From Flavobacteriales bacterium (GTDB taxonomy: Bacteria; Bacteroidota; Bacteroidia; Flavobacteriales; JABDKJ01): DNA of 64,000 nucleotides. This document shows positions 1 through 64,000 of this stretch, in pieces. The notes below the pieces were generated by a model. It saw only the letters and a program-made list of their open reading frames with translations. It had not been told where the DNA came from and did not search any database. Position 1 is the first letter of the stretch, and the number at the start of each line of letters is the position of its first letter. A program made the position numbers and the translations under genes. Location of the stretch: the NCBI GenBank assembly GCA_013002285.1, contig JABDKJ010000078.1:133131-197130 (forward strand), given 5' to 3'.

Positions 1-2
1 AA

Positions 3-512
3 TGGCCTGTAAAAGAGGACGGTTCAGATACGAAACTCCTTCATATTGATGAATTTAAAAGAGGAAAAGGTGCCTTTTCATTTCACCCATTCAAGGAAAG
101 TAATGAGATCGAAAAACACGGAAAGGACTATCCTTATATCATCACTACCAATAGAGAACTTGAGCATTACAATTGCGGTGCAATGACACGTAGAACGGGT
201 AATGTCGAGATCCTTACTGAAGATGTGCTCTTGATCAATCCGGAGGATGCAAAGAAAGAGAGCATTAATGATGGAGACTTTGTTTGTGTTGAATCTCCAA
301 GAGGAAAAGTGGATATCAAAGCGGTAGTGACAGATGAGGTGAGGCCGGGAATCTTGAGTTCAACCTTCCACTTTCCAGATATCATGCTCAATTTAATTAC
401 AAGCGATGAATCTTGTTCTGAGGCCATGTGTCCAGAGTACAAAGTTGTGAGTTGCAGGATCAGAAAAAGCAAAGGAGACAAAAAGAGAATTGCAGAAGCA
501 GTTACTGCGTAA
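3..512 (+). CDS. fdhF: Formate dehydrogenase-like molybdopterin oxidoreductase, C-terminal part (5' end outside window)
   Basis: The reading frame is open from the window edge and ends at 512, so only about the last 170 residues are present. The visible part matches the C-terminal molybdopterin-dinucleotide-binding domain of the formate dehydrogenase alpha / DMSO reductase superfamily: a YPYIITTNRELEHYNCG stretch followed at once by MTRRTG is the family's cofactor-contact signature. Near the end, FHFPDIMLNLITSD resembles the segment that in this family precedes the C-terminal sheet. The catalytic Cys/Sec region and the iron-sulfur domains lie upstream and cannot be judged. By family knowledge it would oxidise formate, or act in a related cytoplasmic molybdoenzyme. 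No terminator is obvious before the next gene, only a short CTGAC/GTCAG dyad just after the stop. Confidence 0.85.
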   Translation, partial: WPVKEDGSDTKLLHIDEFKRGKGAFSFHPFKESNEIEKHGKDYPYIITTNRELEHYNCGAMTRRTGNVEILTEDVLLINPEDAKKESINDGDFVCVESPRGKVDIKAVVTDEVRPGILSSTFHFPDIMLNLITSDESCSEAMCPEYKVVSCRIRKSKGDKKRIAEAVTA

Positions 513-585
513 TAACTGACGCAAGTCAGAACATCCTAGAACAGGTATCAACGGTAAATACCATTAAGTCATCTAAATTGCATTG

Positions 586-1818
586 ATGAGCGAAGAGAAA
601 ACTTCTCTTAAGAGAAGTCTCGGTTTAGGTCTATTGATCTTGTACGGTGTGGGGACCATGCTCGGTGCAGGCATTTATGTACTTGTTGGCAAGGTTGCTG
701 GCTATGCTGGAATGCACGCTCCACTTTCTTTTATTGCAGCGGCAATAGTTGCTGCTTTCACAGCACTTTCATATTCTCAATTATCATCGATGATCCCCAA
801 GAGTGCAGGGGAAGTTGCCTTCGTAGAGGCAGGGTTCAAAAAGCGATATTTGGCTTCTATCGTTGGCTGGTTAGTTGTGTTTTCTGGAGTTGTTTCTTCT
901 GCAAGTCTGGCAACAGGGTTTGCCGGATATTTGGACACCTTCATTGTATTGCCGCATAACTTTGTTGAGTTTTTGGTTATTCTCGTTTTGGGTTTGGTAG
1001 CCATTTGGGGGATCCAGGAATCTATCATTTTAGCTTCAGTAATTTCTATTATCGAGGTCGGAGGTCTTATCTTGATCATAGTCGTGAGTGGACACCATTT
1101 GTCCGACCTTCCTCAAAGGTGGGAAGAGGTGAATTTATTCAGTGGAAAAGGGGACTATAGTGGCTTTCTTCTAGGTTCGTTCTTGGCCTTTTTTGCGTTC
1201 ATCGGATTTGAGGATCTGGCGAATATTGCGGAGGAATCAAAGAACCCACAGAAGAATTTACCTATAAGTATCTTGGTATCACTCGCGATCGTTACAGTGC
1301 TATACATTGTTATTTCACTGATCTCGGTCTTAGCCTTACCTCTTGATGAACTGGCTGCAAGTGATGCGCCATTGGCGGATATTGTAAAACAGGAAAGCGC
1401 AAGACTACCAGCCATAATGAGCGTGATCAGTATGATCGCAGTTGTGAATGGAGTGCTTATCCAGGTGATCATGTGTTCACGTGTACTTTATGGAATGTCG
1501 CGCCAGGGACTTACAAAAGAAATTTTTGGGAGAGTCTCAAAAAAGACAAGAACACCGATCCAGGCCACAACAACAGTCCTTTTTTTAGTGCTTTTTGCCG
1601 CCCTTCTTCTTCCGATCGTAACATTGGCAAACACAACTAGCTATATAATCCTGTTTGTATTTGTAATGGTCAATGGCGCACTTATTCTTTTGCATAAAAG
1701 AAAGGAAGAAAAAAGCGGGAAATATATTCGAGTGCCAAAGTGGGTGCCATGGGTAGGGCTGACCCTGTGTTTGTTTTTTCTAGTGCTGAAGACCTACATC
1801 GAGATCACGGGGGCTTAG
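586..1818 (+). CDS. APC-family amino acid permease
   Basis: A 410-residue polytopic membrane protein. The N-terminus has the glycine-rich first-helix signature of the amino acid-polyamine-organocation family (GTMLGAGIYVLVG), and about eleven hydrophobic segments follow. The IGFEDLANIAEESKNP stretch is the conserved helix 6 / loop region of cationic amino acid transporter-like members. The start is the ATG at 586; a TTG one codon earlier is possible. It probably imports amino acids by proton or sodium symport, but the substrate cannot be read from sequence. It is convergent with the DUF3109 gene, only one base separating the two stop codons, so transcription from the two sides must collide or overlap here. 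Confidence 0.88.
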   Translation: MSEEKTSLKRSLGLGLLILYGVGTMLGAGIYVLVGKVAGYAGMHAPLSFIAAAIVAAFTALSYSQLSSMIPKSAGEVAFVEAGFKKRYLASIVGWLVVFSGVVSSASLATGFAGYLDTFIVLPHNFVEFLVILVLGLVAIWGIQESIILASVISIIEVGGLILIIVVSGHHLSDLPQRWEEVNLFSGKGDYSGFLLGSFLAFFAFIGFEDLANIAEESKNPQKNLPISILVSLAIVTVLYIVISLISVLALPLDELAASDAPLADIVKQESARLPAIMSVISMIAVVNGVLIQVIMCSRVLYGMSRQGLTKEIFGRVSKKTRTPIQATTTVLFLVLFAALLLPIVTLANTTSYIILFVFVMVNGALILLHKRKEEKSGKYIRVPKWVPWVGLTLCLFFLVLKTYIEITGA

Positions 1819-1819
1819 G

Positions 1820-2386
1820 TCATTCTCTATTCCCAAAAGCGAATTCTAACTTCTCATAGAACTCTTCTCCAAAGGCTCTTATCAAAGCATCCTTGCAAAA
1901 TTTGTATATCGGCATTTGCAGTTTGGTACCACATTCACAAGCTGGTTCACAGATAGGCCACTTGTGATAATTCATTCCCAAGTATTCACTTAGCTGCTTT
2001 GTTCGGATAGGGTAGAGATGACAGGAGATCGGTTTTCTGAATTCACTGGCTCCATCGAAATAGGCTTTCTCAATACCACAACCTGCAATGCCATTTTCAT
2101 CAAAGATGGTGTACGCACATTCTTTCCCGTCTCTAAGAGTAGTTACCCATTCTCCATCAGAGTCTTGTGTGTATTTACCTTGCTCCTCAATAGCTGCTGC
2201 TCCTTCTTCTCTCAAATAGGGTTTTACATCTTCGAAAATGTCATCCAAAATGGACAGTTCTTCATCTGTAAGTGGTGCTCCACTTTCTCCTTGAACACAG
2301 CAAGCTCCCTTGCATGCATTGAGATCACATACAAAGTGTTTGTCAAAGAGGTCTTCGGAAATAAGTTTATCGTCAATGAGTATCAC
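1820..2386 (-). CDS. DUF3109 family cysteine-rich protein
   Basis: A 188-residue cytoplasmic protein beginning with GTG. The N-terminal motif CDLNACKGACC, a single Cys in GIAGCGIEKAY, then PISCHLYPIRT and PICEPACECGT give the Cys pattern of DUF3109, which is related to the YkgJ-type putative Fe-S or zinc-binding proteins. It is common in Bacteroidota and has no established function. The tail PIYKFCKDALIRAFGEEFYEKLE also fits the family. A metal-cluster or oxidoreductase role is inference from the cysteines only. Confidence 0.85.
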   Translation of the reverse strand: MILIDDKLISEDLFDKHFVCDLNACKGACCVQGESGAPLTDEELSILDDIFEDVKPYLREEGAAAIEEQGKYTQDSDGEWVTTLRDGKECAYTIFDENGIAGCGIEKAYFDGASEFRKPISCHLYPIRTKQLSEYLGMNYHKWPICEPACECGTKLQMPIYKFCKDALIRAFGEEFYEKLEFAFGNRE

Positions 2387-2454
2387 GAAACGAAGGTATG
2401 TTTTTCTTAAGCTTTCATTTAGTCTTATTCTTAAACTTAAATATCTTCGCGCCC

Positions 2455-3984
2455 ATGTCAGAAGATATCTTCAAAAAAGTGATCTCTCATGCCAAGGAGC
2501 ATGGTTTTGTTTTCCAGTCTAGTGAGATCTATGATGGCCTAAGCGCTACCTATGACTATGGCCAGAATGGAGTTGAGCTAAAGAACAACATCAAGAAATA
2601 TTGGTGGGCTGCCATGGTGCAAATGAACGAGAATGTAGTTGGACTGGACGCTGCTATTTTTATGCATCCTACGACATGGAAAGCAAGTGGTCACGTAGAT
2701 GCCTTTAATGACCCACTGATCGATAATAAGGATTCAAAAAAGAGGTATAGAGCTGATGTATTGATCGAGGATCATATGGCTAAGTATGAGGCCAAGATCG
2801 AAAAAGATGTTGCAAAAGGAAAGAAGAGGTTCGGGGACGATTTTGACGAAAAACAATTCAGGGAAACAAACCCAAATGTGCTCAGGAACAAAGCGAAGAT
2901 CGATGAGATAAACGCTAAGTTCAAGTCTGCTATGGAAGCAGATGACCTTGCAGCAGTAAAAACACTGATCGAAGAATTAGAGATCGCTTGTCCCGTGTCC
3001 GGTTCAAAGAATTGGACAGATGTTAGGCAATTCAATTTGATGTTCGGTACAGAGTTAGGTTCAGTGGCAGGGGACGCTTCTACGATCTACTTAAGGCCGG
3101 AAACGGCACAAGGTATTTTCGTGAATTTCTTGAACGTACAAAAGTCGGGTAGGATGAAGATCCCATTTGGTATTGCCCAGATAGGAAAGGCATTCAGGAA
3201 CGAGATCGTTGCCAGGCAATTCATTTTCAGAATGCGTGAATTCGAACAAATGGAAATGCAATTTTTCATTAAGCCGGGAACGCAGAAGGAGTGGTATGAG
3301 AAGTGGAAAGAGCAAAGAATGAAATGGCATTCTGCTCTTGGAATGGGAGATGAGAATTACCGCTTTCACGATCATATGAAATTGGCGCACTATGCAGATG
3401 CCGCTTGTGATATCGAATTCAAATTCCCATTTGGGTTTAAAGAGTTGGAAGGGATCCATTCGCGAACGGATTTTGATCTTAGTCAACACGAAGAACATTC
3501 TGGAAAAAAGCTCCAGTACTTCGACCCGGAGGACAACAAGAACTACGTCCCATATGTAGTTGAAACATCTATCGGTTTGGACAGAATGTTCCTTGCCGTG
3601 CTTTCAAATTCACTCAAAGAAGAAGACCTTGGAGATGGAACAAGTCGTGTGGTCTTGAGCGTGCCACCTGCTTTGGCACCTTATAAAGTGGCCGTGCTAC
3701 CACTTCTTAAGAAAGATGGATTACCAGAAAAGGCGAGAGAGATCATGGACAATTTAAAGTTCGATCATCAATGTCTCTATGAAGAAAAGGATACTATAGG
3801 AAAAAGATACAGAAGGAATGATGCGATCGGCACGCCCTATTGCGTAACAGTAGACCACCAAACTTTAGAAGACAATACTGTAACAATTCGTGAAAGAGAC
3901 AGCATGGACCAAGAACGGGTTTCAATTGAAAAACTAGCTGGGATCATTGAGGAAAAAGTAAGTATGAGAAAGTTATTGGTGTAG
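2455..3984 (+). CDS. glyS: Glycine--tRNA ligase (dimeric alpha2 type)
   Basis: A 509-residue class II aminoacyl-tRNA synthetase that charges tRNA-Gly. It shows the eukaryote/archaeal-like single-chain form: an N-terminal glycine-recognition region (YDGLSATYDYGQNGVELK), motif 2-like FRNEIVARQFIFRMREFEQMEMQ (quoted in part: residues around IVARQFIFRMREF), motif 3-like VVETSIGLDRMFLAVL, and a C-terminal anticodon-binding domain. A coiled insertion around residues 90-150 separates motifs 1 and 2. The frame is open 19 codons further upstream but that part is a hydrophobic non-homologous stretch; ATG 2455 gives the usual start (MSEDIFKKV). A TATCTTCG box lies six bases upstream of that ATG, so the mRNA may be nearly leaderless. 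Confidence 0.95.
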   Translation: MSEDIFKKVISHAKEHGFVFQSSEIYDGLSATYDYGQNGVELKNNIKKYWWAAMVQMNENVVGLDAAIFMHPTTWKASGHVDAFNDPLIDNKDSKKRYRADVLIEDHMAKYEAKIEKDVAKGKKRFGDDFDEKQFRETNPNVLRNKAKIDEINAKFKSAMEADDLAAVKTLIEELEIACPVSGSKNWTDVRQFNLMFGTELGSVAGDASTIYLRPETAQGIFVNFLNVQKSGRMKIPFGIAQIGKAFRNEIVARQFIFRMREFEQMEMQFFIKPGTQKEWYEKWKEQRMKWHSALGMGDENYRFHDHMKLAHYADAACDIEFKFPFGFKELEGIHSRTDFDLSQHEEHSGKKLQYFDPEDNKNYVPYVVETSIGLDRMFLAVLSNSLKEEDLGDGTSRVVLSVPPALAPYKVAVLPLLKKDGLPEKAREIMDNLKFDHQCLYEEKDTIGKRYRRNDAIGTPYCVTVDHQTLEDNTVTIRERDSMDQERVSIEKLAGIIEEKVSMRKLLV

Positions 3985-4010
3985 ATATCCGATAAACTTT
4001 TCACTCTGTG

Positions 4011-4145
4011 CTAATTATCCCTGTCCTCAAAAGTTTCGTTCTTTTTGTCCTCCACTCTTTTTACGATAAAGTAGATCAGCGCTATTCCGCAGCCCAGAAA
4101 AAAAAGTACTTGCAATGCCACTATTATTATTGGTATAGTATCCAT
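4011..4145 (-). CDS. Small single-pass membrane protein (44 aa)
   Basis: A short frame that is easily missed: 44 residues, starting at the ATG whose first base is 4145, only two bases after the stop codon of the YbjQ gene on the same strand. The protein is one hydrophobic helix (about residues 4-28, VALQVLFFLGCGIALIYFIV) followed by a highly charged tail (KRVEDKKNETFEDRDN). The clean TM-plus-charged-tail layout and the near-zero spacing to the upstream gene argue for a real translated gene in one operon with ybjQ. I do not recognise a family. A role as a membrane partner of the YbjQ protein is inference from position. Confidence 0.6.
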   Translation of the reverse strand: MDTIPIIIVALQVLFFLGCGIALIYFIVKRVEDKKNETFEDRDN

Positions 4146-4147
4146 TA

Positions 4148-4459
4148 TTAAAATTTTACCGCTGTTCCATAAGCTAAGATCTCAGATGCTCCTTGCATGA
4201 TCATAGATGTTGTTATCCGAATGTTCACTACACCATCAGCTCCTAGTCTTTGAGCATCTTGTATCAATCTTTGAAGTGCTTCTTCTCTGGCCTGAGCCTG
4301 TAACTTAGTGTACTCAGAGATCTCTCCACCAACTATATTTTTCAATCCTGCAAATATGTCTCTTCCAATGTTTCTGGCTCGCACTGTGCTTCCGCGTGCT
4401 ATTCCAATAACTTCAGATATCTGTTTTCCAGGTATTGTTTCTGTCGTTGTAACTATCAT
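4148..4459 (-). CDS. YbjQ / UPF0145 family protein
   Basis: A 103-residue protein of the YbjQ (UPF0145) family, small pentamer-forming proteins once annotated as heavy-metal-binding. Typical features are the N-terminal TTTETIPGK start, EVIGIARGSTVRARNIGRD, a central helix YTKLQAQAREEALQRL, and GADGVVNIRITTS followed by EILAYGTAVKF at the C-terminus. Length is normal for the family. The biochemical role is not established. It is divergent from the HemD-like gene (start about 90 bases away) and is followed, two bases after its stop, by a 44-residue membrane protein. Confidence 0.85.
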   Translation of the reverse strand: MIVTTTETIPGKQISEVIGIARGSTVRARNIGRDIFAGLKNIVGGEISEYTKLQAQAREEALQRLIQDAQRLGADGVVNIRITTSMIMQGASEILAYGTAVKF

Positions 4460-4550
4460 TTAATTTCTCTTTTCCTAAATATACAAATGGTGTAGACACC
4501 TACTCATCAAAAATGTTAAGCGGTCTTTAGGAGGGATAATTGCAATAAAA

Positions 4551-5777
4551 TTGCGTCTTTCGCGACCCCAAATGGTATCATTATACATAGAGCCCCAAAA
4601 TTTTGACAAGCGCAATATGTTGTCGCTTGCAAATGGAAGTAAGGTATCCGTACCAGATGAATTGCTCCAAAGCCAGCTGCAGATCTTGCGTTCAGATTGC
4701 GAATGGGTTTTGAATAAGAAAGGTTCATCGGATGGTTTTGATGCCATAGTCTCTCTAAATAGTACGCATGCCAAGTCATTGCCTGATCAACTTAAAAAAG
4801 TAGAAGTTCACCCGAGCCTGGTTTTGACGTCCCAAATGGATAACGAACTGCGCTTCAAATACGATGATCTAACTGAAGAGAACAGAGCAGAATTATTGGA
4901 TCTTGAGAAAGAGGTCACTAAAACCATACTCAAGAAATTTCCAGGATCACAAGTGGGTGTCTACGCAGAGATAGGAGATGAAAAAGAAGGCCACAAAAAG
5001 AATAAAATTTGGATAGCGGTTTTAAAAAAGGGAGGAAAAAGCCCATTGCTTTTTCATTTTTCTTCAGGAGACAAAGACCAACTTGCTAAACGAGCCATTG
5101 AAAAACTGTCTGCAGTAAAGCCGATGAATGTCTTTATTACTAGAGACTTGAATGAAAATGATGGCTTGAAAACTGCTTTGCAAAACAACGGTTTTGATAT
5201 CAAAGGAAAAGCACTTATAGAGCATAAAGGGGTTGAAATGAAGAAACTTCCAGTTACAGGGTGGATCTTCTTTTCCAATAAACGTGCAGTGAAATACTTC
5301 TTTTTACAAAAACCCGATATCGGAAAAAGTAAGGTCGCAGCTATAAGTAAATTGGTAGCGGATGAGATCAGAAAATATGGTTCGCGAGCAGAATTTATCG
5401 GAGGCTCAGATTCGAGCATGGTTGCCAGACAATTCAACAATGTAGCTGGTAAGGCTAGAGTGCTATTTCCAAAGGGAAGAGGCGATGGTAGTATCGTTCA
5501 GCAGCACAATAGACCGGAAACCAACATAGACATATTTGTTTATGAGACCATAAACAATGAAAAACACAAGATACCTAAAAGTGATGTTGTCGTTTTCACT
5601 TCTCCTGTAAATGTGCTGGCCTATTTACAACAGAACACGCTAAAGAATGAGAAAGTGATCGCTTATGGCGATGCCACTTTTAATACGCTACGTGCGAAAA
5701 AAGTACTCACCATATTCCCTACTCACTCGTTTGATAATATTGGGATCATAAGGGCGATATACGCTGCTAGCGTCTAG
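4551..5777 (+). CDS. hemD: Uroporphyrinogen-III synthase (HemD) fused to a truncated, degenerate HemC remnant
   Basis: The C-terminal half (about residues 191-408) matches Bacteroidota-type uroporphyrinogen-III synthase: NVFITRDLNENDGL, TGWIFFSNKRAVKYFF, a KVAAISKLVADEIRKYG segment, and SDVVVFTSPVNVLAYL. This enzyme closes hydroxymethylbilane to uroporphyrinogen III in haem and sirohaem synthesis. The N-terminal half looks like hydroxymethylbilane synthase from about its domain 2 onward (ANGSKVSVPDELLQSQLQIL aligns with the GTSSLRRQAQL region; KKFPGSQVGVYAE with the cofactor Cys region). Domain 1 is absent, the paired arginines are replaced, and the dipyrromethane Cys is missing, so the HemC part should be inactive. 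Start is uncertain: TTG 4551, ATG 4587-region alternatives, or ATT 4539 after a GGAGGG; the frame is blocked by a stop at 4476. Confidence 0.75.
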   Translation: MRLSRPQMVSLYIEPQNFDKRNMLSLANGSKVSVPDELLQSQLQILRSDCEWVLNKKGSSDGFDAIVSLNSTHAKSLPDQLKKVEVHPSLVLTSQMDNELRFKYDDLTEENRAELLDLEKEVTKTILKKFPGSQVGVYAEIGDEKEGHKKNKIWIAVLKKGGKSPLLFHFSSGDKDQLAKRAIEKLSAVKPMNVFITRDLNENDGLKTALQNNGFDIKGKALIEHKGVEMKKLPVTGWIFFSNKRAVKYFFLQKPDIGKSKVAAISKLVADEIRKYGSRAEFIGGSDSSMVARQFNNVAGKARVLFPKGRGDGSIVQQHNRPETNIDIFVYETINNEKHKIPKSDVVVFTSPVNVLAYLQQNTLKNEKVIAYGDATFNTLRAKKVLTIFPTHSFDNIGIIRAIYAASV

Positions 5778-5779
5778 AT

Positions 5780-6145
5780 CTATTTGATCACTTTCTTGAT
5801 CACCTTTATCTCTTTTCCATCTCCTTCTTGCATTATCTCTTCGCTCATCTCTACTTCAACTTCCATTTCATCACCGTTCTTTATGATCTTTATCTCTCCT
5901 CCATCAATGCTTATGGTGGTATCACCCTCAAATGAGCTATCACTTAATTCTTTGATGATCACCGTGTGCTCTCCATCTCCACCTTTGAACATCATGGTTT
6001 CTCCTCCCTTTTCTATCCATACGTTTTCTCCATGCATGCCCTTATGCATTCTGGGTCCTTTATGACCGGTGATCCTTCCAAGTAAAAACCCTAGAATTAA
6101 AAAAATGATCCCAAAAACAAGGACCTTTGTCCATTCGCCTTTCAT
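5780..6145 (-). CDS. Membrane-anchored hypothetical protein
   Basis: A 121-residue protein with one N-terminal transmembrane helix (VLVFGIIFLILGFLLG, about residues 8-24) and a Gly/Glu/Lys-rich soluble part whose short alternating segments (TMMFKGG, TVIIKEL, TTISIDGG, EIKIIKNG) suggest a small beta-structure. The acidic EVEVEMSEE and the lysine-rich end (KEIKVIKKVIK) are notable. The frame continues upstream to 6190, but ATG 6145 gives a sensible N-terminus and lies 20 bases after a TACATTTG box. It is convergent with the HemD gene, two bases apart. I do not recognise a family and assign no function. Confidence 0.65.
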   Translation of the reverse strand: MKGEWTKVLVFGIIFLILGFLLGRITGHKGPRMHKGMHGENVWIEKGGETMMFKGGDGEHTVIIKELSDSSFEGDTTISIDGGEIKIIKNGDEMEVEVEMSEEIMQEGDGKEIKVIKKVIK

Positions 6146-6165
6146 AATTATTGTTGTTTGTACTT

Positions 6166-6173
6166 CAAATGTA
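6166..6173 (-). promoter_or_regulatory. Candidate -7 box (TAnnTTTG) for the 5780-6145 gene
   Basis: On the minus strand this reads TACATTTG, an exact match to the Bacteroidota -7 consensus TAnnTTTG, 20 bases before ATG 6145. A TTG lies 14 bases further upstream, somewhat short for the usual -33 spacing. Confidence 0.4.
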
Positions 6174-6301
6174 CGTAAGCACTTAAACAATAGGAGGGTT
6201 GCAGGGTTCTATTTTCAAGATCTTAGCGTGAATTAGGTTATATTGAATTTTAGCTTAGGATAAGCGAATAAGCGTTACATAATGGTTAATTTCGCAGCCC
6301 C

Positions 6302-6721
6302 ATGACGATTGGAGAAAGACAAGAAGAGATCATAGAGGAGTTTTCAATGTTCCAAGACTGGATGTCGAAGTATGAATACATCATAGACCTGGGAAAAGAA
6401 CTTCCATTAATAGATGATGAGAAGAAAACCGAAGAGAACATCATCAAAGGCTGTCAATCCAGGGTTTGGTTAGATGCGAATATGAAAAGAGACAAAATTG
6501 TCTTCACTGCAGACAGCGATGCCATTATTACGAAAGGATTGATCGCTTTGATGGTAAGGGTATTGTCAAAAAGCAAGCCTGCGGACGTTGTAAATGCAGA
6601 CCTTTATTTTGTGGATAAGATAGGATTGAAAGAGCATCTTTCGCCAACAAGAAGCAATGGACTTTTGGCGATGATCAAACAAATGAAAATGTACAGTTTG
6701 GCTTTTCAGGCAAAATCATAA
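6302..6721 (+). CDS. sufE: SufE family cysteine desulfurase activator
   Basis: A 139-residue SufE homologue. SufE accepts persulfide sulfur from the SufS cysteine desulfurase and passes it to the SUF scaffold. The acceptor Cys is C51 in IIKGCQSRVWL, the family's signature; upstream LGKELPLIDDEKKTEEN and the C-terminal LSPTRSNGLLAMIKQMK also fit. The start is the ATG at 6302, six bases after a TAATTTCG box, which again suggests a very short leader. It heads a three-gene iron-sulfur operon with the MIP18-family and DUF2480 genes. SufS and SufBCD are not in the window. Confidence 0.92.
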   Translation: MTIGERQEEIIEEFSMFQDWMSKYEYIIDLGKELPLIDDEKKTEENIIKGCQSRVWLDANMKRDKIVFTADSDAIITKGLIALMVRVLSKSKPADVVNADLYFVDKIGLKEHLSPTRSNGLLAMIKQMKMYSLAFQAKS

Positions 6722-6733
6722 TTATGATCTCAA

Positions 6734-7048
6734 TTGAGCAGTAAGAAAGACATAGAGAACAAAGCGATAGATGTTCTAAAAACCATCTTCGATCCAGAGA
6801 TCCCCGTCAATATTTACGACCTCGGGCTCATATATGAGGTCAAAGCCAATGATGAGAACAAAGTGGATGTTGAAATGACATTGACTTCTCCGAATTGTCC
6901 GGTGGCCGAAAGCCTGCCTTTAGAAGTAGAGAATAAGATCAGGTTTTTGGACGAAGTAGAAGACTGTAAAGTGAACATTGTGTTTGATCCACCTTGGGAT
7001 CAGGAAATGATGAGCGAAGAAGCCAAATACGAATTAGGACTTTTGTAA
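6734..7048 (+). CDS. MIP18/DUF59 family iron-sulfur cluster assembly protein (SufT-like)
   Basis: A 104-residue DUF59 protein. The signature is DPEIPVNIYDLGLIYEV at the N-terminus, then MTLTSPNCPVAESLP with the conserved Cys, and VNIVFDPPWDQEMMSEEAK at the end. By family knowledge these proteins help mature Fe-S proteins. The start is taken as TTG 6734; the ATG at 6724 is in another frame and stops after six codons. The gene follows sufE by 12 bases and its stop codon overlaps the DUF2480 start (TAATG), which indicates translational coupling. Confidence 0.9.
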   Translation: MSSKKDIENKAIDVLKTIFDPEIPVNIYDLGLIYEVKANDENKVDVEMTLTSPNCPVAESLPLEVENKIRFLDEVEDCKVNIVFDPPWDQEMMSEEAKYELGLL

Positions 7049-7557
7049 TGGATGAGATCGTAAACAAAGTCGCGCAAAGTGGTCTGATCAATTTAGACAT
7101 TAAGGATCTTAGGCCGAAAGGAGAAAGAGTTCTTATAGACCTCAAAGATGTTTTATGGCAGGGTATGGCACTTAAGGAAAAAGATTTTCGAGCATACATC
7201 AAAGAAACAGACTGGTCTGTATATCAAGATAAATTCGTTGCCATTCAATGTAGCGTGGATGCTATTATCCCAAGTTGGGCCTATATGCTTTTAGGAACGG
7301 CCTTAGAAGGAATTGCGAAGACTAGTGTAATAGGTGACCTAAATAGATTAGAAGAAACGCTTTTTAAGGACTTTATCTCCTCATGGGATGTGTCCAAGTA
7401 TAAAAACGAACGATTGATAATAAAAGGTTGTAGCGATGTTTTCATTCCACGAAGTGCCTATTTTCAGATCTCCGAAAAGCTGAAGCCAACGGTAAAGTCA
7501 TTGATGTTTGGAGAGCCCTGCTCAACGGTCCCTGTTTATAAGGCTCCGAAGCAATAG
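7048..7557 (+). CDS. DUF2480 family protein
   Basis: A 169-residue protein of DUF2480, a family found in Bacteroidota next to SUF genes. It begins MDEIVNKVAQSGLINLDI and contains LKDVLWQGMALKEKDFR, VDAIIPSWAYMLLG, IKGCSDVFIPRSAYFQI and a C-terminal Cys in MFGEPCSTVPVYK. The two cysteines late in the protein could be functional, but the biochemical role is unknown. The in-frame extension to 6994 lies inside the upstream gene and is rejected in favour of the coupled ATG. Its position third in the sufE operon links it to iron-sulfur assembly by context only. Confidence 0.85.
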   Translation: MDEIVNKVAQSGLINLDIKDLRPKGERVLIDLKDVLWQGMALKEKDFRAYIKETDWSVYQDKFVAIQCSVDAIIPSWAYMLLGTALEGIAKTSVIGDLNRLEETLFKDFISSWDVSKYKNERLIIKGCSDVFIPRSAYFQISEKLKPTVKSLMFGEPCSTVPVYKAPKQ

Positions 7558-7558
7558 G

Positions 7559-8641
7559 TTATTTAAAGGTTAACCCTGTAGCTCTCTCAGCATAGAATCC
7601 ACCTAAGTCAACTATTTCCTTTTTCAATTCTTCAAATTTTTCTCTTTCTCCAATGGCTTTGTAGCATAAGAGTTTGTGCCAATCAGCCTCTTCATGAAAT
7701 GTATTGGTCTTGTTCTCTGCAACTGCATCTAAATGAATAATGGCTTCTTCATATCGCTTCAAATAAAAATTGCAAAGGCCACTATAGAATTGGGCATTTG
7801 CATCGTCAGGATAGTGCTCAAAGATGACATCAAAATTTATGAGTGCAAGCTTATTCCTGCCTTTAGAAACATGTTTCAAACAGCCCTCTAAATACTCCAT
7901 GTAGGGCACCCAATTCTCTTTGTCAAAGTTAATACTTACCCCATTATCAGTATCTTGATTTTCCATATAAGCTGGTGTGCCATGCTCTAGTGTTTTGTTG
8001 ACCTTTATAGCTTTTCGTCCTACTTCACTGTAGTCAACGACCTTCATATGGTAGAAATAATCCAGCTCCATATTTGAACCTCTAACACGTCTTAGCTTAG
8101 TGTCAATTCGACTCGTGTAAGAAGGGTCGATCAATTGCTCATTGCCAATTGTCTTGATAGGAGTGAGATCCTCATTCAATTCAAACTTATTCTCTGGAAC
8201 ACTCTCTTCTTCTATTATCAGGACTTTTCCATCAGTGCTCACTTCTATTTGTTTTTCTTCAGCATCAATTTCTTCAATTCCAGGTAATGCGGTGCTTTCA
8301 CGACCAGAAGGACCCTCGGGAGTTTTTTCTTCCAAAGTCACGGCAGAATTTGACTGCTCTGTAATGCGTTCTTCTTTTTCGCTCAACAAGAAAAATGCAC
8401 CTGCGAAAGCCACTACAATAGCGGTACCTATAATGCCTTTCAAAACCCACGAACTGCCGCCACTGGAAAACTTCTGGTCAAAAGAATTCCGAGTATGTTC
8501 AACCAAAGAAGAATTTCCAGCGAATTCAAATCCTTCGATCGCATCTGCCAAGAACGGATCGTCAAGGGCTTCTTTCTCCAAAGCATTACGCTCTGACCCA
8601 CTCAATTCACTACTGATATATTTTTCAATTCTTGTTTTCAT
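7559..8641 (-). CDS. Membrane anti-sigma-like protein with periplasmic TPR-type domain
   Basis: A 360-residue single-pass protein. Residues 1-66 form a short cytoplasmic helical region (RIEKYISSELSGSERNALEK, then DDPFLADAIEGFE) of the kind seen in Bacteroidota proteins paired with ECF sigma factors. One transmembrane helix follows (about 68-87, GIIGTAIVVAFAGAFFLL). The outside part has an acidic linker and a C-terminal TPR-like region (KLALINFDVIFEHYPDDANA, YEEAIIHLDAVAE). It starts 11 bases after the ECF gene, in the same operon, so an anti-sigma role is likely by context; there is no zinc-finger ZAS motif. It is convergent with the DUF2480 gene, one base apart. Confidence 0.75.
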   Translation of the reverse strand: MKTRIEKYISSELSGSERNALEKEALDDPFLADAIEGFEFAGNSSLVEHTRNSFDQKFSSGGSSWVLKGIIGTAIVVAFAGAFFLLSEKEERITEQSNSAVTLEEKTPEGPSGRESTALPGIEEIDAEEKQIEVSTDGKVLIIEEESVPENKFELNEDLTPIKTIGNEQLIDPSYTSRIDTKLRRVRGSNMELDYFYHMKVVDYSEVGRKAIKVNKTLEHGTPAYMENQDTDNGVSINFDKENWVPYMEYLEGCLKHVSKGRNKLALINFDVIFEHYPDDANAQFYSGLCNFYLKRYEEAIIHLDAVAENKTNTFHEEADWHKLLCYKAIGEREKFEELKKEIVDLGGFYAERATGLTFK

Positions 8642-8652
8642 TGTCTTTTCTG

Positions 8653-9231
8653 CTAACCCCGGTCTTTAAAAATGTCTTTCTCAGACAACAGGATCCTTAA
8701 ATTTCGTTTTCCATTTTGAATATGACTTTTCACTTTTTTGAGCTCCATATTAAGATGCTCTGCGATCTCCTGATAGCATTTATTTTTCAAGTAGAAAAGA
8801 CTAATGCAATCCCTTTGTTCTGGGTTAAGATCTTCCAAAACAGCAGACAATTGCTGCAGTTGCTCTTCTTTTACAAAGTCATATCCATTTTGTTCAACTA
8901 TTGTGTTTTCGTGCTTTTCCAGATCATGGATGAGGTTTTTCTTGTCTTTTCTCAATTGCATCAAGCAGTGATTTTTGGTCACTACATATAACCATGACTT
9001 GAAATGATGCACATCTGCGTTTTTCAATTTTTTAGTACATGTTTCATAAATATCCATAGAGGCATCTTTTGCTTTTGCCTGATTCTTTAGATATTTCATG
9101 CACGTACCAACCACAAGAGGAATGAATCGATGGTAGAGAGCGCCTAAATAATTGACGTCTTTTGTTCGATAGTATTCCTCGAGTAATTGCTCGTTCGTGA
9201 GTTTTTGTATGTTCTTTTTTCCAAATAACAA
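8653..9231 (-). CDS. ECF-type RNA polymerase sigma factor (sigma-70 family)
   Basis: A 192-residue extracytoplasmic-function sigma factor. Region 2 is visible as YHRFIPLVVGTCMKYLKN and DASMDIYETCTKK, followed by HHFKSWLYVVTKNHCLMQLR. Region 4 is LNPEQRDCISLFYLKNK with the helix-turn-helix CYQEIAEHLNMELKKVKSHI. The start codon is TTG at 9231, 33 bases after the plug-protein stop. Together with that gene and the downstream anti-sigma-like gene it forms a three-gene operon. Its target promoters are not evident from the window. Confidence 0.9.
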   Translation of the reverse strand: MLFGKKNIQKLTNEQLLEEYYRTKDVNYLGALYHRFIPLVVGTCMKYLKNQAKAKDASMDIYETCTKKLKNADVHHFKSWLYVVTKNHCLMQLRKDKKNLIHDLEKHENTIVEQNGYDFVKEEQLQQLSAVLEDLNPEQRDCISLFYLKNKCYQEIAEHLNMELKKVKSHIQNGKRNLRILLSEKDIFKDRG

Positions 9232-9264
9232 ATGCGCAGCGGTATTTGGGTTTATTTTTTCAAT

Positions 9265-9993
9265 TTACATATTATGGGCTTTCCAATTTCTATAAAGTTC
9301 ATTATAGGTCATGGTTTCAATGATAATGACACCTCCAGTGACATCACCGTATTTTGCAGGTACACCACCAGCATATACAGAAACACTGCTAATGGCCCTA
9401 CTCGGGATGTTTACCCTTTGGTCTGCAGTGACTTTTATTCCATCTATGTAGTAGTTAAATGCCATCGCCCGAGAGCCTCTAAAATAGAGTTCGTTGCCAT
9501 CAGGACTAGATGTTATTCCTGGTGCCAAAGACTGAGCCATACTCTTGATGTTCAGTTTGTCTGCTCGTTGCTTTATTTGAGATTGAAGCATTACGGTCTT
9601 CTTTGGGTCGTCCATGTCAATTAATGGGTCTCTGCTCTCTCCAGTTATGATGATAGGTCCGAGTTCATTTGTGACAGGTGTTAATTCGGCCTTATCTTCA
9701 AATTTTATTTTGTCAGGAAGTACGCGTACACCAGACCTTTGGACCGTATTATACCCTAAGAATGCAATATTCAGGGTATATACTCCGGGAGGTAAGGGTT
9801 TCAATGTGAATTTACCATCAAGATCTGTAGTGGTTCCCATAATATCTCCACCTACATCAACCCAAACATTAGCAAAGGGCAAGGGTTCTTGGTTTGTTTG
9901 ATCTACAACAGTACCTTTTATAGAACCGTTGTTTTGAGCCATTAATAGGCAAGTCGTCATTATTGCCAAAAGGGAAAGGAAATTCTTTTTCAT
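9265..9993 (-). CDS. Carboxypeptidase-like regulatory domain plus TonB-receptor plug domain, no beta-barrel
   Basis: A 242-residue secreted protein: signal peptide (1-19, FLSLLAIMTTCLLMAQ), a carboxypeptidase-D regulatory-like fold (about 22-105; SIKGTVVDQTNQEPLPFANV, TTTDLDGKFTLKPLPPGVY), then a TonB-dependent-receptor plug domain (about 120-225; FRGSRAMAFNYYIDGIKV, VSVYAGGVPAKYGDVTGGV). In normal receptors this is the first 220 residues, followed by a 22-strand barrel. Here the protein stops after the plug, and an ECF sigma gene starts 33 bases later. No barrel-coding remnant is visible, so this looks like a designed stand-alone plug rather than a recent truncation. It probably acts in the periplasm, perhaps as an input for the sigma/anti-sigma pair (inference). 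Confidence 0.8.
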   Translation of the reverse strand: MKKNFLSLLAIMTTCLLMAQNNGSIKGTVVDQTNQEPLPFANVWVDVGGDIMGTTTDLDGKFTLKPLPPGVYTLNIAFLGYNTVQRSGVRVLPDKIKFEDKAELTPVTNELGPIIITGESRDPLIDMDDPKKTVMLQSQIKQRADKLNIKSMAQSLAPGITSSPDGNELYFRGSRAMAFNYYIDGIKVTADQRVNIPSRAISSVSVYAGGVPAKYGDVTGGVIIIETMTYNELYRNWKAHNM

Positions 9994-10064
9994 GATCTAT
10001 CTTTTAAATGTTCTTCCTTTAGATGCAAGAAAGCGACAGATCCCATAAAAAAAGACCAAAAAAA

Positions 10065-10667
10065 TTAAAGCGACTCTGCCACCACCTCCTTTACAGCAGG
10101 TATTTTGGTTTTGAGGAGGTTTTCTATACCGTTTTTCAGTGTCACAGTGGAAGATGGGCAGCCGCTACATGCACCTCTTAGTGAAACAGTGACTACACCT
10201 TGGTCGAATGACTTAAAGTCTATTGCTCCACCATCACTTTCGACAGCTGGTTTCACGAACTCGTCCAATAGATGTTTAATTTCTGCATCATATTCTGAAG
10301 GGTCAGAAACTTGCATTGCAGAAGAATGAGAGGTATCAGAGGCAACAGGTTCTGGCATTTTTTCAATGACCACTTTGTTTTCCATCAAATAGCGCTGAAT
10401 AAATTCTCTCAATTCAGTGCTCACCATATCCCATTCGATATTTTCAGTTTTGGTGATCGTAATAAAGTTGTTCATCACAAAAACGGCTTGTACAAAAGGA
10501 AAGGAAAATAACTTTTCGGCAAGCATTGAAGATCCTTTTGCCTCACCAATATTCAAATACTCTACAATGGCACCATCGTCAACCAAAAGTCTATCGGCCA
10601 CAAATTTCATGGTCTTAGGGTTAGGTGTCATCTCCGTATATACATATGTTGGGTATATCTCGCTCAT
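10065..10667 (-). CDS. NifU-family iron-sulfur scaffold (Nfu N-terminal + NifU C-terminal domain)
   Basis: A 200-residue Nfu-type protein. The N-terminal Nfu domain reads VYTEMTPNPKTMKFVADR through FVQAVFVMNNFITITK; the C-terminal NifU-like domain contains KPAVESDGGAIDFKSFD and the cluster-binding CxxC in LRGACSGCPSSTVTLK. By family knowledge it carries a 4Fe-4S cluster to target proteins. The gene is monocistronic and divergent from lnt. A TACCTTTG -7 box sits six bases ahead of the ATG, which would give an almost leaderless message. Confidence 0.93.
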   Translation of the reverse strand: MSEIYPTYVYTEMTPNPKTMKFVADRLLVDDGAIVEYLNIGEAKGSSMLAEKLFSFPFVQAVFVMNNFITITKTENIEWDMVSTELREFIQRYLMENKVVIEKMPEPVASDTSHSSAMQVSDPSEYDAEIKHLLDEFVKPAVESDGGAIDFKSFDQGVVTVSLRGACSGCPSSTVTLKNGIENLLKTKIPAVKEVVAESL

Positions 10668-10673
10668 AAGTCA

Positions 10674-10681
10674 CAAAGGTA
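10674..10681 (-). promoter_or_regulatory. Candidate -7 box for the NifU-family gene
   Basis: The minus strand reads TACCTTTG, an exact TAnnTTTG, six bases before the start codon at 10667. I see no good -33 TTTG at the expected distance, so the call rests on the -7 match and its position. Confidence 0.4.
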
Positions 10682-10760
10682 AGGTCTCTGGCTAGTTCTT
10701 TCATTACCTTACCAATAAATTTTTCTATTTTTCTCGCTAAGGTCATACCTTGTGCATCCA

Positions 10761-12371
10761 ATGCTAAAAAACTTTAAGCACCCTCTATACAAAGCTATTG
10801 CCACTGGTTTTCTGTTAACGCTTTCCTGGCCTGCAACAGGAAGTATCACACCATTTATTTTTATTGCATTTGTACCATTGCTTTTGCTTGAAGAGCGATT
10901 TTTTAGCACGAATAGAAGTGGCTTTATCCGCTATGCGTTTTTAGCTTTTTTGATCTGGAATGTCGGCTCTACTTATTTTATTTTTTGTGTAGAAGAGCCT
11001 TTTGCCACAAAATTCACGGCTTCTGCAATTACATACTTCCTCAATTCGCTTTTTATGGCCTTGGCCTTTTGGCTTTTCCATCAAACCAAGAAAAAAATAG
11101 GGGTCAAACAAGGATACATCGGCCTTATCATGTATTGGATGAGCTTTGAGTATTTGCATTATCACTGGGATATCAATTGGCCATGGTTGAATCTCGGAAA
11201 TGTCTTTTCCGAGCGAATAACCTGGATCCAATGGTATGAATATACAGGTGTACAAGGCGGAACACTCTGGGTGCTGATCATTAATTTATTAGTATTCCAA
11301 TTGATCCGTCAGTGGAATATTAATAGAAGAGCCCTCCTATCTCTAAGCGCATGCGCGTTAGTGTTTCCTATTCTGGTCTCTCTTTTTCTATTTCATTCAG
11401 AAGAAGCAAATGAAGGCGCTGTCAACATTGTATTAGTACAGCCCAACATAGATCCATATGACGAAAAATTTGACACTGACCCTAAAGAACAATTAGAAAG
11501 GATGCTGCTTTTAGCAGAAGAAAAGATCACTGAAGAAACTGACTTTGTGATCTTTCCGGAAACAGCCTTACAGGAAAGAGGATTATGGGAACACCAGTTC
11601 CAACATTCATACAGTCACGGAAGATTAAATGAATTTTTGGAAAAGCACCAGGAAATTGAGTTGATCATTGGGGCCTCCATCATTAAATACTATGGGAAAG
11701 AAAAAGCTACATATACTGCACGTTTTCACAAGGCAGATGAATTCTATTACGATGCATTTAATACGGCCATACACTTTAGCGACCCAAATGAGTTTGAAAT
11801 GTATCACAAAAGCAAACTTGTGCCAGGGACTGAAAAAATGCCATTTGCCAAATACTTGGGATTTTTGGAAGAATTGGCTTGGGACCTTGGCGGTACGAGT
11901 GGTTCCTTAGGTAAACAAAAAGAAAGAGAAGTTTTTGTTGATGATAGCGTAAAGATCGCTCCTCTGATCTGTTACGAGTCGGTATTTGGGGAATATGTCA
12001 CGGATTATATCAAACAAGGTGGGAATATGCTTTGCATCATCACAAATGATGGATGGTGGCAGGATTCACCGGGCTTCAAACAGCATTTGCAATATGCAAG
12101 TTTAAGAGCAATAGAGAATAGAAAAGCCATAGCGCGTTCTGCAAATACTGGCGTTTCTGCTTTTATAGATGAAAAAGGACGGATCTATTCCAAAACTGAA
12201 TTTTGGGAACCTGCTGTAGTATCAGGCTCATTGCCAATAAATAACGAACTTACCTTATACGCGGAATATGGGGACTTCATTACACGCCCTATGTTGATGG
12301 TAGCAGCACTTCTGATCGCATGGACCTTTTTTAAACCAAATAAAAGGACGATCAAAGAAAATAGGTCCTGA
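10761..12371 (+). CDS. lnt: Apolipoprotein N-acyltransferase
   Basis: A 536-residue inner-membrane enzyme that adds the third acyl chain to lipoproteins. About six to seven transmembrane helices fill residues 1-210 and one more lies near the C-terminus (LMVAALLIAWTFF). The periplasmic nitrilase-like domain has the catalytic triad Glu (FPETAL, E267), Lys (YHKSKLVP, K350) and Cys (APLICYESVFG, C404), numbered from ATG 10761. Length is normal. A GTG three codons upstream is possible. The many lipoproteins expected here, including GldJ, are its substrates. It precedes lpdA by 49 bases. Confidence 0.94.
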   Translation: MLKNFKHPLYKAIATGFLLTLSWPATGSITPFIFIAFVPLLLLEERFFSTNRSGFIRYAFLAFLIWNVGSTYFIFCVEEPFATKFTASAITYFLNSLFMALAFWLFHQTKKKIGVKQGYIGLIMYWMSFEYLHYHWDINWPWLNLGNVFSERITWIQWYEYTGVQGGTLWVLIINLLVFQLIRQWNINRRALLSLSACALVFPILVSLFLFHSEEANEGAVNIVLVQPNIDPYDEKFDTDPKEQLERMLLLAEEKITEETDFVIFPETALQERGLWEHQFQHSYSHGRLNEFLEKHQEIELIIGASIIKYYGKEKATYTARFHKADEFYYDAFNTAIHFSDPNEFEMYHKSKLVPGTEKMPFAKYLGFLEELAWDLGGTSGSLGKQKEREVFVDDSVKIAPLICYESVFGEYVTDYIKQGGNMLCIITNDGWWQDSPGFKQHLQYASLRAIENRKAIARSANTGVSAFIDEKGRIYSKTEFWEPAVVSGSLPINNELTLYAEYGDFITRPMLMVAALLIAWTFFKPNKRTIKENRS

Positions 12372-12420
12372 GTGGTTTTAGATTTGGGATCTTTTTACTT
12401 TTAAGCCCTAAAAAATTGAA

Positions 12421-13821
12421 ATGAGCAAATACGATGTTGCTATAATCGGGTCTGGACCCGGAGGATATGTTGCCGCAATAAGATGTGCCCAACTCGGAAT
12501 GAAGACAGCGATAATTGAAAGGTATAACACCTTAGGTGGAACATGTTTGAATGTGGGCTGTATCCCCTCGAAAGCACTTCTCGATTCTTCAGAGCATTAT
12601 CACAATGCAAAAGAAAGGTTTAAAGAACATGGCATCGGTATGACAGGTTTAAAAGTTGATCTTAAGCAAATGATCAAGCGAAAGCAAGGCGTTGTTGACC
12701 AGACAACTGCTGGGATAGATTATTTGATGAAAAAGAACAAGATCGATGTTTTTCATGGGCATGGCACATTTAAAGATGCTCACAATATTACCGTTAAGGA
12801 GGGTAAGAAAAGCCAGAATGTTGAGGCAGACAAAGTGATAATTGCAACAGGTTCGAAACCATCTTCATTGCCATTCATTAAGATCGATAAGAAAAGAGTA
12901 ATAACCTCAACGGAAGCACTTGAATTTAAAGAGATACCTAAACACATGATCATTATTGGTGGCGGTGTAATAGGTTTGGAACTTGGGTCGGTCTATGCTC
13001 GAATAGGGTCTGAAGTAACTGTTGTAGAGTATATGGACTCGATAATTCCCGGAATGGATAGTGCCATGGGTAAAGAGTTAAAAAGGTCATTAGGTAAACT
13101 GGGGATGAAGTTCCACTTAGGGCATGGCGTTACGGAAGTCAAGGCAACGGCAAAACAGGTGACAGTAAAAGCGAAAAGTAAGAAGGATAAAGAGATAGAG
13201 TTGAAAGGGGATTATTGTCTTGTTGCGGTAGGCAGAAAACCATACACAGATGATCTTGGGCTCGAGAATGTCGGCATTGTAACAGATGACAAAGGAAGAA
13301 TCCCGATAAATGAACATTTGGAAACAAAAGTCAGTGGGATCTTTGCGATAGGTGATGTTATCCAAGGGGCAATGCTTGCCCATAAAGCAGAAGAAGAAGG
13401 TATTCTTGTTGCTGAGTACATGGCTGGACAAAAGCCGCATATAGATTACAATTTGATCCCCGGGGTCGTTTATACTTGGCCAGAAGTTGCAGCCGTTGGG
13501 CAAACGGAAGAGCAGCTCAAGGAGAAAGGAGTAGAATATAAAGTTGGCTCATTTCCTTTCAAAGCCAGTGGTCGGGCAAGGGCAAGTATGGATACAGACG
13601 GACTGATAAAAGTTTTAGCGGATAAAGCTACAGATGAGATCCTTGGTGTTCATATGATCGGACCCAGAACTGCTGATATGATCGCAGAGGCGGTAGTTGC
13701 AATGGAATTTAAAGCAAGTGCAGAAGATATCGCTAGAATGAGCCATGCTCACCCGACCTATTCCGAATCTTTCAGGGAGGCAGCTCTTGCGGCAACAGAC
13801 AACCGAGCTTTGCATATCTAA
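12421..13821 (+). CDS. lpdA: Dihydrolipoyl dehydrogenase (E3)
   Basis: A 466-residue flavoprotein disulfide reductase, the E3 component shared by 2-oxoacid dehydrogenase complexes and the glycine cleavage system. It shows the FAD-binding IIGSGPGGYVAAIR, the redox-active disulfide GGTCLNVGCIPSKALL, the NAD-binding IIGGGVIGLELGSVYARIG, the second FAD motif GIFAIGDVIQGAMLAHKAEE, and the dimer-interface His-Glu pair in SHAHPTYSESFREAAL. All key residues are present. The ung start codon follows the stop directly, so the two genes are probably cotranscribed. Confidence 0.96.
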   Translation: MSKYDVAIIGSGPGGYVAAIRCAQLGMKTAIIERYNTLGGTCLNVGCIPSKALLDSSEHYHNAKERFKEHGIGMTGLKVDLKQMIKRKQGVVDQTTAGIDYLMKKNKIDVFHGHGTFKDAHNITVKEGKKSQNVEADKVIIATGSKPSSLPFIKIDKKRVITSTEALEFKEIPKHMIIIGGGVIGLELGSVYARIGSEVTVVEYMDSIIPGMDSAMGKELKRSLGKLGMKFHLGHGVTEVKATAKQVTVKAKSKKDKEIELKGDYCLVAVGRKPYTDDLGLENVGIVTDDKGRIPINEHLETKVSGIFAIGDVIQGAMLAHKAEEEGILVAEYMAGQKPHIDYNLIPGVVYTWPEVAAVGQTEEQLKEKGVEYKVGSFPFKASGRARASMDTDGLIKVLADKATDEILGVHMIGPRTADMIAEAVVAMEFKASAEDIARMSHAHPTYSESFREAALAATDNRALHI

Positions 13822-14487
13822 ATGGATGTCAAGATCCAGAGCAGCTGGAAGAAGCTTTTAGCGGATGAATTTGAAAAATCATATTTCAGAGAGCTCGCAG
13901 ACTTTGTAAAAAGGGAATACACGGAGTACACGGTATATCCACCGGGAAATGAAATATTCAATGCTTTTGCACATTGTTCATTCAAAGACCTTAGAGTTGT
14001 AATTATTGGTCAAGACCCATATCATGGGCCTGGACAGGCTAATGGCTTATGCTTTTCTGTCAAGGATGGCATCACTTTCCCCCCTTCACTTAGGAATATT
14101 TTCAAAGAGATCAAGTCCGACCTTGGTAAAGATATCCCTGCTTCAGGGGACCTTTCCAAATGGGCCGACCAAGGAGTTCTATTATTAAACGCAACATTGA
14201 CCGTAAGGGCAAGAACGGCTGGGTCCCATCAAAAGAAGGGATGGGAGCAATTCACTGATGCCGTTATTAGTTGTATTAATGATCAAAAGGAGAATGTCGT
14301 ATTCCTACTTTGGGGCGCCTATGCCCAGAAAAAAGGAGCAATAATAGATCGGCAAAAACATTTAGTTCTTTCTTCTGCTCATCCATCACCTTTTTCAGCA
14401 GACAGAGGATTTTTCGGTAACAAGCACTTTAGTCAGACTAATTCTTACCTTACTTCAAAAGGAATGGACCCTGTAAATTGGGCATAA
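13822..14487 (+). CDS. ung: Uracil-DNA glycosylase (family 1)
   Basis: A 221-residue family 1 UDG that removes uracil from DNA. The catalytic water-activating loop GQDPYHGPGQANGLCFSV and the minor-groove loop HPSPFSADRGFFGN are intact; LLWGAYAQKKGA is also typical. It begins immediately after the lpdA stop and ends just before a strong hairpin terminator, making it the last gene of the lnt-lpdA-ung run. Confidence 0.96.
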   Translation: MDVKIQSSWKKLLADEFEKSYFRELADFVKREYTEYTVYPPGNEIFNAFAHCSFKDLRVVIIGQDPYHGPGQANGLCFSVKDGITFPPSLRNIFKEIKSDLGKDIPASGDLSKWADQGVLLLNATLTVRARTAGSHQKKGWEQFTDAVISCINDQKENVVFLLWGAYAQKKGAIIDRQKHLVLSSAHPSPFSADRGFFGNKHFSQTNSYLTSKGMDPVNWA

Positions 14488-14490
14488 AAA

Positions 14491-14518
14491 AAAGCCTTCC
14501 AAAATGGAAGGCTTTTTC
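14491..14518. terminator. Intrinsic terminator between ung and the T9SS cargo gene
   Basis: A 10-bp stem AAAGCCTTCC / GGAAGGCTTT with an AAAAT loop, preceded by A-run and followed by T-run, so it can act in both directions between the convergent genes. Confidence 0.9.
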
Positions 14519-14536
14519 AATTCTAAATTTAATTTC

Positions 14537-15847
14537 TTAGTTCAGTATAACCTTCCTTCCAAGCAATTCATCTTCCGTTTGAACAGCAATGAAGTACACG
14601 CCCATTGAAAGGTCGCTTTTGTTCAAGCTGATCGTAGAAAGACCTTCTGGAATAGTTGTATTTGCTTGGTCATAAACCAATTTTCCAGCAATGTCAATGA
14701 TCTTTATCGAAGCGATCTTGTCGCTTGAAGAGTTGATCACTAAATCCAGAGGACTGTTATCCGAAAAGTCGTTGATCACATTAACGATCTCAAAAACGTT
14801 CGTTCCACAAGAAGTGGAGACTGGGCCAAATTGTGTTTTAACCCCATTCACATCAGTTTCAATGACTTTGTAATAGTTGATACCATTCGCTGCGTACTCA
14901 TCTGTTACTTCATAATTGATCAAACTAGAGCTGCTTCCAGCTGCATCTATTTCTGTCACAGTCTCCCAGAAAGTCCCATCATTTGAACGCTCTACGGTAA
15001 AGTAATCAGAATTCTGCTCAGATGCGGTAGACCACTTAATTGTAGCACCAGCATTTTCACATTCTGCGGTAAAATTCAATAATTCAACAGAAAGTGGCTC
15101 ATCGAAGCTAGTTAAAGTCCATGTCTTATAAAATTCACCTGTTGGAATATCTGTACCTGCAGTTGTAAAAAATGGTGAAGCACTCAATAATGTCGTTGGT
15201 GAGAACCAATCTGCCCAAAGGTTTGCCGATTCATTAAATCTTTGAACCATTACATTTCCTGTGGTAATACCATCTTGTTCTGCAAGTGGAACAGCAAATC
15301 GTAAGTTTGGTTCTGGACTAGCTGTAAAATCAAACATTTCCATAAACCAAAATCTATCTACTGTATTTGGTGCATTAGCAGTATTCCCTTGAACACCTGG
15401 CGTTGCGATCGCAACATTATAATTGGTTAAATGCGTTACCAAGCTTGGCAATGGAGTATTTCCCGGAGGAGTGCCATAGCTAGAAAATTGCATATGGAAA
15501 TTTGCACCTGGTGTACCTGCCGAAGCCGCATTTGGAAAACGGGTTACAATTCTTGCGTAATCTCCATTTGTATCGGTGAATGGAATTTGATGATTGGCAC
15601 CAACATTTCCTACTGGATCCATATACCACTTTACAATATTGTTCTCATCTTCTGATACCAGATTGAGATCTGGTGCTCCACTTGATGGTGCAATGGCAGC
15701 TGGATTAGTGTTTTCCACAACTAAGTAAACTCCACCATCCATGACCATAAATGGTCCTCCAGTAGAGATGATCCTAGCTTGGGAATGTAATTCGTTCGTA
15801 AAATTAAAAATAGCCACGACAGCTAAAAGTGCAAATAACTTTTTCAT
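14537..15847 (-). CDS. Secreted protein with T9SS C-terminal sorting domain
   Basis: A 436-residue exported protein. The signal peptide is residues 1-22 (KKLFALLAVVAIFNFTNELH). The middle part has no family I recognise. Around residues 270-350 a fibronectin-like/immunoglobulin-like module common in Bacteroidota (LNFTAECENAGATIKWSTAS, VERSNDGTFWETV) precedes the type A sorting domain at the C-terminus (KIIDIAGKLVYDQAN, MGVYFIAVQTED, GRKVILN). The frame continues upstream to 15973, but ATG 15847 begins the signal peptide. The cell-surface function is unknown. Confidence 0.8.
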   Translation of the reverse strand: MKKLFALLAVVAIFNFTNELHSQARIISTGGPFMVMDGGVYLVVENTNPAAIAPSSGAPDLNLVSEDENNIVKWYMDPVGNVGANHQIPFTDTNGDYARIVTRFPNAASAGTPGANFHMQFSSYGTPPGNTPLPSLVTHLTNYNVAIATPGVQGNTANAPNTVDRFWFMEMFDFTASPEPNLRFAVPLAEQDGITTGNVMVQRFNESANLWADWFSPTTLLSASPFFTTAGTDIPTGEFYKTWTLTSFDEPLSVELLNFTAECENAGATIKWSTASEQNSDYFTVERSNDGTFWETVTEIDAAGSSSSLINYEVTDEYAANGINYYKVIETDVNGVKTQFGPVSTSCGTNVFEIVNVINDFSDNSPLDLVINSSSDKIASIKIIDIAGKLVYDQANTTIPEGLSTISLNKSDLSMGVYFIAVQTEDELLGRKVILN

Positions 15848-16010
15848 ATCAGTTTGGTTTGCGAGAATGGTTGACTCTGCGTTATCTTTCAAAATTAAAG
15901 AAAATTTCCTTAAAAATCCACTTTTTATCATATTGGGCAGCGGATGCAGACGAACAAGGGGTTTAAATGCCATCTTTGTTAGATGAATACTTCCAGATTA
16001 TTATCACAAA

Positions 16011-17219
16011 GTGAACTCAATTCGATCAAATAAGAAATTGGAAATCGCTGATATCCATGGCTATAGCGGCAAAAATTTGGCATTTCTGAATTCAAACGGA
16101 AAGGGTACAGACCTATTGGCATATCAAGACACAGATACAAGGGGCTCTTCCCCTTGGAAGCTACAAGAACATTTAGAAAAAGAGAATAAATGGCTTTTTG
16201 GATATTTGAACTATGACCTGAAGAACGATATAGAAAAACTCACATCTTCAAATGAGGAAAGCATCAAATTTCCGAACAGATCTTTTTTTGTTGCTGATCA
16301 TGTTGTAGAATGGATAGATCAAGCGAGAGTAATTAGTAAAGGAACTGGAAACGTATCCTCTGCTTTAAAAGATCAAAAGTTCATCTCATCAAAGATCGAA
16401 CTTGTCCAATTCACTTCTAAGGAGGAATATTTTTCCAATTTCGACAAATTGATGTTCCATATTAAAAGAGGAGACATTTATGAGGTCAATTATTGTATTG
16501 AATGGTTTGCAGAGAATGTGAGCATTGATCCTTACCTGACATATGATAACTTAAATGGGCTTACGAAAGCGCCTTTAAGCTGCTTCATAAAAAGGAAGAA
16601 TAAATATATTCTATGTGGAAGTCCAGAGCGATTTATCAAGAGAGAAGGGAATAGATTATTTTCACAACCGATCAAAGGAACGGCAAAACGTTCCAAGAAT
16701 AGCAAAGAAGAACAAAAAGCTATTGGATCCTTGATCGGGAGCATTAAAGAAAAGGCTGAAAATGTCATGACTGTGGACGTAGTGCGAAATGACCTTGCTA
16801 GAGTTGCAAGCAAAAATTCAGTTAACGTGGAAGAACTAGCTGCGCTTCATTCTTTTGAAACTGTTCATCATCTGATATCAACGATCAGTGCAGATCTGAA
16901 AACCGGTATTAAATTCAAAGACATACTCAAGGCAACTTTTCCCATGGCGAGCATGACAGGGGCACCTAAGATCTCAGCAATGAAGATCATTGAAGAAGTC
17001 GAGTCCTTTAAAAGAGGTGTTTATTCGGGATCCATAGGATATATCAAGCCGAATGGTGACTTCGACTTCAATGTCATCATCCGAAGCATTTTATACGATG
17101 ACAAGAACAAGAAATTGAGTTTTTCGGTGGGTAGCGCGATCACTGCAAAGTCAGACCCTGAAAAAGAATATGAAGAATGTCTAGTAAAGGCAGAAGCAAT
17201 GAAGGAGGCTTTGAAATGA
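16011..17219 (+). CDS. pabB: Aminodeoxychorismate synthase component I
   Basis: A 402-residue chorismate-binding enzyme that makes 4-amino-4-deoxychorismate for folate synthesis. It has GDIYEVNYC, the PIKGTAKR motif (the Lys that marks PabB rather than TrpE), TVDVVRNDLARVA, FPMASMTGAPKISAM, and a YSGSIGYI region. The start appears to be GTG 16011; the nearby ATG at 15983 is in another frame and terminates. Its stop overlaps the tilS start (ATGA). The glutaminase partner PabA is not in the window; folC at 51 kb acts later in the same pathway. Confidence 0.9.
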   Translation: MNSIRSNKKLEIADIHGYSGKNLAFLNSNGKGTDLLAYQDTDTRGSSPWKLQEHLEKENKWLFGYLNYDLKNDIEKLTSSNEESIKFPNRSFFVADHVVEWIDQARVISKGTGNVSSALKDQKFISSKIELVQFTSKEEYFSNFDKLMFHIKRGDIYEVNYCIEWFAENVSIDPYLTYDNLNGLTKAPLSCFIKRKNKYILCGSPERFIKREGNRLFSQPIKGTAKRSKNSKEEQKAIGSLIGSIKEKAENVMTVDVVRNDLARVASKNSVNVEELAALHSFETVHHLISTISADLKTGIKFKDILKATFPMASMTGAPKISAMKIIEEVESFKRGVYSGSIGYIKPNGDFDFNVIIRSILYDDKNKKLSFSVGSAITAKSDPEKEYEECLVKAEAMKEALK

Positions 17220-18550
17220 ATTTGGCCAGATCCGTGAAGTCTTTTATTAAGCGCAATGAACTATGCTCTGGTCAAGACAAAATCTTATTGACAATAAGTG
17301 GAGGCATGGATAGCATGGTCATGCTTGATATTTTTCTGGAATTGGGATACCCCATTGCTATTGCTCATTGCAATTTTTCTTTAAGGAACGAAGAGTCAGA
17401 CTTAGATGAAGAACTCGTGGTGCAGATCGCTCAAGAAAAAGGGATAGTTATCCATCGAAAAAATTTTAATACAAAGATATATTCAAAGGAAAAGAAGCTG
17501 TCTGTCCAGGAAGCAGCCAGAGAACTCAGGTATAGCTGGTTCCAAGAACTAGCCACTGAGTATTCATATACCAAGATAGCAACAGCACATCATTTTGATG
17601 ATAATATAGAAACCGTTTTGATCAATCTACAAAGAAGTTCTGGATTGAAGGGATTGAGAGGGATCTTGCCTATTCGAGGAAACATTATTCGACCATTGTT
17701 GGATCTAACAAAAGATGAGATAAGTGAATATGCTGAAGAACGTGGCATCAGTTTCAGGGAAGATCGTTCTAACACGGACACGAAATATTTAAGAAATAAA
17801 ATAAGACACCAAGCCATTCCTGTTTTAAAGAAAAAGGACAAGGAGTTCTATTCTAATTGGAAACAGAGAATAAATGAGAACAGAAAGAATTGGGAGCTTT
17901 TACAGTCAAAAGTGGCGGAAGCCAAGATACTCTGTATTGAAGAGAAAAAAGACGGTCAGCTTTTGATCGATATAGATGAATTACAAGATCAAGAAGGTTC
18001 TGAATTGATCCTGTTTCATCTATTGGATGGCTTAGGATTTTCTAGTAAGCAGCGAGCCAATGCAATAGATCTTCTTAAAGCTTCAACTGGAAAGAAGATC
18101 ACGGGTGATACGCATGAATTGATCAAGGATCGAAATAAGTTAGTACTTGCACCTTTGGCAGACCAAAGTTTTAACGTTGAAATTATAGAAGGGCAATTTT
18201 CTGTTAATGGCCCCCTGGATCTGGAAATAGTAGAGATTTCTAAGTCAACAATGGCAAAACAAAAAAGCGCAAATATTGCCTATTTTGACGCAGCCAAATT
18301 GAGTTTTCCATTAAAGGTCAGGAATTGGCAAGAAGGAGATAAATTCTTTCCTTTTGGGATGAAAGGTCAAAAGAAAGTAAGCGACCTTTTGATAGATAAT
18401 AAAGTGAATATTCATGAGAAAAAACTGATCCCAATAATGACTTCAGGAGACGAGATCATATGGGTAATGGGATTGCGATCAAGCGATAAGTTCAAAGTTA
18501 CAGAGGAAACAAAGGAAGTATTAAAGATCGAATGGCTCAAGGATGAATGA
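17216..18550 (+). CDS. tilS: tRNA(Ile)-lysidine synthetase
   Basis: A 444-residue enzyme that converts cytidine 34 of the minor tRNA-Ile to lysidine. The PP-loop ATP-binding motif is LLTISGGMDSMVMLD, followed by AIAHCNFSLRNEESD and ATAHHFDDNIETVL, then the RPLLDLTKDEI segment. The C-terminal tRNA-binding domain with RNWQEGDKFFPFGMKGQKKV is complete. The ATG at 17216 overlaps the pabB stop by four bases, and its own end overlaps yhhQ by eight bases, so pabB-tilS-yhhQ is a tightly coupled operon. Confidence 0.94.
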   Translation: MNLARSVKSFIKRNELCSGQDKILLTISGGMDSMVMLDIFLELGYPIAIAHCNFSLRNEESDLDEELVVQIAQEKGIVIHRKNFNTKIYSKEKKLSVQEAARELRYSWFQELATEYSYTKIATAHHFDDNIETVLINLQRSSGLKGLRGILPIRGNIIRPLLDLTKDEISEYAEERGISFREDRSNTDTKYLRNKIRHQAIPVLKKKDKEFYSNWKQRINENRKNWELLQSKVAEAKILCIEEKKDGQLLIDIDELQDQEGSELILFHLLDGLGFSSKQRANAIDLLKASTGKKITGDTHELIKDRNKLVLAPLADQSFNVEIIEGQFSVNGPLDLEIVEISKSTMAKQKSANIAYFDAAKLSFPLKVRNWQEGDKFFPFGMKGQKKVSDLLIDNKVNIHEKKLIPIMTSGDEIIWVMGLRSSDKFKVTEETKEVLKIEWLKDE

Positions 18551-19274
18551 ACATAAAACCAGACAAGCTTTAAACCTTTACATTATTTTAGGCGGTTTAT
18601 TCATCGCGGCTTTGGTGGGCTCAAATTTGATCTTCCAAAAATTCTTTTGGTGGCAACCATTCAAACTCTTTGGGTCAGATTACACTTTTGAGATCAGCGT
18701 TGGAATTATCGCATATCCTATCACTTTCTTGGTCACAGACCTTATTTCAGAACTTTTCGGAAAACGCATGGCGAACAAGATCGTGGTGGCCGGAATAATC
18801 TCTGCCATTTTCATTTATTTGCTAGTGAGCCTTGCTACAATAGTGCCGCATACGGAGTGGTCTCCTGTAAAGAGCGAAACATTTGATATTGTATTTGGCT
18901 TGACCGGCCCTGCAGTATTTGCATCTATGTGTGCTTATTTGATCGCACAATTCATTGATATTAGATTATATCACTTTTGGAAAAATTTGACCAAGGGAAA
19001 GCATTTGTGGATGAGAAACAATCTTTCGACAATTCCCAGTCAGCTTATAGACACTGCCGTAGTTTTATTGTTACTTTGTGTTTTCCAAAAGATCGAATGG
19101 GTTAGATTCATAGATCTTTTGATAAACGGATTCTTATATAAGGTAATGTTTGCGATCATTGACACTCCTATCTTATATTTGATCGTTCATTTTGCAAGGT
19201 CGCATTTTAGACTTGACCCGGGGCAAGAAATAGATTTAGGATCCCTATCAAAAAAGGGAAATGACTTAAACTAA
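18543..19274 (+). CDS. yhhQ: Queuosine precursor transporter (YhhQ/VUT family)
   Basis: A 243-residue protein with about six transmembrane helices. The family signature is visible in AYPITFLVTDLISELFGKRMA, RLYHFWKNLTKGKHLWMRNN and LSTIPSQLIDTAVVLL. By family knowledge it takes up queuine-pathway precursors (preQ0/preQ1). It overlaps tilS, placing a tRNA-modification precursor importer in the same operon as a tRNA-modifying enzyme. Confidence 0.92.
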   Translation: MNEHKTRQALNLYIILGGLFIAALVGSNLIFQKFFWWQPFKLFGSDYTFEISVGIIAYPITFLVTDLISELFGKRMANKIVVAGIISAIFIYLLVSLATIVPHTEWSPVKSETFDIVFGLTGPAVFASMCAYLIAQFIDIRLYHFWKNLTKGKHLWMRNNLSTIPSQLIDTAVVLLLLCVFQKIEWVRFIDLLINGFLYKVMFAIIDTPILYLIVHFARSHFRLDPGQEIDLGSLSKKGNDLN

Positions 19275-19289
19275 GATACCTCAGTTAAG

Positions 19290-19297
19290 TACTTTTG
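19290..19297 (+). promoter_or_regulatory. Candidate -7 box for dsbD
   Basis: TACTTTTG, an exact TAnnTTTG, lies 25 bases before the dsbD ATG and just after the yhhQ stop. No clear -33 TTTG is seen at the usual spacing. Confidence 0.35.
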
Positions 19298-19322
19298 CGT
19301 TTAAGCACATTATAAACGAAGA

Positions 19323-21884
19323 ATGTTGAGAATCAAACATACATTTTGGATCCTTGTGGTCCTAGCGCTGACAACTTTTTCTATGACCCTTCAGGTAGTC
19401 GATCCTGTAGATTGGGATTTTAGTGTACAGCAAGATGGTAATGAGGCGACCCTATACTTTGATGCTACTGTAGACAAACCATGGCACATGTATTCTCAAC
19501 ATTTGGATGAAGGTGGCCCCATTCCTACATATTTTGAGTTTGAAAAGAGTGAACATTTTGAACTTCTTGGTGAAACAGGAGAAATGGAATCCGTTCAAGT
19601 TTATGACCCAAACTTTAAGATGGACCTCGCTTATTTTGAAGGAGATTGTTCATTTGATCAAAAGATCAAGGTAAAGTCTAGCGAAGACTTTGTAATAAAG
19701 GGTTGGCTGGAGTTCATGGTTTGCAATGACAAAGAATGCTTGCCACCGGAAATGGTTGATTTTGAGTTCAATGTTAAAGGAAACGGAGCCGCTGTTAGTC
19801 CTGGATCAGAAGGCAGTAAGGACAAAAAAGAAGACCATTCTGAAATTAGCATGCCTGTTTTAGGTCATGAAGATCAGGCTAGCGATGTGACTGGAAGCCA
19901 GGTAAAAGAAGCCGTTCAATGGGAGTTTACTTCCAAGAAGATCGAGGATAGTGAATATGAAGTTACGTACAAAGCCATCATTGATAAGGGATGGCATATG
20001 TATTCTCAGCACTTGGATCCGGATAAGATAGGGCCCGTAGCGACATATTTTGAAGTAGATAAAGAAGCATCCGGAATATCTTCTTTGAGTGAAGTTTCAG
20101 AACCAAAACCTAAAGTAGAGTTCGATCCGAACTTTGATATGGACCTCGCTTATTTTGAAGATGAGGTCGAGTTTACTCAAACAGCACAGATCTCTGATCC
20201 CTCCAAAGCTTTCAAAGGTTGGCTAGAGTTTATGGTTTGCAACGACAAGGAATGTCTGCCTCCTGAAATCGTAGATTTTGAAATTGACCTGAGTACTGGA
20301 AAGTCATTGTTAGGAGAAGGAACAGGCTCTTTTGAAAGTTCAGAATATGACAATGCGAAATACGAGTTGCCATGTGTTGATGTCTCTGAACCGTATTCAA
20401 AAGGAAAGGAATTTGCATCGGAAAACACAACTACATCTGGGAATGACGATGACCAGAATATGTTGGTTATTTTCCTCCTAGGGTTTCTTGGCGGACTGGT
20501 TGCATTGGTTACTCCTTGTGTATTTCCAATGATCCCATTAACGGTTTCTTTTTTCACAAAAGGTAGTGAAGACAAACGAAAAGGTAAGATAAGGGCTTTC
20601 ACATATGGGTTCTTTATTTTCTTGATCTATACAGCAGTTGCCATTCCTTTTCATGTTTCTAATCAAGATCCGGAAGTATTGAATGAGATCGCTACCGGTT
20701 TCATTCTCAACATGGTGTTTTTTACAGTCTTTGTATTTTTTGCAGGAAGCTTTTTTGGATACTATGAGTTGACATTGCCAAGTTCTATAGCCAATAAGGC
20801 TGACTCAGCATCTAACAAAGCAGGAATAGGCGGCATCTTTTTTATGGCTTTAACCCTGGCCATAGTCTCATTTTCTTGCACGGGTCCAATACTGGGGTCC
20901 TTACTTGCAGGAGTGCTCAAAGGAGGTCCTTGGCCTTTGACTGCTGCTTTGGCTGGATTTGGAATTGCCCTGGGACTACCATTTGCCTTATTCGCGATGT
21001 TCCCTCAGTGGCTGAACAAGTTGCCTTCATCCGGGGGATGGTTGAACACGGTTAAAGTTGTTTTAGGTTTTGTGGAATTGGCTCTTGCAGTGAAATTCCT
21101 TTCAAACGCGGACTTGGTGTATCAATTGGGTTGGGTGAAAAGAGAAACATTTTTTCTCATTTGGTTCATTCTTGCAATAGCCTGTGCACTCTATTTATTT
21201 GGACTATATAAGTTTCCACATGATTCGCCTAAAACGAAGTTATCAGGTGGAAGGATCGGATGGGGCATTGCTTTTTTAGCATTTGCCATATACTTATTTC
21301 CGGGGATGCTTAAAAGTCCATGGTGGGAACAAGGTTTAATGGCCGGCTTTCCCCCTTATAAGCATTATAGTTGGTATGAAAAAGATTCGCATTGCCCTTT
21401 GGACTTGGACTGTACAGATGACTTTTATATTGCTCAAGATATGGCCAAAGAAAAGGCAAAACCGATCTTCATAGATTTCACGGGTCATGCATGCGTAAAT
21501 TGCAGGAGGATGGAAGAAAATGTTTGGCCAGAGGATAAAGTGATGAAATTACTGAATGAAGAATTTCAGGTAGTATCACTTTATGTGGATGACAAAAGAA
21601 AGCTAGAAGAAGGAGAAGAAGACATTGTATTAGTCACGTATAACGATGGAAGTACAAAAGATAAAAAGATCAGGACTATAGGAAATAAATGGTCTACATT
21701 AGAAATACTTTCGTTTGAGAATAGCACTCAGCCATTGTATGCAATTTTAAGTCCTGATGGTTGTTTGATGAACGCTCCTGTAGGTTATACGCCAGATGTA
21801 GACGAATATGTGAAGTTTCTCAAGGAAGGAATAGAAGCGAACAAACATTATCAAAAACAAAAAGATCTTGCATTCGGCAATTGA
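19323..21884 (+). CDS. dsbD: Thiol:disulfide interchange protein DsbD with duplicated N-terminal domain
   Basis: An 853-residue protein, longer than the usual 570-700. After a signal-type N-terminus there are two copies of the periplasmic alpha domain: about residues 29-151 and 199-323. Both copies contain WHMYSQHLD, DLAYFE and GWLEFMVCNDKECLPPE. The transmembrane domain (about 378-665) carries the redox Cys pair in TPCVFPMIPL and SFSCTGPILG. The C-terminal thioredoxin-like domain has CVNC at 724-727 in HACVNCRRMEENVW. By family knowledge it moves reducing power from cytoplasmic thioredoxin to periplasmic proteins. Gene spacing suggests its own promoter. Confidence 0.92.
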   Translation: MLRIKHTFWILVVLALTTFSMTLQVVDPVDWDFSVQQDGNEATLYFDATVDKPWHMYSQHLDEGGPIPTYFEFEKSEHFELLGETGEMESVQVYDPNFKMDLAYFEGDCSFDQKIKVKSSEDFVIKGWLEFMVCNDKECLPPEMVDFEFNVKGNGAAVSPGSEGSKDKKEDHSEISMPVLGHEDQASDVTGSQVKEAVQWEFTSKKIEDSEYEVTYKAIIDKGWHMYSQHLDPDKIGPVATYFEVDKEASGISSLSEVSEPKPKVEFDPNFDMDLAYFEDEVEFTQTAQISDPSKAFKGWLEFMVCNDKECLPPEIVDFEIDLSTGKSLLGEGTGSFESSEYDNAKYELPCVDVSEPYSKGKEFASENTTTSGNDDDQNMLVIFLLGFLGGLVALVTPCVFPMIPLTVSFFTKGSEDKRKGKIRAFTYGFFIFLIYTAVAIPFHVSNQDPEVLNEIATGFILNMVFFTVFVFFAGSFFGYYELTLPSSIANKADSASNKAGIGGIFFMALTLAIVSFSCTGPILGSLLAGVLKGGPWPLTAALAGFGIALGLPFALFAMFPQWLNKLPSSGGWLNTVKVVLGFVELALAVKFLSNADLVYQLGWVKRETFFLIWFILAIACALYLFGLYKFPHDSPKTKLSGGRIGWGIAFLAFAIYLFPGMLKSPWWEQGLMAGFPPYKHYSWYEKDSHCPLDLDCTDDFYIAQDMAKEKAKPIFIDFTGHACVNCRRMEENVWPEDKVMKLLNEEFQVVSLYVDDKRKLEEGEEDIVLVTYNDGSTKDKKIRTIGNKWSTLEILSFENSTQPLYAILSPDGCLMNAPVGYTPDVDEYVKFLKEGIEANKHYQKQKDLAFGN

Positions 21885-21916
21885 TCTTTTGCTTAATTAG
21901 AGCAAATATACTTTAG

Positions 21917-22501
21917 ATGCCAGATAAGATCAAGCAGCACTTTCTAGAGGCAAAAGCCAAACTGGAAGAATTCATTTCAGATGATCAAAATGTTAAGAAC
22001 ATTGCTCTAGCGGGCGACCTCTTGATCGAAGCATTTAAGAATAAAGGCAAAGTTATATCATGCGGAAATGGTGGTTCTATGAGTGATGCCATGCATTTTG
22101 CCGAAGAACTTTCGGCAAGATTCAGAGATCACAGAAAAGCATTACCAGCGATATCAATAAGTGACCCCAGCCATATTACATGTGCGGGAAATGACTATGG
22201 ATTTGAAAAAATATTCTCCCGATTTGTCGAAGGATTAGGTAACGAGGGAGATGTGCTGTTAGCCATTAGTACCAGCGGAGATTCTGAAAATGTCTTGAAT
22301 GCCATAGAAGTAGCTCAGCAAAAAGGAATGAAGGTGATAGGCTTAACAGGAAGGTCTGGTGGAAAGATCTCAGGGCTTGCTGATGTTGAGATCAGAGCTC
22401 CGCATTCAGACTTTGCTGATAGAGCTCAAGAAATACATATCAAGGTCATCCACTCATTGATCGACTATGTTGAAAGGCATATCGATCAAGCTTCGAAATA
22501 A
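21917..22501 (+). CDS. gmhA: Sedoheptulose 7-phosphate isomerase (SIS domain)
   Basis: A 194-residue GmhA/LpcA-type isomerase, the first step to ADP-heptose for the LPS core. Signatures are [20 protein letters not shown], the active-site region [17 protein letters not shown], and the SIS motif [29 protein letters not shown] ends the protein. The length is typical. It follows dsbD by 32 bases with a TACTTTAG sequence right before its ATG. It could belong to a different sugar-phosphate SIS isomerase, but the active-site motifs favour GmhA. Confidence 0.92.
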
Positions 22502-22573
22502 ATCACGATCCAAATTGGAATAAATAATTTCTGAACTGTGGTTCAGCTGATCTTACTCGGTAATTTTCCCTTT

Positions 22574-23176
22574 ATGAAAAATGTCGCCATACTGTTGTTC
22601 ACCGTTATTATTTCTAGCACTTATTTTGCTCAGGAACCAACTGCTTATGATCCTTCTAAAGCGACATTAAAGGAGCAGTTCGATGAAATGTATCGTAAAT
22701 CGAACAATTACCAAGATTACAAAGTAGTGAAGAAAGTTCGTTTAAATGCTTATTGGAAAAATATTTCCGATACACTAAAAACGTTGAATGTAAAGATCAC
22801 CGATCACGCAAAAAAGATCAATGAACAAGCCAATGAAATAAGTATTCTGAAAAACTCAGCTCAAGAAGCAGAAGATAATATCAGCACATTAACAGCAGAA
22901 AAAGATGGTATATCATTCATGGGTTCTTTGTGGAGTAAGAGCAAATACAAGACAACCATGTGGACAATAGTGTTTGCACTGCTTGCGGGATTGGCATTTG
23001 CGATCATTCGTTTTTTGAATAGCAATCGTATTACGAAGAACACCCGAACGAAGCTTGCACAAGTTGAAGGCGAATTTGATACTTACAGGAAAACGGCCAT
23101 TCAAAGGGAGCAAGAGATAAAAAGAGAACTCCAGGATTATATCAATAAAGTTGCTGATCTTACTGGCAATCCTTAA
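22574..23176 (+). CDS. Exported coiled-coil membrane protein of unknown function
   Basis: A 200-residue protein with an N-terminal signal peptide (NVAILLFTVIISSTYFAQ), a coiled-coil stretch (about residues 60-115; KITDHAKKINEQANEISILK, AQEAEDNISTL), one transmembrane helix (about 134-152; MWTIVFALLAGLAFAII) and a second charged helical tail (TKLAQVEGEFDTYRKTAIQR). This layout, with helices on both sides of the membrane, recurs in Bacteroidota hypothetical proteins, but I do not assign a family. The frame is open to 22538, yet ATG 22574 begins the signal peptide. Confidence 0.75.
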   Translation: MKNVAILLFTVIISSTYFAQEPTAYDPSKATLKEQFDEMYRKSNNYQDYKVVKKVRLNAYWKNISDTLKTLNVKITDHAKKINEQANEISILKNSAQEAEDNISTLTAEKDGISFMGSLWSKSKYKTTMWTIVFALLAGLAFAIIRFLNSNRITKNTRTKLAQVEGEFDTYRKTAIQREQEIKRELQDYINKVADLTGNP

Positions 23177-23260
23177 GGCCCGATCAGAATTCGAGGGGTC
23201 ATTTTTTTTAAAAAAGGAAATAGATCTTAACTTGCACAAGCTTTACTAAAAACCTATTCA

Positions 23261-24799
23261 ATGCTCGTAAAAACCTTCGGCTGTGCAGTCCTAGGCATAG
23301 ACGCCACTTTAGTTACTATAGAAGTAGATGTTAGCAAAGGTGTGTTCTTTCACCTTGTGGGTTTACCGGACAATGCAGTAAGAGAAAGTCATAAAAGGAT
23401 TACTGCAGCATTAGGCAATATAGGTTATAAATTTCCACGAAAGGGTGTTACAGTAAATATGGCTCCTGCAGATATAAAGAAAGAAGGAGCCGCTTATGAT
23501 CTGGCATTGACAATGGGAGTATTAGCTGCTTCGGAACAGGTCTTGTTCTCTAAAGTAGGCGACTATGTGATCATGGGTGAATTAGCGCTTGATGGAGGGT
23601 TGAGACCGATTAAAGGAGTTTTACCGATCGCAATAGAGGCAAAAGAAAAGGGCTTTAAAGGTGTAATTCTTCCTGAAGAAAACTCAAATGAAGCAGCCAT
23701 TGTTAGTGGTCTCGATGTTTATGGAGTAAAGCATCTCAAAGAAGTTATTGATTTTTTCAATGAGGAGAAGGAGCTTGAACCAGTTGTCTTTGACACACGA
23801 GCACGTTTTTATGATAAGATCTCCGAATATCCAGTAGATTTTGATGATGTGAAAGGTCAGGAAAACATTAAGAGGGCCTTTGAAATAGCTGCTGCGGGAG
23901 GACATAATATCATTTTGATCGGACCTCCTGGTGCGGGTAAGACCATGCTCGCAAAAAGGCTTCCGACAATATTGCCCCCCTTGAATTTGAATGAAGCTTT
24001 GGAGACAACCAAGATCCATTCTGTGGCGGGCAAAATGAAAGATGAGAACGGACTTATCTCTGTACGACCGTTCCGATCACCACATCATACAATATCCGAT
24101 GTTGCATTGGTAGGTGGTGGAAGCTTCCCACAACCCGGAGAGATCTCTTTGGCCCATAATGGTGTTTTATTTCTGGACGAACTGCCTGAATTCAAAAGAA
24201 CAGTGTTAGAGGTAATGCGTCAACCTTTAGAAGACCGAACAGTCAGCATTTCTAGAGCTCGATTCGCAGTTGATTACCCTGCCTCTTTGATGCTAGTGGC
24301 CAGCATGAATCCTTGCCCGTGTGGATATTACAATCATCCTGAAAAAGATTGCATGTGTCCTCCAGGAATGGTCCAGAAATACTTGAACAAGATCTCAGGT
24401 CCATTACTTGATAGGATAGATATTCACATAGAGGTAACACCTGTTTCTTTTGATGAATTATCCGATACACGACCTACAGAAAAAAGCTCTGCAATTCGCA
24501 CGAGGGTAATGCAAACTAGGATGGTCCAACACGAGCGATTTGCTGGCATACCTAAAGTTCATTCTAATGCTCAAATGGATAAAAAGCAGATCTTGGAATT
24601 TTGCCAGATCACCGAAAGCGGTAAAGAATTGCTAAAGAAAGCCATGGACAAGCTAGGTCTTTCAGCAAGAGCATATGACCGCATTTTGAAAGTATCCAGG
24701 ACTATAGCAGATCTCAATAGATCAGAGATCATTGAGAATAACCACTTGGCTGAGGCCATTCAATACAGGAGTTTAGACAGAGAGGGTTGGGCTGGTTAA
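23261..24799 (+). CDS. comM: YifB/ComM family Mg-chelatase-like AAA+ ATPase
   Basis: A 512-residue hexameric AAA+ helicase family member. The N-terminal Lon-type S5 fold reads [19 protein letters not shown] and [19 protein letters not shown]. The ATPase has Walker [16 protein letters not shown], Walker [13 protein letters not shown], and the [20 protein letters not shown] zinc-type motif (in part). By work on ComM in naturally competent bacteria it promotes branch migration during transformation; here that role is inferred by homology only. Genes on both sides are unrelated. Confidence 0.94.
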
Positions 24800-25126
24800 A
24801 CTCCATAGTTCGTTTTGGTGACAAATGTTATTTCAATTTAGAACTGATTTTGAATATCTCAAACCTAAAGATACTTTGATCCAAATGATCGATGACCGTG
24901 CAATTTCTGTAAGTCTAAATCCGGCAATAGATGAGTTTAATATTATACAAGTTCGCATTCTGTGAGATCCTGTCAGATCTTCATTTAAAAAAAGTTACTT
25001 TTTATCGCTCAGATAACCATGGAGCGTTCAGAGTATCCGAATTTAAATTTATCACATTCTGATAAAAACCCCACAGACCATTGCATAAGCAATATTGATC
25101 CATGGGGAATTAAGTTTAGTATTGTA
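24800..25126. other. Intergenic stretch between comM and the SprB-repeat gene
   Basis: About 330 bases between convergent genes. I see one small plus-strand frame (listed separately) and no convincing hairpin terminator, tRNA or repeat. The second half is AT-rich with two CCATGG-containing segments 60-90 bases apart. Confidence 0.5.
24825..24965 (+). CDS. Possible 46-aa small protein
   Basis: An ATG frame of 46 codons (starts MLFQFRTDFEYLKPKD, ends FNIIQVRIL) 25 bases after comM. The composition looks protein-like but there is no recognised family, no clear ribosome site and no promoter. It may be a chance frame or a decayed gene. Confidence 0.25.
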   Translation: MLFQFRTDFEYLKPKDTLIQMIDDRAISVSLNPAIDEFNIIQVRIL

Positions 25127-28057
25127 TTATTTTTTGATAACAGTTGTCGAGGATGAAAATTGATCTGCATGTATTTGAATAAGGTACATTCCTGGATTTT
25201 GATGTGAAATATCCAAGTTGATCAGCTGATTATTTGAATGAATATTTTTGCTGAACGAGTCGATCAATTCTCCCATTGAGTTCCTTACTTCAATGATCAC
25301 CGATTCATCTTCTACACCCTTTACGGACAAAACAAAATTGCCTTCGTTCGGATTTGGGTAGACCAGCATTTTGGTTTGTTCTGCAGTTCCAATTGAACTG
25401 TTCTCGCCTCCTTCGACTATCGGAGCGAAAGATAAATTTGTGAAAACATCAAATTCTGACCAAGGAGACAAAATTAGATTTGACCCTTGCAGTTTGGCTG
25501 GAAATGGCAGAGAATTATCTATGATACAACCACACTGAACTTGCCATTTGTAAAATGCACCTGGTATCAAACTTGCAGAAGGAGATGTGGGATACTGTGA
25601 TGCATCGAACAGGTCAAAAGTTGCATTTGGGTCAAGGGAAGCTGAAAAATCCAATCCCGAAATACCAGAGATAAGCACTCCTTGTATAAGCACTTGACCA
25701 GGGATCGTAGAATATGTTGCAGAAGGATCCAAAACATCGATCTTACCTCCTTTAAGGATACACCCTTCAGAAGCATCAGAATAATGATCCCAATTCAATC
25801 TTGTTTTTGTACCACCAGCTATGGTTTGATCTTCAAATAGGCCGGTCGGGGCATTTGTAAAATTCTCAGCTACGCATGCCGTTGGGTCAACAGAAGAGGG
25901 CACTGTAACCCATAATGTATCCGAAGGACAGAGTTTAGTGTCAGTGGTCAATACATAGTATTCCCCTGATGGAAGGCTGTCGATGTCCTGAGTGGTCTCA
26001 CCATTAGACCACAGGTAGAAATATGCAGGATTTCCACCAACAGTTTCTATGTCTATAGCCCCATCATCTCCACTGGATGGGGTTACAGCAACAGTGTCAG
26101 AAACCAATGGCAAAGGTTGTGTTACGAGGACCGAAGTACTAGAAACGCATGCATTCGCATCTTTTACGTCTAAGGAATGAAGACCTGGTGACAAGTCTGT
26201 ATAATTTACTGGAGCAGCGTAAGCCCCACCGTCCAAACGTGTTTGATATGGTGGTGTACCACCTCCTGGGAAGGGTGTTATAATACCATCGCCAGCTCCA
26301 GAACAAGTAACATGATTAATGACACCTGTTATTGTGAGTTGAGGTGGATTTGCGATAGTAAAATTCTCTGTTTTCGTACATCCGTTCGCATCCGTTACAA
26401 CTAGCACGTAATTTCCTGAAGGAGCGGCTAGCCAAGTTGGTCCTCCGGCAACCCCATTCATGGTATAGGTATATGGAGGTGTACCGTTCGCTACGCTAGT
26501 AACCTGTATTATGGCGTCTGAACCATTAAAACAAGAAACTGAAGTTGAATGTGTGAAGTTTACAACTAATTCTGGCACGTTCGGTACTTCAATAAAATGA
26601 GTTGTTTGACATCCTAGAGCGTCTGTAATAGTAATGGTGTACCATCCGGGTGAGAGTCCCAGGAATGCTCCATTTCCTTGTGGTAATCCAAAATTGAGGG
26701 AGTAAGAATATGGAGGTGTTCCGCCAGCCGCTGCTCCAGCAATAGCACCATTAGGTCCATTATGACATGTAGGAGAACCTGCGGCATAATTATAAATGAT
26801 CTCATTGGTACTATTCGGAACCGTTATTGTGAAAACTTTTGTACAATTATTAGCATCTGTAACTGTTACTGTGTGGGCGCCCGGTGTTGTTATAAAATTT
26901 CCATTTCCTTGTCCTAGACCACCATCCAAAGAGTAGCTGTATGGTGGAGTTCCACCACTTGCGGTCACAGATATTTGACCATCATCTCCATCATGACATG
27001 TAGGTGGAAAAACGGTTTGTTGAATACCAATAGGATCTGCATTTGGAACGGTAAGAGCAAATACCTTTGTACATCCAAGTGCATCGATAACCATAATATT
27101 ATGCACTCCAGGAGTTGTTGTGAAATTTCCGTTTCCTTGAGCAGGGCCACCATCTATAGTGTAAGTATACCCTGGTGTGCCCCCTGAAGCTGAACCTACA
27201 ATAGTTGCATCATTTCCATCAAAGCAAGAAGGGGCGGCAGCCACATAATTGTATATCAAGTCTGGTTTATTTGGAACGACCACTGTAATTGTTGTTGTAC
27301 AACCAATGGCGTCTACAACAGTGATCAAGTGGACTCCGGGAAAGGTATTAAAAGAACCAGAGGCTTGTCCTGGCCCAAAGTCTATCGAGTACGTATATGG
27401 CGGTTCACCTAAGATGCCCGTCACTTCTATCAAGCCATCGGGACCATTATGGCAAGTTGGAGGATAATTGGTATCGAGTATTAAACCAATAGGGCAAGGA
27501 TTCGCTATTGCGAGTACATTATCTATTGCGCAAAAATCTCCTCCTGAACCACTTAGGTCTTCACATACAACTACATAGGTGTCATTAGGGTCAAATTGAT
27601 CAAGGGGAATGATCCATTGTTCTGGCAGGGGGCAATTCCAAGGTAATATAGGGTCACAACTTGTAAGGTCCAATTGTTCTAATTCAATAGGGATTCCTGG
27701 GTTCTGGTCGTCAAATTGAACTAGTTTCATTACCATATTCTGTTCAGAAACTAAATTTATTTCCATTTCTAAAACCACATCTTGGGTACCTGGAGGAACT
27801 GGTGGAAATGGAGGTAGGACAAGTTCGGTAATAGATGGTTGTCCTGGTAGTGATTGGATCATCACCATGTCAGTACCATCAATATTGTTCCCACCATTAT
27901 TGGTGATATTCCATTGATTTGGTCCAAGAACACTTTGAGATTGCCATGCTGGCGCTCCGCTATTAAAGTCCTCTTGAAAAAAGACGGTCTGAGCTTCAGT
28001 GGTCAAACTTCCGAGGAAGAGCGCAATTGCTAGTAAAGTATGTGCTAAATTTTTCAT
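25127..28057 (-). CDS. Large secreted SprB-repeat protein with T9SS sorting domain
   Basis: A 976-residue surface protein: signal peptide (1-22), a jelly-roll-like domain (about 25-190), seven tandem SprB-type repeats of about 75 residues (about 190-715), a unique region and a type A T9SS sorting domain (about 895-976; MLVYPNPNEGNFVLSVKG, MYLIQIHADQF, TTVIKK). Repeat hallmarks are SCxDGxD near the start, GGTPPYSYSLDGG in the middle and TDANGCTKxF near the end, with a Cys pair in the first six. SprB itself is the motile adhesin of gliding flavobacteria; this smaller protein is a likely adhesin or matrix protein. It is divergent from the ECF sigma gene at 28.2 kb. Confidence 0.85.
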   Translation of the reverse strand: MKNLAHTLLAIALFLGSLTTEAQTVFFQEDFNSGAPAWQSQSVLGPNQWNITNNGGNNIDGTDMVMIQSLPGQPSITELVLPPFPPVPPGTQDVVLEMEINLVSEQNMVMKLVQFDDQNPGIPIELEQLDLTSCDPILPWNCPLPEQWIIPLDQFDPNDTYVVVCEDLSGSGGDFCAIDNVLAIANPCPIGLILDTNYPPTCHNGPDGLIEVTGILGEPPYTYSIDFGPGQASGSFNTFPGVHLITVVDAIGCTTTITVVVPNKPDLIYNYVAAAPSCFDGNDATIVGSASGGTPGYTYTIDGGPAQGNGNFTTTPGVHNIMVIDALGCTKVFALTVPNADPIGIQQTVFPPTCHDGDDGQISVTASGGTPPYSYSLDGGLGQGNGNFITTPGAHTVTVTDANNCTKVFTITVPNSTNEIIYNYAAGSPTCHNGPNGAIAGAAAGGTPPYSYSLNFGLPQGNGAFLGLSPGWYTITITDALGCQTTHFIEVPNVPELVVNFTHSTSVSCFNGSDAIIQVTSVANGTPPYTYTMNGVAGGPTWLAAPSGNYVLVVTDANGCTKTENFTIANPPQLTITGVINHVTCSGAGDGIITPFPGGGTPPYQTRLDGGAYAAPVNYTDLSPGLHSLDVKDANACVSSTSVLVTQPLPLVSDTVAVTPSSGDDGAIDIETVGGNPAYFYLWSNGETTQDIDSLPSGEYYVLTTDTKLCPSDTLWVTVPSSVDPTACVAENFTNAPTGLFEDQTIAGGTKTRLNWDHYSDASEGCILKGGKIDVLDPSATYSTIPGQVLIQGVLISGISGLDFSASLDPNATFDLFDASQYPTSPSASLIPGAFYKWQVQCGCIIDNSLPFPAKLQGSNLILSPWSEFDVFTNLSFAPIVEGGENSSIGTAEQTKMLVYPNPNEGNFVLSVKGVEDESVIIEVRNSMGELIDSFSKNIHSNNQLINLDISHQNPGMYLIQIHADQFSSSTTVIKK

Positions 28058-28152
28058 AATTGATTATTTAATTTTTGATCTATTTGAAGGTTAGTCATAC
28101 CTATTGTTCATTTTGTAACCACCTACATCGATTTTTTTCTCTAGAACTTTTT

Positions 28153-28194
28153 TTGACTAATATTGGTTACACTTCAACCAATCAAATTGACTAA
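28153..28194. promoter_or_regulatory. Dyad flanked by direct repeats upstream of the ECF sigma gene
   Basis: A perfect 7-bp inverted repeat ATTGGTT / AACCAAT (28162-28168 and 28176-28182, 7-base spacer) lies between two copies of TTGACTAA (28153-28160 and 28187-28194). It is in the divergent region between the SprB-repeat gene and the ECF sigma gene, about 45 bases from the latter. An operator or autoregulated promoter is inferred. Confidence 0.45.
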
Positions 28195-28226
28195 GTATCA
28201 AAGCAAGGAGATCAGATAAGGAACTT

Positions 28227-28790
28227 TTGCTCATGCTTCTAGGAAAAGAAGCTGACCGTGATAAAGCTTTAAAGACCATATACGGCCTATGCAGAGATCA
28301 AATACATAGATATATCTTGGTCAACAGCGGTGACGAAAGTGACGCATCTGATATGCAACAAGAAGCTATGATAGTATTCTATGAAAATGTGAGAGACAAT
28401 AGATTTAAAGGCGAAAGCGCCATTTCGACTTATGTCTTCTCCATTGCAAAATTTAAATGGTTGAACGAATTAAAAAGAAATAGAAAAGCATCTGAGAGAC
28501 ATTTGAAGGTTGTTTCAGAAGAGAAAGAACTAGATCCATCTCAACAGATAATGAAAAAAGAAGAGCAAGAAATGATCTTGGACCTGATTTCGGGATTAGA
28601 TGAGAATTGTAAAGACCTTTTGGTCCAGAGTTTCTATTTCGATGCAAGCATGAAAGAGATCGTTCAGAAATTGGGTTTTTCAAATGAACAAGTTGCAAGA
28701 AATAAAAAATACAAATGCTTAAAAAGTCTTAGGAAATTATTGCGGTCCGATCGGGAGGCCATATCAATACTGAAAAGTTATGAATTCTGA
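28227..28790 (+). CDS. ECF-type RNA polymerase sigma factor (second copy type)
   Basis: A roughly 187-residue sigma factor. Region 2 is seen in ASDMQQEAMIVFYENVRD and FKGESAISTYVFSIAKFKWL; region 4 in LDENCKDLLVQSFYFDASMK followed by IVQKLGFSNEQVARNKKYKC. The start is uncertain: TTG 28227 or ATG 28233. Translation of the upstream bases in frame gives SDKELLLML, which looks like a normal sigma N-terminus, yet no usable start lies between it and the stop at 28188. The end overlaps the next gene's start by 11 bases. It is not a close copy of the sigma factor at 8.7 kb. Confidence 0.88.
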   Translation: MLMLLGKEADRDKALKTIYGLCRDQIHRYILVNSGDESDASDMQQEAMIVFYENVRDNRFKGESAISTYVFSIAKFKWLNELKRNRKASERHLKVVSEEKELDPSQQIMKKEEQEMILDLISGLDENCKDLLVQSFYFDASMKEIVQKLGFSNEQVARNKKYKCLKSLRKLLRSDREAISILKSYEF

Positions 28791-29514
28791 ACAAGCAAAT
28801 TACGAATTGATCGATCGCTATCACAACAAAGAATTGAGTAGCGAGGAATTGAAAGACTTTGAGAATAAACTTCAAGTTGACAAGGAGTTTTCTCAAGAAA
28901 ATGAAATGTACATCATCTCAAGGCGAAGTATGCGTGTTGTTGGTAGAAAAGAATTGAAGGATAAAATGCGTTCATTCGAAAAAGAAATACAAGAGAAAAG
29001 TTCAGGTAGTTCAAGGCCTTCTTATTACCGATATTTTGCTGTTGCTGCTTCCATAGCAGTGTTGATCGGTGCGTATTGGATATTTGATAGTAGTATGAAT
29101 GATCAAGACCTTTATACGGCTAATTTCGAAGTATATGATAGCCCTACATATGTAAGAGGTACTGGAACACTAAGCAACTGGCAGCTAGGGATCGAAGCAT
29201 ATAATGAAAGACGCTTTCTTAAGGCTTACGATCATTTTGAGAATGCAAATGGACAGGCGTCTTATTTGAAAGATTTTTATCAAGCACAATGCCTTGCATC
29301 TATGGACCCACCATTGATCAAGGAAGCTCTGGAAAAATGCGAACTTGTATTGAATAACAACAACACATATGTAGAACAGGCAAAATGGTATAAGGGCTTA
29401 TTCCATATAAAACTTGGAGAAAAAGAGAGTGCTAGAACTACATTTCAAGAGATCGTAAATCAGGATGGGTATAATTCAAAAAAAGCCTCTAAGATCTTAA
29501 ACTCTTTGGATTGA
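28780..29514 (+). CDS. Membrane anti-sigma-like protein with TPR-type periplasmic domain
   Basis: A 244-residue single-pass protein: cytoplasmic helical region (1-80; LIDRYHNKELSSEELKDFEN), one transmembrane helix (about 84-102; YFAVAASIAVLIGAYWIF), then a TPR-like region (WQLGIEAYNERRFLKAYDHF, KWYKGLFHIKLGEKESARTT). It overlaps the sigma gene, so the two are cotranslated, and its layout matches the anti-sigma-like protein at 7.6-8.6 kb. It is convergent with the CHAT gene, with a 26-base overlap. An anti-sigma role is inferred from context. Confidence 0.75.
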   Translation: MNSEQANYELIDRYHNKELSSEELKDFENKLQVDKEFSQENEMYIISRRSMRVVGRKELKDKMRSFEKEIQEKSSGSSRPSYYRYFAVAASIAVLIGAYWIFDSSMNDQDLYTANFEVYDSPTYVRGTGTLSNWQLGIEAYNERRFLKAYDHFENANGQASYLKDFYQAQCLASMDPPLIKEALEKCELVLNNNNTYVEQAKWYKGLFHIKLGEKESARTTFQEIVNQDGYNSKKASKILNSLD

Positions 29515-32458
29515 TCTTTCTCTTTAAAACCAAAGCTCCTAGTAAAACTACTAGTATCAAAAACACGTAGGTCCAATAATTTTTGGCTTCTTGTAAAGGG
29601 TCAGTATTTCCAACAACCTTGAATGAGCTCCAGAAAAAAGGGTGAAGTTTTTCTGGATTTGAATTTTCTAGGAATGAATTCATTGCATTATTTAGAGCTT
29701 TGTCTTTGGTTACACCATTCTTCAAATGAGTTAAGAAAAGAGATGATAATTCAGATGTAGCGCCATCATCAACGGTCCATAAAGAAGTGAGTAGTGAAGG
29801 GCAACCCCCATATTGAAATGCTCTTTCAAGAGATAGCATGCCTTCGCCCCTTTGCCATTCTCCTATTCCTGTATTACATGCACTTAAAATGATCAATTGA
29901 GCTTTAGTTTCAAGATCGTATATCTCATATGTGTGAAGCCAGCCATTGTTCTCGGATGATCGATTGAACATAAACTTTGATAACATGGGATCTTGGTCAT
30001 TGATAAAGGCGTGAGAGGCAAGGTGTAAGATACCGGCTTCACGGGCATGTTCAACAAATAGTTCTTCAGTAACATTCTGACCTACCCAAGAGTTTCCGCC
30101 TAAAATGGTCTTGCCTTGTTCAACTTCGTTATTATTAAAATGAAGCTTTGTCACGTTCAGTCCATCAAAAGCAAGTTCTTCTTCGAGATATTCAGGCGCA
30201 AAGCCCTGGTACTTAGAAATTGAAGAATTCAAATTTTGTGCTAAGAGTTTAAGGGAAGATGAAGCAGCATATGAAATGGAGTATTTTTTAAAAAGATAGT
30301 CCAGATCTTTATAATTGATCTTTTGATGATCTGTATTCTTGGTCAATAGAGAACTGAAACTCAGATAAGAGAGATCATGATCCGGGATGACAATAAGATT
30401 ATTTATGTTTTCGTCTAGGTTTTGAATGGCGCCCTCGACAAAGATCTGATATATCTCATAACTATCTTTGCAATACTCCTTATAAGAAATTGCGGGTTCG
30501 AGTTGATGTCGTGCGAAATCTCGAATGGATCGATTATAAGAAGCTAGCAGATCAAAATGAGACCTAGTAATTGGTGAATTAATGATCTCGACATCATTTT
30601 TAGTAATGACAAAAGTGTAAATATCATTGTCTCCTATAAAGTATTCGAGAATTGCGGAATTTTCGTCCAAAAGATCACTTTGAATATTTTGAAGACCAGC
30701 AAGAGGTAATTCGAATTTTAGATCATAATAATCCGGATACTCGAGTTTAAGTTTAGAAAGAAATACATCATACTCATTTTGTAAAACTCTTAATTCAGTT
30801 GACCATAGGTCCAACATTTTGCTTCTTGTTTGAGAACATCTTTGTTCTTCTAATGAGATCTTTCCCGTGTAAAAATTGATCTGTTCTTTTAGCTCATTTT
30901 CTTGTGAGAGGATGTCTTTAGGGACCTTTGAATTATCCGCCAATTCAGTTTGATAAAATGATGTTAATAAAAGCAATGCCTTGCTTTTTTCAACAACTTC
31001 TAGACAATGGTGTCTATGGTCTTCTCCCTTTATTTGTGATCTGGTTAAATATGTATTTATCAGACTTTCAAACAATGGCATAGACTTTTTAGACCAATAC
31101 GCCTTAGACGATTTTGAGATCGCCCCATATTTATAGTTATCGATGATTTCCAAAGCCAATTTTTGAGTTTCCAAAGCGATCTCAAGGTCCTCTTCATTTC
31201 CTTTTTCAAAAAACTGCTTTTTCAGCAATTCTGCTTTGCCAACTAGAGATTCGAAGAGATAATTATTGTTTAGAGCATTGGGGTCTATCACTGGGTTTGC
31301 ATGGATGGCGGTATCACTAAAATTTGTTGCCAACATGCATATCGCATTTTGATATGCAGAAAGTGCTTCTTGATCTTTTCCATTGGAGTGCATGGATCTA
31401 GCGACATAATTTTGACAGGATCCGGTTAATGCATGGTCTTTCCCGTAAAGGGTTTCTCTCATTTTTAAGGCTTCCTCATAGTAATTGAAAGCATCACCAT
31501 AATTTCCAGCTTGTAAAAGACTGTCACCTTCCGTAATAAATGGAATGCTAGTATCATTATTTATAGGAACTTCATCAATAACAGACAAATTAAAGTATTT
31601 CAATGCCTCTTTATTATTCCCCAATTCCCAATACATGTCACCTATCCCTTCATTTAAAAAGCGCATGTATCTGTCGTCCCTTTTCTTTGTTCGGCTCCAG
31701 ATCGCATGACAAGGCAAATAGTATTTAAGTGCGTTTTCGAATTGCTCTAATTCGTAATAATTGTTGGCAATATTGTATGCAGCATTTGCAACAAATTCAT
31801 GTTCGTTAGAATAGTTTTTCTCATATAGTTCCATTTCAGTCTTGTGGTACTCTAGTCCCTTTTCAAAATCCCCAATGTTCCTACACTTCTGACCTAATTT
31901 AGCCAGTGTGTTTCCTAAATGATAGACTGAAGGGGATCCTACTTCATTAAATTTTTCAAGTAATTTTTGGAGCTCAGGAATGGCGTCTACTTTTTCTAGA
32001 CTTATGTTGTTGAATGTTCGAATGAACTCGTACCTATTCAGCTGTGAGGGCGACAAATTATGAATGTTGATCTCAGAAAGAAGAACAGGCACTTCATTAT
32101 AGTGCTTTCTTAATTGAATTGCCTCGGCTTTCATTAATTTGAATTCCACATCTTCTAAGAATGGGTGATTGATTTTTTGTAAACTCTCTTTCAATCCATT
32201 GATGGCTCGAAGTGGGCTTTCTCGTTTGTTCAACCCTCTGAGTGTATTATAGTTCAAAACTTCGATCTGAATATGTGAATTACTTCCGATCTCTAAATTG
32301 TTGCAGTCAAGAATAGAATCACAAAGTTCTCGGGATCCTTTAAACTCACCTTGTTTTATAAGACTTTCAATTTTAGAAGCTGCAGCTCCAAGTTCGCAGT
32401 CCTGGGCGTGATAAATTGTCCATGTTAAAAGAAAGAAGATCAATATGCGAGTGTGCAC
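29489..32458 (-). CDS. Periplasmic, membrane-anchored TPR-CHAT protease
   Basis: A 989-residue protein: signal peptide (1-19, RILIFFLLTWTIYHAQ), TPR repeats (about 25-400; for example EQFENALKYYLPCHAIW, GDAFNYYEEALKMRETLYG), a helical middle, a CHAT caspase-like domain (about 620-930) and a C-terminal transmembrane helix (about 960-978, YVFLILVVLLGALVL) with a basic tail. The catalytic His is H816 (LHLASHAFIND) and the Cys is C861 (ILSACNTGIGEWQRGEG); both are intact. With the signal peptide and single anchor, the protease domain should face the periplasm. It starts with GTG and abuts an ECF sigma / anti-sigma pair on the opposite strand. Substrate unknown. Confidence 0.87.
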   Translation of the reverse strand: MHTRILIFFLLTWTIYHAQDCELGAAASKIESLIKQGEFKGSRELCDSILDCNNLEIGSNSHIQIEVLNYNTLRGLNKRESPLRAINGLKESLQKINHPFLEDVEFKLMKAEAIQLRKHYNEVPVLLSEINIHNLSPSQLNRYEFIRTFNNISLEKVDAIPELQKLLEKFNEVGSPSVYHLGNTLAKLGQKCRNIGDFEKGLEYHKTEMELYEKNYSNEHEFVANAAYNIANNYYELEQFENALKYYLPCHAIWSRTKKRDDRYMRFLNEGIGDMYWELGNNKEALKYFNLSVIDEVPINNDTSIPFITEGDSLLQAGNYGDAFNYYEEALKMRETLYGKDHALTGSCQNYVARSMHSNGKDQEALSAYQNAICMLATNFSDTAIHANPVIDPNALNNNYLFESLVGKAELLKKQFFEKGNEEDLEIALETQKLALEIIDNYKYGAISKSSKAYWSKKSMPLFESLINTYLTRSQIKGEDHRHHCLEVVEKSKALLLLTSFYQTELADNSKVPKDILSQENELKEQINFYTGKISLEEQRCSQTRSKMLDLWSTELRVLQNEYDVFLSKLKLEYPDYYDLKFELPLAGLQNIQSDLLDENSAILEYFIGDNDIYTFVITKNDVEIINSPITRSHFDLLASYNRSIRDFARHQLEPAISYKEYCKDSYEIYQIFVEGAIQNLDENINNLIVIPDHDLSYLSFSSLLTKNTDHQKINYKDLDYLFKKYSISYAASSSLKLLAQNLNSSISKYQGFAPEYLEEELAFDGLNVTKLHFNNNEVEQGKTILGGNSWVGQNVTEELFVEHAREAGILHLASHAFINDQDPMLSKFMFNRSSENNGWLHTYEIYDLETKAQLIILSACNTGIGEWQRGEGMLSLERAFQYGGCPSLLTSLWTVDDGATSELSSLFLTHLKNGVTKDKALNNAMNSFLENSNPEKLHPFFWSSFKVVGNTDPLQEAKNYWTYVFLILVVLLGALVLKRKINPKSLRS

Positions 32459-32517
32459 AGACCAAAATTAAAAAAATATCAGTAATTCAGATCGGTCATT
32501 CTTTGGCAATGGGCCAT

Positions 32518-34623
32518 TCAATCGATCTTGATAAGTCGGAATTCGCGAGAAAGATTACCAATACTGATCCTAGCCAAATATACACCTTGCTTCGCTCCAA
32601 CTAAGTTTAACTCAAACTGATCTCCGAGACAAGGTTCCAGTGGCAGTATATTTTTTCCTCTTAAGTCAAAGACTTCTATGTCACAATCGAGCGGTAAGTT
32701 CTGCAAATTAAAAATTCCGTTAGAAGGATTTGGATCTATCACAACATTTTCAAACTTATCCAGTTTGGCGATTGAGGTCACACCAGTGATCTCATTGATC
32801 AGATATGTGTTGTTTACGTTTAGATCATCTAGAGTTTGGTCGATACCGGAAGGCCAATTAATGACCAAAGAATCAATAGACCAAGATCCTTCAAGGCCGA
32901 AATGAAGAGTCTGTTGATCTTGGGCAAATCTATGATGTCCTCCATCAAATACTTTTTTTTGAGAAGTGCCACCAGAATAGATCGTTACCACACTGCCCAA
33001 ACCATCTGCATTCGAACTTTCACCTTCAAGATCGATCTTTACCCAGTTGTTTGAATTAGAAGTGGTGTTTCTATAAATGTCGATCGAACCATATTCTCCA
33101 GGGAATCCCCCAGCATTAACTCTCGAAATATCCATGAGACCATCGTTGTTAATATCCATACTAGAACAAGCATCGGAAAGTCCTTCCGAAGCATTGGTAA
33201 CTTCAACGGCATTTGAAAAGTCTAGTGTTCCATCTACGTTTTCTATAAATATCAGAGGCTTACTCTCCAACAGATCAAAAGGAAAAATAATGAGATCTTG
33301 ATCTTTGTCATTATCGAAATCTTCTGTTATAAAACTTGAAGTAGGAATATCAGATAGTATTTCATTGCTAACTATTTCAATGTTTGGGCCAACCTCCTGA
33401 AAACTCATTAATTGAATGGGTCCGGGAACTGGCGTCAGGTCTATATTATTGGTGCTCAATAGCTCCAAACCGTCATCTGCTTTGACACTCACCCTCAATG
33501 ACTTACTATTTGCTCTATTGATCTGGATCCTCCATTGATCGTTTATGTCATCGAAACTTAGGTTAACATAGTTTTCCATCAATGTGTCTGTAGGCCAATT
33601 TAAAAATGAGGGATCATTTTCATCTATTAAATGAGGGCCATGTACTTCAATTGACGTATGGTCCATCCCCGTATTTGCATTCATTGTATTCGGATAAGAA
33701 TAAACTTGGAATGTAAAAGTTGAAGGAGCCGTAAAAATGATCTCTGCATCAATATCGCTAAATGCTAAGTAGGTGTCTATGGTGGAGTTGCTTGATGTAA
33801 AAAAATTAGAATTTGTTTTTTTACTGATCAACATTTCAAAATCACCATCATTGTCAAAGTCTTGAATGCTCATATCTCCAGCACCGAAAGTTCCTTCATG
33901 TGCAAGTGTAAATTGATTGGAGATCCTGTTATAGATGCGATATCTGCCGTCATTCGAAATGATCAGCTCCATATCCCCATCGTTATCTATGTCGGCCTGC
34001 TGAGAAAATTTCGATTGAAAAAACTCAACTGATCCATCCAATTCAAAACTATAGTCACTTTGTTGCAGATATAAAGCTGAAAGAATAAATCCAGGAAGAT
34101 CAGAAAAATCTTGGTTGACAAAAAGGTCTGTCCTTCCATCTAAATTTGCGTCCAGAGCCATCATGGTTCTGCTTTTACCTATAGAAGGGCACATGGCACA
34201 AGTAGTATCAGGGACATTTCCAGTTGTAAATGGCGTCTGATATAGAATATTCTTATTCGCACTCCCTGACAAAAGTAATATGTTTTGATACGGGCTTTCT
34301 TTAGTCCTGAAAAATGAAGCACCGTGCATGTCTTTTACATCAAGGATCTGTGCATCAATAGAATTAAAAGAATTACCATCATTATTCACATATAGTATCG
34401 GACCGATCTCAAAATCAGGTACAATGGAAATAAATGGGTTGTAGTGATTGGGAGCAAAAAGATCGGGATAACCATTGTTATCATAATCACCCCAATACAA
34501 ACCATAACTTTTTGTTGTATCGGTTATTCCCAGATCACTACTGACATGATCAAATGAGATCTGTGAATTCATGATTAAAGACAACAAACAAAAAAAGACG
34601 ATCAATGACTTTTGAAGATACAT
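32518..34623 (-). CDS. Secreted FG-GAP/VCBS-repeat protein with ASPIC/UnbV domain and T9SS sorting domain
   Basis: A 701-residue exported protein with a signal peptide (1-19), FG-GAP/VCBS-type repeats carrying DxDxDG-like calcium loops (YWGDYDNNGYPDL, DANLDGRTDLFVN, DIDNDGDMELIIS, DFDNDGDFEMLIS, DINNDGLMDISRV), an ASPIC/UnbV-like domain near residues 535-605 (GLGSVVTIYSGG, DSLVINWPSG), and a type A sorting domain (about 620-701; NPSNGIFNLQNLP, GVYLARISIGN). It is probably a beta-propeller surface protein. The start lies 59 bases upstream of nothing conserved; the gene follows no partner closely. It shares strand and neighbourhood with the CHAT gene, 59 bases upstream of it. Confidence 0.85.
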   Translation of the reverse strand: MYLQKSLIVFFCLLSLIMNSQISFDHVSSDLGITDTTKSYGLYWGDYDNNGYPDLFAPNHYNPFISIVPDFEIGPILYVNNDGNSFNSIDAQILDVKDMHGASFFRTKESPYQNILLLSGSANKNILYQTPFTTGNVPDTTCAMCPSIGKSRTMMALDANLDGRTDLFVNQDFSDLPGFILSALYLQQSDYSFELDGSVEFFQSKFSQQADIDNDGDMELIISNDGRYRIYNRISNQFTLAHEGTFGAGDMSIQDFDNDGDFEMLISKKTNSNFFTSSNSTIDTYLAFSDIDAEIIFTAPSTFTFQVYSYPNTMNANTGMDHTSIEVHGPHLIDENDPSFLNWPTDTLMENYVNLSFDDINDQWRIQINRANSKSLRVSVKADDGLELLSTNNIDLTPVPGPIQLMSFQEVGPNIEIVSNEILSDIPTSSFITEDFDNDKDQDLIIFPFDLLESKPLIFIENVDGTLDFSNAVEVTNASEGLSDACSSMDINNDGLMDISRVNAGGFPGEYGSIDIYRNTTSNSNNWVKIDLEGESSNADGLGSVVTIYSGGTSQKKVFDGGHHRFAQDQQTLHFGLEGSWSIDSLVINWPSGIDQTLDDLNVNNTYLINEITGVTSIAKLDKFENVVIDPNPSNGIFNLQNLPLDCDIEVFDLRGKNILPLEPCLGDQFELNLVGAKQGVYLARISIGNLSREFRLIKID

Positions 34624-34930
34624 GATAAACGTATTGAATTATTGAGCTAAAAATACGGATTAGTCGGGTGCAGAGTTTTAGATATTCCCATGTTTTCAAC
34701 GCAGAAGTGTTCTAATAAGGATTTTTACAATTCCCATTCAAGTAGAAATCTGTTCAGCCCTTTTCCAATTGACAAAATGTGGTCTCTGACCTCATGTGCG
34801 AGAATAATGACTGAATTAGATGTTGCCAGTTCTTGTCTTGAAGTTCAAAAAATGATGTCCGCGATCAGATATTGCAAGACCTGAAACCTTTTGTAAACTC
34901 TTTTCGTATGCCATAAATAGTTAAAAGAAA
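34624..34930. other. Intergenic stretch, no supported gene
   Basis: About 300 bases between the divergent VCBS gene and the 84-aa gene. A 64-codon plus-strand frame at 34690-34884 exists but starts and ends without context and has no family likeness. No RNA gene or hairpin is evident. Confidence 0.5.
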
Positions 34931-35185
34931 ATGGAAATAAGACATTCTAAATACCGAGAAACCGATGTTGCGAAAGTCATTTCCATGGATAAAAAAAATG
35001 AAGTGGAAGTTAGTTTTGAAATGAATGAGGTTGGAGAGATCGAGAATATAACTCTCAACAGCATGATGTCTCAAGAAAACTTGGCTAAAGCTATGGAGAC
35101 CATAGAACAATTCAAGTCTTGGTTACCGGCAAATGAAATTGGAAACAGGTGCAAAATAAAACTAAGTATACCTGTTACTTTTTAA
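34931..35185 (+). CDS. Small hypothetical protein (84 aa)
   Basis: An 84-residue, charged, soluble protein (MEIRHSKYRETDVAKVISMD at the start, CKIKLSIPVTF at the end). The alternating pattern EVEVSFEMNEVGEIENITL suggests beta strands, followed by a helix (MSQENLAKAMETIEQFK). Coding looks plausible, and a good terminator lies 75 bases downstream on the same strand. No family is recognised and no function is assigned. Confidence 0.5.
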   Translation: MEIRHSKYRETDVAKVISMDKKNEVEVSFEMNEVGEIENITLNSMMSQENLAKAMETIEQFKSWLPANEIGNRCKIKLSIPVTF

Positions 35186-35260
35186 TGTACGCTTTAAAGA
35201 GAGCAGATAACTTTTAAATTTTTCATTTTAGTTTGGTTAGTTTAATGGTTAGAAGAGAGG

Positions 35261-35287
35261 CCCCAAATATAATTTGGGGTCTTTTTT
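35261..35287 (+). terminator. Intrinsic terminator after the 84-aa gene
   Basis: Stem CCCCAAAT / ATTTGGGG with a 3-base loop, followed by TCTTTTTT. It faces the plus-strand gene and lies at the end of the convergent VCBS gene. Confidence 0.85.
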
Positions 35288-35288
35288 G

Positions 35289-36953
35289 TTATTGCACTAT
35301 CAGTTTTCGTGACTTGCCAGTGACCGTACTTTCAATTAAATAAGATCCAGGTTTAAGTTTCGAAATATCATGCCATCCATTTTCAGATATTGTGCGTAGA
35401 AATTTGCCTTGTGGATCCCAGACCCTAATTTCTTCTTCGGGTGAAAGCCCAGATATATTGATCTTGCCAATTGTTGGATTTGGAAAGAAGTTGAAGTATA
35501 CACTTAATTCTTCAATTCCCTCAGGGTTATCTCCTGTATAGATGAATAATAGATCTGAGATCTCATCTATTAATGTGAGATCGGCTTTCCCATCATTATT
35601 ATGGTCATGTATGATCGCACAACTACCTGCTTGTTCAACTTCCAAAGTAAACCACTCACTAAAAACGCCAAGGTTATTAGAATAGATGTTGAAGTCTGCC
35701 GAAGCATAATTACTTACGACCAAGTCTAGTTGATCATCTCCATTTAAGTCACCAAGGTCAATGGCCAAAGGAAAGCCCCCAGCCGCATAGTTAACGGCAG
35801 TGCCGAGTTCTCCTGTACCATCGTTGAAGAGAATGCTTGCTGTCCCACTTCCACTGTTGGCCGTGGCAATATCTACGTTTCCATCTCCATCAACATCCCC
35901 TGCTACCAACATCCATGGTGAGGAGCCAACAGACGACAAGTCTACTTCGTAAAATATTCCGTTGCCTTCATTGATCAATACCAATACGTTGTCGGAATTG
36001 TAACAAGCTACAACCAGATCCATGAGGCCGTCATTGTTCATATCAGAAGCTACGATGCCCGTTTCTCCACTGCAGCTCAAAACATCGAGGAATTCAGCTT
36101 CTTCAAAACCTCCTGCTCCGTCATTGGCAATAAGTGCAATGTTGCTAGCAACTCTATTTGCTGTGGCAATATCCATCCAGCCGTCACCATTGAAATCCAA
36201 TACCGCGAGCCCACGAACACCTTGCCCTGATTGGATCAAGATCTCGTTTCCAAGCTGCGACCCATTGCCATAAAGTACACTTACTGCATTGCTTTGTGTA
36301 CTTCCAATAGCCAAATCTATTTCTCCATCTCTATTGAAGTCAGTTCCTTCATTTGTAGAAGGTTTGTTGGAAGTGTTCAATATTGTGGTAGAGAAATCAC
36401 TAAATCCATCAATTGGATCATTGAGAAGTGTCCTGATATCGTTTGCATTTTCATTGATTACGACAAGATCACTATATCCATTGTTATCTATGTCTCCTGC
36501 ATAAGCGCCATAGCATTGGATAAGGCCTTCACCGTCCTCCCTCATTTCTATTATTTGCGGCTGGGAATATGTTGTATTTGGGTTCACTTTGGTCCAAAAA
36601 CGGAATTGGAAACCTTTAGCTAATGGCTCGCCAGTTATAGAAAGTATGGTATTCGAGAGAGTAACGGTTACTTGCTCTCCATGAAAAAAATCTTCTTCAG
36701 GATCAAAGAAAAAAGCATTTCCTACACCGGAAATGAAGATCTCTCCATTCATTGGACCAGACCATCGACCAAAGACTTGAACAGAGTTCTGGTCCACAGT
36801 ACTGCCATCAAGTATGTCTGAAAAAAATATAGTAATTCCTTCGTTGTTTTCAGCAAAGGAATTTGCGTCTGGTGTGGTCTCTGCAACAAATAATTGAGCA
36901 TTGATCATAAAGCCAAAAAGCAGACTGAAGAAGATGGATATAACTTTTTTCAT
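35289..36953 (-). CDS. Secreted VCBS-repeat protein with T9SS sorting domain
   Basis: A 554-residue exported protein. After the signal peptide (VISIFFSLLFGFMINAQ) comes a bacterial Ig-like domain (about 25-125; VQVFGRWSGPMNGEIFI) of the type often found in front of FG-GAP propellers, then about six FG-GAP/VCBS repeats (GDIDNNGYSDLVVIN, DFNRDGEIDLAIG, DFNGDGWMDIATAN, DMNNDGLMDLVVA, DVDGDGNVDIATAN, DLNGDDQLDLVVSN). The type A sorting domain is at the end (FFPNPTIGKINISGL, GSYLIESTVTGKSRKL). Calcium is probably bound in the DxDxDG loops. The open frame reaches 37043, but ATG 36953 starts the signal peptide. Confidence 0.85.
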   Translation of the reverse strand: MKKVISIFFSLLFGFMINAQLFVAETTPDANSFAENNEGITIFFSDILDGSTVDQNSVQVFGRWSGPMNGEIFISGVGNAFFFDPEEDFFHGEQVTVTLSNTILSITGEPLAKGFQFRFWTKVNPNTTYSQPQIIEMREDGEGLIQCYGAYAGDIDNNGYSDLVVINENANDIRTLLNDPIDGFSDFSTTILNTSNKPSTNEGTDFNRDGEIDLAIGSTQSNAVSVLYGNGSQLGNEILIQSGQGVRGLAVLDFNGDGWMDIATANRVASNIALIANDGAGGFEEAEFLDVLSCSGETGIVASDMNNDGLMDLVVACYNSDNVLVLINEGNGIFYEVDLSSVGSSPWMLVAGDVDGDGNVDIATANSGSGTASILFNDGTGELGTAVNYAAGGFPLAIDLGDLNGDDQLDLVVSNYASADFNIYSNNLGVFSEWFTLEVEQAGSCAIIHDHNNDGKADLTLIDEISDLLFIYTGDNPEGIEELSVYFNFFPNPTIGKINISGLSPEEEIRVWDPQGKFLRTISENGWHDISKLKPGSYLIESTVTGKSRKLIVQ

Positions 36954-37046
36954 AGTTGAATATAACCAAGGTTCCCTAGAAACAAGACTGAATAATTGGG
37001 GGATCATTATGATCCTGTTGATTACATTTACCGTTCGAAACAATTT

Positions 37047-37054
37047 TAATTTTG
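37047..37054 (+). promoter_or_regulatory. Candidate -7 box for the meta-cleavage operon
   Basis: TAATTTTG, an exact TAnnTTTG, lies 15 bases before ATG 37070, the first gene of a four-gene plus-strand operon. A TTG is present further upstream but at a longer spacing (26 bases) than usual. Confidence 0.45.
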
Positions 37055-37069
37055 ACCTTGACCTGAACG

Positions 37070-37684
37070 ATGAAAAGACCTTTAGTACATCCCTTAGACA
37101 GAAATGCCACGAAAGAAGCCCGGGAAATGGCCGATTTTTATGAAGAGACGCTAGGATTCACTCCGAATAGTCTTTTTACAATGATGCACAGACCAAGGAT
37201 CTCCGCGGCCTTTATGGAAATGAATAAAGCGGTGATGGAGAACAAAGGGCGTGTCACTAGTTCTTTAAAAAGATTGCTGGCCTATCTGTCCAGTAGAACG
37301 ACTGGATGTAGATATTGTGAAGCACATGCCATCAGGGCTGCTGAACGTTATGGCTCTGAACAGGATAAATTGAACAATATCTGGGATTACAAAACACATC
37401 CAGCTTTTTCAAAGGCAGAAAGAGCTGTTTTTGATCTTGCAATTGCCGCTTCTCAAGTTCCTAATGCTGTGACAGACGAGATATCTGAGAACATGAGGAA
37501 GTATTGGGACGATGGTGAGATCGTAGAGATACTTGGAGTGATCGCTTTGTTCGGTTATTTGAACAGATGGAACGACAGCATGGGCACTCAACTTGAGGAG
37601 CCTGCAGCAGATGATGGAGAAAAGTACTTAGGTAAGAATGGGTGGACTAGAGGAAAACACGCATATCGAAATGAAGAAAACTAA
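37070..37684 (+). CDS. Carboxymuconolactone decarboxylase / AhpD-like family protein
   Basis: A 204-residue all-helical protein of the CMD/AhpD-like family. The redox motif is [20 protein letters not shown], with the CxxC and downstream His of peroxidase-related members; [19 protein letters not shown] is the second conserved helix. Such proteins reduce peroxides or alkylperoxides rather than decarboxylate. It is the first gene of an operon: its end overlaps the acetaldehyde dehydrogenase start by 14 bases. Why it is tied to the catabolic genes is not clear; protection of the oxygen-dependent upper pathway is a guess. Confidence 0.85.
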
Positions 37685-38606
37685 AGTCGCAATTATTGGT
37701 TCCGGTAATATCGGGACAGATCTCATGATCAAGATCTTACGCCTATCTGAAAGTTTGGAAATGTCTGTTATGGTGGGTATAGATCCCAATTCAGATGGAT
37801 TGGCAAGAGCCAAAAGAATGGATGTTGCAACAACGCATTCGGGCATAGATGGCTTACTGGAAATGGAAGAATGGCATAACATTTCAATTGTTTTCGATGC
37901 CACTTCAGCAAAAGCCCATCTTTATAATTGGTCTAAAATAGAACCATTCAAAGACAAGAAGATCATTGACCTGACCCCTGCAGCGATCGGACCGTTCCTT
38001 ATACCTGCGATAAATAACGAAATTGATGAAGAGTTGAGAAATGTGAATATGGTCACTTGTGGTGGTCAAGCGACTATCCCGATCGTTGCCGCAGTGTCTC
38101 GAGTAGCGAAAGTGCATTATGGAGAGATCGTAGCATCGATTTCCAGCAAGTCCGCAGGTCCGGGTACTAGAGCTAATATTGATGAGTTCACCGAGACTAC
38201 AGCACATGCTATAGAAAAGATAGGAGGAGCTGATAAGGGCAAAGCCATTATTGTTTTAAATCCTGCTGAACCACCATTGGTTATGCGAGACACAGTTTTC
38301 ACATTAAGTGAGATCGCAGATAAGGAAAAAGTGACTGCCTCAATAAAGGAGATGGTTTCAGAAGTTCAAAAATATGTTCCTGGTTACGAACTTCATCAAG
38401 AAGTGCAATTTGATGAAATACCTGAAGATCAGCCGGTATTTATTGAGGGGCTAGGATATAGGCATGGTCTGAAAACATCCGTGTTCTTGAAAGTTGTTGG
38501 AGCAGGACATTATCTTCCCGAATATGCAGGCAATCTAGACATAATGACCAGTGCTGCAAGAGCAACTGGAGAGAAAATGGCCATGGCAAAAATGGCGATA
38601 AATTAA
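37671..38606 (+). CDS. mhpF: Acetaldehyde dehydrogenase (acetylating)
   Basis: A 311-residue NAD-dependent enzyme that turns acetaldehyde plus CoA into acetyl-CoA. The Rossmann motif [18 protein letters not shown], the catalytic Cys in [18 protein letters not shown], and [20 protein letters not shown] are hallmarks of the MhpF/DmpF/BphJ family. The ATG at 37671 lies inside the CMD gene end. By family knowledge it forms a channelling complex with the aldolase encoded next, so toxic acetaldehyde is not released. Confidence 0.94.
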
Positions 38607-38614
38607 ATGCATCA

Positions 38615-39631
38615 ATGGAGAAGAACAAGCACGACATATATATTCAAGATGTAACTCTCAGAGATGGAATGCATGCCATCAAGCATCAATATGGAAAAGA
38701 AAAACTAAAGGAGATCTGTATTGCACTGGACAAAGCAGGAGTAGATGCAATTGAAGTTGCCCATGGAGATGGGTTGTCTGGCGGAAGCTTTAACTATGGC
38801 TTCGGAGCGCATACAGATCGAGAATGGTTAGAAGGATTAGATGAAGTGCTCAGTGATGCCGTACTGACCACTTTGATCTTGCCAGGGATCGCAACAATTG
38901 AAGATCTCAAGAATGCAGCTGAACTTGGAGTGCGTTCGGTTAGAATAGCCACGCATTGTACAGAAGCAGATATTTCTATACAGCACATTGAGGCGGCTAA
39001 AGAATTGGGAATGGATGTAGGAGGGTTTTTGATGATGGCCCATATGAACGAGCCTAAGAAATTGGCCAAACAGGCCCTAATTATGGAAAATGCGGGAGCT
39101 GACTGTGTTTACGTGACTGATTCGGCCGGTGCTCTATTAATGGATGGAGTAAAAGATCGAATAATTGCATTTCGTGATGTTTTAAAACCAGAGACGGAGA
39201 TCGGCATCCATTGTCATCATAATTTATCATTAGGTGTCGCAAACACGATCGTTGCAATGCAACATGGTGCAAATAGACTAGACGCCTCTTTAGCGGGAAT
39301 GGGCGCTGGTGCAGGAAATGCCCCACTTGAAGTGCTCATTGCTGTGTTGGACAAAATGGGTATTGAACATGGTTCTGATCTTTACCAACTCATGGATGCT
39401 GCAGATGACCTTATTAGACCATTGCAGTCAAGACCCGTTAGAGTGGACAGAGAAACGCTTTCATTAGGATATGCGGGAGTGTATTCGTCATTCCTGTTGC
39501 ACTCAGAAAGAGCGGCAAAAAAATATGGTCTAGACACACGTTCTATACTTGTAGAATTGGGAAAGCGCAAAATGGTGGGTGGTCAGGAAGATATGATCGT
39601 AGATGTTGCGCTTGATATGCTTAAAAAATAA
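38615..39631 (+). CDS. mhpE: 4-hydroxy-2-oxovalerate aldolase
   Basis: A 338-residue TIM-barrel aldolase (DmpG/MhpE/BphI family) that splits 4-hydroxy-2-oxopentanoate to pyruvate and acetaldehyde. Signatures are [15 protein letters not shown] at the N-terminus (Arg/Asp/His catalytic set), [13 protein letters not shown], and the metal-binding [17 protein letters not shown]. The C-terminal helical domain that docks on the dehydrogenase is complete ([20 protein letters not shown]). It follows mhpF by eight bases. Confidence 0.94.
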
Positions 39632-39633
39632 TT

Positions 39634-40443
39634 ATGGAGTCTGGGACAACACTCTCTGAAGAACAAGTAGTAGAAGCTGCATTGAGATTAAACAATGCTG
39701 AAAAAAGTCAAGAACAAATTCCAACATTAACTTCAATACATCCGAATATAACATTTAGTGATGCATATGCCATACAGGATAAGTGGGTTCAACTAAAAGT
39801 AGGGATCGGGCGTGCAATTGTGGGCCACAAAGTTGGATTGACATCTAAGGTTATGCAAGAGGCTTTCGGAATAGATGAACCAGATTTCGGTGTTCTTCTC
39901 GATGATATGATATTCAATAGCGGAGAAGTCATCCCAATTGGAAAGTATATAGAACCTAGAATTGAGGTAGAATTAGCTTTTGTTTTCAAAGATGAATTAG
40001 ACCTTGAAAACATTTCACATGAAATGATAAAAGCATCAACTAAATATGTGATCCCAGCAATGGAACTGATCGATTTCCGAACCGTTGGTAATGATCCAGG
40101 CCATAAACGAACTGTTAAAGATACCATTGCTGATAATGCAGCAAATGCGGCCGTTGTAAGAGGAGATAAAGCGATCCCACAGGAAATTGGATTGGATACT
40201 GTGAGTGCAGTCTTATATAAAAATGGAGAGAAAGCTACCGATGGAGTGGCCTCTGCCATATTGGGACACCCCTTGAACAGCATGGCCTGGCTGTTGAACA
40301 AATACAAGTCAATTGGCAGAAAAATCAAAGAGGGACAATTGGTTTTAGCCGGTTCGTTCACGGCTCCTATCCCAGTTCAGAAAAGAGATGAAATTGTTGC
40401 TGACTTCGGTCAGTATGGTAAGGTTTCTTGTAAGTTCGAATAG
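39634..40443 (+). CDS. 2-oxopent-4-enoate hydratase / 4-oxalocrotonate decarboxylase family protein
   Basis: A 269-residue member of the FAH-superfamily hydratase/decarboxylase group (MhpD, HpcG, DmpE/DmpH). It shows GRAIVGHKVGLTSKVMQ, EPRIEVELAFVFK with the metal-binding acids, DTIADNAANAAVV, and GQLVLAGSFTAPIPV. Hydratases add water to 2-oxopentenoate to give the aldolase substrate; decarboxylases supply 2-oxopentenoate. Sequence alone by eye cannot decide between them. It starts two bases after the aldolase stop, so the four genes form one transcript. Confidence 0.87.
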   Translation: MESGTTLSEEQVVEAALRLNNAEKSQEQIPTLTSIHPNITFSDAYAIQDKWVQLKVGIGRAIVGHKVGLTSKVMQEAFGIDEPDFGVLLDDMIFNSGEVIPIGKYIEPRIEVELAFVFKDELDLENISHEMIKASTKYVIPAMELIDFRTVGNDPGHKRTVKDTIADNAANAAVVRGDKAIPQEIGLDTVSAVLYKNGEKATDGVASAILGHPLNSMAWLLNKYKSIGRKIKEGQLVLAGSFTAPIPVQKRDEIVADFGQYGKVSCKFE

Positions 40444-40445
40444 AA

Positions 40446-40853
40446 TTACTCTAACTTCTCATATTTAGCTTGGCATGGTTCATCGCACGGGTAGGAGATG
40501 ATCAGGTTCCTTCCAAGTTCATAGCTGTGCCCTAAAGGCGGCTGAACAACGCAAGAATCAGGAAAAATGATCATGTCACCAGGGTCATATGTCCCCGAAG
40601 AGTCTTCATTAAAAGTTGACGAATTGTTGCATAGACTACCATTCGATATTAGCGTACTATCCTCAAAAAAGGTAACTGTTTTTCCCTGGAATACATCCAC
40701 GAAATCACCACTTCCATCTCCGGGGTCGTTATATACTTGAATGAGTTTCCATTCGCCTATAAGCTCGGGGATCTCATTTTCAGGAACGAAGTTGTCATCT
40801 TCACAACCTGTCAGAATGATCGAAAGTGTTATAAGTATAAAAACATTCTTCAT
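40446..40853 (-). CDS. Lipocalin-like lipoprotein
   Basis: A 135-residue lipoprotein. The signal peptide ends in a lipobox (ILTGC, Cys about residue 16) followed by EDDNFVPENEIPELIGEWKL. The GEWKLIQVYN start of the mature domain and the strands VTFFEDSTLISNG, GTYDPGDMIIFPD, RNLIISYPCD resemble the small lipocalin-like DUF proteins of Bacteroidota. Function unknown. It is convergent with the hydratase gene, two bases apart, and close to the secA start region but on the same strand, 27 bases after the secA stop. Confidence 0.75.
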   Translation of the reverse strand: MKNVFILITLSIILTGCEDDNFVPENEIPELIGEWKLIQVYNDPGDGSGDFVDVFQGKTVTFFEDSTLISNGSLCNNSSTFNEDSSGTYDPGDMIIFPDSCVVQPPLGHSYELGRNLIISYPCDEPCQAKYEKLE

Positions 40854-40880
40854 TTTTGATCTCTGGTTTTGGTCTAAGTT

Positions 40881-43800
40881 CTATGCGCTAGCCTGTGGCC
40901 TGCCATGACATTGTTTGTATTTCTTTCCGCTACCGCAAGGACAAGGCTCGTTCCTTCCTACTTTCTTTTCTACACGAACAGGAGCCAGTTTTTTCGGAGC
41001 CTCCTGAGGAGCTCCTTGAGTACTAGTTGAACCACCAGAAAAACCTGGCATTTGAGTTCGGCTGATCTTAGCTCTTTCCAAGTCTTTATTGCTTTCACGT
41101 GTATTGCTCGTTTGTGCATTCACGTTTAAAGGAATTGTGCTCTTCAATAAGAAGGAAGCGATCTCATTATTGATCTTGTGGATCATTAATTTAAAAAGAT
41201 CAAAAGACTCGAACTTGTAGATCAAAAGGGGGTCTTTTTGCTCATAACGCGCATTCTGAACAGATTGACGAAGATCATCCATTTCTCTTAGGTGTTCTTT
41301 CCAGCTGTTGTCGATCATAGAAAGGGTAACACCTTTCTCTACTTCTGAGATCAATTCTCTTCCTTCGGAATTGTAGGATCTTTCCAAATTCGCAACAACG
41401 TTCATGGTCTTAAAGCCATCCGTAAATGGAACTACTATGTTCTTGTATTGATCAGATTGATTTTCATAAACATCTTTGATGATAGGCCAAGCTTTCCTTG
41501 CCAAGACTCCGCTCTTTCGCTTGTAATTCTCTCTTGCTGCATCATAGACTTTGTCCGTGATAGTTTCCAGATTTCCAGAATTGAATTCTTCTTCTGTAAA
41601 TGGTGGAGCAATAGAGAATATCCTTAGCAATTCAAGCTCAAAATTCTCCCAATCTTTTGCTTCAATGAATTCATTACACAATGCTTCAGCCTCATCGTAA
41701 AATAGATTAGCTATGTCTACGCTCATTCTTTCACCATGAAGAGCATTCTTTCTTCTTTTATAGATCACTTCACGCTGGGCATTCATCACATCATCATACT
41801 CGAGCAATCTTTTTCTTATTCCAAAGTTATTTTCCTCTACTTTTTTCTGTGCCCTTTCAATAGACTTGGTGATCATGCTGTGCTGTATCACCTCACCATC
41901 TTGAAGTCCGATCCGATCCATCATCTTGGCGATCCTGTCCGATCCGAATAGACGCATAAGATTGTCTTCCAAGGAAACAAAGAATTGAGAAGATCCAGGA
42001 TCTCCTTGTCGACCTGCCCTACCTCTGAGCTGCCTATCTACCCTTCGTGAATCATGTCTTTCTGTACCAATAATAGCAAGACCTCCAGATTCTTTCACTC
42101 CTTCTCCGAGCTTAATGTCTGTTCCTCTACCTGCCATGTTCGTGGCAATAGTAACCGTTCCTGGTTTACCGGCTTCTTGCACAATGTCTGCCTCTCGCTG
42201 GTGCAACTTGGCATTCAGAACTTGGTGGTCGATATTTTTCATTTTAAGCATCTTGCTCAAAAGCTCTGAAACTTCAACGTTTGTTGTTCCCACCAATACT
42301 GGTCTTCCATTGGATTTCATTTCCAATATCTCTTCTATGATCGCAGAGTATTTTTCTCTTTTTGTCTTGTAGACCAGGTCTTCTCTATCATCTCTTTGGA
42401 TAGGGCGGTTCGTTGGAATTACAACCACATCCAGTTCATAGATGTCCCAAAATTCTCCTGCTTCGGTTTCAGCAGTTCCAGTCATACCAGCTAACTTGTG
42501 GTACATCCTGAAATAATTCTGAAGCGTGATGGTAGCATAAGTTTGTGTAGCCGCCTCTATCTTGCAATTTTCTTTGGATTCAATGGCTTGGTGTAGCCCA
42601 TCAGAATACCTACGACCCTCCATGATCCTACCTGTTTGCTCATCAACGATCTTCACTTTGTTGTCCATTACTACATAGTCAACGTCCTTTTCAAATAGGG
42701 TGTAGGCTTTAAGCAATTGGTTGATGGTATGGATACGCTCAGACTTGATACTGTAATCCCTCATCAACTCATCTTTTTTTACCAACAATTCTTTGTCGTC
42801 CAATCCTGACGTCTCGAGTTCTACGATCTTAGAACCAATATCTGGCATAATGTAGAATTCAGGGTCTTCTTGACCGGAGATGAGGTCGACACCTTTTTCA
42901 CTTAATTCTATACCATTGTTCTTTTCATCTATCGTAAAAAAAAGTTCTTCATCCACTTCAGGCATTTTCTTGCCTTGGTCTTGCAAATAGAAAGCCTCGA
43001 CTTTTAACATTTGAGACTTAATACCAGGCTCACTTAAGAATTTTATCAATGCCTTGTGTCTTGGTAAACCTCTATAGCAGCGGAAAAGAGCGAGTCCTGC
43101 AGCTTCAATTTTTTTCTTATCCGGTTTGTCTGCATCCAATTCTTTTAGACCTGTTTTCGCGTCTGCCAACAAAGTTTGCACCAGTTGCCTTTGAGACGAA
43201 TATAGCTTTTGGATCTTCGGCTTAAGCTCATTAAATTCATGAAGATCACCCTTTGGAGTAGGGCCAGAAATGATCAGAGGAGTTCGGGCATCATCGATCA
43301 ATACAGAATCTACCTCATCTATAATGGCGTAGTGATGCTTCTTTTGGACAAGATTATCCGGGTTGATCGCCATGTTGTCCCGCAGGTAATCAAATCCAAA
43401 TTCATTGTTCGTTCCGTAAACGATATCAGACTTATACGCTTTTCTTCTTTCCGCACTATTTGGAGTATGATTGTCGATCACATCAACGGTTAATCCATGG
43501 AATTCAAATAGAGGACCCATCCATTCGGCATCCCTTTTCGCGAGATAATTATTCACTGTGATCAAATGAACTCCTTTACCTGTAAGGGCATTCAAATAGA
43601 CAGGAAGTGTAGCCACTAAAGTTTTTCCTTCACCTGTTTGCATTTCAGCGATCTTACCATCGTGCAATACTATTCCACCGATCAATTGCACGTCATAGTG
43701 GATCATATTCCAGGTTACTTCATTGCCGCCCGCCATCCAAGTATTTGACCACACAGCTTCGCTACCACTGATCTCAACACCACTTCGAGCCGCTGCTATA

Positions 43801-44225
43801 TCTCTATCCATTTCCGTGGCAGTTACTCTTAGTTCTTTATTCTCAGTAAACCTTCGGGCAGTTTCTTTTACAACAGCAAATGCCTTTGGCAATATTTTTT
43901 TGAGGACCTCTTCTAGTTTTTCATCTAGTTTTTTGGTGAGCGCATCTACCTCATCGTAGATACCTTGTTTTTGCTCATCGTCAAGCGATTGGTCGTTTTC
44001 GGCCTTTTCTTTGAGTTGGGCTATCTTTTCTTCCTCTTCCTGTGTAAATGCCTTGATCTCTGCTTTAAGGTCAGCCGTGATGGCCCTAAGGTCGTCATTA
44101 GATTTTCCAGAAAGTTTTTCAAATTCCTCATGAACCTTATCGATCTGTGGAGAAACCGCTTTCATGTCCTTTGTGGATTTGTCCCCAAAGACCTTTTTCA
44201 ATGCTTTCGTTACTGTGCCTATCAT
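40881..44225 (-). CDS. secA: Preprotein translocase ATPase SecA
   Basis: An 1114-residue SecA, the long form usual in Bacteroidota. The DEAD motor shows [20 protein letters not shown] (Walker A) and [20 protein letters not shown] (in part); nucleotide-binding fold 2 contains [17 protein letters not shown] and [19 protein letters not shown]. An insertion of about 150 residues lies around positions 310-460, as in other members of the phylum. The C-terminal zinc motif [18 protein letters not shown] is present. It drives preproteins through SecYEG, including the many T9SS cargo and lipoproteins in this window. A TAACTTTG box is at 44305-44312. Confidence 0.97.
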
Positions 44226-44304
44226 TCGCTCGTAAATTGTGACTCAACTACATCAAAATGCCTGCCCTTTCTAGTACCAAGCCATTTTGACATGTTTATG
44301 GCAG

Positions 44305-44312
44305 CAAAGTTA
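44305..44312 (-). promoter_or_regulatory. Candidate -7 box for secA
   Basis: The minus strand reads TAACTTTG, an exact TAnnTTTG, 79 bases before the secA start. No -33 TTTG is seen at the expected distance. Confidence 0.35.
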
Positions 44313-44400
44313 ATTTTATTGATGGTTTTGCCGATAAGAATGATGCTATAAGAACTTCCCGGTTGTCTATGGAAAACTTCTCTGGATGGGTATAAAAAAA

Positions 44401-44429
44401 GCCCGTTGATCTGTGATCAACGGGCTTTT
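44401..44429. terminator. Intrinsic terminator (bidirectional) at the end of the DUF2795 gene
   Basis: An 11-bp stem GCCCGTTGATC / GATCAACGGGC with a TGT loop, with A-run before and T-run after. It ends the DUF2795 transcript on the minus strand, insulating secA. Confidence 0.9.
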
Positions 44430-44451
44430 AATAAAAACAATATTTTCTATT

Positions 44452-44673
44452 TCAATACTCGTCTTCGTTAAAGAAGAAATCTTCTTTGGTCGGATAGTCC
44501 GGCCATATCTCTTCAATGTTCTCGTAGGCTTCACCTTCATCTTCCATCTCTTGGAGATTTTCAACCACTTCTAATGGAGCTCCTGTTCTCATTGCAAAAT
44601 CGACAAGTTCGTCTTTTGTTGCGGGCCAAGGTGCATCCTCTAAATATGAAGCCAACTCTAATGTCCAATACAT
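44452..44673 (-). CDS. DUF2795 domain protein (73 aa)
   Basis: A 73-residue acidic protein. The pattern LASYLEDAPWPATKDELVDF and TGAPLEVVENLQEM is that of DUF2795, a short helical domain found in many bacteria. It ends in an acidic-aromatic tail (FFFNEDEY). It is a monocistronic gene: its own promoter-like element is at 44708-44737 and a terminator follows. Function unknown; the strong insulation and small size suggest high-level independent expression (inference). Confidence 0.87.
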   Translation of the reverse strand: MYWTLELASYLEDAPWPATKDELVDFAMRTGAPLEVVENLQEMEDEGEAYENIEEIWPDYPTKEDFFFNEDEY

Positions 44674-44707
44674 ATTATAAACGTTTTAGGGTCTAATTTT
44701 TAATTAC

Positions 44708-44737
44708 GCAAAAATATATTTTTTGTTTACTTACAAA
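44708..44737 (-). promoter_or_regulatory. Candidate Bacteroidota promoter (-33 TTTTG, -7 TATTTTTG) for the DUF2795 gene
   Basis: On the minus strand TTTTG (44733-44737) and TATTTTTG (44708-44715) are separated by 17 bases, about 34 bases before ATG 44673. This is the best two-box match to the TTTG / TAnnTTTG consensus that I found in the window. Confidence 0.55.
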
Positions 44738-44805
44738 AGATAATTTTTTTAAGCCAAAAAAAGGGGTTAAAGACCTGAATATGAGTCAGATAAAAATTAT
44801 TTTAC

Positions 44806-45345
44806 TCATTTGTTCTTCCAAAGTACTTCTTTGGCACGCCTCGAAAACGTCAATTTTCGGGCCAAAATAAAGAGAAGGTCAGAGAGTCTGTTCAAGTATA
44901 TCACCACATTCTCTGGAATTTCTGCTGTATCTGAAAGACTTATTACCCTTCGTTCAGCTCGTCTGCATACAGTTCTAGCTACATGACAGAAAGAAACGGA
45001 TGGGTCTCCACCGGGTAATACAAAGTTCTTTAATGGGGGAAGATCTTCTGACATTCTATCCATCCATCGTTCTAATGCAACAATGTCATTTTCTTCAATA
45101 TTTGGGAGTTCTATACTAGTTTTCTTTTCAGTTGCCAGGATAGACCCAATGTTGAACAAGGTGTTTTGGATCTTCGATAGGGCTGCTGAGTCTTCATCGT
45201 CTGCATGGTCACGGACAACACCTATCCAGGCATTCAATTCATCTGTAGTTCCATATGCTTCTATGCGAATATCATCCTTGCTTACTCTGGTTCCTCCGAA
45301 TAGAGAAGTGGTTCCTTTATCGCCTGTTTTTGTATAGATCTTCAC
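44806..45345 (-). CDS. pduO: Cob(I)yrinic acid a,c-diamide adenosyltransferase (PduO type)
   Basis: A 179-residue PduO/MMAB-type ATP:corrinoid adenosyltransferase, making adenosylcobalamin. It has the N-terminal KIYTKTGDKGTTSLFGGTRV ATP-binding signature, AYGTTDELNAWIG, and the C-terminal RTVCRRAERRVISL followed by YLNRLSDLLFILAR. Active-site residues look intact. It starts three bases after the ABC ATPase stop, so it is probably the last gene of that short operon. Confidence 0.94.
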   Translation of the reverse strand: MKIYTKTGDKGTTSLFGGTRVSKDDIRIEAYGTTDELNAWIGVVRDHADDEDSAALSKIQNTLFNIGSILATEKKTSIELPNIEENDIVALERWMDRMSEDLPPLKNFVLPGGDPSVSFCHVARTVCRRAERRVISLSDTAEIPENVVIYLNRLSDLLFILARKLTFSRRAKEVLWKNK

Positions 45346-45348
45346 TGA

Positions 45349-46056
45349 TCAATTATTAACGAGTAAAATACTTTCATTTTTCTTATCACTTTCCACAACC
45401 CCATCCATTAATCTAACTATGCGATGTGTGTATTGAGCAATGTCCTCTTCATGTGTTACAATGATAACTGTATTGCCATTTTGATGGATCTCTTGAAAGA
45501 GCTCCATGATCTCATAACTGGTCTTGGAATCCAAATTACCTGTAGGCTCATCTGCTAATATGATAGAAGGCTTGTTTACTAACGCTCTTGCGACAGCCAC
45601 TCTTTGTCTTTGTCCTCCTGAAAGTTCGTTGGGCCTGTGATCCATTCTGTCGGCTAATCCAACCATATCTAAAACCTCAGCTGCTCTGGCATTTCTGTCA
45701 TCCTTGCTTAGACCAGCATAGATCAATGGCAAAGCAACATTCTCCAATGCAGTATAACGAGGCAATAGATTGAATGTTTGGAATACAAATCCTATCTCTT
45801 TATTTCTGATCTCTGCCAATTGATTGTCAACCAGCCTGCTTACATCTCTTTGATTGAGCCAATAATTCCCATCTGTCGGTGTATCCAATGCACCAAGAAT
45901 ATTCATTAATGTGGATTTACCGGACCCAGATGGTCCCATTAAAGCTAAGTATTCATTCTTTTCGATCTTAAGGTCAACACCATTCAGTGCACGGACCTCT
46001 TGTTGGCCGACTTGATAGATCTTGGTAATGCCAGATATTTCTATGAGAGATCTCAC
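45349..46056 (-). CDS. ABC transporter ATP-binding protein (LolD/MacB type)
   Basis: A 235-residue ATPase of the LolD/MacB/FtsE-like group. Walker A is [20 protein letters not shown], the signature motif [19 protein letters not shown], Walker [16 protein letters not shown], and the H-loop [10 protein letters not shown]. It fits export of lipoproteins or peptides with a MacB/LolCE-type permease, but no permease is nearby. The likely start is GTG 46056; the frame runs to 46089. An ATP-binding subunit with its permease elsewhere is normal for LolD-type systems. Confidence 0.9.
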
Positions 46057-46128
46057 TACCCGAATATAGAGAAAGAAATTGTGAGGCAATTGGCTTTTGT
46101 ATAAGGGGTAAATAGGGTTGGAGAATGG

Positions 46129-46911
46129 TTATAAGCGCACAATTAAGCTTTGCTTGCTCATTCCGTCACGAAAAAATAATAGTCCAAAATGGAAGAGGTC
46201 AACAGAAAGTGTGACATCATCTCGCTGAATTATAGCTTCCCAAGCCTGTTCCATACCATTTGACCAATGAATGTCGTCTATAACTACAATAGAATTTTCA
46301 TGAATTGAAGCACTGATCTCATTGAAGTAATTCATGCAGGGTGCCTTTTTGTGATTTGCATCTAGGAAAACCAGATCCGGGTCTGGCATTTTTTTGAGAG
46401 CGAACTTCAATGTGTTATCTATGTTTCCCCTGATTATTTCGATATTTTGGAGTTTCAGGTTCCTGAATACGGCTTGCGCTTTTTCTGCAATGACATCATT
46501 TCCTTCAAGGCTCAATACCTGTGCTTCCTCATCACTACTAGCAAAGTATGATGTGCTAATTCCCAAAGAAGTTCCCAGTTCTAAAATTCTTTTTGAACGG
46601 AAGTGCTTCGCAATATGAAACAGGGTCTGGACTTGCTTTTTTGGCTTTAGAGAATGGCGTGCAATATGACTCACCTTACCCACTTTGGATCTTCTGCTGC
46701 CAGCGCCATGATCGACCCCTGTTATCTCGCTATGATCATTGCACAATCGTTTGCGCTCATTTTCAATGTTTTGAAAATATGGAAATGGCTTTGCCTTTTT
46801 CAGATGGTCTATCAAAGAGAAGAGAAAAGGAGAATGTATAGCATAAATACTCTTGCTCTTCACGAGATATTTAATGTAGGCTTGGGTAAGTTGTAAGGTG
46901 TTTCTTTTCAC
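46129..46911 (-). CDS. Class I SAM-dependent O-methyltransferase-like protein
   Basis: A 260-residue protein starting with GTG. The SAM-binding motif is KRILELGTSLGISTSYFAS, then VLSLEGNDVIAEKAQAVFR, and PDLVFLDANHKKAPCMNYFN with the post-motif that resembles O-methyltransferase family 3. The N-terminal part (QAYIKYLVKSKSIYAIHSPF) is a Bacteroidota-specific extension. Substrate unknown. It begins five bases after the cytochrome c gene ends, on the same strand. Confidence 0.82.
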   Translation of the reverse strand: MKRNTLQLTQAYIKYLVKSKSIYAIHSPFLFSLIDHLKKAKPFPYFQNIENERKRLCNDHSEITGVDHGAGSRRSKVGKVSHIARHSLKPKKQVQTLFHIAKHFRSKRILELGTSLGISTSYFASSDEEAQVLSLEGNDVIAEKAQAVFRNLKLQNIEIIRGNIDNTLKFALKKMPDPDLVFLDANHKKAPCMNYFNEISASIHENSIVVIDDIHWSNGMEQAWEAIIQRDDVTLSVDLFHFGLLFFRDGMSKQSLIVRL

Positions 46912-46916
46912 ACGAG

Positions 46917-47441
46917 CTATTGCCCGCTAAAGGTAAAACTTTGGTTGCCAACAGGAGGTGCTTTGGGTACCACAATTTTTACAAATGCATGTTCTGTCAT
47001 CACGTGACATGAGTTGCAATTGAGGATAAGGTCATCGTAAGTTCTATCAAAACCTGTCAGTCCATTTTCTTCCAAGTCGTTTTCAATACGTTCGAATGGT
47101 CCTTCTCCAAATTGCTTTGCCAAGGCGCTAATATTGTGTCCGTCATCCACAACATTGGCATCTATTATAGTTTCAAATGATTCGTTGATCTCTTGAACAT
47201 AGAATTTCGCAAGAGGAAGATTGTTCGCTTTAGCAGCATAATAAAGTTTGCTGAAATGCCTTTGCATACGATCCATATATACTGCTAATTCCAAATGCTC
47301 ATCATCTTCATTTTGAAGTATATTCTCCTGTTTTTGCAAAGGCTCTTTCTGCTCAGACTTCAACGAAGATACTTTTGCAAGCGCGATCGAAGCAATAGCT
47401 ATGGCTATCAATACCAGAACAGTATTTACGTTACTTTTCAT
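46917..47441 (-). CDS. Small membrane-anchored c-type cytochrome (cytochrome c'-like)
   Basis: A 174-residue protein. The N-terminal helix (VLVLIAIAIASIALAKV, about 8-24) is an uncleaved anchor or signal peptide; helical segments follow (AVYMDRMQRHFSKLYYAAK, LPLAKFYVQEINESFETII), and a haem-binding CNSCH lies at 142-146 near the C-terminus. A C-terminal CxxCH after a helix bundle is the arrangement of cytochromes c', but I see no family-specific residue to prove it. The frame is open to 47561; ATG 47441 gives the membrane helix. It is divergent from the repeat-protein gene. Confidence 0.72.
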   Translation of the reverse strand: MKSNVNTVLVLIAIAIASIALAKVSSLKSEQKEPLQKQENILQNEDDEHLELAVYMDRMQRHFSKLYYAAKANNLPLAKFYVQEINESFETIIDANVVDDGHNISALAKQFGEGPFERIENDLEENGLTGFDRTYDDLILNCNSCHVMTEHAFVKIVVPKAPPVGNQSFTFSGQ

Positions 47442-47567
47442 GAGGACAAAGTAATGTTTTCCTAAATAAAAGGAGCATAATACAAACATGGTATTTAGGT
47501 CTCGATCAAGTGTTTTCTTAAGTAGACGCAATTTTTTTGAACATGAACGAACATTTTTCATTTACGC

Positions 47568-47599
47568 TTGTTTAATGAAAACATAAAATCATTAAACAA
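47568..47599. promoter_or_regulatory. Perfect 11-bp inverted repeat just upstream of the repeat-protein gene
   Basis: TTGTTTAATGA (47568-47578) and TCATTAAACAA (47589-47599) are exact reverse complements separated by 10 bases. The second arm ends nine bases before the ATG at 47609. It could be an operator or a 5'-leader hairpin that controls translation. Confidence 0.55.
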
Positions 47600-47608
47600 A
47601 CAATTATT

Positions 47609-50600
47609 ATGAGAGCTTTTACTTCAATTGGACTTAACAAAACACTAGTCGCAATAAGTAGAGTGTTAACTCTATCATTAGCCATTTTCCTTTTTTCAGG
47701 AAATGCCATTTCTCAATGTGGGCATATTAGTTCTATCAAAATCTATGACCAAAACACTGACCAAGAAGTATCTGAGATCGGTCCTATAACAAATGGGATG
47801 GATATAGAACTTTCAGACCTTCCTTCAGATTATTACCTAACTGTAGAAACTGAAGGTAATATTGAAAGTGTCAAAATATGGTTGAATGGAGAGGATCAAA
47901 ATATTGAGAATATAGTTCCCTACACTTGGCCAAATGGTGCACAGTATTTTAATAGTTGGAATGGAGGCTTAGGTTCATATGAACTGAAAGCTAAGGCTTA
48001 TAAGCAGAACTATGGAAATTGGTTATGTGATCAATGGGAAATACAATTTAACATAGTAGAAAATAATTGTGTTGAAATTTCTGCAGGAACCTTAACCTCA
48101 GACCAACAAGAGGTCTGTTTTGATGGTAGTGCTATGATCTCTGCTACACCGAATGGAGATATCAATATTCCAGATGGTTATTCATCTGTATATGTATTGA
48201 CACAGGGCGAAGGATTGGTTATTGTTGGTGCAGGAGCGAGTCCTGAATTCACCGTTGAGGAACCGGGAAATTACACCATACATACCTTGGTTTATGACCC
48301 AGCAACTCTTGATCTTGGAATAGTAGTTCCGGGACAAACGACAGGATTTGATGTTTACGGACTTATCGTTCCCGGAGGAGGAGAGATCTGTGCATCGCTG
48401 GATGTAGCGGGAGCTCCAATACAAGTGAGTTCTCCGGATGCAGGGACATTGTCGGCCAACAATATGGATGGCTGTTTGATCGGAGGGAGTGCAACAATAT
48501 CAGCGACTCCAAATGGAGACATCCAAATACCTGAAGGATACTCATCGGTTTATGTATTGACCCAAGGAGAAGGATTGGTCATTGTGGGGGCAGGAGCAGA
48601 TCCGGAGTTCACGGTGGAGGAAGAAGGGGTGTACACGATCCACACATTGGTATATAACCCGGCAACACTAGACCTCGGCATAGTAGTTCCAGGTGTAACG
48701 ACAGGTTTTGATGTTTATGGACTTATCGTTCCGGGAGGAGGAGATATTTGTGCATCCCTAGATGTAGCAGGAGCCAGCTTTGATGTAACAGCACCAGATG
48801 CAGGAACCTTAACCTCAGACCAACAAGAGATCTGTTTTGATGGTAGTGCTACGATCTCTGCTACACCGAATGGAGATATCAATGTTCCAGATGGTTATTC
48901 ATCTGTATATGTATTGACACAGGGCGAAGGATTGGTTATAGTTGGTGCAGGAGCAAGCCCTGAGTTTACCGTTGAGGAACCAGGAAATTACACCATACAT
49001 ACCTTGGTTTATGACCCAGCAACTCTTGATCTTGGAATAGTAGTTCCGGGACAAACGACAGGATTTGATGTTTACGGACTTATCGTTCCTGGAGGAGGAG
49101 AGATCTGTGCATCGCTGGATGTAGCGGGAGCTCCAATACAAGTGAGTTCTCCGGATGCAGGGACATTGTCGGCCAACAATATAGATGGTTGTTTGATCGG
49201 AGGGAGTGCAACAATATCAGCCACTCCAAATGGAGACAGCCAAATACCTGAAGGATACTCATCGGTTTATGTATTAACCCAAGGAGAAGGATTGGTCATT
49301 GTAGGAGCAGGAGCAGATCCTGAATTCACGGTAGAGGAAGAAGGGATGTACACGATCCACACATTGGTATATAACCCGGCAACACTAGACCTCGGCATAG
49401 TAGTTCCAGGTGTAACGACAGGTTTTGATGTTTATGGACTTATCGTTCCGGGAGGAGGAGAGATCTGTGCGTCTTTAGATGTTCCAGGGGCAGAGTTTAA
49501 TATTGAAGAATGCCCATGCGCAGTTGATGCAGGGACTGTTGAAGCAGATCAATCAGAAGTATGCTTATATAATGAGGCGGCACTCTCTGCTACTCCTGCT
49601 GGAGATGCCATAGTACCTGCAGGTTATTCAGTGATCTATGTGCTTACTCAAGGGTCGGACCTTGTAATTGTAAATGCAGGTGCTGATCCAGAATTTTCGG
49701 TTGACGGTCCAGGTATCTATACCATTCACACTCTAGTGTATGATCCAGCAACATTAGACCTTGGGATCGTTGTTCCAGGTCAAACCACAGGATTTGACGT
49801 ATTCAGTTTGATCACTGCTGGAGGAGGAGATATTTGTGCAGCATTAGACGTTGCTGGAGCTCAATTCATAGTTCAGGGACCAGATGCAGGAGATATTAAC
49901 CCCGATAATTTTTTAGTTTGTCTTGATTATGGTTCCGCATCATTGAATGGGATCCCTCAAAACAATGCCGTTGTTCCCAATGGATATGAAGTTGTTTATG
50001 TTCTTACAAGAGGATGGGGATTAACCATAGTGAATGCGGGAGCCACTCCTAATTTTGAAGTATCAAATACTGGTTTGTACCGTATTCATACGCTTGTATA
50101 TGATCCAAGCACGTTGGATCTAGGAATTGTAGACTTGGGCGTGACCACAGGCTTTGATGTGAATGGATTACTCGTTCAAGGTGGTGGAGAGGTATGTGCC
50201 TCACTCGATGTTCTAGGCGCTGCTTTTTATGTTGCTCCAAATTGGTTCTGTGAATTTTTTGGCAGCTTTTTTAGATCACCATCGATAAATGACATTGCTA
50301 CAATTGAAAAAATGATCGTGGACGGATCACCTTCAAGCACAAGTTCAGCGGAAGATGTGAAAGGTAATGGGGGACTCGAATTGGTGGCTTTCCCAAATCC
50401 AGTGAATGATATATTGAATGTGTCTCTTAGTTCTGCTTCAATTGATCAGGTTCAATTAATGATAAGCGATATGACAGGACGGATAGTTCACCAAGATCTA
50501 TTGACTGTGCAGATCGGACAGAATAATTTGAGAATTGATGTGAACGATCTGGCAAAAGGAGCCTATAACCTTCGGATCAATTCAAATACAGATCTAAAAA

Positions 50601-50623
50601 GTTTGGTACTCATAGTAGAATAA
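47609..50623 (+). CDS. Large secreted six-repeat protein with T9SS sorting domain
   Basis: A 1004-residue exported protein: signal peptide (about 1-36), an N-terminal unique domain (about 37-158), six repeats of about 120 residues (from 159 to about 880) and a type A T9SS sorting domain (about 925-1004; LVAFPNPVNDILNVSL, GAYNLRINSNTD). Each repeat has GYSSVYVLTQGEGLVIV, an EFTVEEPGNYTIHTLVYDP segment, ATLDLGIVVPGQTTGFDV and ICASLDVAGA. Repeats 1-2 and 3-4 are a recent 717-bp DNA duplication; repeats 5 and 6 are older. It is probably a long surface adhesin or sheath-like protein; no enzymatic motif is visible. A terminator follows at 50691. Confidence 0.85.
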   Translation: MRAFTSIGLNKTLVAISRVLTLSLAIFLFSGNAISQCGHISSIKIYDQNTDQEVSEIGPITNGMDIELSDLPSDYYLTVETEGNIESVKIWLNGEDQNIENIVPYTWPNGAQYFNSWNGGLGSYELKAKAYKQNYGNWLCDQWEIQFNIVENNCVEISAGTLTSDQQEVCFDGSAMISATPNGDINIPDGYSSVYVLTQGEGLVIVGAGASPEFTVEEPGNYTIHTLVYDPATLDLGIVVPGQTTGFDVYGLIVPGGGEICASLDVAGAPIQVSSPDAGTLSANNMDGCLIGGSATISATPNGDIQIPEGYSSVYVLTQGEGLVIVGAGADPEFTVEEEGVYTIHTLVYNPATLDLGIVVPGVTTGFDVYGLIVPGGGDICASLDVAGASFDVTAPDAGTLTSDQQEICFDGSATISATPNGDINVPDGYSSVYVLTQGEGLVIVGAGASPEFTVEEPGNYTIHTLVYDPATLDLGIVVPGQTTGFDVYGLIVPGGGEICASLDVAGAPIQVSSPDAGTLSANNIDGCLIGGSATISATPNGDSQIPEGYSSVYVLTQGEGLVIVGAGADPEFTVEEEGMYTIHTLVYNPATLDLGIVVPGVTTGFDVYGLIVPGGGEICASLDVPGAEFNIEECPCAVDAGTVEADQSEVCLYNEAALSATPAGDAIVPAGYSVIYVLTQGSDLVIVNAGADPEFSVDGPGIYTIHTLVYDPATLDLGIVVPGQTTGFDVFSLITAGGGDICAALDVAGAQFIVQGPDAGDINPDNFLVCLDYGSASLNGIPQNNAVVPNGYEVVYVLTRGWGLTIVNAGATPNFEVSNTGLYRIHTLVYDPSTLDLGIVDLGVTTGFDVNGLLVQGGGEVCASLDVLGAAFYVAPNWFCEFFGSFFRSPSINDIATIEKMIVDGSPSSTSSAEDVKGNGGLELVAFPNPVNDILNVSLSSASIDQVQLMISDMTGRIVHQDLLTVQIGQNNLRIDVNDLAKGAYNLRINSNTDLKSLVLIVE
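48083..49487. repeat. 717-bp tandem duplication inside the repeat-protein gene
   Basis: The stretch beginning GCAGGAACCTTAACCTCAGA occurs at 48083 and again at 48800, a 717-base (239-codon) period. The copies match closely through about 48770 and 49487, with scattered substitutions (for example AGGTCTG against AGATCTG). The reading frame is preserved. Confidence 0.85.
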
Positions 50624-50690
50624 AGACTTTGGAACGCTACAGGATAGCAATATGATGTTAGTCTATTAATTATTAATTGTAGAAGAATTA

Positions 50691-50720
50691 GCCTGATGTG
50701 AGAGCATCAGGCTTTTTTTT
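50691..50720 (+). terminator. Intrinsic terminator after the repeat-protein gene
   Basis: An 8-bp stem GCCTGATG / CATCAGGC with a TGAGAG loop, followed by eight T residues. Confidence 0.92.
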
Positions 50721-50781
50721 GCCTACCTCAGAAAATGATGATGAACTCAGGACAATTGGCGGGTTTTACTAAAAGTCTTAG

Positions 50782-50856
50782 TGAGACATACTGGATTCGA
50801 ACCAGTGACCTCTGCCCTGTCAAGGCAGCGCTCTAAACCAACTGAGCTAATGTCTC
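50782..50856 (-). tRNA. tRNA-Val (anticodon GAC)
   Basis: On the minus strand the acceptor arm GAGACAT / ATGTCTC pairs, followed by TAGCTCAGTTGG (D arm), the anticodon arm CTGCC-TTGACAG-GGCAG, and GGTTCGAATCC (T arm). The anticodon GAC reads GUC/GUU valine codons. 75 bases; CCA is not encoded. Confidence 0.93.
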
Positions 50857-50903
50857 ATTCCACAAAAAAAGCTCCGATGTTACCAAAGGAGCTCTTTCTT
50901 ATG

Positions 50904-50978
50904 TGGGAGATACTGGATTCGAACCAGTGGCCCCCTGCTTGTAAGGCAGGTGCTCTGAACCAGCTGAGCTAATCTCCC
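50904..50978 (-). tRNA. tRNA-Val (anticodon TAC)
   Basis: On the minus strand GGGAGAT / ATCTCCC forms the acceptor arm, TAGCTCAGCTGG the D arm, CCTGC-CTTACAA-GCAGG the anticodon arm, and GGTTCGAATCC the T arm. The anticodon TAC reads GUA/GUG. It precedes the GAC isoacceptor by 47 bases on the same strand, so both are probably one transcript. Confidence 0.94.
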
Positions 50979-51049
50979 TTTTTTAAGGGCAGCAAATATA
51001 ATGGATTAATGTTTTCATGCAAAGTTTTGCATCTCAATTAGCAAATGCC

Positions 51050-52261
51050 TTAGATCGCCTCTGCCAATACATAAATACTTCCTGTTACAAGAATGAGGTC
51101 TTCACTTTCAGCATTTGATCTCGCAGCTTCAAATGCATCTTTTACAGATATGTATGACGAGCCACGCATGCCATACTTAGCGCACTTTTTCTGTAGGTCT
51201 ATTGCAGGCATTCCTCTGGGTATGTTTGCCTTGCAAAAATAATATTGCGCTAGTTTTGGCATCAACGAGAGAACACTATCTATTTCCTTGTCATTGACTG
51301 ACCCGTAAACGATATGTAAGTTTCGATAGTCTATTTTGCCAAGCTGCTTCGTTAATGCTTTTACGCCATTCTCATTGTGAGCAGCATCTGCAATGGTCAA
51401 TGGGGATCTATCCAATATTTGCCATCTCCCTTTGATCTTTTTAGTGATCGTCTTTATCATTTGATTGACGATCTTATCCATGTTGATATTCCAACCCTTT
51501 GTTTTCAGGACCTCGCATGTTTTAAAAACTATGCCCATGTTTTCTCTTTGATAGTCTGGGATAGTGTATGGCAGGTCACTCAAAAAATGTTCAGCCAAAT
51601 ATATGTCCGATCCTTTTCTTGCAGCTACTTCTTTTACTACATCTATCACACTATCCTGGTTCGGTCCAAGGATCACGGGCTTATTCGGTTTCACTATACC
51701 AGCCTTCTCACTTGCGATCTCTTCAAGTGTATTGCCAAGAAATTGCTGATGGTCAAGTCCAATTCGAGTTATTATACTGACCTCGGGGTCGATGACATTC
51801 GTAGAGTCCAATCTACCACCAAGCCCAACTTCGACAACTGCAATATCTACCTCTTCTTGAGAGAAGTATTCGAAAGCCATGGCAACTGTGATCTCGAAGA
51901 AAGAGGGAGACAATTCTTGCCAGGTGTCTTTGTACTTCTGAACAAACTCTTTTATAAACTTTTTACGGACCTTTTTTCCAGAAACGCGGATTCTTTCTCT
52001 GAAGTCGACAAGATGGGGTGAAGTATATAATCCCGTATCGTAGTGATTTTTCCTTAAGATCTCGGCAAGCATTGTCGATACAGACCCTTTTCCATTGGTT
52101 CCAGCAACATGTATAGACTTGAAGTATTTTTCAGGATTATCAAGGCTTTCAAGCAATTTGATCGTTGTATCCAGATCCTTTTTATAGGCCTTTGCTCCCA
52201 CTCGTTGAAAAACGGGCAATTGCTCGTAAAGAAATGCTATGCTTTTATTATATTTAGACAA
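51050..52261 (-). CDS. folC: Bifunctional folylpolyglutamate synthase / dihydrofolate synthase
   Basis: A 403-residue Mur-ligase-family enzyme. The ATP-binding loop is VAGTNGKGSVSTMLAEIL; then DFRERIRVSGKKVRKKF, VEVGLGGRLDSTNVIDP, TRIGLDHQQFLGNTLEEIAS, VILGPNQDSVID and the C-terminal VYGSVNDKEIDSVLSLM and DLILVTGSIYVLAE. It adds glutamate to folates. The start codon is TTG at 52261; no ATG is available near the conserved N-terminus (SKYNKSIAFLYEQLPVFQR). Confidence 0.95.
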   Translation of the reverse strand: MSKYNKSIAFLYEQLPVFQRVGAKAYKKDLDTTIKLLESLDNPEKYFKSIHVAGTNGKGSVSTMLAEILRKNHYDTGLYTSPHLVDFRERIRVSGKKVRKKFIKEFVQKYKDTWQELSPSFFEITVAMAFEYFSQEEVDIAVVEVGLGGRLDSTNVIDPEVSIITRIGLDHQQFLGNTLEEIASEKAGIVKPNKPVILGPNQDSVIDVVKEVAARKGSDIYLAEHFLSDLPYTIPDYQRENMGIVFKTCEVLKTKGWNINMDKIVNQMIKTITKKIKGRWQILDRSPLTIADAAHNENGVKALTKQLGKIDYRNLHIVYGSVNDKEIDSVLSLMPKLAQYYFCKANIPRGMPAIDLQKKCAKYGMRGSSYISVKDAFEAARSNAESEDLILVTGSIYVLAEAI

Positions 52262-52290
52262 ATTATTCTAATTCGCTGCCAAAATACAAA

Positions 52291-52401
52291 GTGCCTGAAC
52301 TAATTCAAGGCTTTTTAGAAGAACAAAAAATACCGCGCGGTTATGTGGCATTTTTAGCGTTTGAGAAAATTTTACACTATACGGGAATTAAAAATAGATG
52401 A
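52291..52401 (+). CDS. Possible 36-aa small protein
   Basis: A GTG-started frame (MPELIQGFLEEQKIPRGYVA, ends ILHYTGIKNR) in the divergent gap between folC and the first HxlR gene. The sequence looks protein-like but I recognise no family, and it could be the residue of a lost gene. No ribosome site is evident. Confidence 0.25.
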   Translation: MPELIQGFLEEQKIPRGYVAFLAFEKILHYTGIKNR

Positions 52402-52487
52402 GTGATCATCCTACAATTGTTGTGCGACAAATGAAAGATGTGATGATCAATTTATCAAGTAGTAATTAATTTCTAACATAGTGCCAA

Positions 52488-52838
52488 ATGGAGACTAACA
52501 TACCAATAAGCAAAGAAGAGGGCAACACACAAGAGAGATCTCCTATTAGGTATACAATAAACCAGATTGGAGGAAACTGGAAGAGCATAATTCTATGGTC
52601 TATCAAATTCAAGCTTAATAGATTTAGTTTATTACTAAAGGAATTACCCATTTCGAGAAAAATGCTTTCAAAGGAATTGAAGGACTTGGAAAGAAATGGG
52701 ATAATTAAAAGAACTTCTTATCCAGAAGTGCCACCTCGAGTGGAATATTCGTTAACAGAAAAAGGTAAGTCACTTTCCCCACTATTGGGCCTAATGAACA
52801 TTTGGGGAGAGCAAAATATGAATGGAGAAACAAATTGA
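52488..52838 (+). CDS. HxlR-family winged-helix transcriptional regulator (Cys-less paralogue)
   Basis: A 116-residue HxlR-type MarR-like regulator. It has the INQIGGNWKSIILWSI core helix, NRFSLLLKELPISRKMLSKE recognition region, and the wing PEVPPRVEYSLTEKGKSL. The Cys usual at the N-terminal redox site is absent: the site reads RSPIRYTINQIG. A second HxlR gene starts 41 bases downstream, so they look like a tandem duplicate pair. Target unknown. Confidence 0.9.
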   Translation: METNIPISKEEGNTQERSPIRYTINQIGGNWKSIILWSIKFKLNRFSLLLKELPISRKMLSKELKDLERNGIIKRTSYPEVPPRVEYSLTEKGKSLSPLLGLMNIWGEQNMNGETN

Positions 52839-52879
52839 ACTCACACACCACCAATTAATGTCGAATCCAAATTGTATAA

Positions 52880-53248
52880 ATGGAATACTATCAAAAACAA
52901 CCTCATCAGGGAAAGTACAAGAATCCTACTGACTGTCCGGTCATAAATACTTTGTCACTAATATCTGGTAAATGGAAAATGGTCATTTTCTGGGCCATTG
53001 TGAACGACATCAATCGTTTCGGAGCTATCATGAAGGCTGTTCCCGATATCTCAAAGAGAATGCTTACCAAAGAACTCCGAGAGTTGGAGATGGATGAGCT
53101 TGTAAGCAGGCAGGTATATGCAGAAGTTCCTCCGAGAGTTGAATACAGCCTTACGGATAGAGGAAAGAGTTTGATGCCAATTTTGGAAGAAATGAAGAGG
53201 TGGGGTGAAATGAATTTCGATCAGTCTTCTACTCAAGCTTATAAATAA
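52880..53248 (+). CDS. HxlR-family winged-helix transcriptional regulator
   Basis: A 122-residue HxlR regulator with the canonical N-terminal Cys-Pro (NPTDCPVINTLSLISGKWKM), NRFGAIMKAVPDISKRMLTK, and the same wing sequence PPRVEYSLTDRGKSLMP as the neighbour. In studied HxlR proteins that Cys can sense electrophiles or oxidants. Its 3' end overlaps the convergent tonB-type gene by about 20 bases. Confidence 0.92.
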   Translation: MEYYQKQPHQGKYKNPTDCPVINTLSLISGKWKMVIFWAIVNDINRFGAIMKAVPDISKRMLTKELRELEMDELVSRQVYAEVPPRVEYSLTDRGKSLMPILEEMKRWGEMNFDQSSTQAYK

Positions 53249-54023
53249 ACCTAACAGAAATTTTTTGTTCAACGGGCGAACTAGGATCTGCCTTGAATTT
53301 TGAGGTTTTGGCCGCTGATTTCTTAGATAGATTTATCAGATAACTACTTGTGCTTGTAGATTCACGCATATTGTATACCGATCGTAAGTAATTCCCATAC
53401 CTATCTACATAAATATCAAGTACGATCTCTCCTGCCTCTATTGGTTTTTCGGCTATTTTAATGCTTCCCCCAACATATCTATCTGAACCTGCACCAAAAG
53501 CTCCGACCCCATTTTGCAATACTCCCTTACTGTTTTTATCGCCTTTTGGGTCGCCTTTATTCCCTTTTTTATCTTCTTCACCGTCTCCACCGCCACCGCT
53601 ATTGCTATTCCACATGTCGGTCATGGCCTCATTAAGCTGGTCACTAGGTTTAGGGTCTTCTTTTACAACTTCTTCAACCGTTTCTTTTGGGTTTTGAGTC
53701 TCAGTTGGTTTTTCGGCAGCTACTTCGCTTTCTGTTTCTGTAACCACTTCTTCCACTACTTCTTGCGAAGTTTCTTGTGGTACAGGCTGACTGACTGTTT
53801 GAGTCGGAACTTGTTCGGTTTCCGCAGGTGTTTCGGTCTCAGTTTCTCCTGAACCTTCCGTATCCCAACCAAATTCTATTATAGCGCCTTGTTCTGGAAG
53901 AGGAGGGTCCATATAAGTATGTCCCCTTGTCCACCACATTAGAATGAACAATAGTATGCCTGTCGCTAAAGTCATTAGCGCAGCTCTTTTCTTTCGTTCT
54001 CTTTCCTCTACCTCTAAATGCAT
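53229..54023 (-). CDS. TonB-type energy transducer
   Basis: A 264-residue TonB-like protein: short cytoplasmic end, one transmembrane helix (about 14-33, ALMTLATGILLFILMWW), a long Pro/Glu/Thr-rich and Gly-rich periplasmic linker (from about 60 to 165), and a C-terminal domain of about 85 residues (IKIAEKPIEAGEIVLDIYVD through KISVRFIYKLE) with the fold-forming strands of TonB. It takes proton-motive energy from ExbB-ExbD to outer-membrane receptors. It follows exbD by one base; the three genes form an operon. Confidence 0.88.
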   Translation of the reverse strand: MHLEVEERERKKRAALMTLATGILLFILMWWTRGHTYMDPPLPEQGAIIEFGWDTEGSGETETETPAETEQVPTQTVSQPVPQETSQEVVEEVVTETESEVAAEKPTETQNPKETVEEVVKEDPKPSDQLNEAMTDMWNSNSGGGGDGEEDKKGNKGDPKGDKNSKGVLQNGVGAFGAGSDRYVGGSIKIAEKPIEAGEIVLDIYVDRYGNYLRSVYNMRESTSTSSYLINLSKKSAAKTSKFKADPSSPVEQKISVRFIYKLE

Positions 54024-54024
54024 T

Positions 54025-54417
54025 TTACTTTGGTTTTGTCGCCAGTGCGATCTTCCAATTATTCTTTTTTGCGATATCCAACACTTCTACCGTTGTGCCG
54101 GTGGGCGTATTCTTATCTGCGTGCAGCATAATACTCTTTTCTTCTTTTACACTCAATGCGCTTCTAAGTTCATTTTCCAGGTTGCTCATAGGCACTATTT
54201 TTTTACCTACAGAAGTAGTTCCATCTGCAAATAAGGTAAGAGAAACAGAACGCGCTTCTTTGGATATGTTGCTGCTATTTGGAAGGTCAACTGGCAAAGA
54301 TGGAGGCGTAACCATAGTTGATAGTATAATGAAAAAGATCAACAACAGGAATACCAAGTCCGTCATAGAAGACATATTGAAAGCAGGGCTAACTTTATTT
54401 CTTGAGCTAAGTGACAT
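54025..54417 (-). CDS. exbD: ExbD/TolR family biopolymer transport protein
   Basis: A 130-residue ExbD protein. The N-terminal transmembrane helix contains the functional Asp (MSSMTDLVFLLLIFFIILST), and the periplasmic domain (RSVSLTLFADGTTSVGKKIV, LHADKNTPTGTTVEVLDIAK) is typical. It lies between exbB (six bases upstream) and the tonB-type gene. Confidence 0.93.
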   Translation of the reverse strand: MSLSSRNKVSPAFNMSSMTDLVFLLLIFFIILSTMVTPPSLPVDLPNSSNISKEARSVSLTLFADGTTSVGKKIVPMSNLENELRSALSVKEEKSIMLHADKNTPTGTTVEVLDIAKKNNWKIALATKPK

Positions 54418-54423
54418 ACTATT

Positions 54424-55134
54424 CTATTTACCTGGTTCGTGTAATAGGTCCAAAAAGTCTATTGATGCAGATTCCATGTTATGGATTATCTTTTCTACTC
54501 TTGCAACTATAAAATTATAGCATATATACGCTATGATCCCCACAACCAAGCCAGCCACAGTAGTGATCATAGCTTGCATTATTCCTCCTGATAGTTGATC
54601 TACCTCTACTCCATTAACGCTTTCTTTCATCTTTTGGAATACTGCGATCATCCCGATCACGGTTCCCAAGAAACCTATCATTGGCGCAGCTCCGGCCACC
54701 GTAGCTAAAGAAGAAAGGTTCCTTTCCAATCTTTGGATCTCCAACTTGCCGACATTTTCAATGGCCGTAGAAATGTCTTTTATTGGTTTACCTATCCTAG
54801 ATATACCCTTGTCGATCATTCTGGCTTGCGGATTGTTCACTTGTGAACAGAGGTTTTTTGCAGAATCCAGTTTGCCTTCATGGATATAGTCCTTGATCTT
54901 ATTCATAAAATTCTTGTCTGTTTTGCTTGCTTTGCCAATTGCTAACAGGCGTTCAAAAAAGATGAAGAGTGCGAAAAGGAACATTAATGCCAATGGCAAC
55001 ATTATGTACCATCCTCCTTGCATGGCCAGATCAAGGATAGATTCGTCCTGCGCTGTATGCATTACCCCATCAGAAGTGATCACAGTATCTCCCGGATTCA
55101 CAATGCCAGATTGTAATAGTATTCCAAATTTCAT
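54424..55134 (-). CDS. exbB: ExbB/TolQ/MotA family proton channel
   Basis: A 236-residue ExbB protein with three transmembrane helices: GGWYIMLPLALMFLFALFIF (about 40-60), VAGAAPMIGFLGTVIGMIAV (about 145-165), and MQAMITTVAGLVVGIIAYIC (about 185-205). The conserved TVAGAAPMIGFLGTVIGM motif and ERLLAIGKA region are intact. First gene of the exbB-exbD-tonB operon that energises TonB-dependent receptors. Confidence 0.94.
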   Translation of the reverse strand: MKFGILLQSGIVNPGDTVITSDGVMHTAQDESILDLAMQGGWYIMLPLALMFLFALFIFFERLLAIGKASKTDKNFMNKIKDYIHEGKLDSAKNLCSQVNNPQARMIDKGISRIGKPIKDISTAIENVGKLEIQRLERNLSSLATVAGAAPMIGFLGTVIGMIAVFQKMKESVNGVEVDQLSGGIMQAMITTVAGLVVGIIAYICYNFIVARVEKIIHNMESASIDFLDLLHEPGK

Positions 55135-55270
55135 TTTTTGCGTATTGGGTCATTCGAGAATGACTTCGTTCTTAATTGTAAATTCAAATAAAGTGCCACG
55201 AAATTTATAAGGAAATTTAAAACGTGATAAAAGACTGGAAATTGTTTTTAAACAGTAGCTATTGTGAAGC

Positions 55271-56758
55271 TTATAAAAAGAATCTCACGCCAAGATAACC
55301 GATGCTCCCCAAGACGATCGTATATGGTATCGCCATCTTTACCATTTTCACATAAGAAAGATTAATAACTGGTGCCAATGAAGAGGTCAATAAAAATAGG
55401 AATGCAGCTTGTCCGTTTGGTGTAGCAACACTCGGAAGGTTGGTTCCTGTATTGATAGCGATCGCCAATTTCTCGAATTGTGGAAGATCTATCAATCCGG
55501 CATCGTAAGCACTTTTTACTTCTCCAATATAAACAGTTGCAACAAATACATTATCACTGATCATGGATAGAACTCCATTAGCGAGATAGAAAACGGTAGG
55601 CTGTGTTGACGGATCTAAGCTAAGTGCCCAGTTAATGATAGGTGAGAACAAATGCTGGTCGTGGATCATAGCAACGATCACAAAAAAGACCACCAATAAG
55701 CCGGTAAAAGGCAATGCCTCTTCAAAAGCATGCCCTAGTTGATGCTCATCGATCATTCCCATGAATGCCGTTTGAACAATGATGAGACCAAGTCCAATAA
55801 ACCCTACTGGTGCAAGGTGAAGCGCCAAACCAACTATTAGAAGTACTGCAGAAATTGCCTGAACCCATAGACCATATATCTGAGCCTTACTTCTTTTAGC
55901 ATCTTCTTCTTCTGTATAATTTTCTATGATCTTTCTGGCAACTTCAGGCATTTTCGCCCCATATCCAAACCATCCTGTCCATTCTAGGACAGCAGTAGCC
56001 AATACCCCAAAGAATAGGACAGGCAATGTCACGGGAGCCATTCTCATGAAAAAACCGATGAAGCCCCAATTGGCTTCTTCTCCTCCCATTACTTCGCCAA
56101 TAAGAAGGTTTTGTGGTTCTCCCACCAAGGTACACACACCACCAAGAGCAGTACCAACTACACCATGCATGATCAGACTTCTTAGGAAACTCCTGAACTG
56201 TTCTAAGTTATCTCCACTAAGTTCATCCCTGTCAAGTGTTCCATCTTTGTCATAATCTGCATTACTCGAGTGTATCTTGTGATAGACACCGTAAAAACCT
56301 ACAGCAACGCTTATAAGCACCGCTGTTACGGTCAAAGCATCTAGAAATGCCGAAAGGACCGCAGCGATCACAGTAAAGAGCAAGGAAAGAACAACCTTAG
56401 ACTTGATGCGTATGAAGGCCTTTGAAAAAATGTACATCAACAATGGTTTCATGAAATAGATACCTGCCACCATAAAGACCAATAAAAGGATCACCTGTAA
56501 GTTATGCTCTACTTCGTAATATGCGTTTTCTGGTGTGGTAAGGCCTAGGATAAGGGCCTCTATGGCTAATAATCCACCTGTTAAAAGGGGGTAGCACTTT
56601 AGAGCCATGGCCAATGTAAAAATGAATTCTCCGATGAACACCCAAGCGCAGATCACAGGACTTATAAAATAGATCGGAATATTAATGATCAAGAAAAAGA
56701 TCATTAGAGATTTATACCATCTAGGACTATGGCCTAAAAAATACTTGAAAATGTTCAT
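55271..56758 (-). CDS. nhaB: NhaB-type Na+/H+ antiporter with an EF-hand-like loop
   Basis: A 495-residue polytopic membrane protein of the NhaB family, with [41 protein letters not shown] and [24 protein letters not shown] as family signatures. About twelve helices are expected. A cytoplasmic loop at residues 168-179 reads [12 protein letters not shown], a complete 12-residue EF-hand calcium loop, followed by the usual [12 protein letters not shown]. NhaB exchanges sodium for protons. A calcium-sensing role for the loop is inferred. The gene has no close partner. Confidence 0.93.
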
Positions 56759-56846
56759 TTCTTGTTATTCCGTTAAAAAAATCGCCCAAAAATAACAAAA
56801 GGAAAGGCCGAAGCAAATGAAGATCGCTTTTACAGTTAACAGAGTT

Positions 56847-57896
56847 CTATGGATTGTGGATAACTCCGCTACAATGGTCTTTATTTGCCCCTGTCACGGA
56901 ACTCAATACATTGACCTCATTTCTAATTCTTAAAACACCCAAAAAGGCAAAGATCATAGCTTCTTTGAAATCAATTATTGTCGGATCAGGAATAACAATA
57001 GTACCTGTGGTTTTGTTATCCAGTTTTTCAATAAGGAATTTGTTATAAGATCCCCCTCCGGTCAGCAGAATTTTGCCACTTCCATTCCTATTAATACTAT
57101 TTGAAACCTGATGAGCAATATGTTCAGTGCACGTAGCCAATTTTTCGGGAATAGAAGCTTTACTTTTTTCCAATAGGGATAGAATATTTTCCAAATACCA
57201 CTCCCTACCCAAGGACTTTGGGAAGGGAAGTGAATAATATTCAAGAGCATTGAGTTCTTTAAGTAAAGAGCTATCGATATCACCATATCTTGCTATTTCT
57301 CCATCCTTATCATAAGGGAGGTCGATCTTTAAACTTAACTCATTAAGCATCATGTTGCAGGGGCAAATATCATAAGCCACGCGTTTTCCATTATTGAATG
57401 AGATATTTGCAAATCCCCCTAAGTTCAAACATTGATCATATTCCGAGAATAATAACTCGTCACCTAATGGCACCAAAGGTGCTCCTTGACCACCCAATTT
57501 TAGATCTTTGGAACGAAAGTCATTGATCGTAGTGGTTCGTATGTGGCTTGCAATGACTCCGCCACTGCCAATTTGAAGCGTATAGCCTTTTTCTGGTTGA
57601 TGATGTACAGTGTGACCATGAGAACTAACAATATCCGGTATCAAATGATTTGTATCGCAAAAATCGGTAATGAGATCTGCATAATAAGATCCCAGGTCTT
57701 TGTTTATTACTTCCAGATGTTCCTTATTGACAAAAGAGATATTCCTCAATATTTCAAGCCAGTGGTCAGAATATGGATAAGTCTTGGTTGCAAGGATCTC
57801 ATAGCTCCAATCATCCTCTTTCTTGAATGTGCAGAAGGCCAAGTCCACCCCGTCCAACGATGTTCCCGACATCAGGCCTATTACTTTGTATTCCAT
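56847..57896 (-). CDS. anmK: Anhydro-N-acetylmuramic acid kinase
   Basis: A 349-residue sugar kinase of the ASKHA fold that recycles peptidoglycan anhydroMurNAc. It starts with the ATP-binding loop IGLMSGTSLDGVDLAFC, then VSSHGHTVHHQPEKGYTLQI, INDFRSKDLKLGGQGAPLVP, NLGGFANISF, and the C-terminal ILLTGGGSYNKFLIEKL. All conserved regions are present. It is divergent from the acyl-CoA dehydrogenase gene. Confidence 0.95.
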   Translation of the reverse strand: MEYKVIGLMSGTSLDGVDLAFCTFKKEDDWSYEILATKTYPYSDHWLEILRNISFVNKEHLEVINKDLGSYYADLITDFCDTNHLIPDIVSSHGHTVHHQPEKGYTLQIGSGGVIASHIRTTTINDFRSKDLKLGGQGAPLVPLGDELLFSEYDQCLNLGGFANISFNNGKRVAYDICPCNMMLNELSLKIDLPYDKDGEIARYGDIDSSLLKELNALEYYSLPFPKSLGREWYLENILSLLEKSKASIPEKLATCTEHIAHQVSNSINRNGSGKILLTGGGSYNKFLIEKLDNKTTGTIVIPDPTIIDFKEAMIFAFLGVLRIRNEVNVLSSVTGANKDHCSGVIHNP

Positions 57897-57945
57897 TGAT
57901 ATTAATTCTTAGAATATTTCACTTTTAATTGATTGATATTAGAAC

Positions 57946-57953
57946 TATTTTTG
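57946..57953 (+). promoter_or_regulatory. Candidate -7 box for the acyl-CoA dehydrogenase gene
   Basis: TATTTTTG, an exact TAnnTTTG, lies 32 bases before ATG 57986. A TTTT and TTG are present 14-20 bases further upstream. Confidence 0.45.
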
Positions 57954-57985
57954 GCTGCGGTCACCAAAAGTAAAAGATCTTTTTT

Positions 57986-59128
57986 ATGGACATAAAACTC
58001 ACAGAAGAACAAATAGCCGTTAGGGATGCAGCTCGGGACTTTGCTCAGAATGTTTTAAAACCTGGAGTCATTGATAGAGACGAGAAACAGGAGTTTCCTG
58101 TTCAAGAGATAATGCAAATGGGAGAGCTCGGATTTTTAGGAATGATGGTTGATCCAAAGTATGGAGGTGGAGGAATGGATAGCGTCTCTTATGTCTTGGC
58201 GATGGAAGAGATATCAAAAATAGACGCGTCATCCTCGGTAGTTATGTCTGTTAATAATTCTTTGGTCTGCTGGGGTATCGAGGCTTATGGTAGTGAAGAA
58301 CAAAAACAAAAATATTTACCTGAACTCGCTACAGGTAAAAAGATCGGAGCTTTTTGTTTAAGTGAGCCCGAAGCCGGTTCTGATGCAACGTCTCAACGCA
58401 CTACTGCCATCGATAAAGGAGACCATTACTTAGTGAATGGGACCAAGAACTGGATAACGAATGGAGGATCGGCATCAGTTTATCTTGTAATCGCGCAAAC
58501 GGATGCAGATAAAGGCCACAGGGGCATAAATTGCTTGATCCTGGAAAGAGGAATGAAAGGTTTTGTAGTAGGTCCGAAAGAAAATAAACTCGGTATTCGT
58601 GCATCAGACACGCACACTCTCATGTTCCAAGATGTTAAGGTACCGAAGGAAAATAGAATAGGTGAAGATGGGTTTGGATTTAAATTCGCAATGAAAACTT
58701 TGGCTGGCGGGAGAATTGGGATAGCTGCACAAGCTTTGGGGATTGCCTCTGGAGCTTATGAACTAGCTATGGCTTATGCTAAAGAGCGAAAAGCCTTCGG
58801 AAAAGAAATATCAAAACATCAAGCCATTTCTTTTAAGTTAGCCGACATGGCCACTGAGATCGAGGCGTCCCGACTTTTGTGCTTAAAAGCTGCTTATCTA
58901 AAAGATAGCGGACAAGACTATAGCCTAGCAAGTTCTATGGCGAAACTTTTTGCATCAAGGGTAGCAATGGAAACAGCTGTTGAAGCCGTTCAGGTTCATG
59001 GTGGATATGGTTTTGTTAAAGAATACCATGTAGAAAGATTGATGAGGGATGCGAAGATCACTCAGATCTATGAAGGAACATCGGAGATCCAAAAAATGGT
59101 GATCTCCAGAAGCATTTTAAGAGATTAA
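57986..59128 (+). CDS. Acyl-CoA dehydrogenase (short-chain/butyryl type)
   Basis: A 380-residue FAD-dependent acyl-CoA dehydrogenase. Hallmarks are IGAFCLSEPEAGSDATSQRTT, NGTKNWITNGGSASVYLVIA, LGIRASDTHTLMFQDVKVP, and the C-terminal QVHGGYGFVKEYHVERLMRD with catalytic Glu in IYEGTSEIQKMVISR. The residues match the bcd-like/short-chain branch. It is convergent with murF and their stop codons overlap by four bases. Confidence 0.94.
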   Translation: MDIKLTEEQIAVRDAARDFAQNVLKPGVIDRDEKQEFPVQEIMQMGELGFLGMMVDPKYGGGGMDSVSYVLAMEEISKIDASSSVVMSVNNSLVCWGIEAYGSEEQKQKYLPELATGKKIGAFCLSEPEAGSDATSQRTTAIDKGDHYLVNGTKNWITNGGSASVYLVIAQTDADKGHRGINCLILERGMKGFVVGPKENKLGIRASDTHTLMFQDVKVPKENRIGEDGFGFKFAMKTLAGGRIGIAAQALGIASGAYELAMAYAKERKAFGKEISKHQAISFKLADMATEIEASRLLCLKAAYLKDSGQDYSLASSMAKLFASRVAMETAVEAVQVHGGYGFVKEYHVERLMRDAKITQIYEGTSEIQKMVISRSILRD

Positions 59129-60402
59129 AGAACCCCTTTAAGTTTTTCCAATTTAATTCCTCGTGAACCCTTGATCAAGATAGTTCGGCCTTTCATGTCT
59201 TCCAATACCTTGCTAGAGATCAATTCCTCTACATTGCTATAAGGTGTTTCAACCAACTCTGATGCGGCAAAATGATCTCCAACGAATACTCCTTCCATAT
59301 CATTTTCCCTGGTCCATACAATGATGCTGTCATGCTCACTCGCGCTATCATTTCCCAATTCGAGCATATCTCCTAAGATGACAAACTTGCTTTCTCCCTT
59401 AGCGGCTTTAAAGTTTTCTAGTGCAGCCATCATGCTAGATGGGTTTGCATTGTATGCGTCCAAGATAACGGTGTTCCTTTCCGTCTTTAAGACTTGAGAC
59501 CGGTTGTTAGAGGGAACAAATTCCTCAATGCCATTTTTTATATCGGAAGGGTCGATCTTTAAGTAATGGCCAGTGGCAATTGCTGCCATGATATTTGAAA
59601 AGTTGTAATTCCCAAATAGTTGGGTCTTGATCATATCCATATCAGGATAAAATACTCTTAGTTCCAAAAGGTCTTGATCATTGATAACTTCACCATTTAC
59701 TTTTGCGCTTTCATTCTTGCCATAAAGAATTCGGTCTATGCTTTCTGTTTTGTTCATTAATACAGGATCATCTGCATTCACGAAAAGCACTCCTTTGTTT
59801 TTGATCAAATAGTCAAACAATTCCATTTTGGCTTGGATTATATTTTCAAAGCCACCGAATTCACCAATATGGGCCTTTCCAATGTTTGTGATTAAGCCTA
59901 ACTCAGGTTCTGCGATCTCGCATAGGACTCTGATCTCTCCCACATGATTTGCTCCCATTTCAATAATGGCCACTTCGTGTTCTTCTCTTAATTTCAATAA
60001 AGTAAGAGGGACGCCAATGTGATTGTTCAAATTGCCTTCAGTTGCAAGAGTATTGAACTTCTTACTGAAAACCGAGTACATTAATTCTTTGGTAGTTGTT
60101 TTTCCATTGCTTCCGGTAATACCAAAAATGGTAGCACCCATTTGTTTTCGATGAGTGTTTGCCAAAGCTTGAAGAGTCTCAAGTACGTTATCTACAAGAA
60201 TGTATTTATCGCCTTGAACATATTCTGCTTCATCTATAATGGCATAAATACAACCTGCTTCTATAGCATTAGCAGCAAATTCATTTCCATTGAATGAAGG
60301 TCCATTGAGGGCAAAGAAGACATTGCCGAATTCTATTTTTCTTGTGTCAGTGCAAACACCGGTGCTTTCTAAAAAGCGTTTATATATTTCAGAAATATTC
60401 AA
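59125..60402 (-). CDS. murF: UDP-N-acetylmuramoyl-tripeptide--D-alanyl-D-alanine ligase
   Basis: A 425-residue Mur ligase that completes the peptidoglycan stem peptide. Key sites: GVCTDTRKIEFGNVFFAL, the ATP-binding GITGSNGKTTTKELMYSVF, TEGNLNNHIGVPLTLLKL, IIEMGANHVGEIRVLCEIA, LITNIGKAHIGEFGG, LDAYNANPSSMMAALENF and KGSRGIKLEKL. The start codon is TTG. A hairpin terminator lies between it and gldJ, so it is transcribed separately although gldJ-murF adjacency is common in flavobacteria. Confidence 0.95.
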   Translation of the reverse strand: MNISEIYKRFLESTGVCTDTRKIEFGNVFFALNGPSFNGNEFAANAIEAGCIYAIIDEAEYVQGDKYILVDNVLETLQALANTHRKQMGATIFGITGSNGKTTTKELMYSVFSKKFNTLATEGNLNNHIGVPLTLLKLREEHEVAIIEMGANHVGEIRVLCEIAEPELGLITNIGKAHIGEFGGFENIIQAKMELFDYLIKNKGVLFVNADDPVLMNKTESIDRILYGKNESAKVNGEVINDQDLLELRVFYPDMDMIKTQLFGNYNFSNIMAAIATGHYLKIDPSDIKNGIEEFVPSNNRSQVLKTERNTVILDAYNANPSSMMAALENFKAAKGESKFVILGDMLELGNDSASEHDSIIVWTRENDMEGVFVGDHFAASELVETPYSNVEELISSKVLEDMKGRTILIKGSRGIKLEKLKGVL

Positions 60403-60414
60403 GTTCTAAAATTA

Positions 60415-60444
60415 AAAAACCCTGCAAAGTGATGCTTTGCAGGG
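60415..60444 (-). terminator. Intrinsic terminator downstream of gldJ
   Basis: Stem CCCTGCAAAG / CTTTGCAGGG with a 5-base loop; read on the minus strand it is followed by a T-run, so it ends the porP/sprF-gldJ transcript before murF. Confidence 0.88.
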
Positions 60445-60468
60445 TCAAATTCTTTCTAAGGAAACGAT

Positions 60469-62205
60469 CTAAAAATCAGTGATACCTACAGGACTGCCGA
60501 CTCTGTCCATAGCACATCTGAACCCGATGGTTGCTCTAGCCTGTCTTTCATCTAAAAATCGTCTTGTTCCAGGGATCGTAAAGTAAATACGATCTCTCCA
60601 AGATCCACCTTTAAATACTCTAGCTCTATCATTGATCAAGGTTGTATTTCCCCAATCATACATAGAGTTGCTTTCTTCATTCGCATATCCAATGGTAGAT
60701 TCTTTGTCACCATCTCTATATCCAATGTAGTCAGACTCCCTGTAGTTCCTTCTGTCAATGTTCTCTTCAGTTGTAACTTCTCTGTATTTAAGCTCTCCTG
60801 GAGTGTTTTCAATATAACTTGAATATCCTATTAAAAGATCTGCCGAGATCTCTACATCCGTTGATTTTATCTGGTCAATAGATTCTTGCATTTTAGCATT
60901 TGCTGCATCATACTTTCTATTGTTGTCGTCTTCTTTTGCACCGTCAGCCTTGGTCATCAAAGCATCTATAAGGTTCAATTCTTCGGTTGTGGCTCTGCCC
61001 TCCATGTCCTTAGAGAATTTTTTCAAGAAAGAGATCACTCCATCAACATCGTAAACTACTTCTGTTTCTTTGTCAGTTATACCACCTTCGCTATTTCTAA
61101 CCTTGGTTTTGTATACATTTCCACGGAAAGGTCTGAATTCGTCCATGTCTTCATAGGTCAGTGGTCTGTATACATCCATCACCCATTCGCTTACATTTCC
61201 AGCCATATTATACAACCCGTAGTCGTTTGGAGGATATGAGTAAACTGGAGCCGTAACATCTGCATTATCATTTAGAGCACCCGCAACACCCATGTAATCT
61301 CCACGACCTCTAACAAAGTTTCCGTTGAACGAACCATAGAATTTATCTCTATTGTCATCATTTCTTACATAGTGTCCATTCCAAGGATAAAGCTTTCTAT
61401 TCCTTATAAGTTCTTGAAATGAATTACCTATTAGACCATAAGCAGCATATTCCCACTCGGCTTCAGTCGGGAGCCTATAGCGAGGCAATAATATCCCATC
61501 TTCCATTCTTACGTTCCTAAACTCTTTGTCAGGATTAAAATCTGGAATACCATCTATTTTCTTTCCACTTTCATATTGACCCGCATAATATGCGTCAGTC
61601 GTAAAATGATCGTCATTTGTTTGTTGAGGGAAATGCTCAAATAGACCTTCTCTTATTAAGATGATCTCATTAACTCTATCAGATCTCCAAGCACAGTAGT
61701 CATTGGCCTGCAACCAATTTACTCCTACTACGGGATAATCCCTATAGGCAGGGTGGCGCAAGTAATAATCTACATAAGGCTCGTTATAGGCCATCTTTGA
61801 TCTCCAAACCAATGTGTCCGGCAATGCTTTTGTATAAACCTCAGGATAATCTGCGCCATAAACTCTTCTCAACCAATAAAGATATTCCAGCCAATCAAAG
61901 TTCGTGATCTCAGTTTCATCTAAATAGAATGAAGAGACTGTGGCCTTTCTTGGGATATTGTTCCAATCGTAGTTAACGTCTACTTCTACTCTTCCCATGG
62001 TGAAAGTACCACCTTCAATAAGGATAAGTCCAGGACCAGTTTCTTGCTCTAAATAAGGAGCTTTTTCAAATCCACCGTTCCTGTAATCGTTATAGGCCCA
62101 CCCAGTGGAGCTTGAACGATCTTTTTGACATGAAGTAAGAATGAAAGCTAGGCCAAAAAAGAATGACCACTTAGCGATCGAGATCTCAGGTTTTTTAATG
62201 CTCAT
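60469..62205 (-). CDS. gldJ: Gliding motility lipoprotein GldJ
   Basis: A 578-residue lipoprotein. The signal peptide ends in a lipobox (FILTSC, Cys about residue 26). The formylglycine-generating-enzyme/SUMF1-like domain begins at LILIEGGTFTMGRVEVDV and continues with FYLDETEITNFDWLEYLYWL, GVNWLQANDYCAWRSDR, YRLPTEAEWEYAAYGL, YNMAGNVSEWVMDVYRP and RVFKGGSWRDRIYF. An insertion with a helical linker (about residues 385-475) splits the fold, as in GldJ. It is needed for gliding and for stability of the T9SS machine (SprA, GldK and others). Gene order PorP/SprF-gldJ is close (33 bases). Confidence 0.95.
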   Translation of the reverse strand: MSIKKPEISIAKWSFFFGLAFILTSCQKDRSSSTGWAYNDYRNGGFEKAPYLEQETGPGLILIEGGTFTMGRVEVDVNYDWNNIPRKATVSSFYLDETEITNFDWLEYLYWLRRVYGADYPEVYTKALPDTLVWRSKMAYNEPYVDYYLRHPAYRDYPVVGVNWLQANDYCAWRSDRVNEIILIREGLFEHFPQQTNDDHFTTDAYYAGQYESGKKIDGIPDFNPDKEFRNVRMEDGILLPRYRLPTEAEWEYAAYGLIGNSFQELIRNRKLYPWNGHYVRNDDNRDKFYGSFNGNFVRGRGDYMGVAGALNDNADVTAPVYSYPPNDYGLYNMAGNVSEWVMDVYRPLTYEDMDEFRPFRGNVYKTKVRNSEGGITDKETEVVYDVDGVISFLKKFSKDMEGRATTEELNLIDALMTKADGAKEDDNNRKYDAANAKMQESIDQIKSTDVEISADLLIGYSSYIENTPGELKYREVTTEENIDRRNYRESDYIGYRDGDKESTIGYANEESNSMYDWGNTTLINDRARVFKGGSWRDRIYFTIPGTRRFLDERQARATIGFRCAMDRVGSPVGITDF

Positions 62206-62238
62206 GTTAAATTATTTTACTTGTAGGTCTCTAAGGTT

Positions 62239-63213
62239 TTAAAATGAAGGACAGTTAACAGCCTTGAATTTAGGACGTTTTCGTTTACAATCGAATTGCA
62301 CGGCACATGATATTTCATGAGACCCTGCCGTTTGAGTTGTAAGCCTTGAAACAGTTAAGTCGTAACTGTATCCTATCTTCAATACTTCTGTCTGTAATCC
62401 TATTAACGCAATAAACGAGTCTTTGTTACGATACCATACACCCGCTACGATAGGCCCTTTGTTCACGTATAGGCCGATATTGATCTGTTCAAAGTCTGCC
62501 TGACGCTGATAGAGTATGTTTGGAGAGATAGAGGCTTCGCTATACGCACGCTTTTTTCCGTCTATGGGAAAAGTACCTCCAAAGTGTCCTGTAAATTTCA
62601 TTGGTAGTCTGGCTTTGCCAAAAACCAAGGATTCTCGGGGCTCATTAACGTGATGAACGGCCCCACCGAAGTAAAGTGCATCGCTAAAGACAAGGAATCC
62701 TGTTGAAATATCAAAGTTAGATACTTGCCCACCTCTCGGTTCTTCTTGAGTATCGTAGATAAAACCAAGTTTGTCATCTATCATGTCTCCAAAAGTCAAC
62801 TTATTCCAATCCAAAGACTTTCTAAAATAAGTACCCTGAATTCCCAAAGTCATGGACAATTTGTTGGTAATAGGCTTTTGCCAAGAATACATTCCAGAAA
62901 TAGACGTATTTTTCAAGGTGCCAGCTCCAGCTTCATCCTGGAACAATTGAACACCCAAACCACCAGAAATAGATTCTACATATTGATCATATGAAGCCGC
63001 ATAGGTTATAAAGGATCCCGTGAGCGCTGGCCACTGGTTTCTATAGTTCAAAACCATCCTTGGACATCGAGAAGACCCTGCAAACGCTGGATTCAAATAT
63101 AAAGGGTTAGCAAAGAACTGGGTAAACTCGGGATCTTGAGCTTTTAACTCATTGTCCGTCAAGGGAAACACTGCACTTGCTACGATCAACACTATAAATA
63201 ACTTCCTGAACAT
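62239..63213 (-). CDS. PorP/SprF family T9SS membrane protein
   Basis: A 324-residue outer-membrane beta-barrel protein of the PorP/SprF family. Signal peptide (about 1-24, FRKLFIVLIVASAVFPL), then the family start QDPEFTQFFANPLYLNPAFA, SSRCPRMVLNYRNQWPAL, GLGVQLFQDEAGAGTLKNT, LGIQGTYFRKSLDWNKLTFGD, AVHHVNEP and KIGYSYDLTVSRLTTQTAGSH. SprF-like proteins help deliver particular T9SS substrates such as SprB. The frame is open to 63315; ATG 63213 gives the signal peptide. It is transcribed toward gldJ and is divergent from porU. Confidence 0.92.
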   Translation of the reverse strand: MFRKLFIVLIVASAVFPLTDNELKAQDPEFTQFFANPLYLNPAFAGSSRCPRMVLNYRNQWPALTGSFITYAASYDQYVESISGGLGVQLFQDEAGAGTLKNTSISGMYSWQKPITNKLSMTLGIQGTYFRKSLDWNKLTFGDMIDDKLGFIYDTQEEPRGGQVSNFDISTGFLVFSDALYFGGAVHHVNEPRESLVFGKARLPMKFTGHFGGTFPIDGKKRAYSEASISPNILYQRQADFEQINIGLYVNKGPIVAGVWYRNKDSFIALIGLQTEVLKIGYSYDLTVSRLTTQTAGSHEISCAVQFDCKRKRPKFKAVNCPSF

Positions 63214-63371
63214 ATTCCTACTCAAATTAGTACATTGAATAATCGCCAATAATACGAAAATTTTCATTACAATGCTGCCAAGATCAACTGCTTGATGCAA
63301 TAAGAAAGAATGCATATCGTTACTACATTGCGACCAAAATGAAATACTTCAAAACCTTGATTTGCATATCT

Positions 63372-63379
63372 TAGTTTTG
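63372..63379 (+). promoter_or_regulatory. Candidate -7 box for porU
   Basis: TAGTTTTG, an exact TAnnTTTG, is 26 bases before ATG 63406. A TTTG lies eight bases further up and a TTG twelve bases up, both closer than the usual -33 spacing. Confidence 0.4.
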
Positions 63380-63405
63380 TATACGGTTTGAAGGAGACAA
63401 CTCAT

Positions 63406-64000
63406 ATGATAAAACATAAGTTTTTAAGCTTAACGCTTCTTATATTATTAAGTAACACATTTTCAGCCCAAAGACAATTGCACCATACCATTTCATGGGA
63501 AAAAGACCATGTATTGAATGATGGAACAAGATTGGATTACTTTCAAGGTGCAACGTATGATTACGAAGGATCGAATTTGCCTGAATTACAGTTCTATGTA
63601 TCAATTCCTCAAGGGGTTACGGAATTTGAAGTGGCGATCAGTGATCTGAAGTATGAAGACGAGGGTCCTCATAATAGAGGCGCTTTTGGAAAACAAGAGT
63701 TGAAAGATGTGCTCATACCCGAGACTTCAGTAGTTTATGATAAAGGCAAGGCAATGGGATTGGTTAAAATGCTCCCCTATGTAAATTCGAATGGGATCCA
63801 AAAAGTATCGAGCTTTTCTTATGAAGTATTAAATAGCAAAAAGGGATAGAATGCTAATTTTCATAATATTTACGTGGATCATTCCGTTTTGGCTTCCGGT
63901 AATTGGTTCAAAATGTCGATCAGTTCTGACGGTGTCTATAAAGTAACAGGCGCTTTTTTGGAAGAATTAGGTGTAAACCTTTCTGGCCTCTCATCGAATT
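63406..64000 (+). pseudogene. porU: T9SS sortase PorU, N-terminal part, interrupted by an in-frame TAG
   Basis: The frame begins with a signal peptide (FLSLTLLILLSNTFSAQ) and an N-terminal domain ending KVSSFSYEVLNSKKG, then meets TAG at 63847-63849. The same frame continues past the stop to the window edge and reads VDHSVLASGNWFKMSISSDG then VYKVTGAFLEELGVNLSGL, the region that in flavobacterial PorU directly follows the N-terminal domain. The two parts therefore belong to one gene. PorU is the cysteine protease that removes sorting domains from T9SS cargo and attaches it. The remainder, with the catalytic domain, is outside the window. A sequencing error, a nonsense mutation or a split gene are the options. 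TAG is a normal stop elsewhere here (glyS, hemD). Confidence 0.82.

Follow-up and report, generated by a model that had tools for sequence, protein, structure and literature searches.

In Myxococcus xanthus, the DdvA/DdvS system (PDB 8rot, 8rw5) unites a transmembrane anti-sigma factor and a TPR-CHAT fold in one protein, DdvA, and its signal is described as unknown in a passage of PMC4374960. In CASP, a type III-E CRISPR system (Csx29/Csx30/CASP-sigma), the CHAT protease Csx29 is complexed with Cas7-11 and, once triggered by RNA, cleaves the sigma inhibitor. This inhibitor, Csx30, is a soluble protein. A section of PMC8999054 describes CHAT, subtilase, and carboxypeptidase genes in the context of the ECF54 sigma factors, for which proteolytic regulation was proposed and which are described there as regulated without an anti-sigma factor, the model member being from Geodermatophilus. 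In the RseA/RpoE system, as outlined in part of PMC10028731, an envelope-stress protease cuts the anti-sigma factor first, followed by RseP and ClpXP. In Bacteroidetes, according to PMC7406223, only 6% of the ECF sigma factors had a classical anti-sigma domain as a neighbour.

The locus studied here lies in a window of 64,000 nucleotides of Flavobacteriales DNA and encodes an ECF sigma factor, a single-pass anti-sigma-like protein, and a TPR-CHAT protease. It shares the TPR-CHAT fold with DdvA, but anti-sigma and protease are two proteins from separate genes, each with its own membrane helix and often accompanied by an exported partner in the CHAT operon, called X. In contrast to CASP, the CHAT protein is equipped with a signal peptide plus a membrane anchor, and the presumed inhibitor crosses the membrane once; moreover, PADLOC gave zero matches in the six window genes around the module, where the Pfam domains were others than those of Cas7-11 and Csx30, and we claim no link to defence. 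As in ECF54, X is a subtilase in 6/66 and an M14 carboxypeptidase in 1/66 of the cases, but unlike ECF54, whose Geodermatophilus host is an actinobacterium, a TPR anti-sigma-like protein nearly always adjoins the sigma factor. With respect to RseA/RpoE, which is not known to involve TPR domains and whose first cutter is the trypsin-like DegS, the proposed first cutter would be the caspase-like CHAT protease instead.

We propose a split, membrane-anchored CHAT/anti-sigma circuit, present in multiple copies in some Bacteroidota; we found no description of such a Bacteroidota CHAT/sigma/anti-sigma module in the open-access literature, and it may be noted elsewhere. The CHAT/sigma logic would then exist in three arrangements, namely Csx29 with Csx30, the DdvA fusion, and the split membrane form, suggesting that this partnership, be it proteolytic or allosteric, recurs. 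The module would offer a concrete and testable answer to how one set of Bacteroidetes ECF sigma factors is controlled, and it would extend the roles of caspase-like CHAT proteases from CRISPR defence and cell death to everyday envelope signalling.

The sigma, anti-sigma-like, and CHAT genes of the window

Table 1. Features of the locus, in window positions
Feature	Position	Strand	Basis
ECF sigma factor, 187 aa from TTG	28227..28790	+	Pfam, NCBIfam
Anti-sigma-like protein, single-pass, 244 aa	28780..29514	+	Sigma factor beside homologues; model
Anti-sigma N-terminal helical region, residues 1-75, presumed cytoplasmic sigma-binding domain	28780..29004	+	Model; binding presumed
Anti-sigma transmembrane helix, residues 86-104	29035..29091	+	Hydrophobic helix
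Anti-sigma TPR domain, predicted periplasmic, residues 133-243	29176..29508	+	Model; Pfam matches of homologues
TPR-CHAT protease, 989 aa, signal peptide and C-terminal membrane anchor	29489..32458	-	
CHAT protease domain, residues 668-951	29606..30457	-	Pfam PF12770
Predicted catalytic His816 of CHAT	30011..30013	-	Alignments
Predicted catalytic Cys861 of CHAT	29876..29878	-	Alignments
CHAT C-terminal transmembrane anchor, residues 960-978	29525..29581	-	Hydrophobic helix
Gene X: exported FG-GAP/UnbV_ASPIC protein, T9SS C-terminal tail	32518..34623	-	Predicted CHAT operon

The sigma protein matches Pfam Sigma70_r2 above the cut-off (E 4.3e-7) and region 4 below it, and it passes the NCBIfam sigma70-ECF model (TIGR02937, 70.3 bits against a cut-off of 42.9); an in-frame ATG at 28233 is as plausible a start as the TTG. 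Its gene overlaps the anti-sigma gene by 11 bp, and the latter overlaps the convergent CHAT gene by 26 bp. Gene order, coordinates, CHAT signal peptide, anchor, and the H816/C861 pair are as given in an earlier note on this DNA. In this window, the sigma and SprB genes point away from each other.

The CHAT domain of the protease is clear (PF12770, E 3e-45, 155.3 bits against a cut-off of 24), and its TPR repeats reach 87.9 bits with Pfam TPR_12. H816 and C861 are invariant in an alignment of 31 sequences, and the His and Cys of this dyad are each present in 94/95 module CHATs, the remaining row having a gap, and in 56/56 CHATs outside modules. A basic tail comes after the C-terminal hydrophobic helix. 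Where the 3' end of a module CHAT is complete, such a helix exists in 73/85 cases; the CHATs outside modules have dyad, signal peptide, and anchor with equal frequency. The CHAT domain is predicted to be periplasmic, held at the inner membrane by the anchor. Matches of the CHAT model include Csx29, separase, and DdvA. The Csx29/Csx30 precedent invoked in the earlier note is relevant, and DdvA can now be added to it. By phmmer, the window CHAT domain had no matches among PDB sequences, and all matches of the CHAT protein in plasmid records were below 60% identity, with none covering more than 80% of its length.

The anti-sigma-like protein has a single hydrophobic helix, as do 93/95 module anti-sigmas, and its model (mean pLDDT 89) consists of an N-terminal helical region, this transmembrane helix, and a TPR array, the N-terminus being the presumed sigma-binding domain and the outer domain being predicted as periplasmic. 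The window protein's own TPR match falls below the Pfam cut-off, but TPR families are recognised in roughly half of the homologues (the commonest one in 16/28), and a Foldseek search of the model gave nothing at E 0.001 or better, the 50 matches listed being TPR-type folds. No anti-sigma Pfam domain was found in the window protein, and zf-HC2 is present in only 1/28 homologues.

Gene X, of the VCBS/FG-GAP type, lies about 60 bp upstream of the CHAT gene on the same strand and therefore probably shares its operon. The families of X vary between modules, and in 66 X proteins PADLOC matched a subtilase model five times and four further models once each.

Linkage and joint inheritance across Bacteroidota

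The association of the three genes recurs across Bacteroidota and is far beyond chance, with 31 cases observed versus 0.66 expected. Both sigma and anti-sigma partners were found within 5 kb in 38 of 80 CHAT loci picked irrespective of sigma factors, while no sigma factor lay within this distance in another 38/80, or in 13/40 of the loci with full flanks, the absence being partly explained by contig ends. Looking from the other side, among 83 anti-sigma homologues drawn from 46 Bacteroidota genomes, a sigma match lay at most 300 bp away in 77 (two of these in the same ORF), and a CHAT gene lay at most 5.5 kb away in 61, with none within 5.5 kb for the other 22. The link claimed in the earlier note is thus conserved, and its own caveat that the CHAT gene might be adjacent in this genome only has fallen away. 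The partners of 95 modules were inherited together despite a varying gene order; such joint inheritance is expected for any linked genes and does not show contact.

Proposed sigma release by the CHAT protease and competing explanations

Starting from the gene content, the conserved dyad, the linkage, the joint inheritance, and the recurrent promoter-like element, all read directly from the sequences, we propose that the three genes form a conserved membrane signalling module in which CHAT cuts or reshapes the anti-sigma protein and thereby frees the sigma factor, a proposal on which our judgement is evenly balanced. The single-pass protein would bind the ECF sigma factor and keep it, inactive, at the inner membrane, while the CHAT protein, whose predicted topology places its anchor in this membrane too and both the TPR and the protease part on the periplasmic side, would dock onto the periplasmic TPR domain of the anti-sigma. 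A cell-surface signal, perhaps through the exported protein X, would trigger CHAT, which would then cut the anti-sigma or alter its conformation, and further proteolysis, for example by an RseP-type protease as with RseA, would release the sigma factor. A positive loop would be closed in many divergent modules, where the released factor would also turn on the CHAT operon itself. The CHAT protease probably helps to switch on this proposed widespread sigma circuit, and we infer anti-sigma cleavage as its best mechanism.

No cleavage site was evident in the anti-sigma when 121 homologues were compared. An arginine of the stalk looked conserved in the first 29 homologues; given that its conservation is only 39% over the 121, a cleavage site there is not proposed. 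Both points count against the proposal, and so do the 22/83 anti-sigma homologues and 13/40 full-flank CHAT loci without their partner, the equal frequency of dyad, signal peptide, and anchor in non-module CHATs, and the GGTAAC element described below, which suggests that CHAT is downstream of the sigma factor. Of the earlier note's interpretation, the gene linkage, the predicted periplasmic placement of CHAT and of the outer anti-sigma domain, and the relevance of Csx29/Csx30 are supported, while cutting by CHAT stays hypothetical. More tentatively, and on balance doubtfully, caspase-gated sigma switches may constitute a large Bacteroidota family in which a membrane-anchored, separase-like CHAT reads the state of a variable X and cuts its own TPR anti-sigma in the periplasm, after which the sigma factor re-expresses the protease operon, so that each genome would hold parallel, insulated, and self-reinforcing relays from outside to inside; DdvA would then be a fusion built on the same principle.

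A serious rival, although we consider it unlikely, is that CHAT is the output of the circuit. The anti-sigma itself would then sense the signal, by means of its TPR domain, and X and CHAT would be made under control of the sigma factor to work on the envelope or X. GGTAAC precedes the CHAT operon in 24/36 divergent modules versus 17/254 other operon heads, and GGTAAC together with a GATATA -10 element, at one mismatch or fewer, in 17/36 versus 3/720 shuffles; by a rough rule, the operon partner of CHAT also looks exported in 58/67 cases versus 409/770 other genes. In the divergent modules, the sigma factor may therefore control CHAT as well, a possibility absent from the earlier note's interpretation. 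Against CHAT as a mere output, few convergent modules (3/34), the layout seen in the window, have the element, DdvA has the TPR-CHAT fold within the anti-sigma itself, as stated in the PDB title, and the CHAT protease of CASP acts on a sigma inhibitor. One promoter common to all arrangements was rejected given this restriction mostly to divergent modules, and the element was not found before the window's sigma gene or X gene. Genome-wide, in 10 genomes, matches to the one-mismatch pattern do not outnumber those to its reversed control (259 versus 290). Perfect matches are fewer and, among the matches listed, partly at the module; counted in six genomes, those at the module were 2/3 in both G353 and G031, 2/4 in G334, 1/4 in G216, 1/3 in G263, and, among the matches listed, 2/3 in G212. 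When the regions upstream of sigma and CHAT genes were compared for -35/-10 elements, the signal was weak (36/69 full matches versus 92/338 in mismatched pairs).

Less probable still is an allosteric relationship, in which CHAT would regulate the anti-sigma without cutting it, a TPR-to-TPR contact relaying the state of a CHAT/X complex while X or some other protein would be the substrate of the protease. This is consistent with the TPR arrays on both proteins, with the protease families found among X, given which another protease may do the cutting, and with the CHAT tree, which correlates better with the periplasmic than with the cytoplasmic anti-sigma domain (r 0.465 versus 0.340), although this gap may only reflect the shorter cytoplasmic alignment. 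In contrast, the catalytic dyad is kept in every scorable module CHAT, and sigma release works by cutting in RseA, as Csx30 is likewise cut.

Finally, that the genes are chance or merely positional neighbours, as could be argued from CHAT and ECF genes both being numerous in Bacteroidota (a single genome can have as many as 14 matches for CHAT and 10 for the anti-sigma), is already refuted as regards linkage by the excess of observed over expected cases, by further controls, and by the joint inheritance. The richest genome examined contains seven linked modules.

Predicted features of the window module

The sigma and anti-sigma genes of the window module overlap by 11 bp, and the anti-sigma and CHAT genes, lying tail to tail, share another 26 bp (table). 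The structural model of the anti-sigma-like protein (mean pLDDT 89) has helices at residues 3-73, followed by a membrane helix and then by a TPR array. The window CHAT protein starts with a signal-peptide-like stretch and has a hydrophobic helix and a basic tail at its C-terminus, and its predicted dyad H816/C861 is invariant in an alignment with 31 relatives; the predicted dyad was also present in 94 of 94 scorable module CHATs and in 56 of 56 other CHATs of the loci. A signal-like start was found in 93/94 module CHATs versus 47/48 CHATs of the loci outside modules, and the C-terminal helix in 73/85 module CHATs with a complete end versus 48/55 outside, so these features, being equally common in both groups, are no module marker within this CHAT type. 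The closest relatives of the window anti-sigma and CHAT proteins (58% and 65% identity, respectively) probably share one contig, since 20,725 bases is given as the length of the longest contig for both. The window also holds a second sigma/anti-sigma pair, 20 kb distant from the sole CHAT ORF found there.

Features of the window and of related loci
Feature	Sequence	Coordinates	Strand	Remarks
ECF sigma gene	window	28227-28790	+	Pfam and NCBIfam
Single-pass anti-sigma-like protein, 244 aa	window	28780-29514	+	
TPR-CHAT gene, 989 aa	window	29489-32458	-	CHAT domain by Pfam
Gene X	window	32518-34623	-	VCBS/FG-GAP protein with T9SS tail
Second ECF sigma	window	8656-9231	-	
Second single-pass anti-sigma, 360 aa	window	7562-8641	-	same anti-sigma profile, E 2.8e-24
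CarboxypepD_reg / TonB plug ORF	window	9265-9993	-	directly upstream of second pair
Second sigma gene, 189 aa	L007	4125-4691		adjoins module
Second sigma gene, 189 aa	L063	11994-12560		adjoins module
Single-ORF relative	L173	6562-7587		
Single-ORF relative	L174	6705-7673		

Linkage of the three genes

Starting from CHAT, reference genomes were scanned with the CHAT alignment and the best 80 of 574 confirmed loci were taken, blind to sigma factors. With profiles built from those best 80 loci, a sigma factor was detected within 5 kb of CHAT in 42 of the 80, an anti-sigma homologue in 41 and both in 38, rising to 27 of 40 for both partners where this set offered at least 5 kb of flank on each side. 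Named module hosts include Flavobacteriaceae, Saprospiraceae and Bacteroidales, with the genera Agaribacillus, Fulvivirga and Aquimarina. The earlier note had proposed that CHAT could cut the outer domain of the anti-sigma protein in the periplasm and thereby free the sigma factor; the adjacency of the three genes, by which that proposal could be tested, is indeed conserved beyond this genome.

In the search from the anti-sigma side, 395 genomes sampled evenly over the phylum were scanned with A2, a profile built from 28 anti-sigmas, and at 1e-20 at least 47 of these genomes match, genome G001 included, these counts being lower bounds because six candidates were scored per genome. All 83 matches from 46 genomes (G001 left out), which may overlap the training genomes of A2, were fetched for neighbourhood counts. 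A sigma match lay within 300 bp in 77 of the 83, on the same ORF in two of these. CHAT genes lay within 300 bp of 23 of the anti-sigmas, and widening the distance to 1.5, 3 and 5.5 kb raised the number to 37, 45 and 61, respectively. The A2 profile, having been trained on CHAT-linked proteins, is biased toward linked relatives. Among the 61 linked anti-sigmas, CHAT was divergent in 29, convergent as in the window in 21, and on the same strand downstream of the anti-sigma in 10 and upstream in 1.

In ten whole genomes, from which part of the A2 training sequences derive, 31 of 37 full-length anti-sigma matches had a CHAT match no more than 5 kb away, versus 0.66 expected at random placement, and 35 of 64 CHAT matches lay within 5 kb of a full-length anti-sigma. 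Among the matches listed for the same genomes, 3 of 41 N-terminal-only anti-sigma matches were near CHAT, these three measuring 228-237 aa, which is the TPR-type size, while one of 242 aa was not near CHAT. Likewise among the matches listed, CHATs near a full-length anti-sigma made up 0/21 if the match ended before the anchor and 34/57 if it reached the anchor. Both within-genome contrasts indicate that the link is specific to TPR-type anti-sigmas and anchored-type CHATs. The richest genome has 10 TPR-type anti-sigmas and 14 CHATs, with seven of the anti-sigmas within 5 kb of a CHAT.

Joint inheritance and module layouts

Of the 95 modules in the set, the window's among them, 36 are divergent, 34 are convergent and 17 are arranged as an operon; in 4 split modules CHAT sits between the sigma and anti-sigma genes, and the remaining 4 have other layouts. 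Tree distances of CHAT correlated with those of the anti-sigma periplasmic domain (r 0.465), the sigma factor (0.410) and the anti-sigma cytoplasmic part (0.340), and partner swaps within genomes (16 genomes, 41 modules) reached the observed r in 0/2000, 0/2000 and 15/2000 trials, respectively. At the level of sequence, this shows that the module partners are inherited together; the correlation speaks to co-inheritance and is no proof of contact.

In the split modules (loci L003, L047, L057 and L068), anti-sigma and sigma lie on opposite sides of CHAT, and the module stays together though the sigma/anti-sigma adjacency is gone. At L173 and L174, a single ORF begins with a sigma-like part and continues through a membrane helix into the TPR part; no CHAT was found near either, and this looks like module decay by deletion. 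The additional sigma genes of L007 and L063, from two Bacteroidales genomes, are paired with a 138-aa two-helix membrane protein. In L065, a candidate division KSB1 MAG, a fragment of the same anti-sigma family lies near a CHAT gene split over three ORFs, and if the bin is pure, the module would extend outside Bacteroidota.

Promoter-like element, proposed mechanism and operon partner

Of the 36 divergent modules, several of them from close relatives, 24 have GGTAAC ahead of the CHAT operon; among the other operon heads of these loci, 17 of 254 have it. With GATATA following 15-18 bases on and at most one mismatch, the element was found in 17 of the 36, again with several close relatives among them, versus 3/720 shuffles; elsewhere it preceded 1 of 34 convergent CHAT operons and occurred in 3 of 36 sigma upstream regions. 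Among the matches listed, four genomes have three or four perfect ones each, two of which lie at the module; of the remainder, a few stand before genes whose products look exported and some fall within genes. The spacing is ECF-like, so the natural reading would be that sigma drives the CHAT operon at element-bearing modules, and we infer that the element is recognised by the module's own sigma factor. Matches outside the module at position 1501 of L202 and L204, and of L181 and L207, lie upstream of exported-looking genes in pairwise similar loci, and these genes are possible further sigma targets.

Regulated proteolysis is the most economical reading of the module: CHAT would make the first cut in the TPR anti-sigma, on its periplasmic side, and a feed-forward loop would arise where the CHAT operon bears the sigma promoter. 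A conserved cut site was looked for in the anti-sigma homologues and none was found. With the element placed before CHAT operons, CHAT might instead be an output only, which we consider less likely but a serious alternative. That CHAT, with its predicted dyad, regulates without cutting seems to us more doubtful still.

Gene X is defined as a co-directional non-module gene at most 250 bp before a linked CHAT (67 cases). By a rough signal rule, 58 of the 67 products look exported (28 lipoprotein-like), compared with 409 of 770 for the remaining genes of the loci. Among the 66 X proteins scanned, 15 were DUF7849/DUF7619/PKD proteins, 6 subtilases and 1 an M14 carboxypeptidase, a few were plainly unrelated, such as a tRNA synthetase, and FG-GAP/UnbV was found in that of the window only. 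In L119, L130, L191 and their relatives, the CHAT operon opens with a gene for a protein of 99 aa, followed by those for a lipoprotein (about 326 aa), a DUF7849/PKD protein and CHAT, and GGTAAC-N17-GATATA stands before the first gene, the second gene or both.
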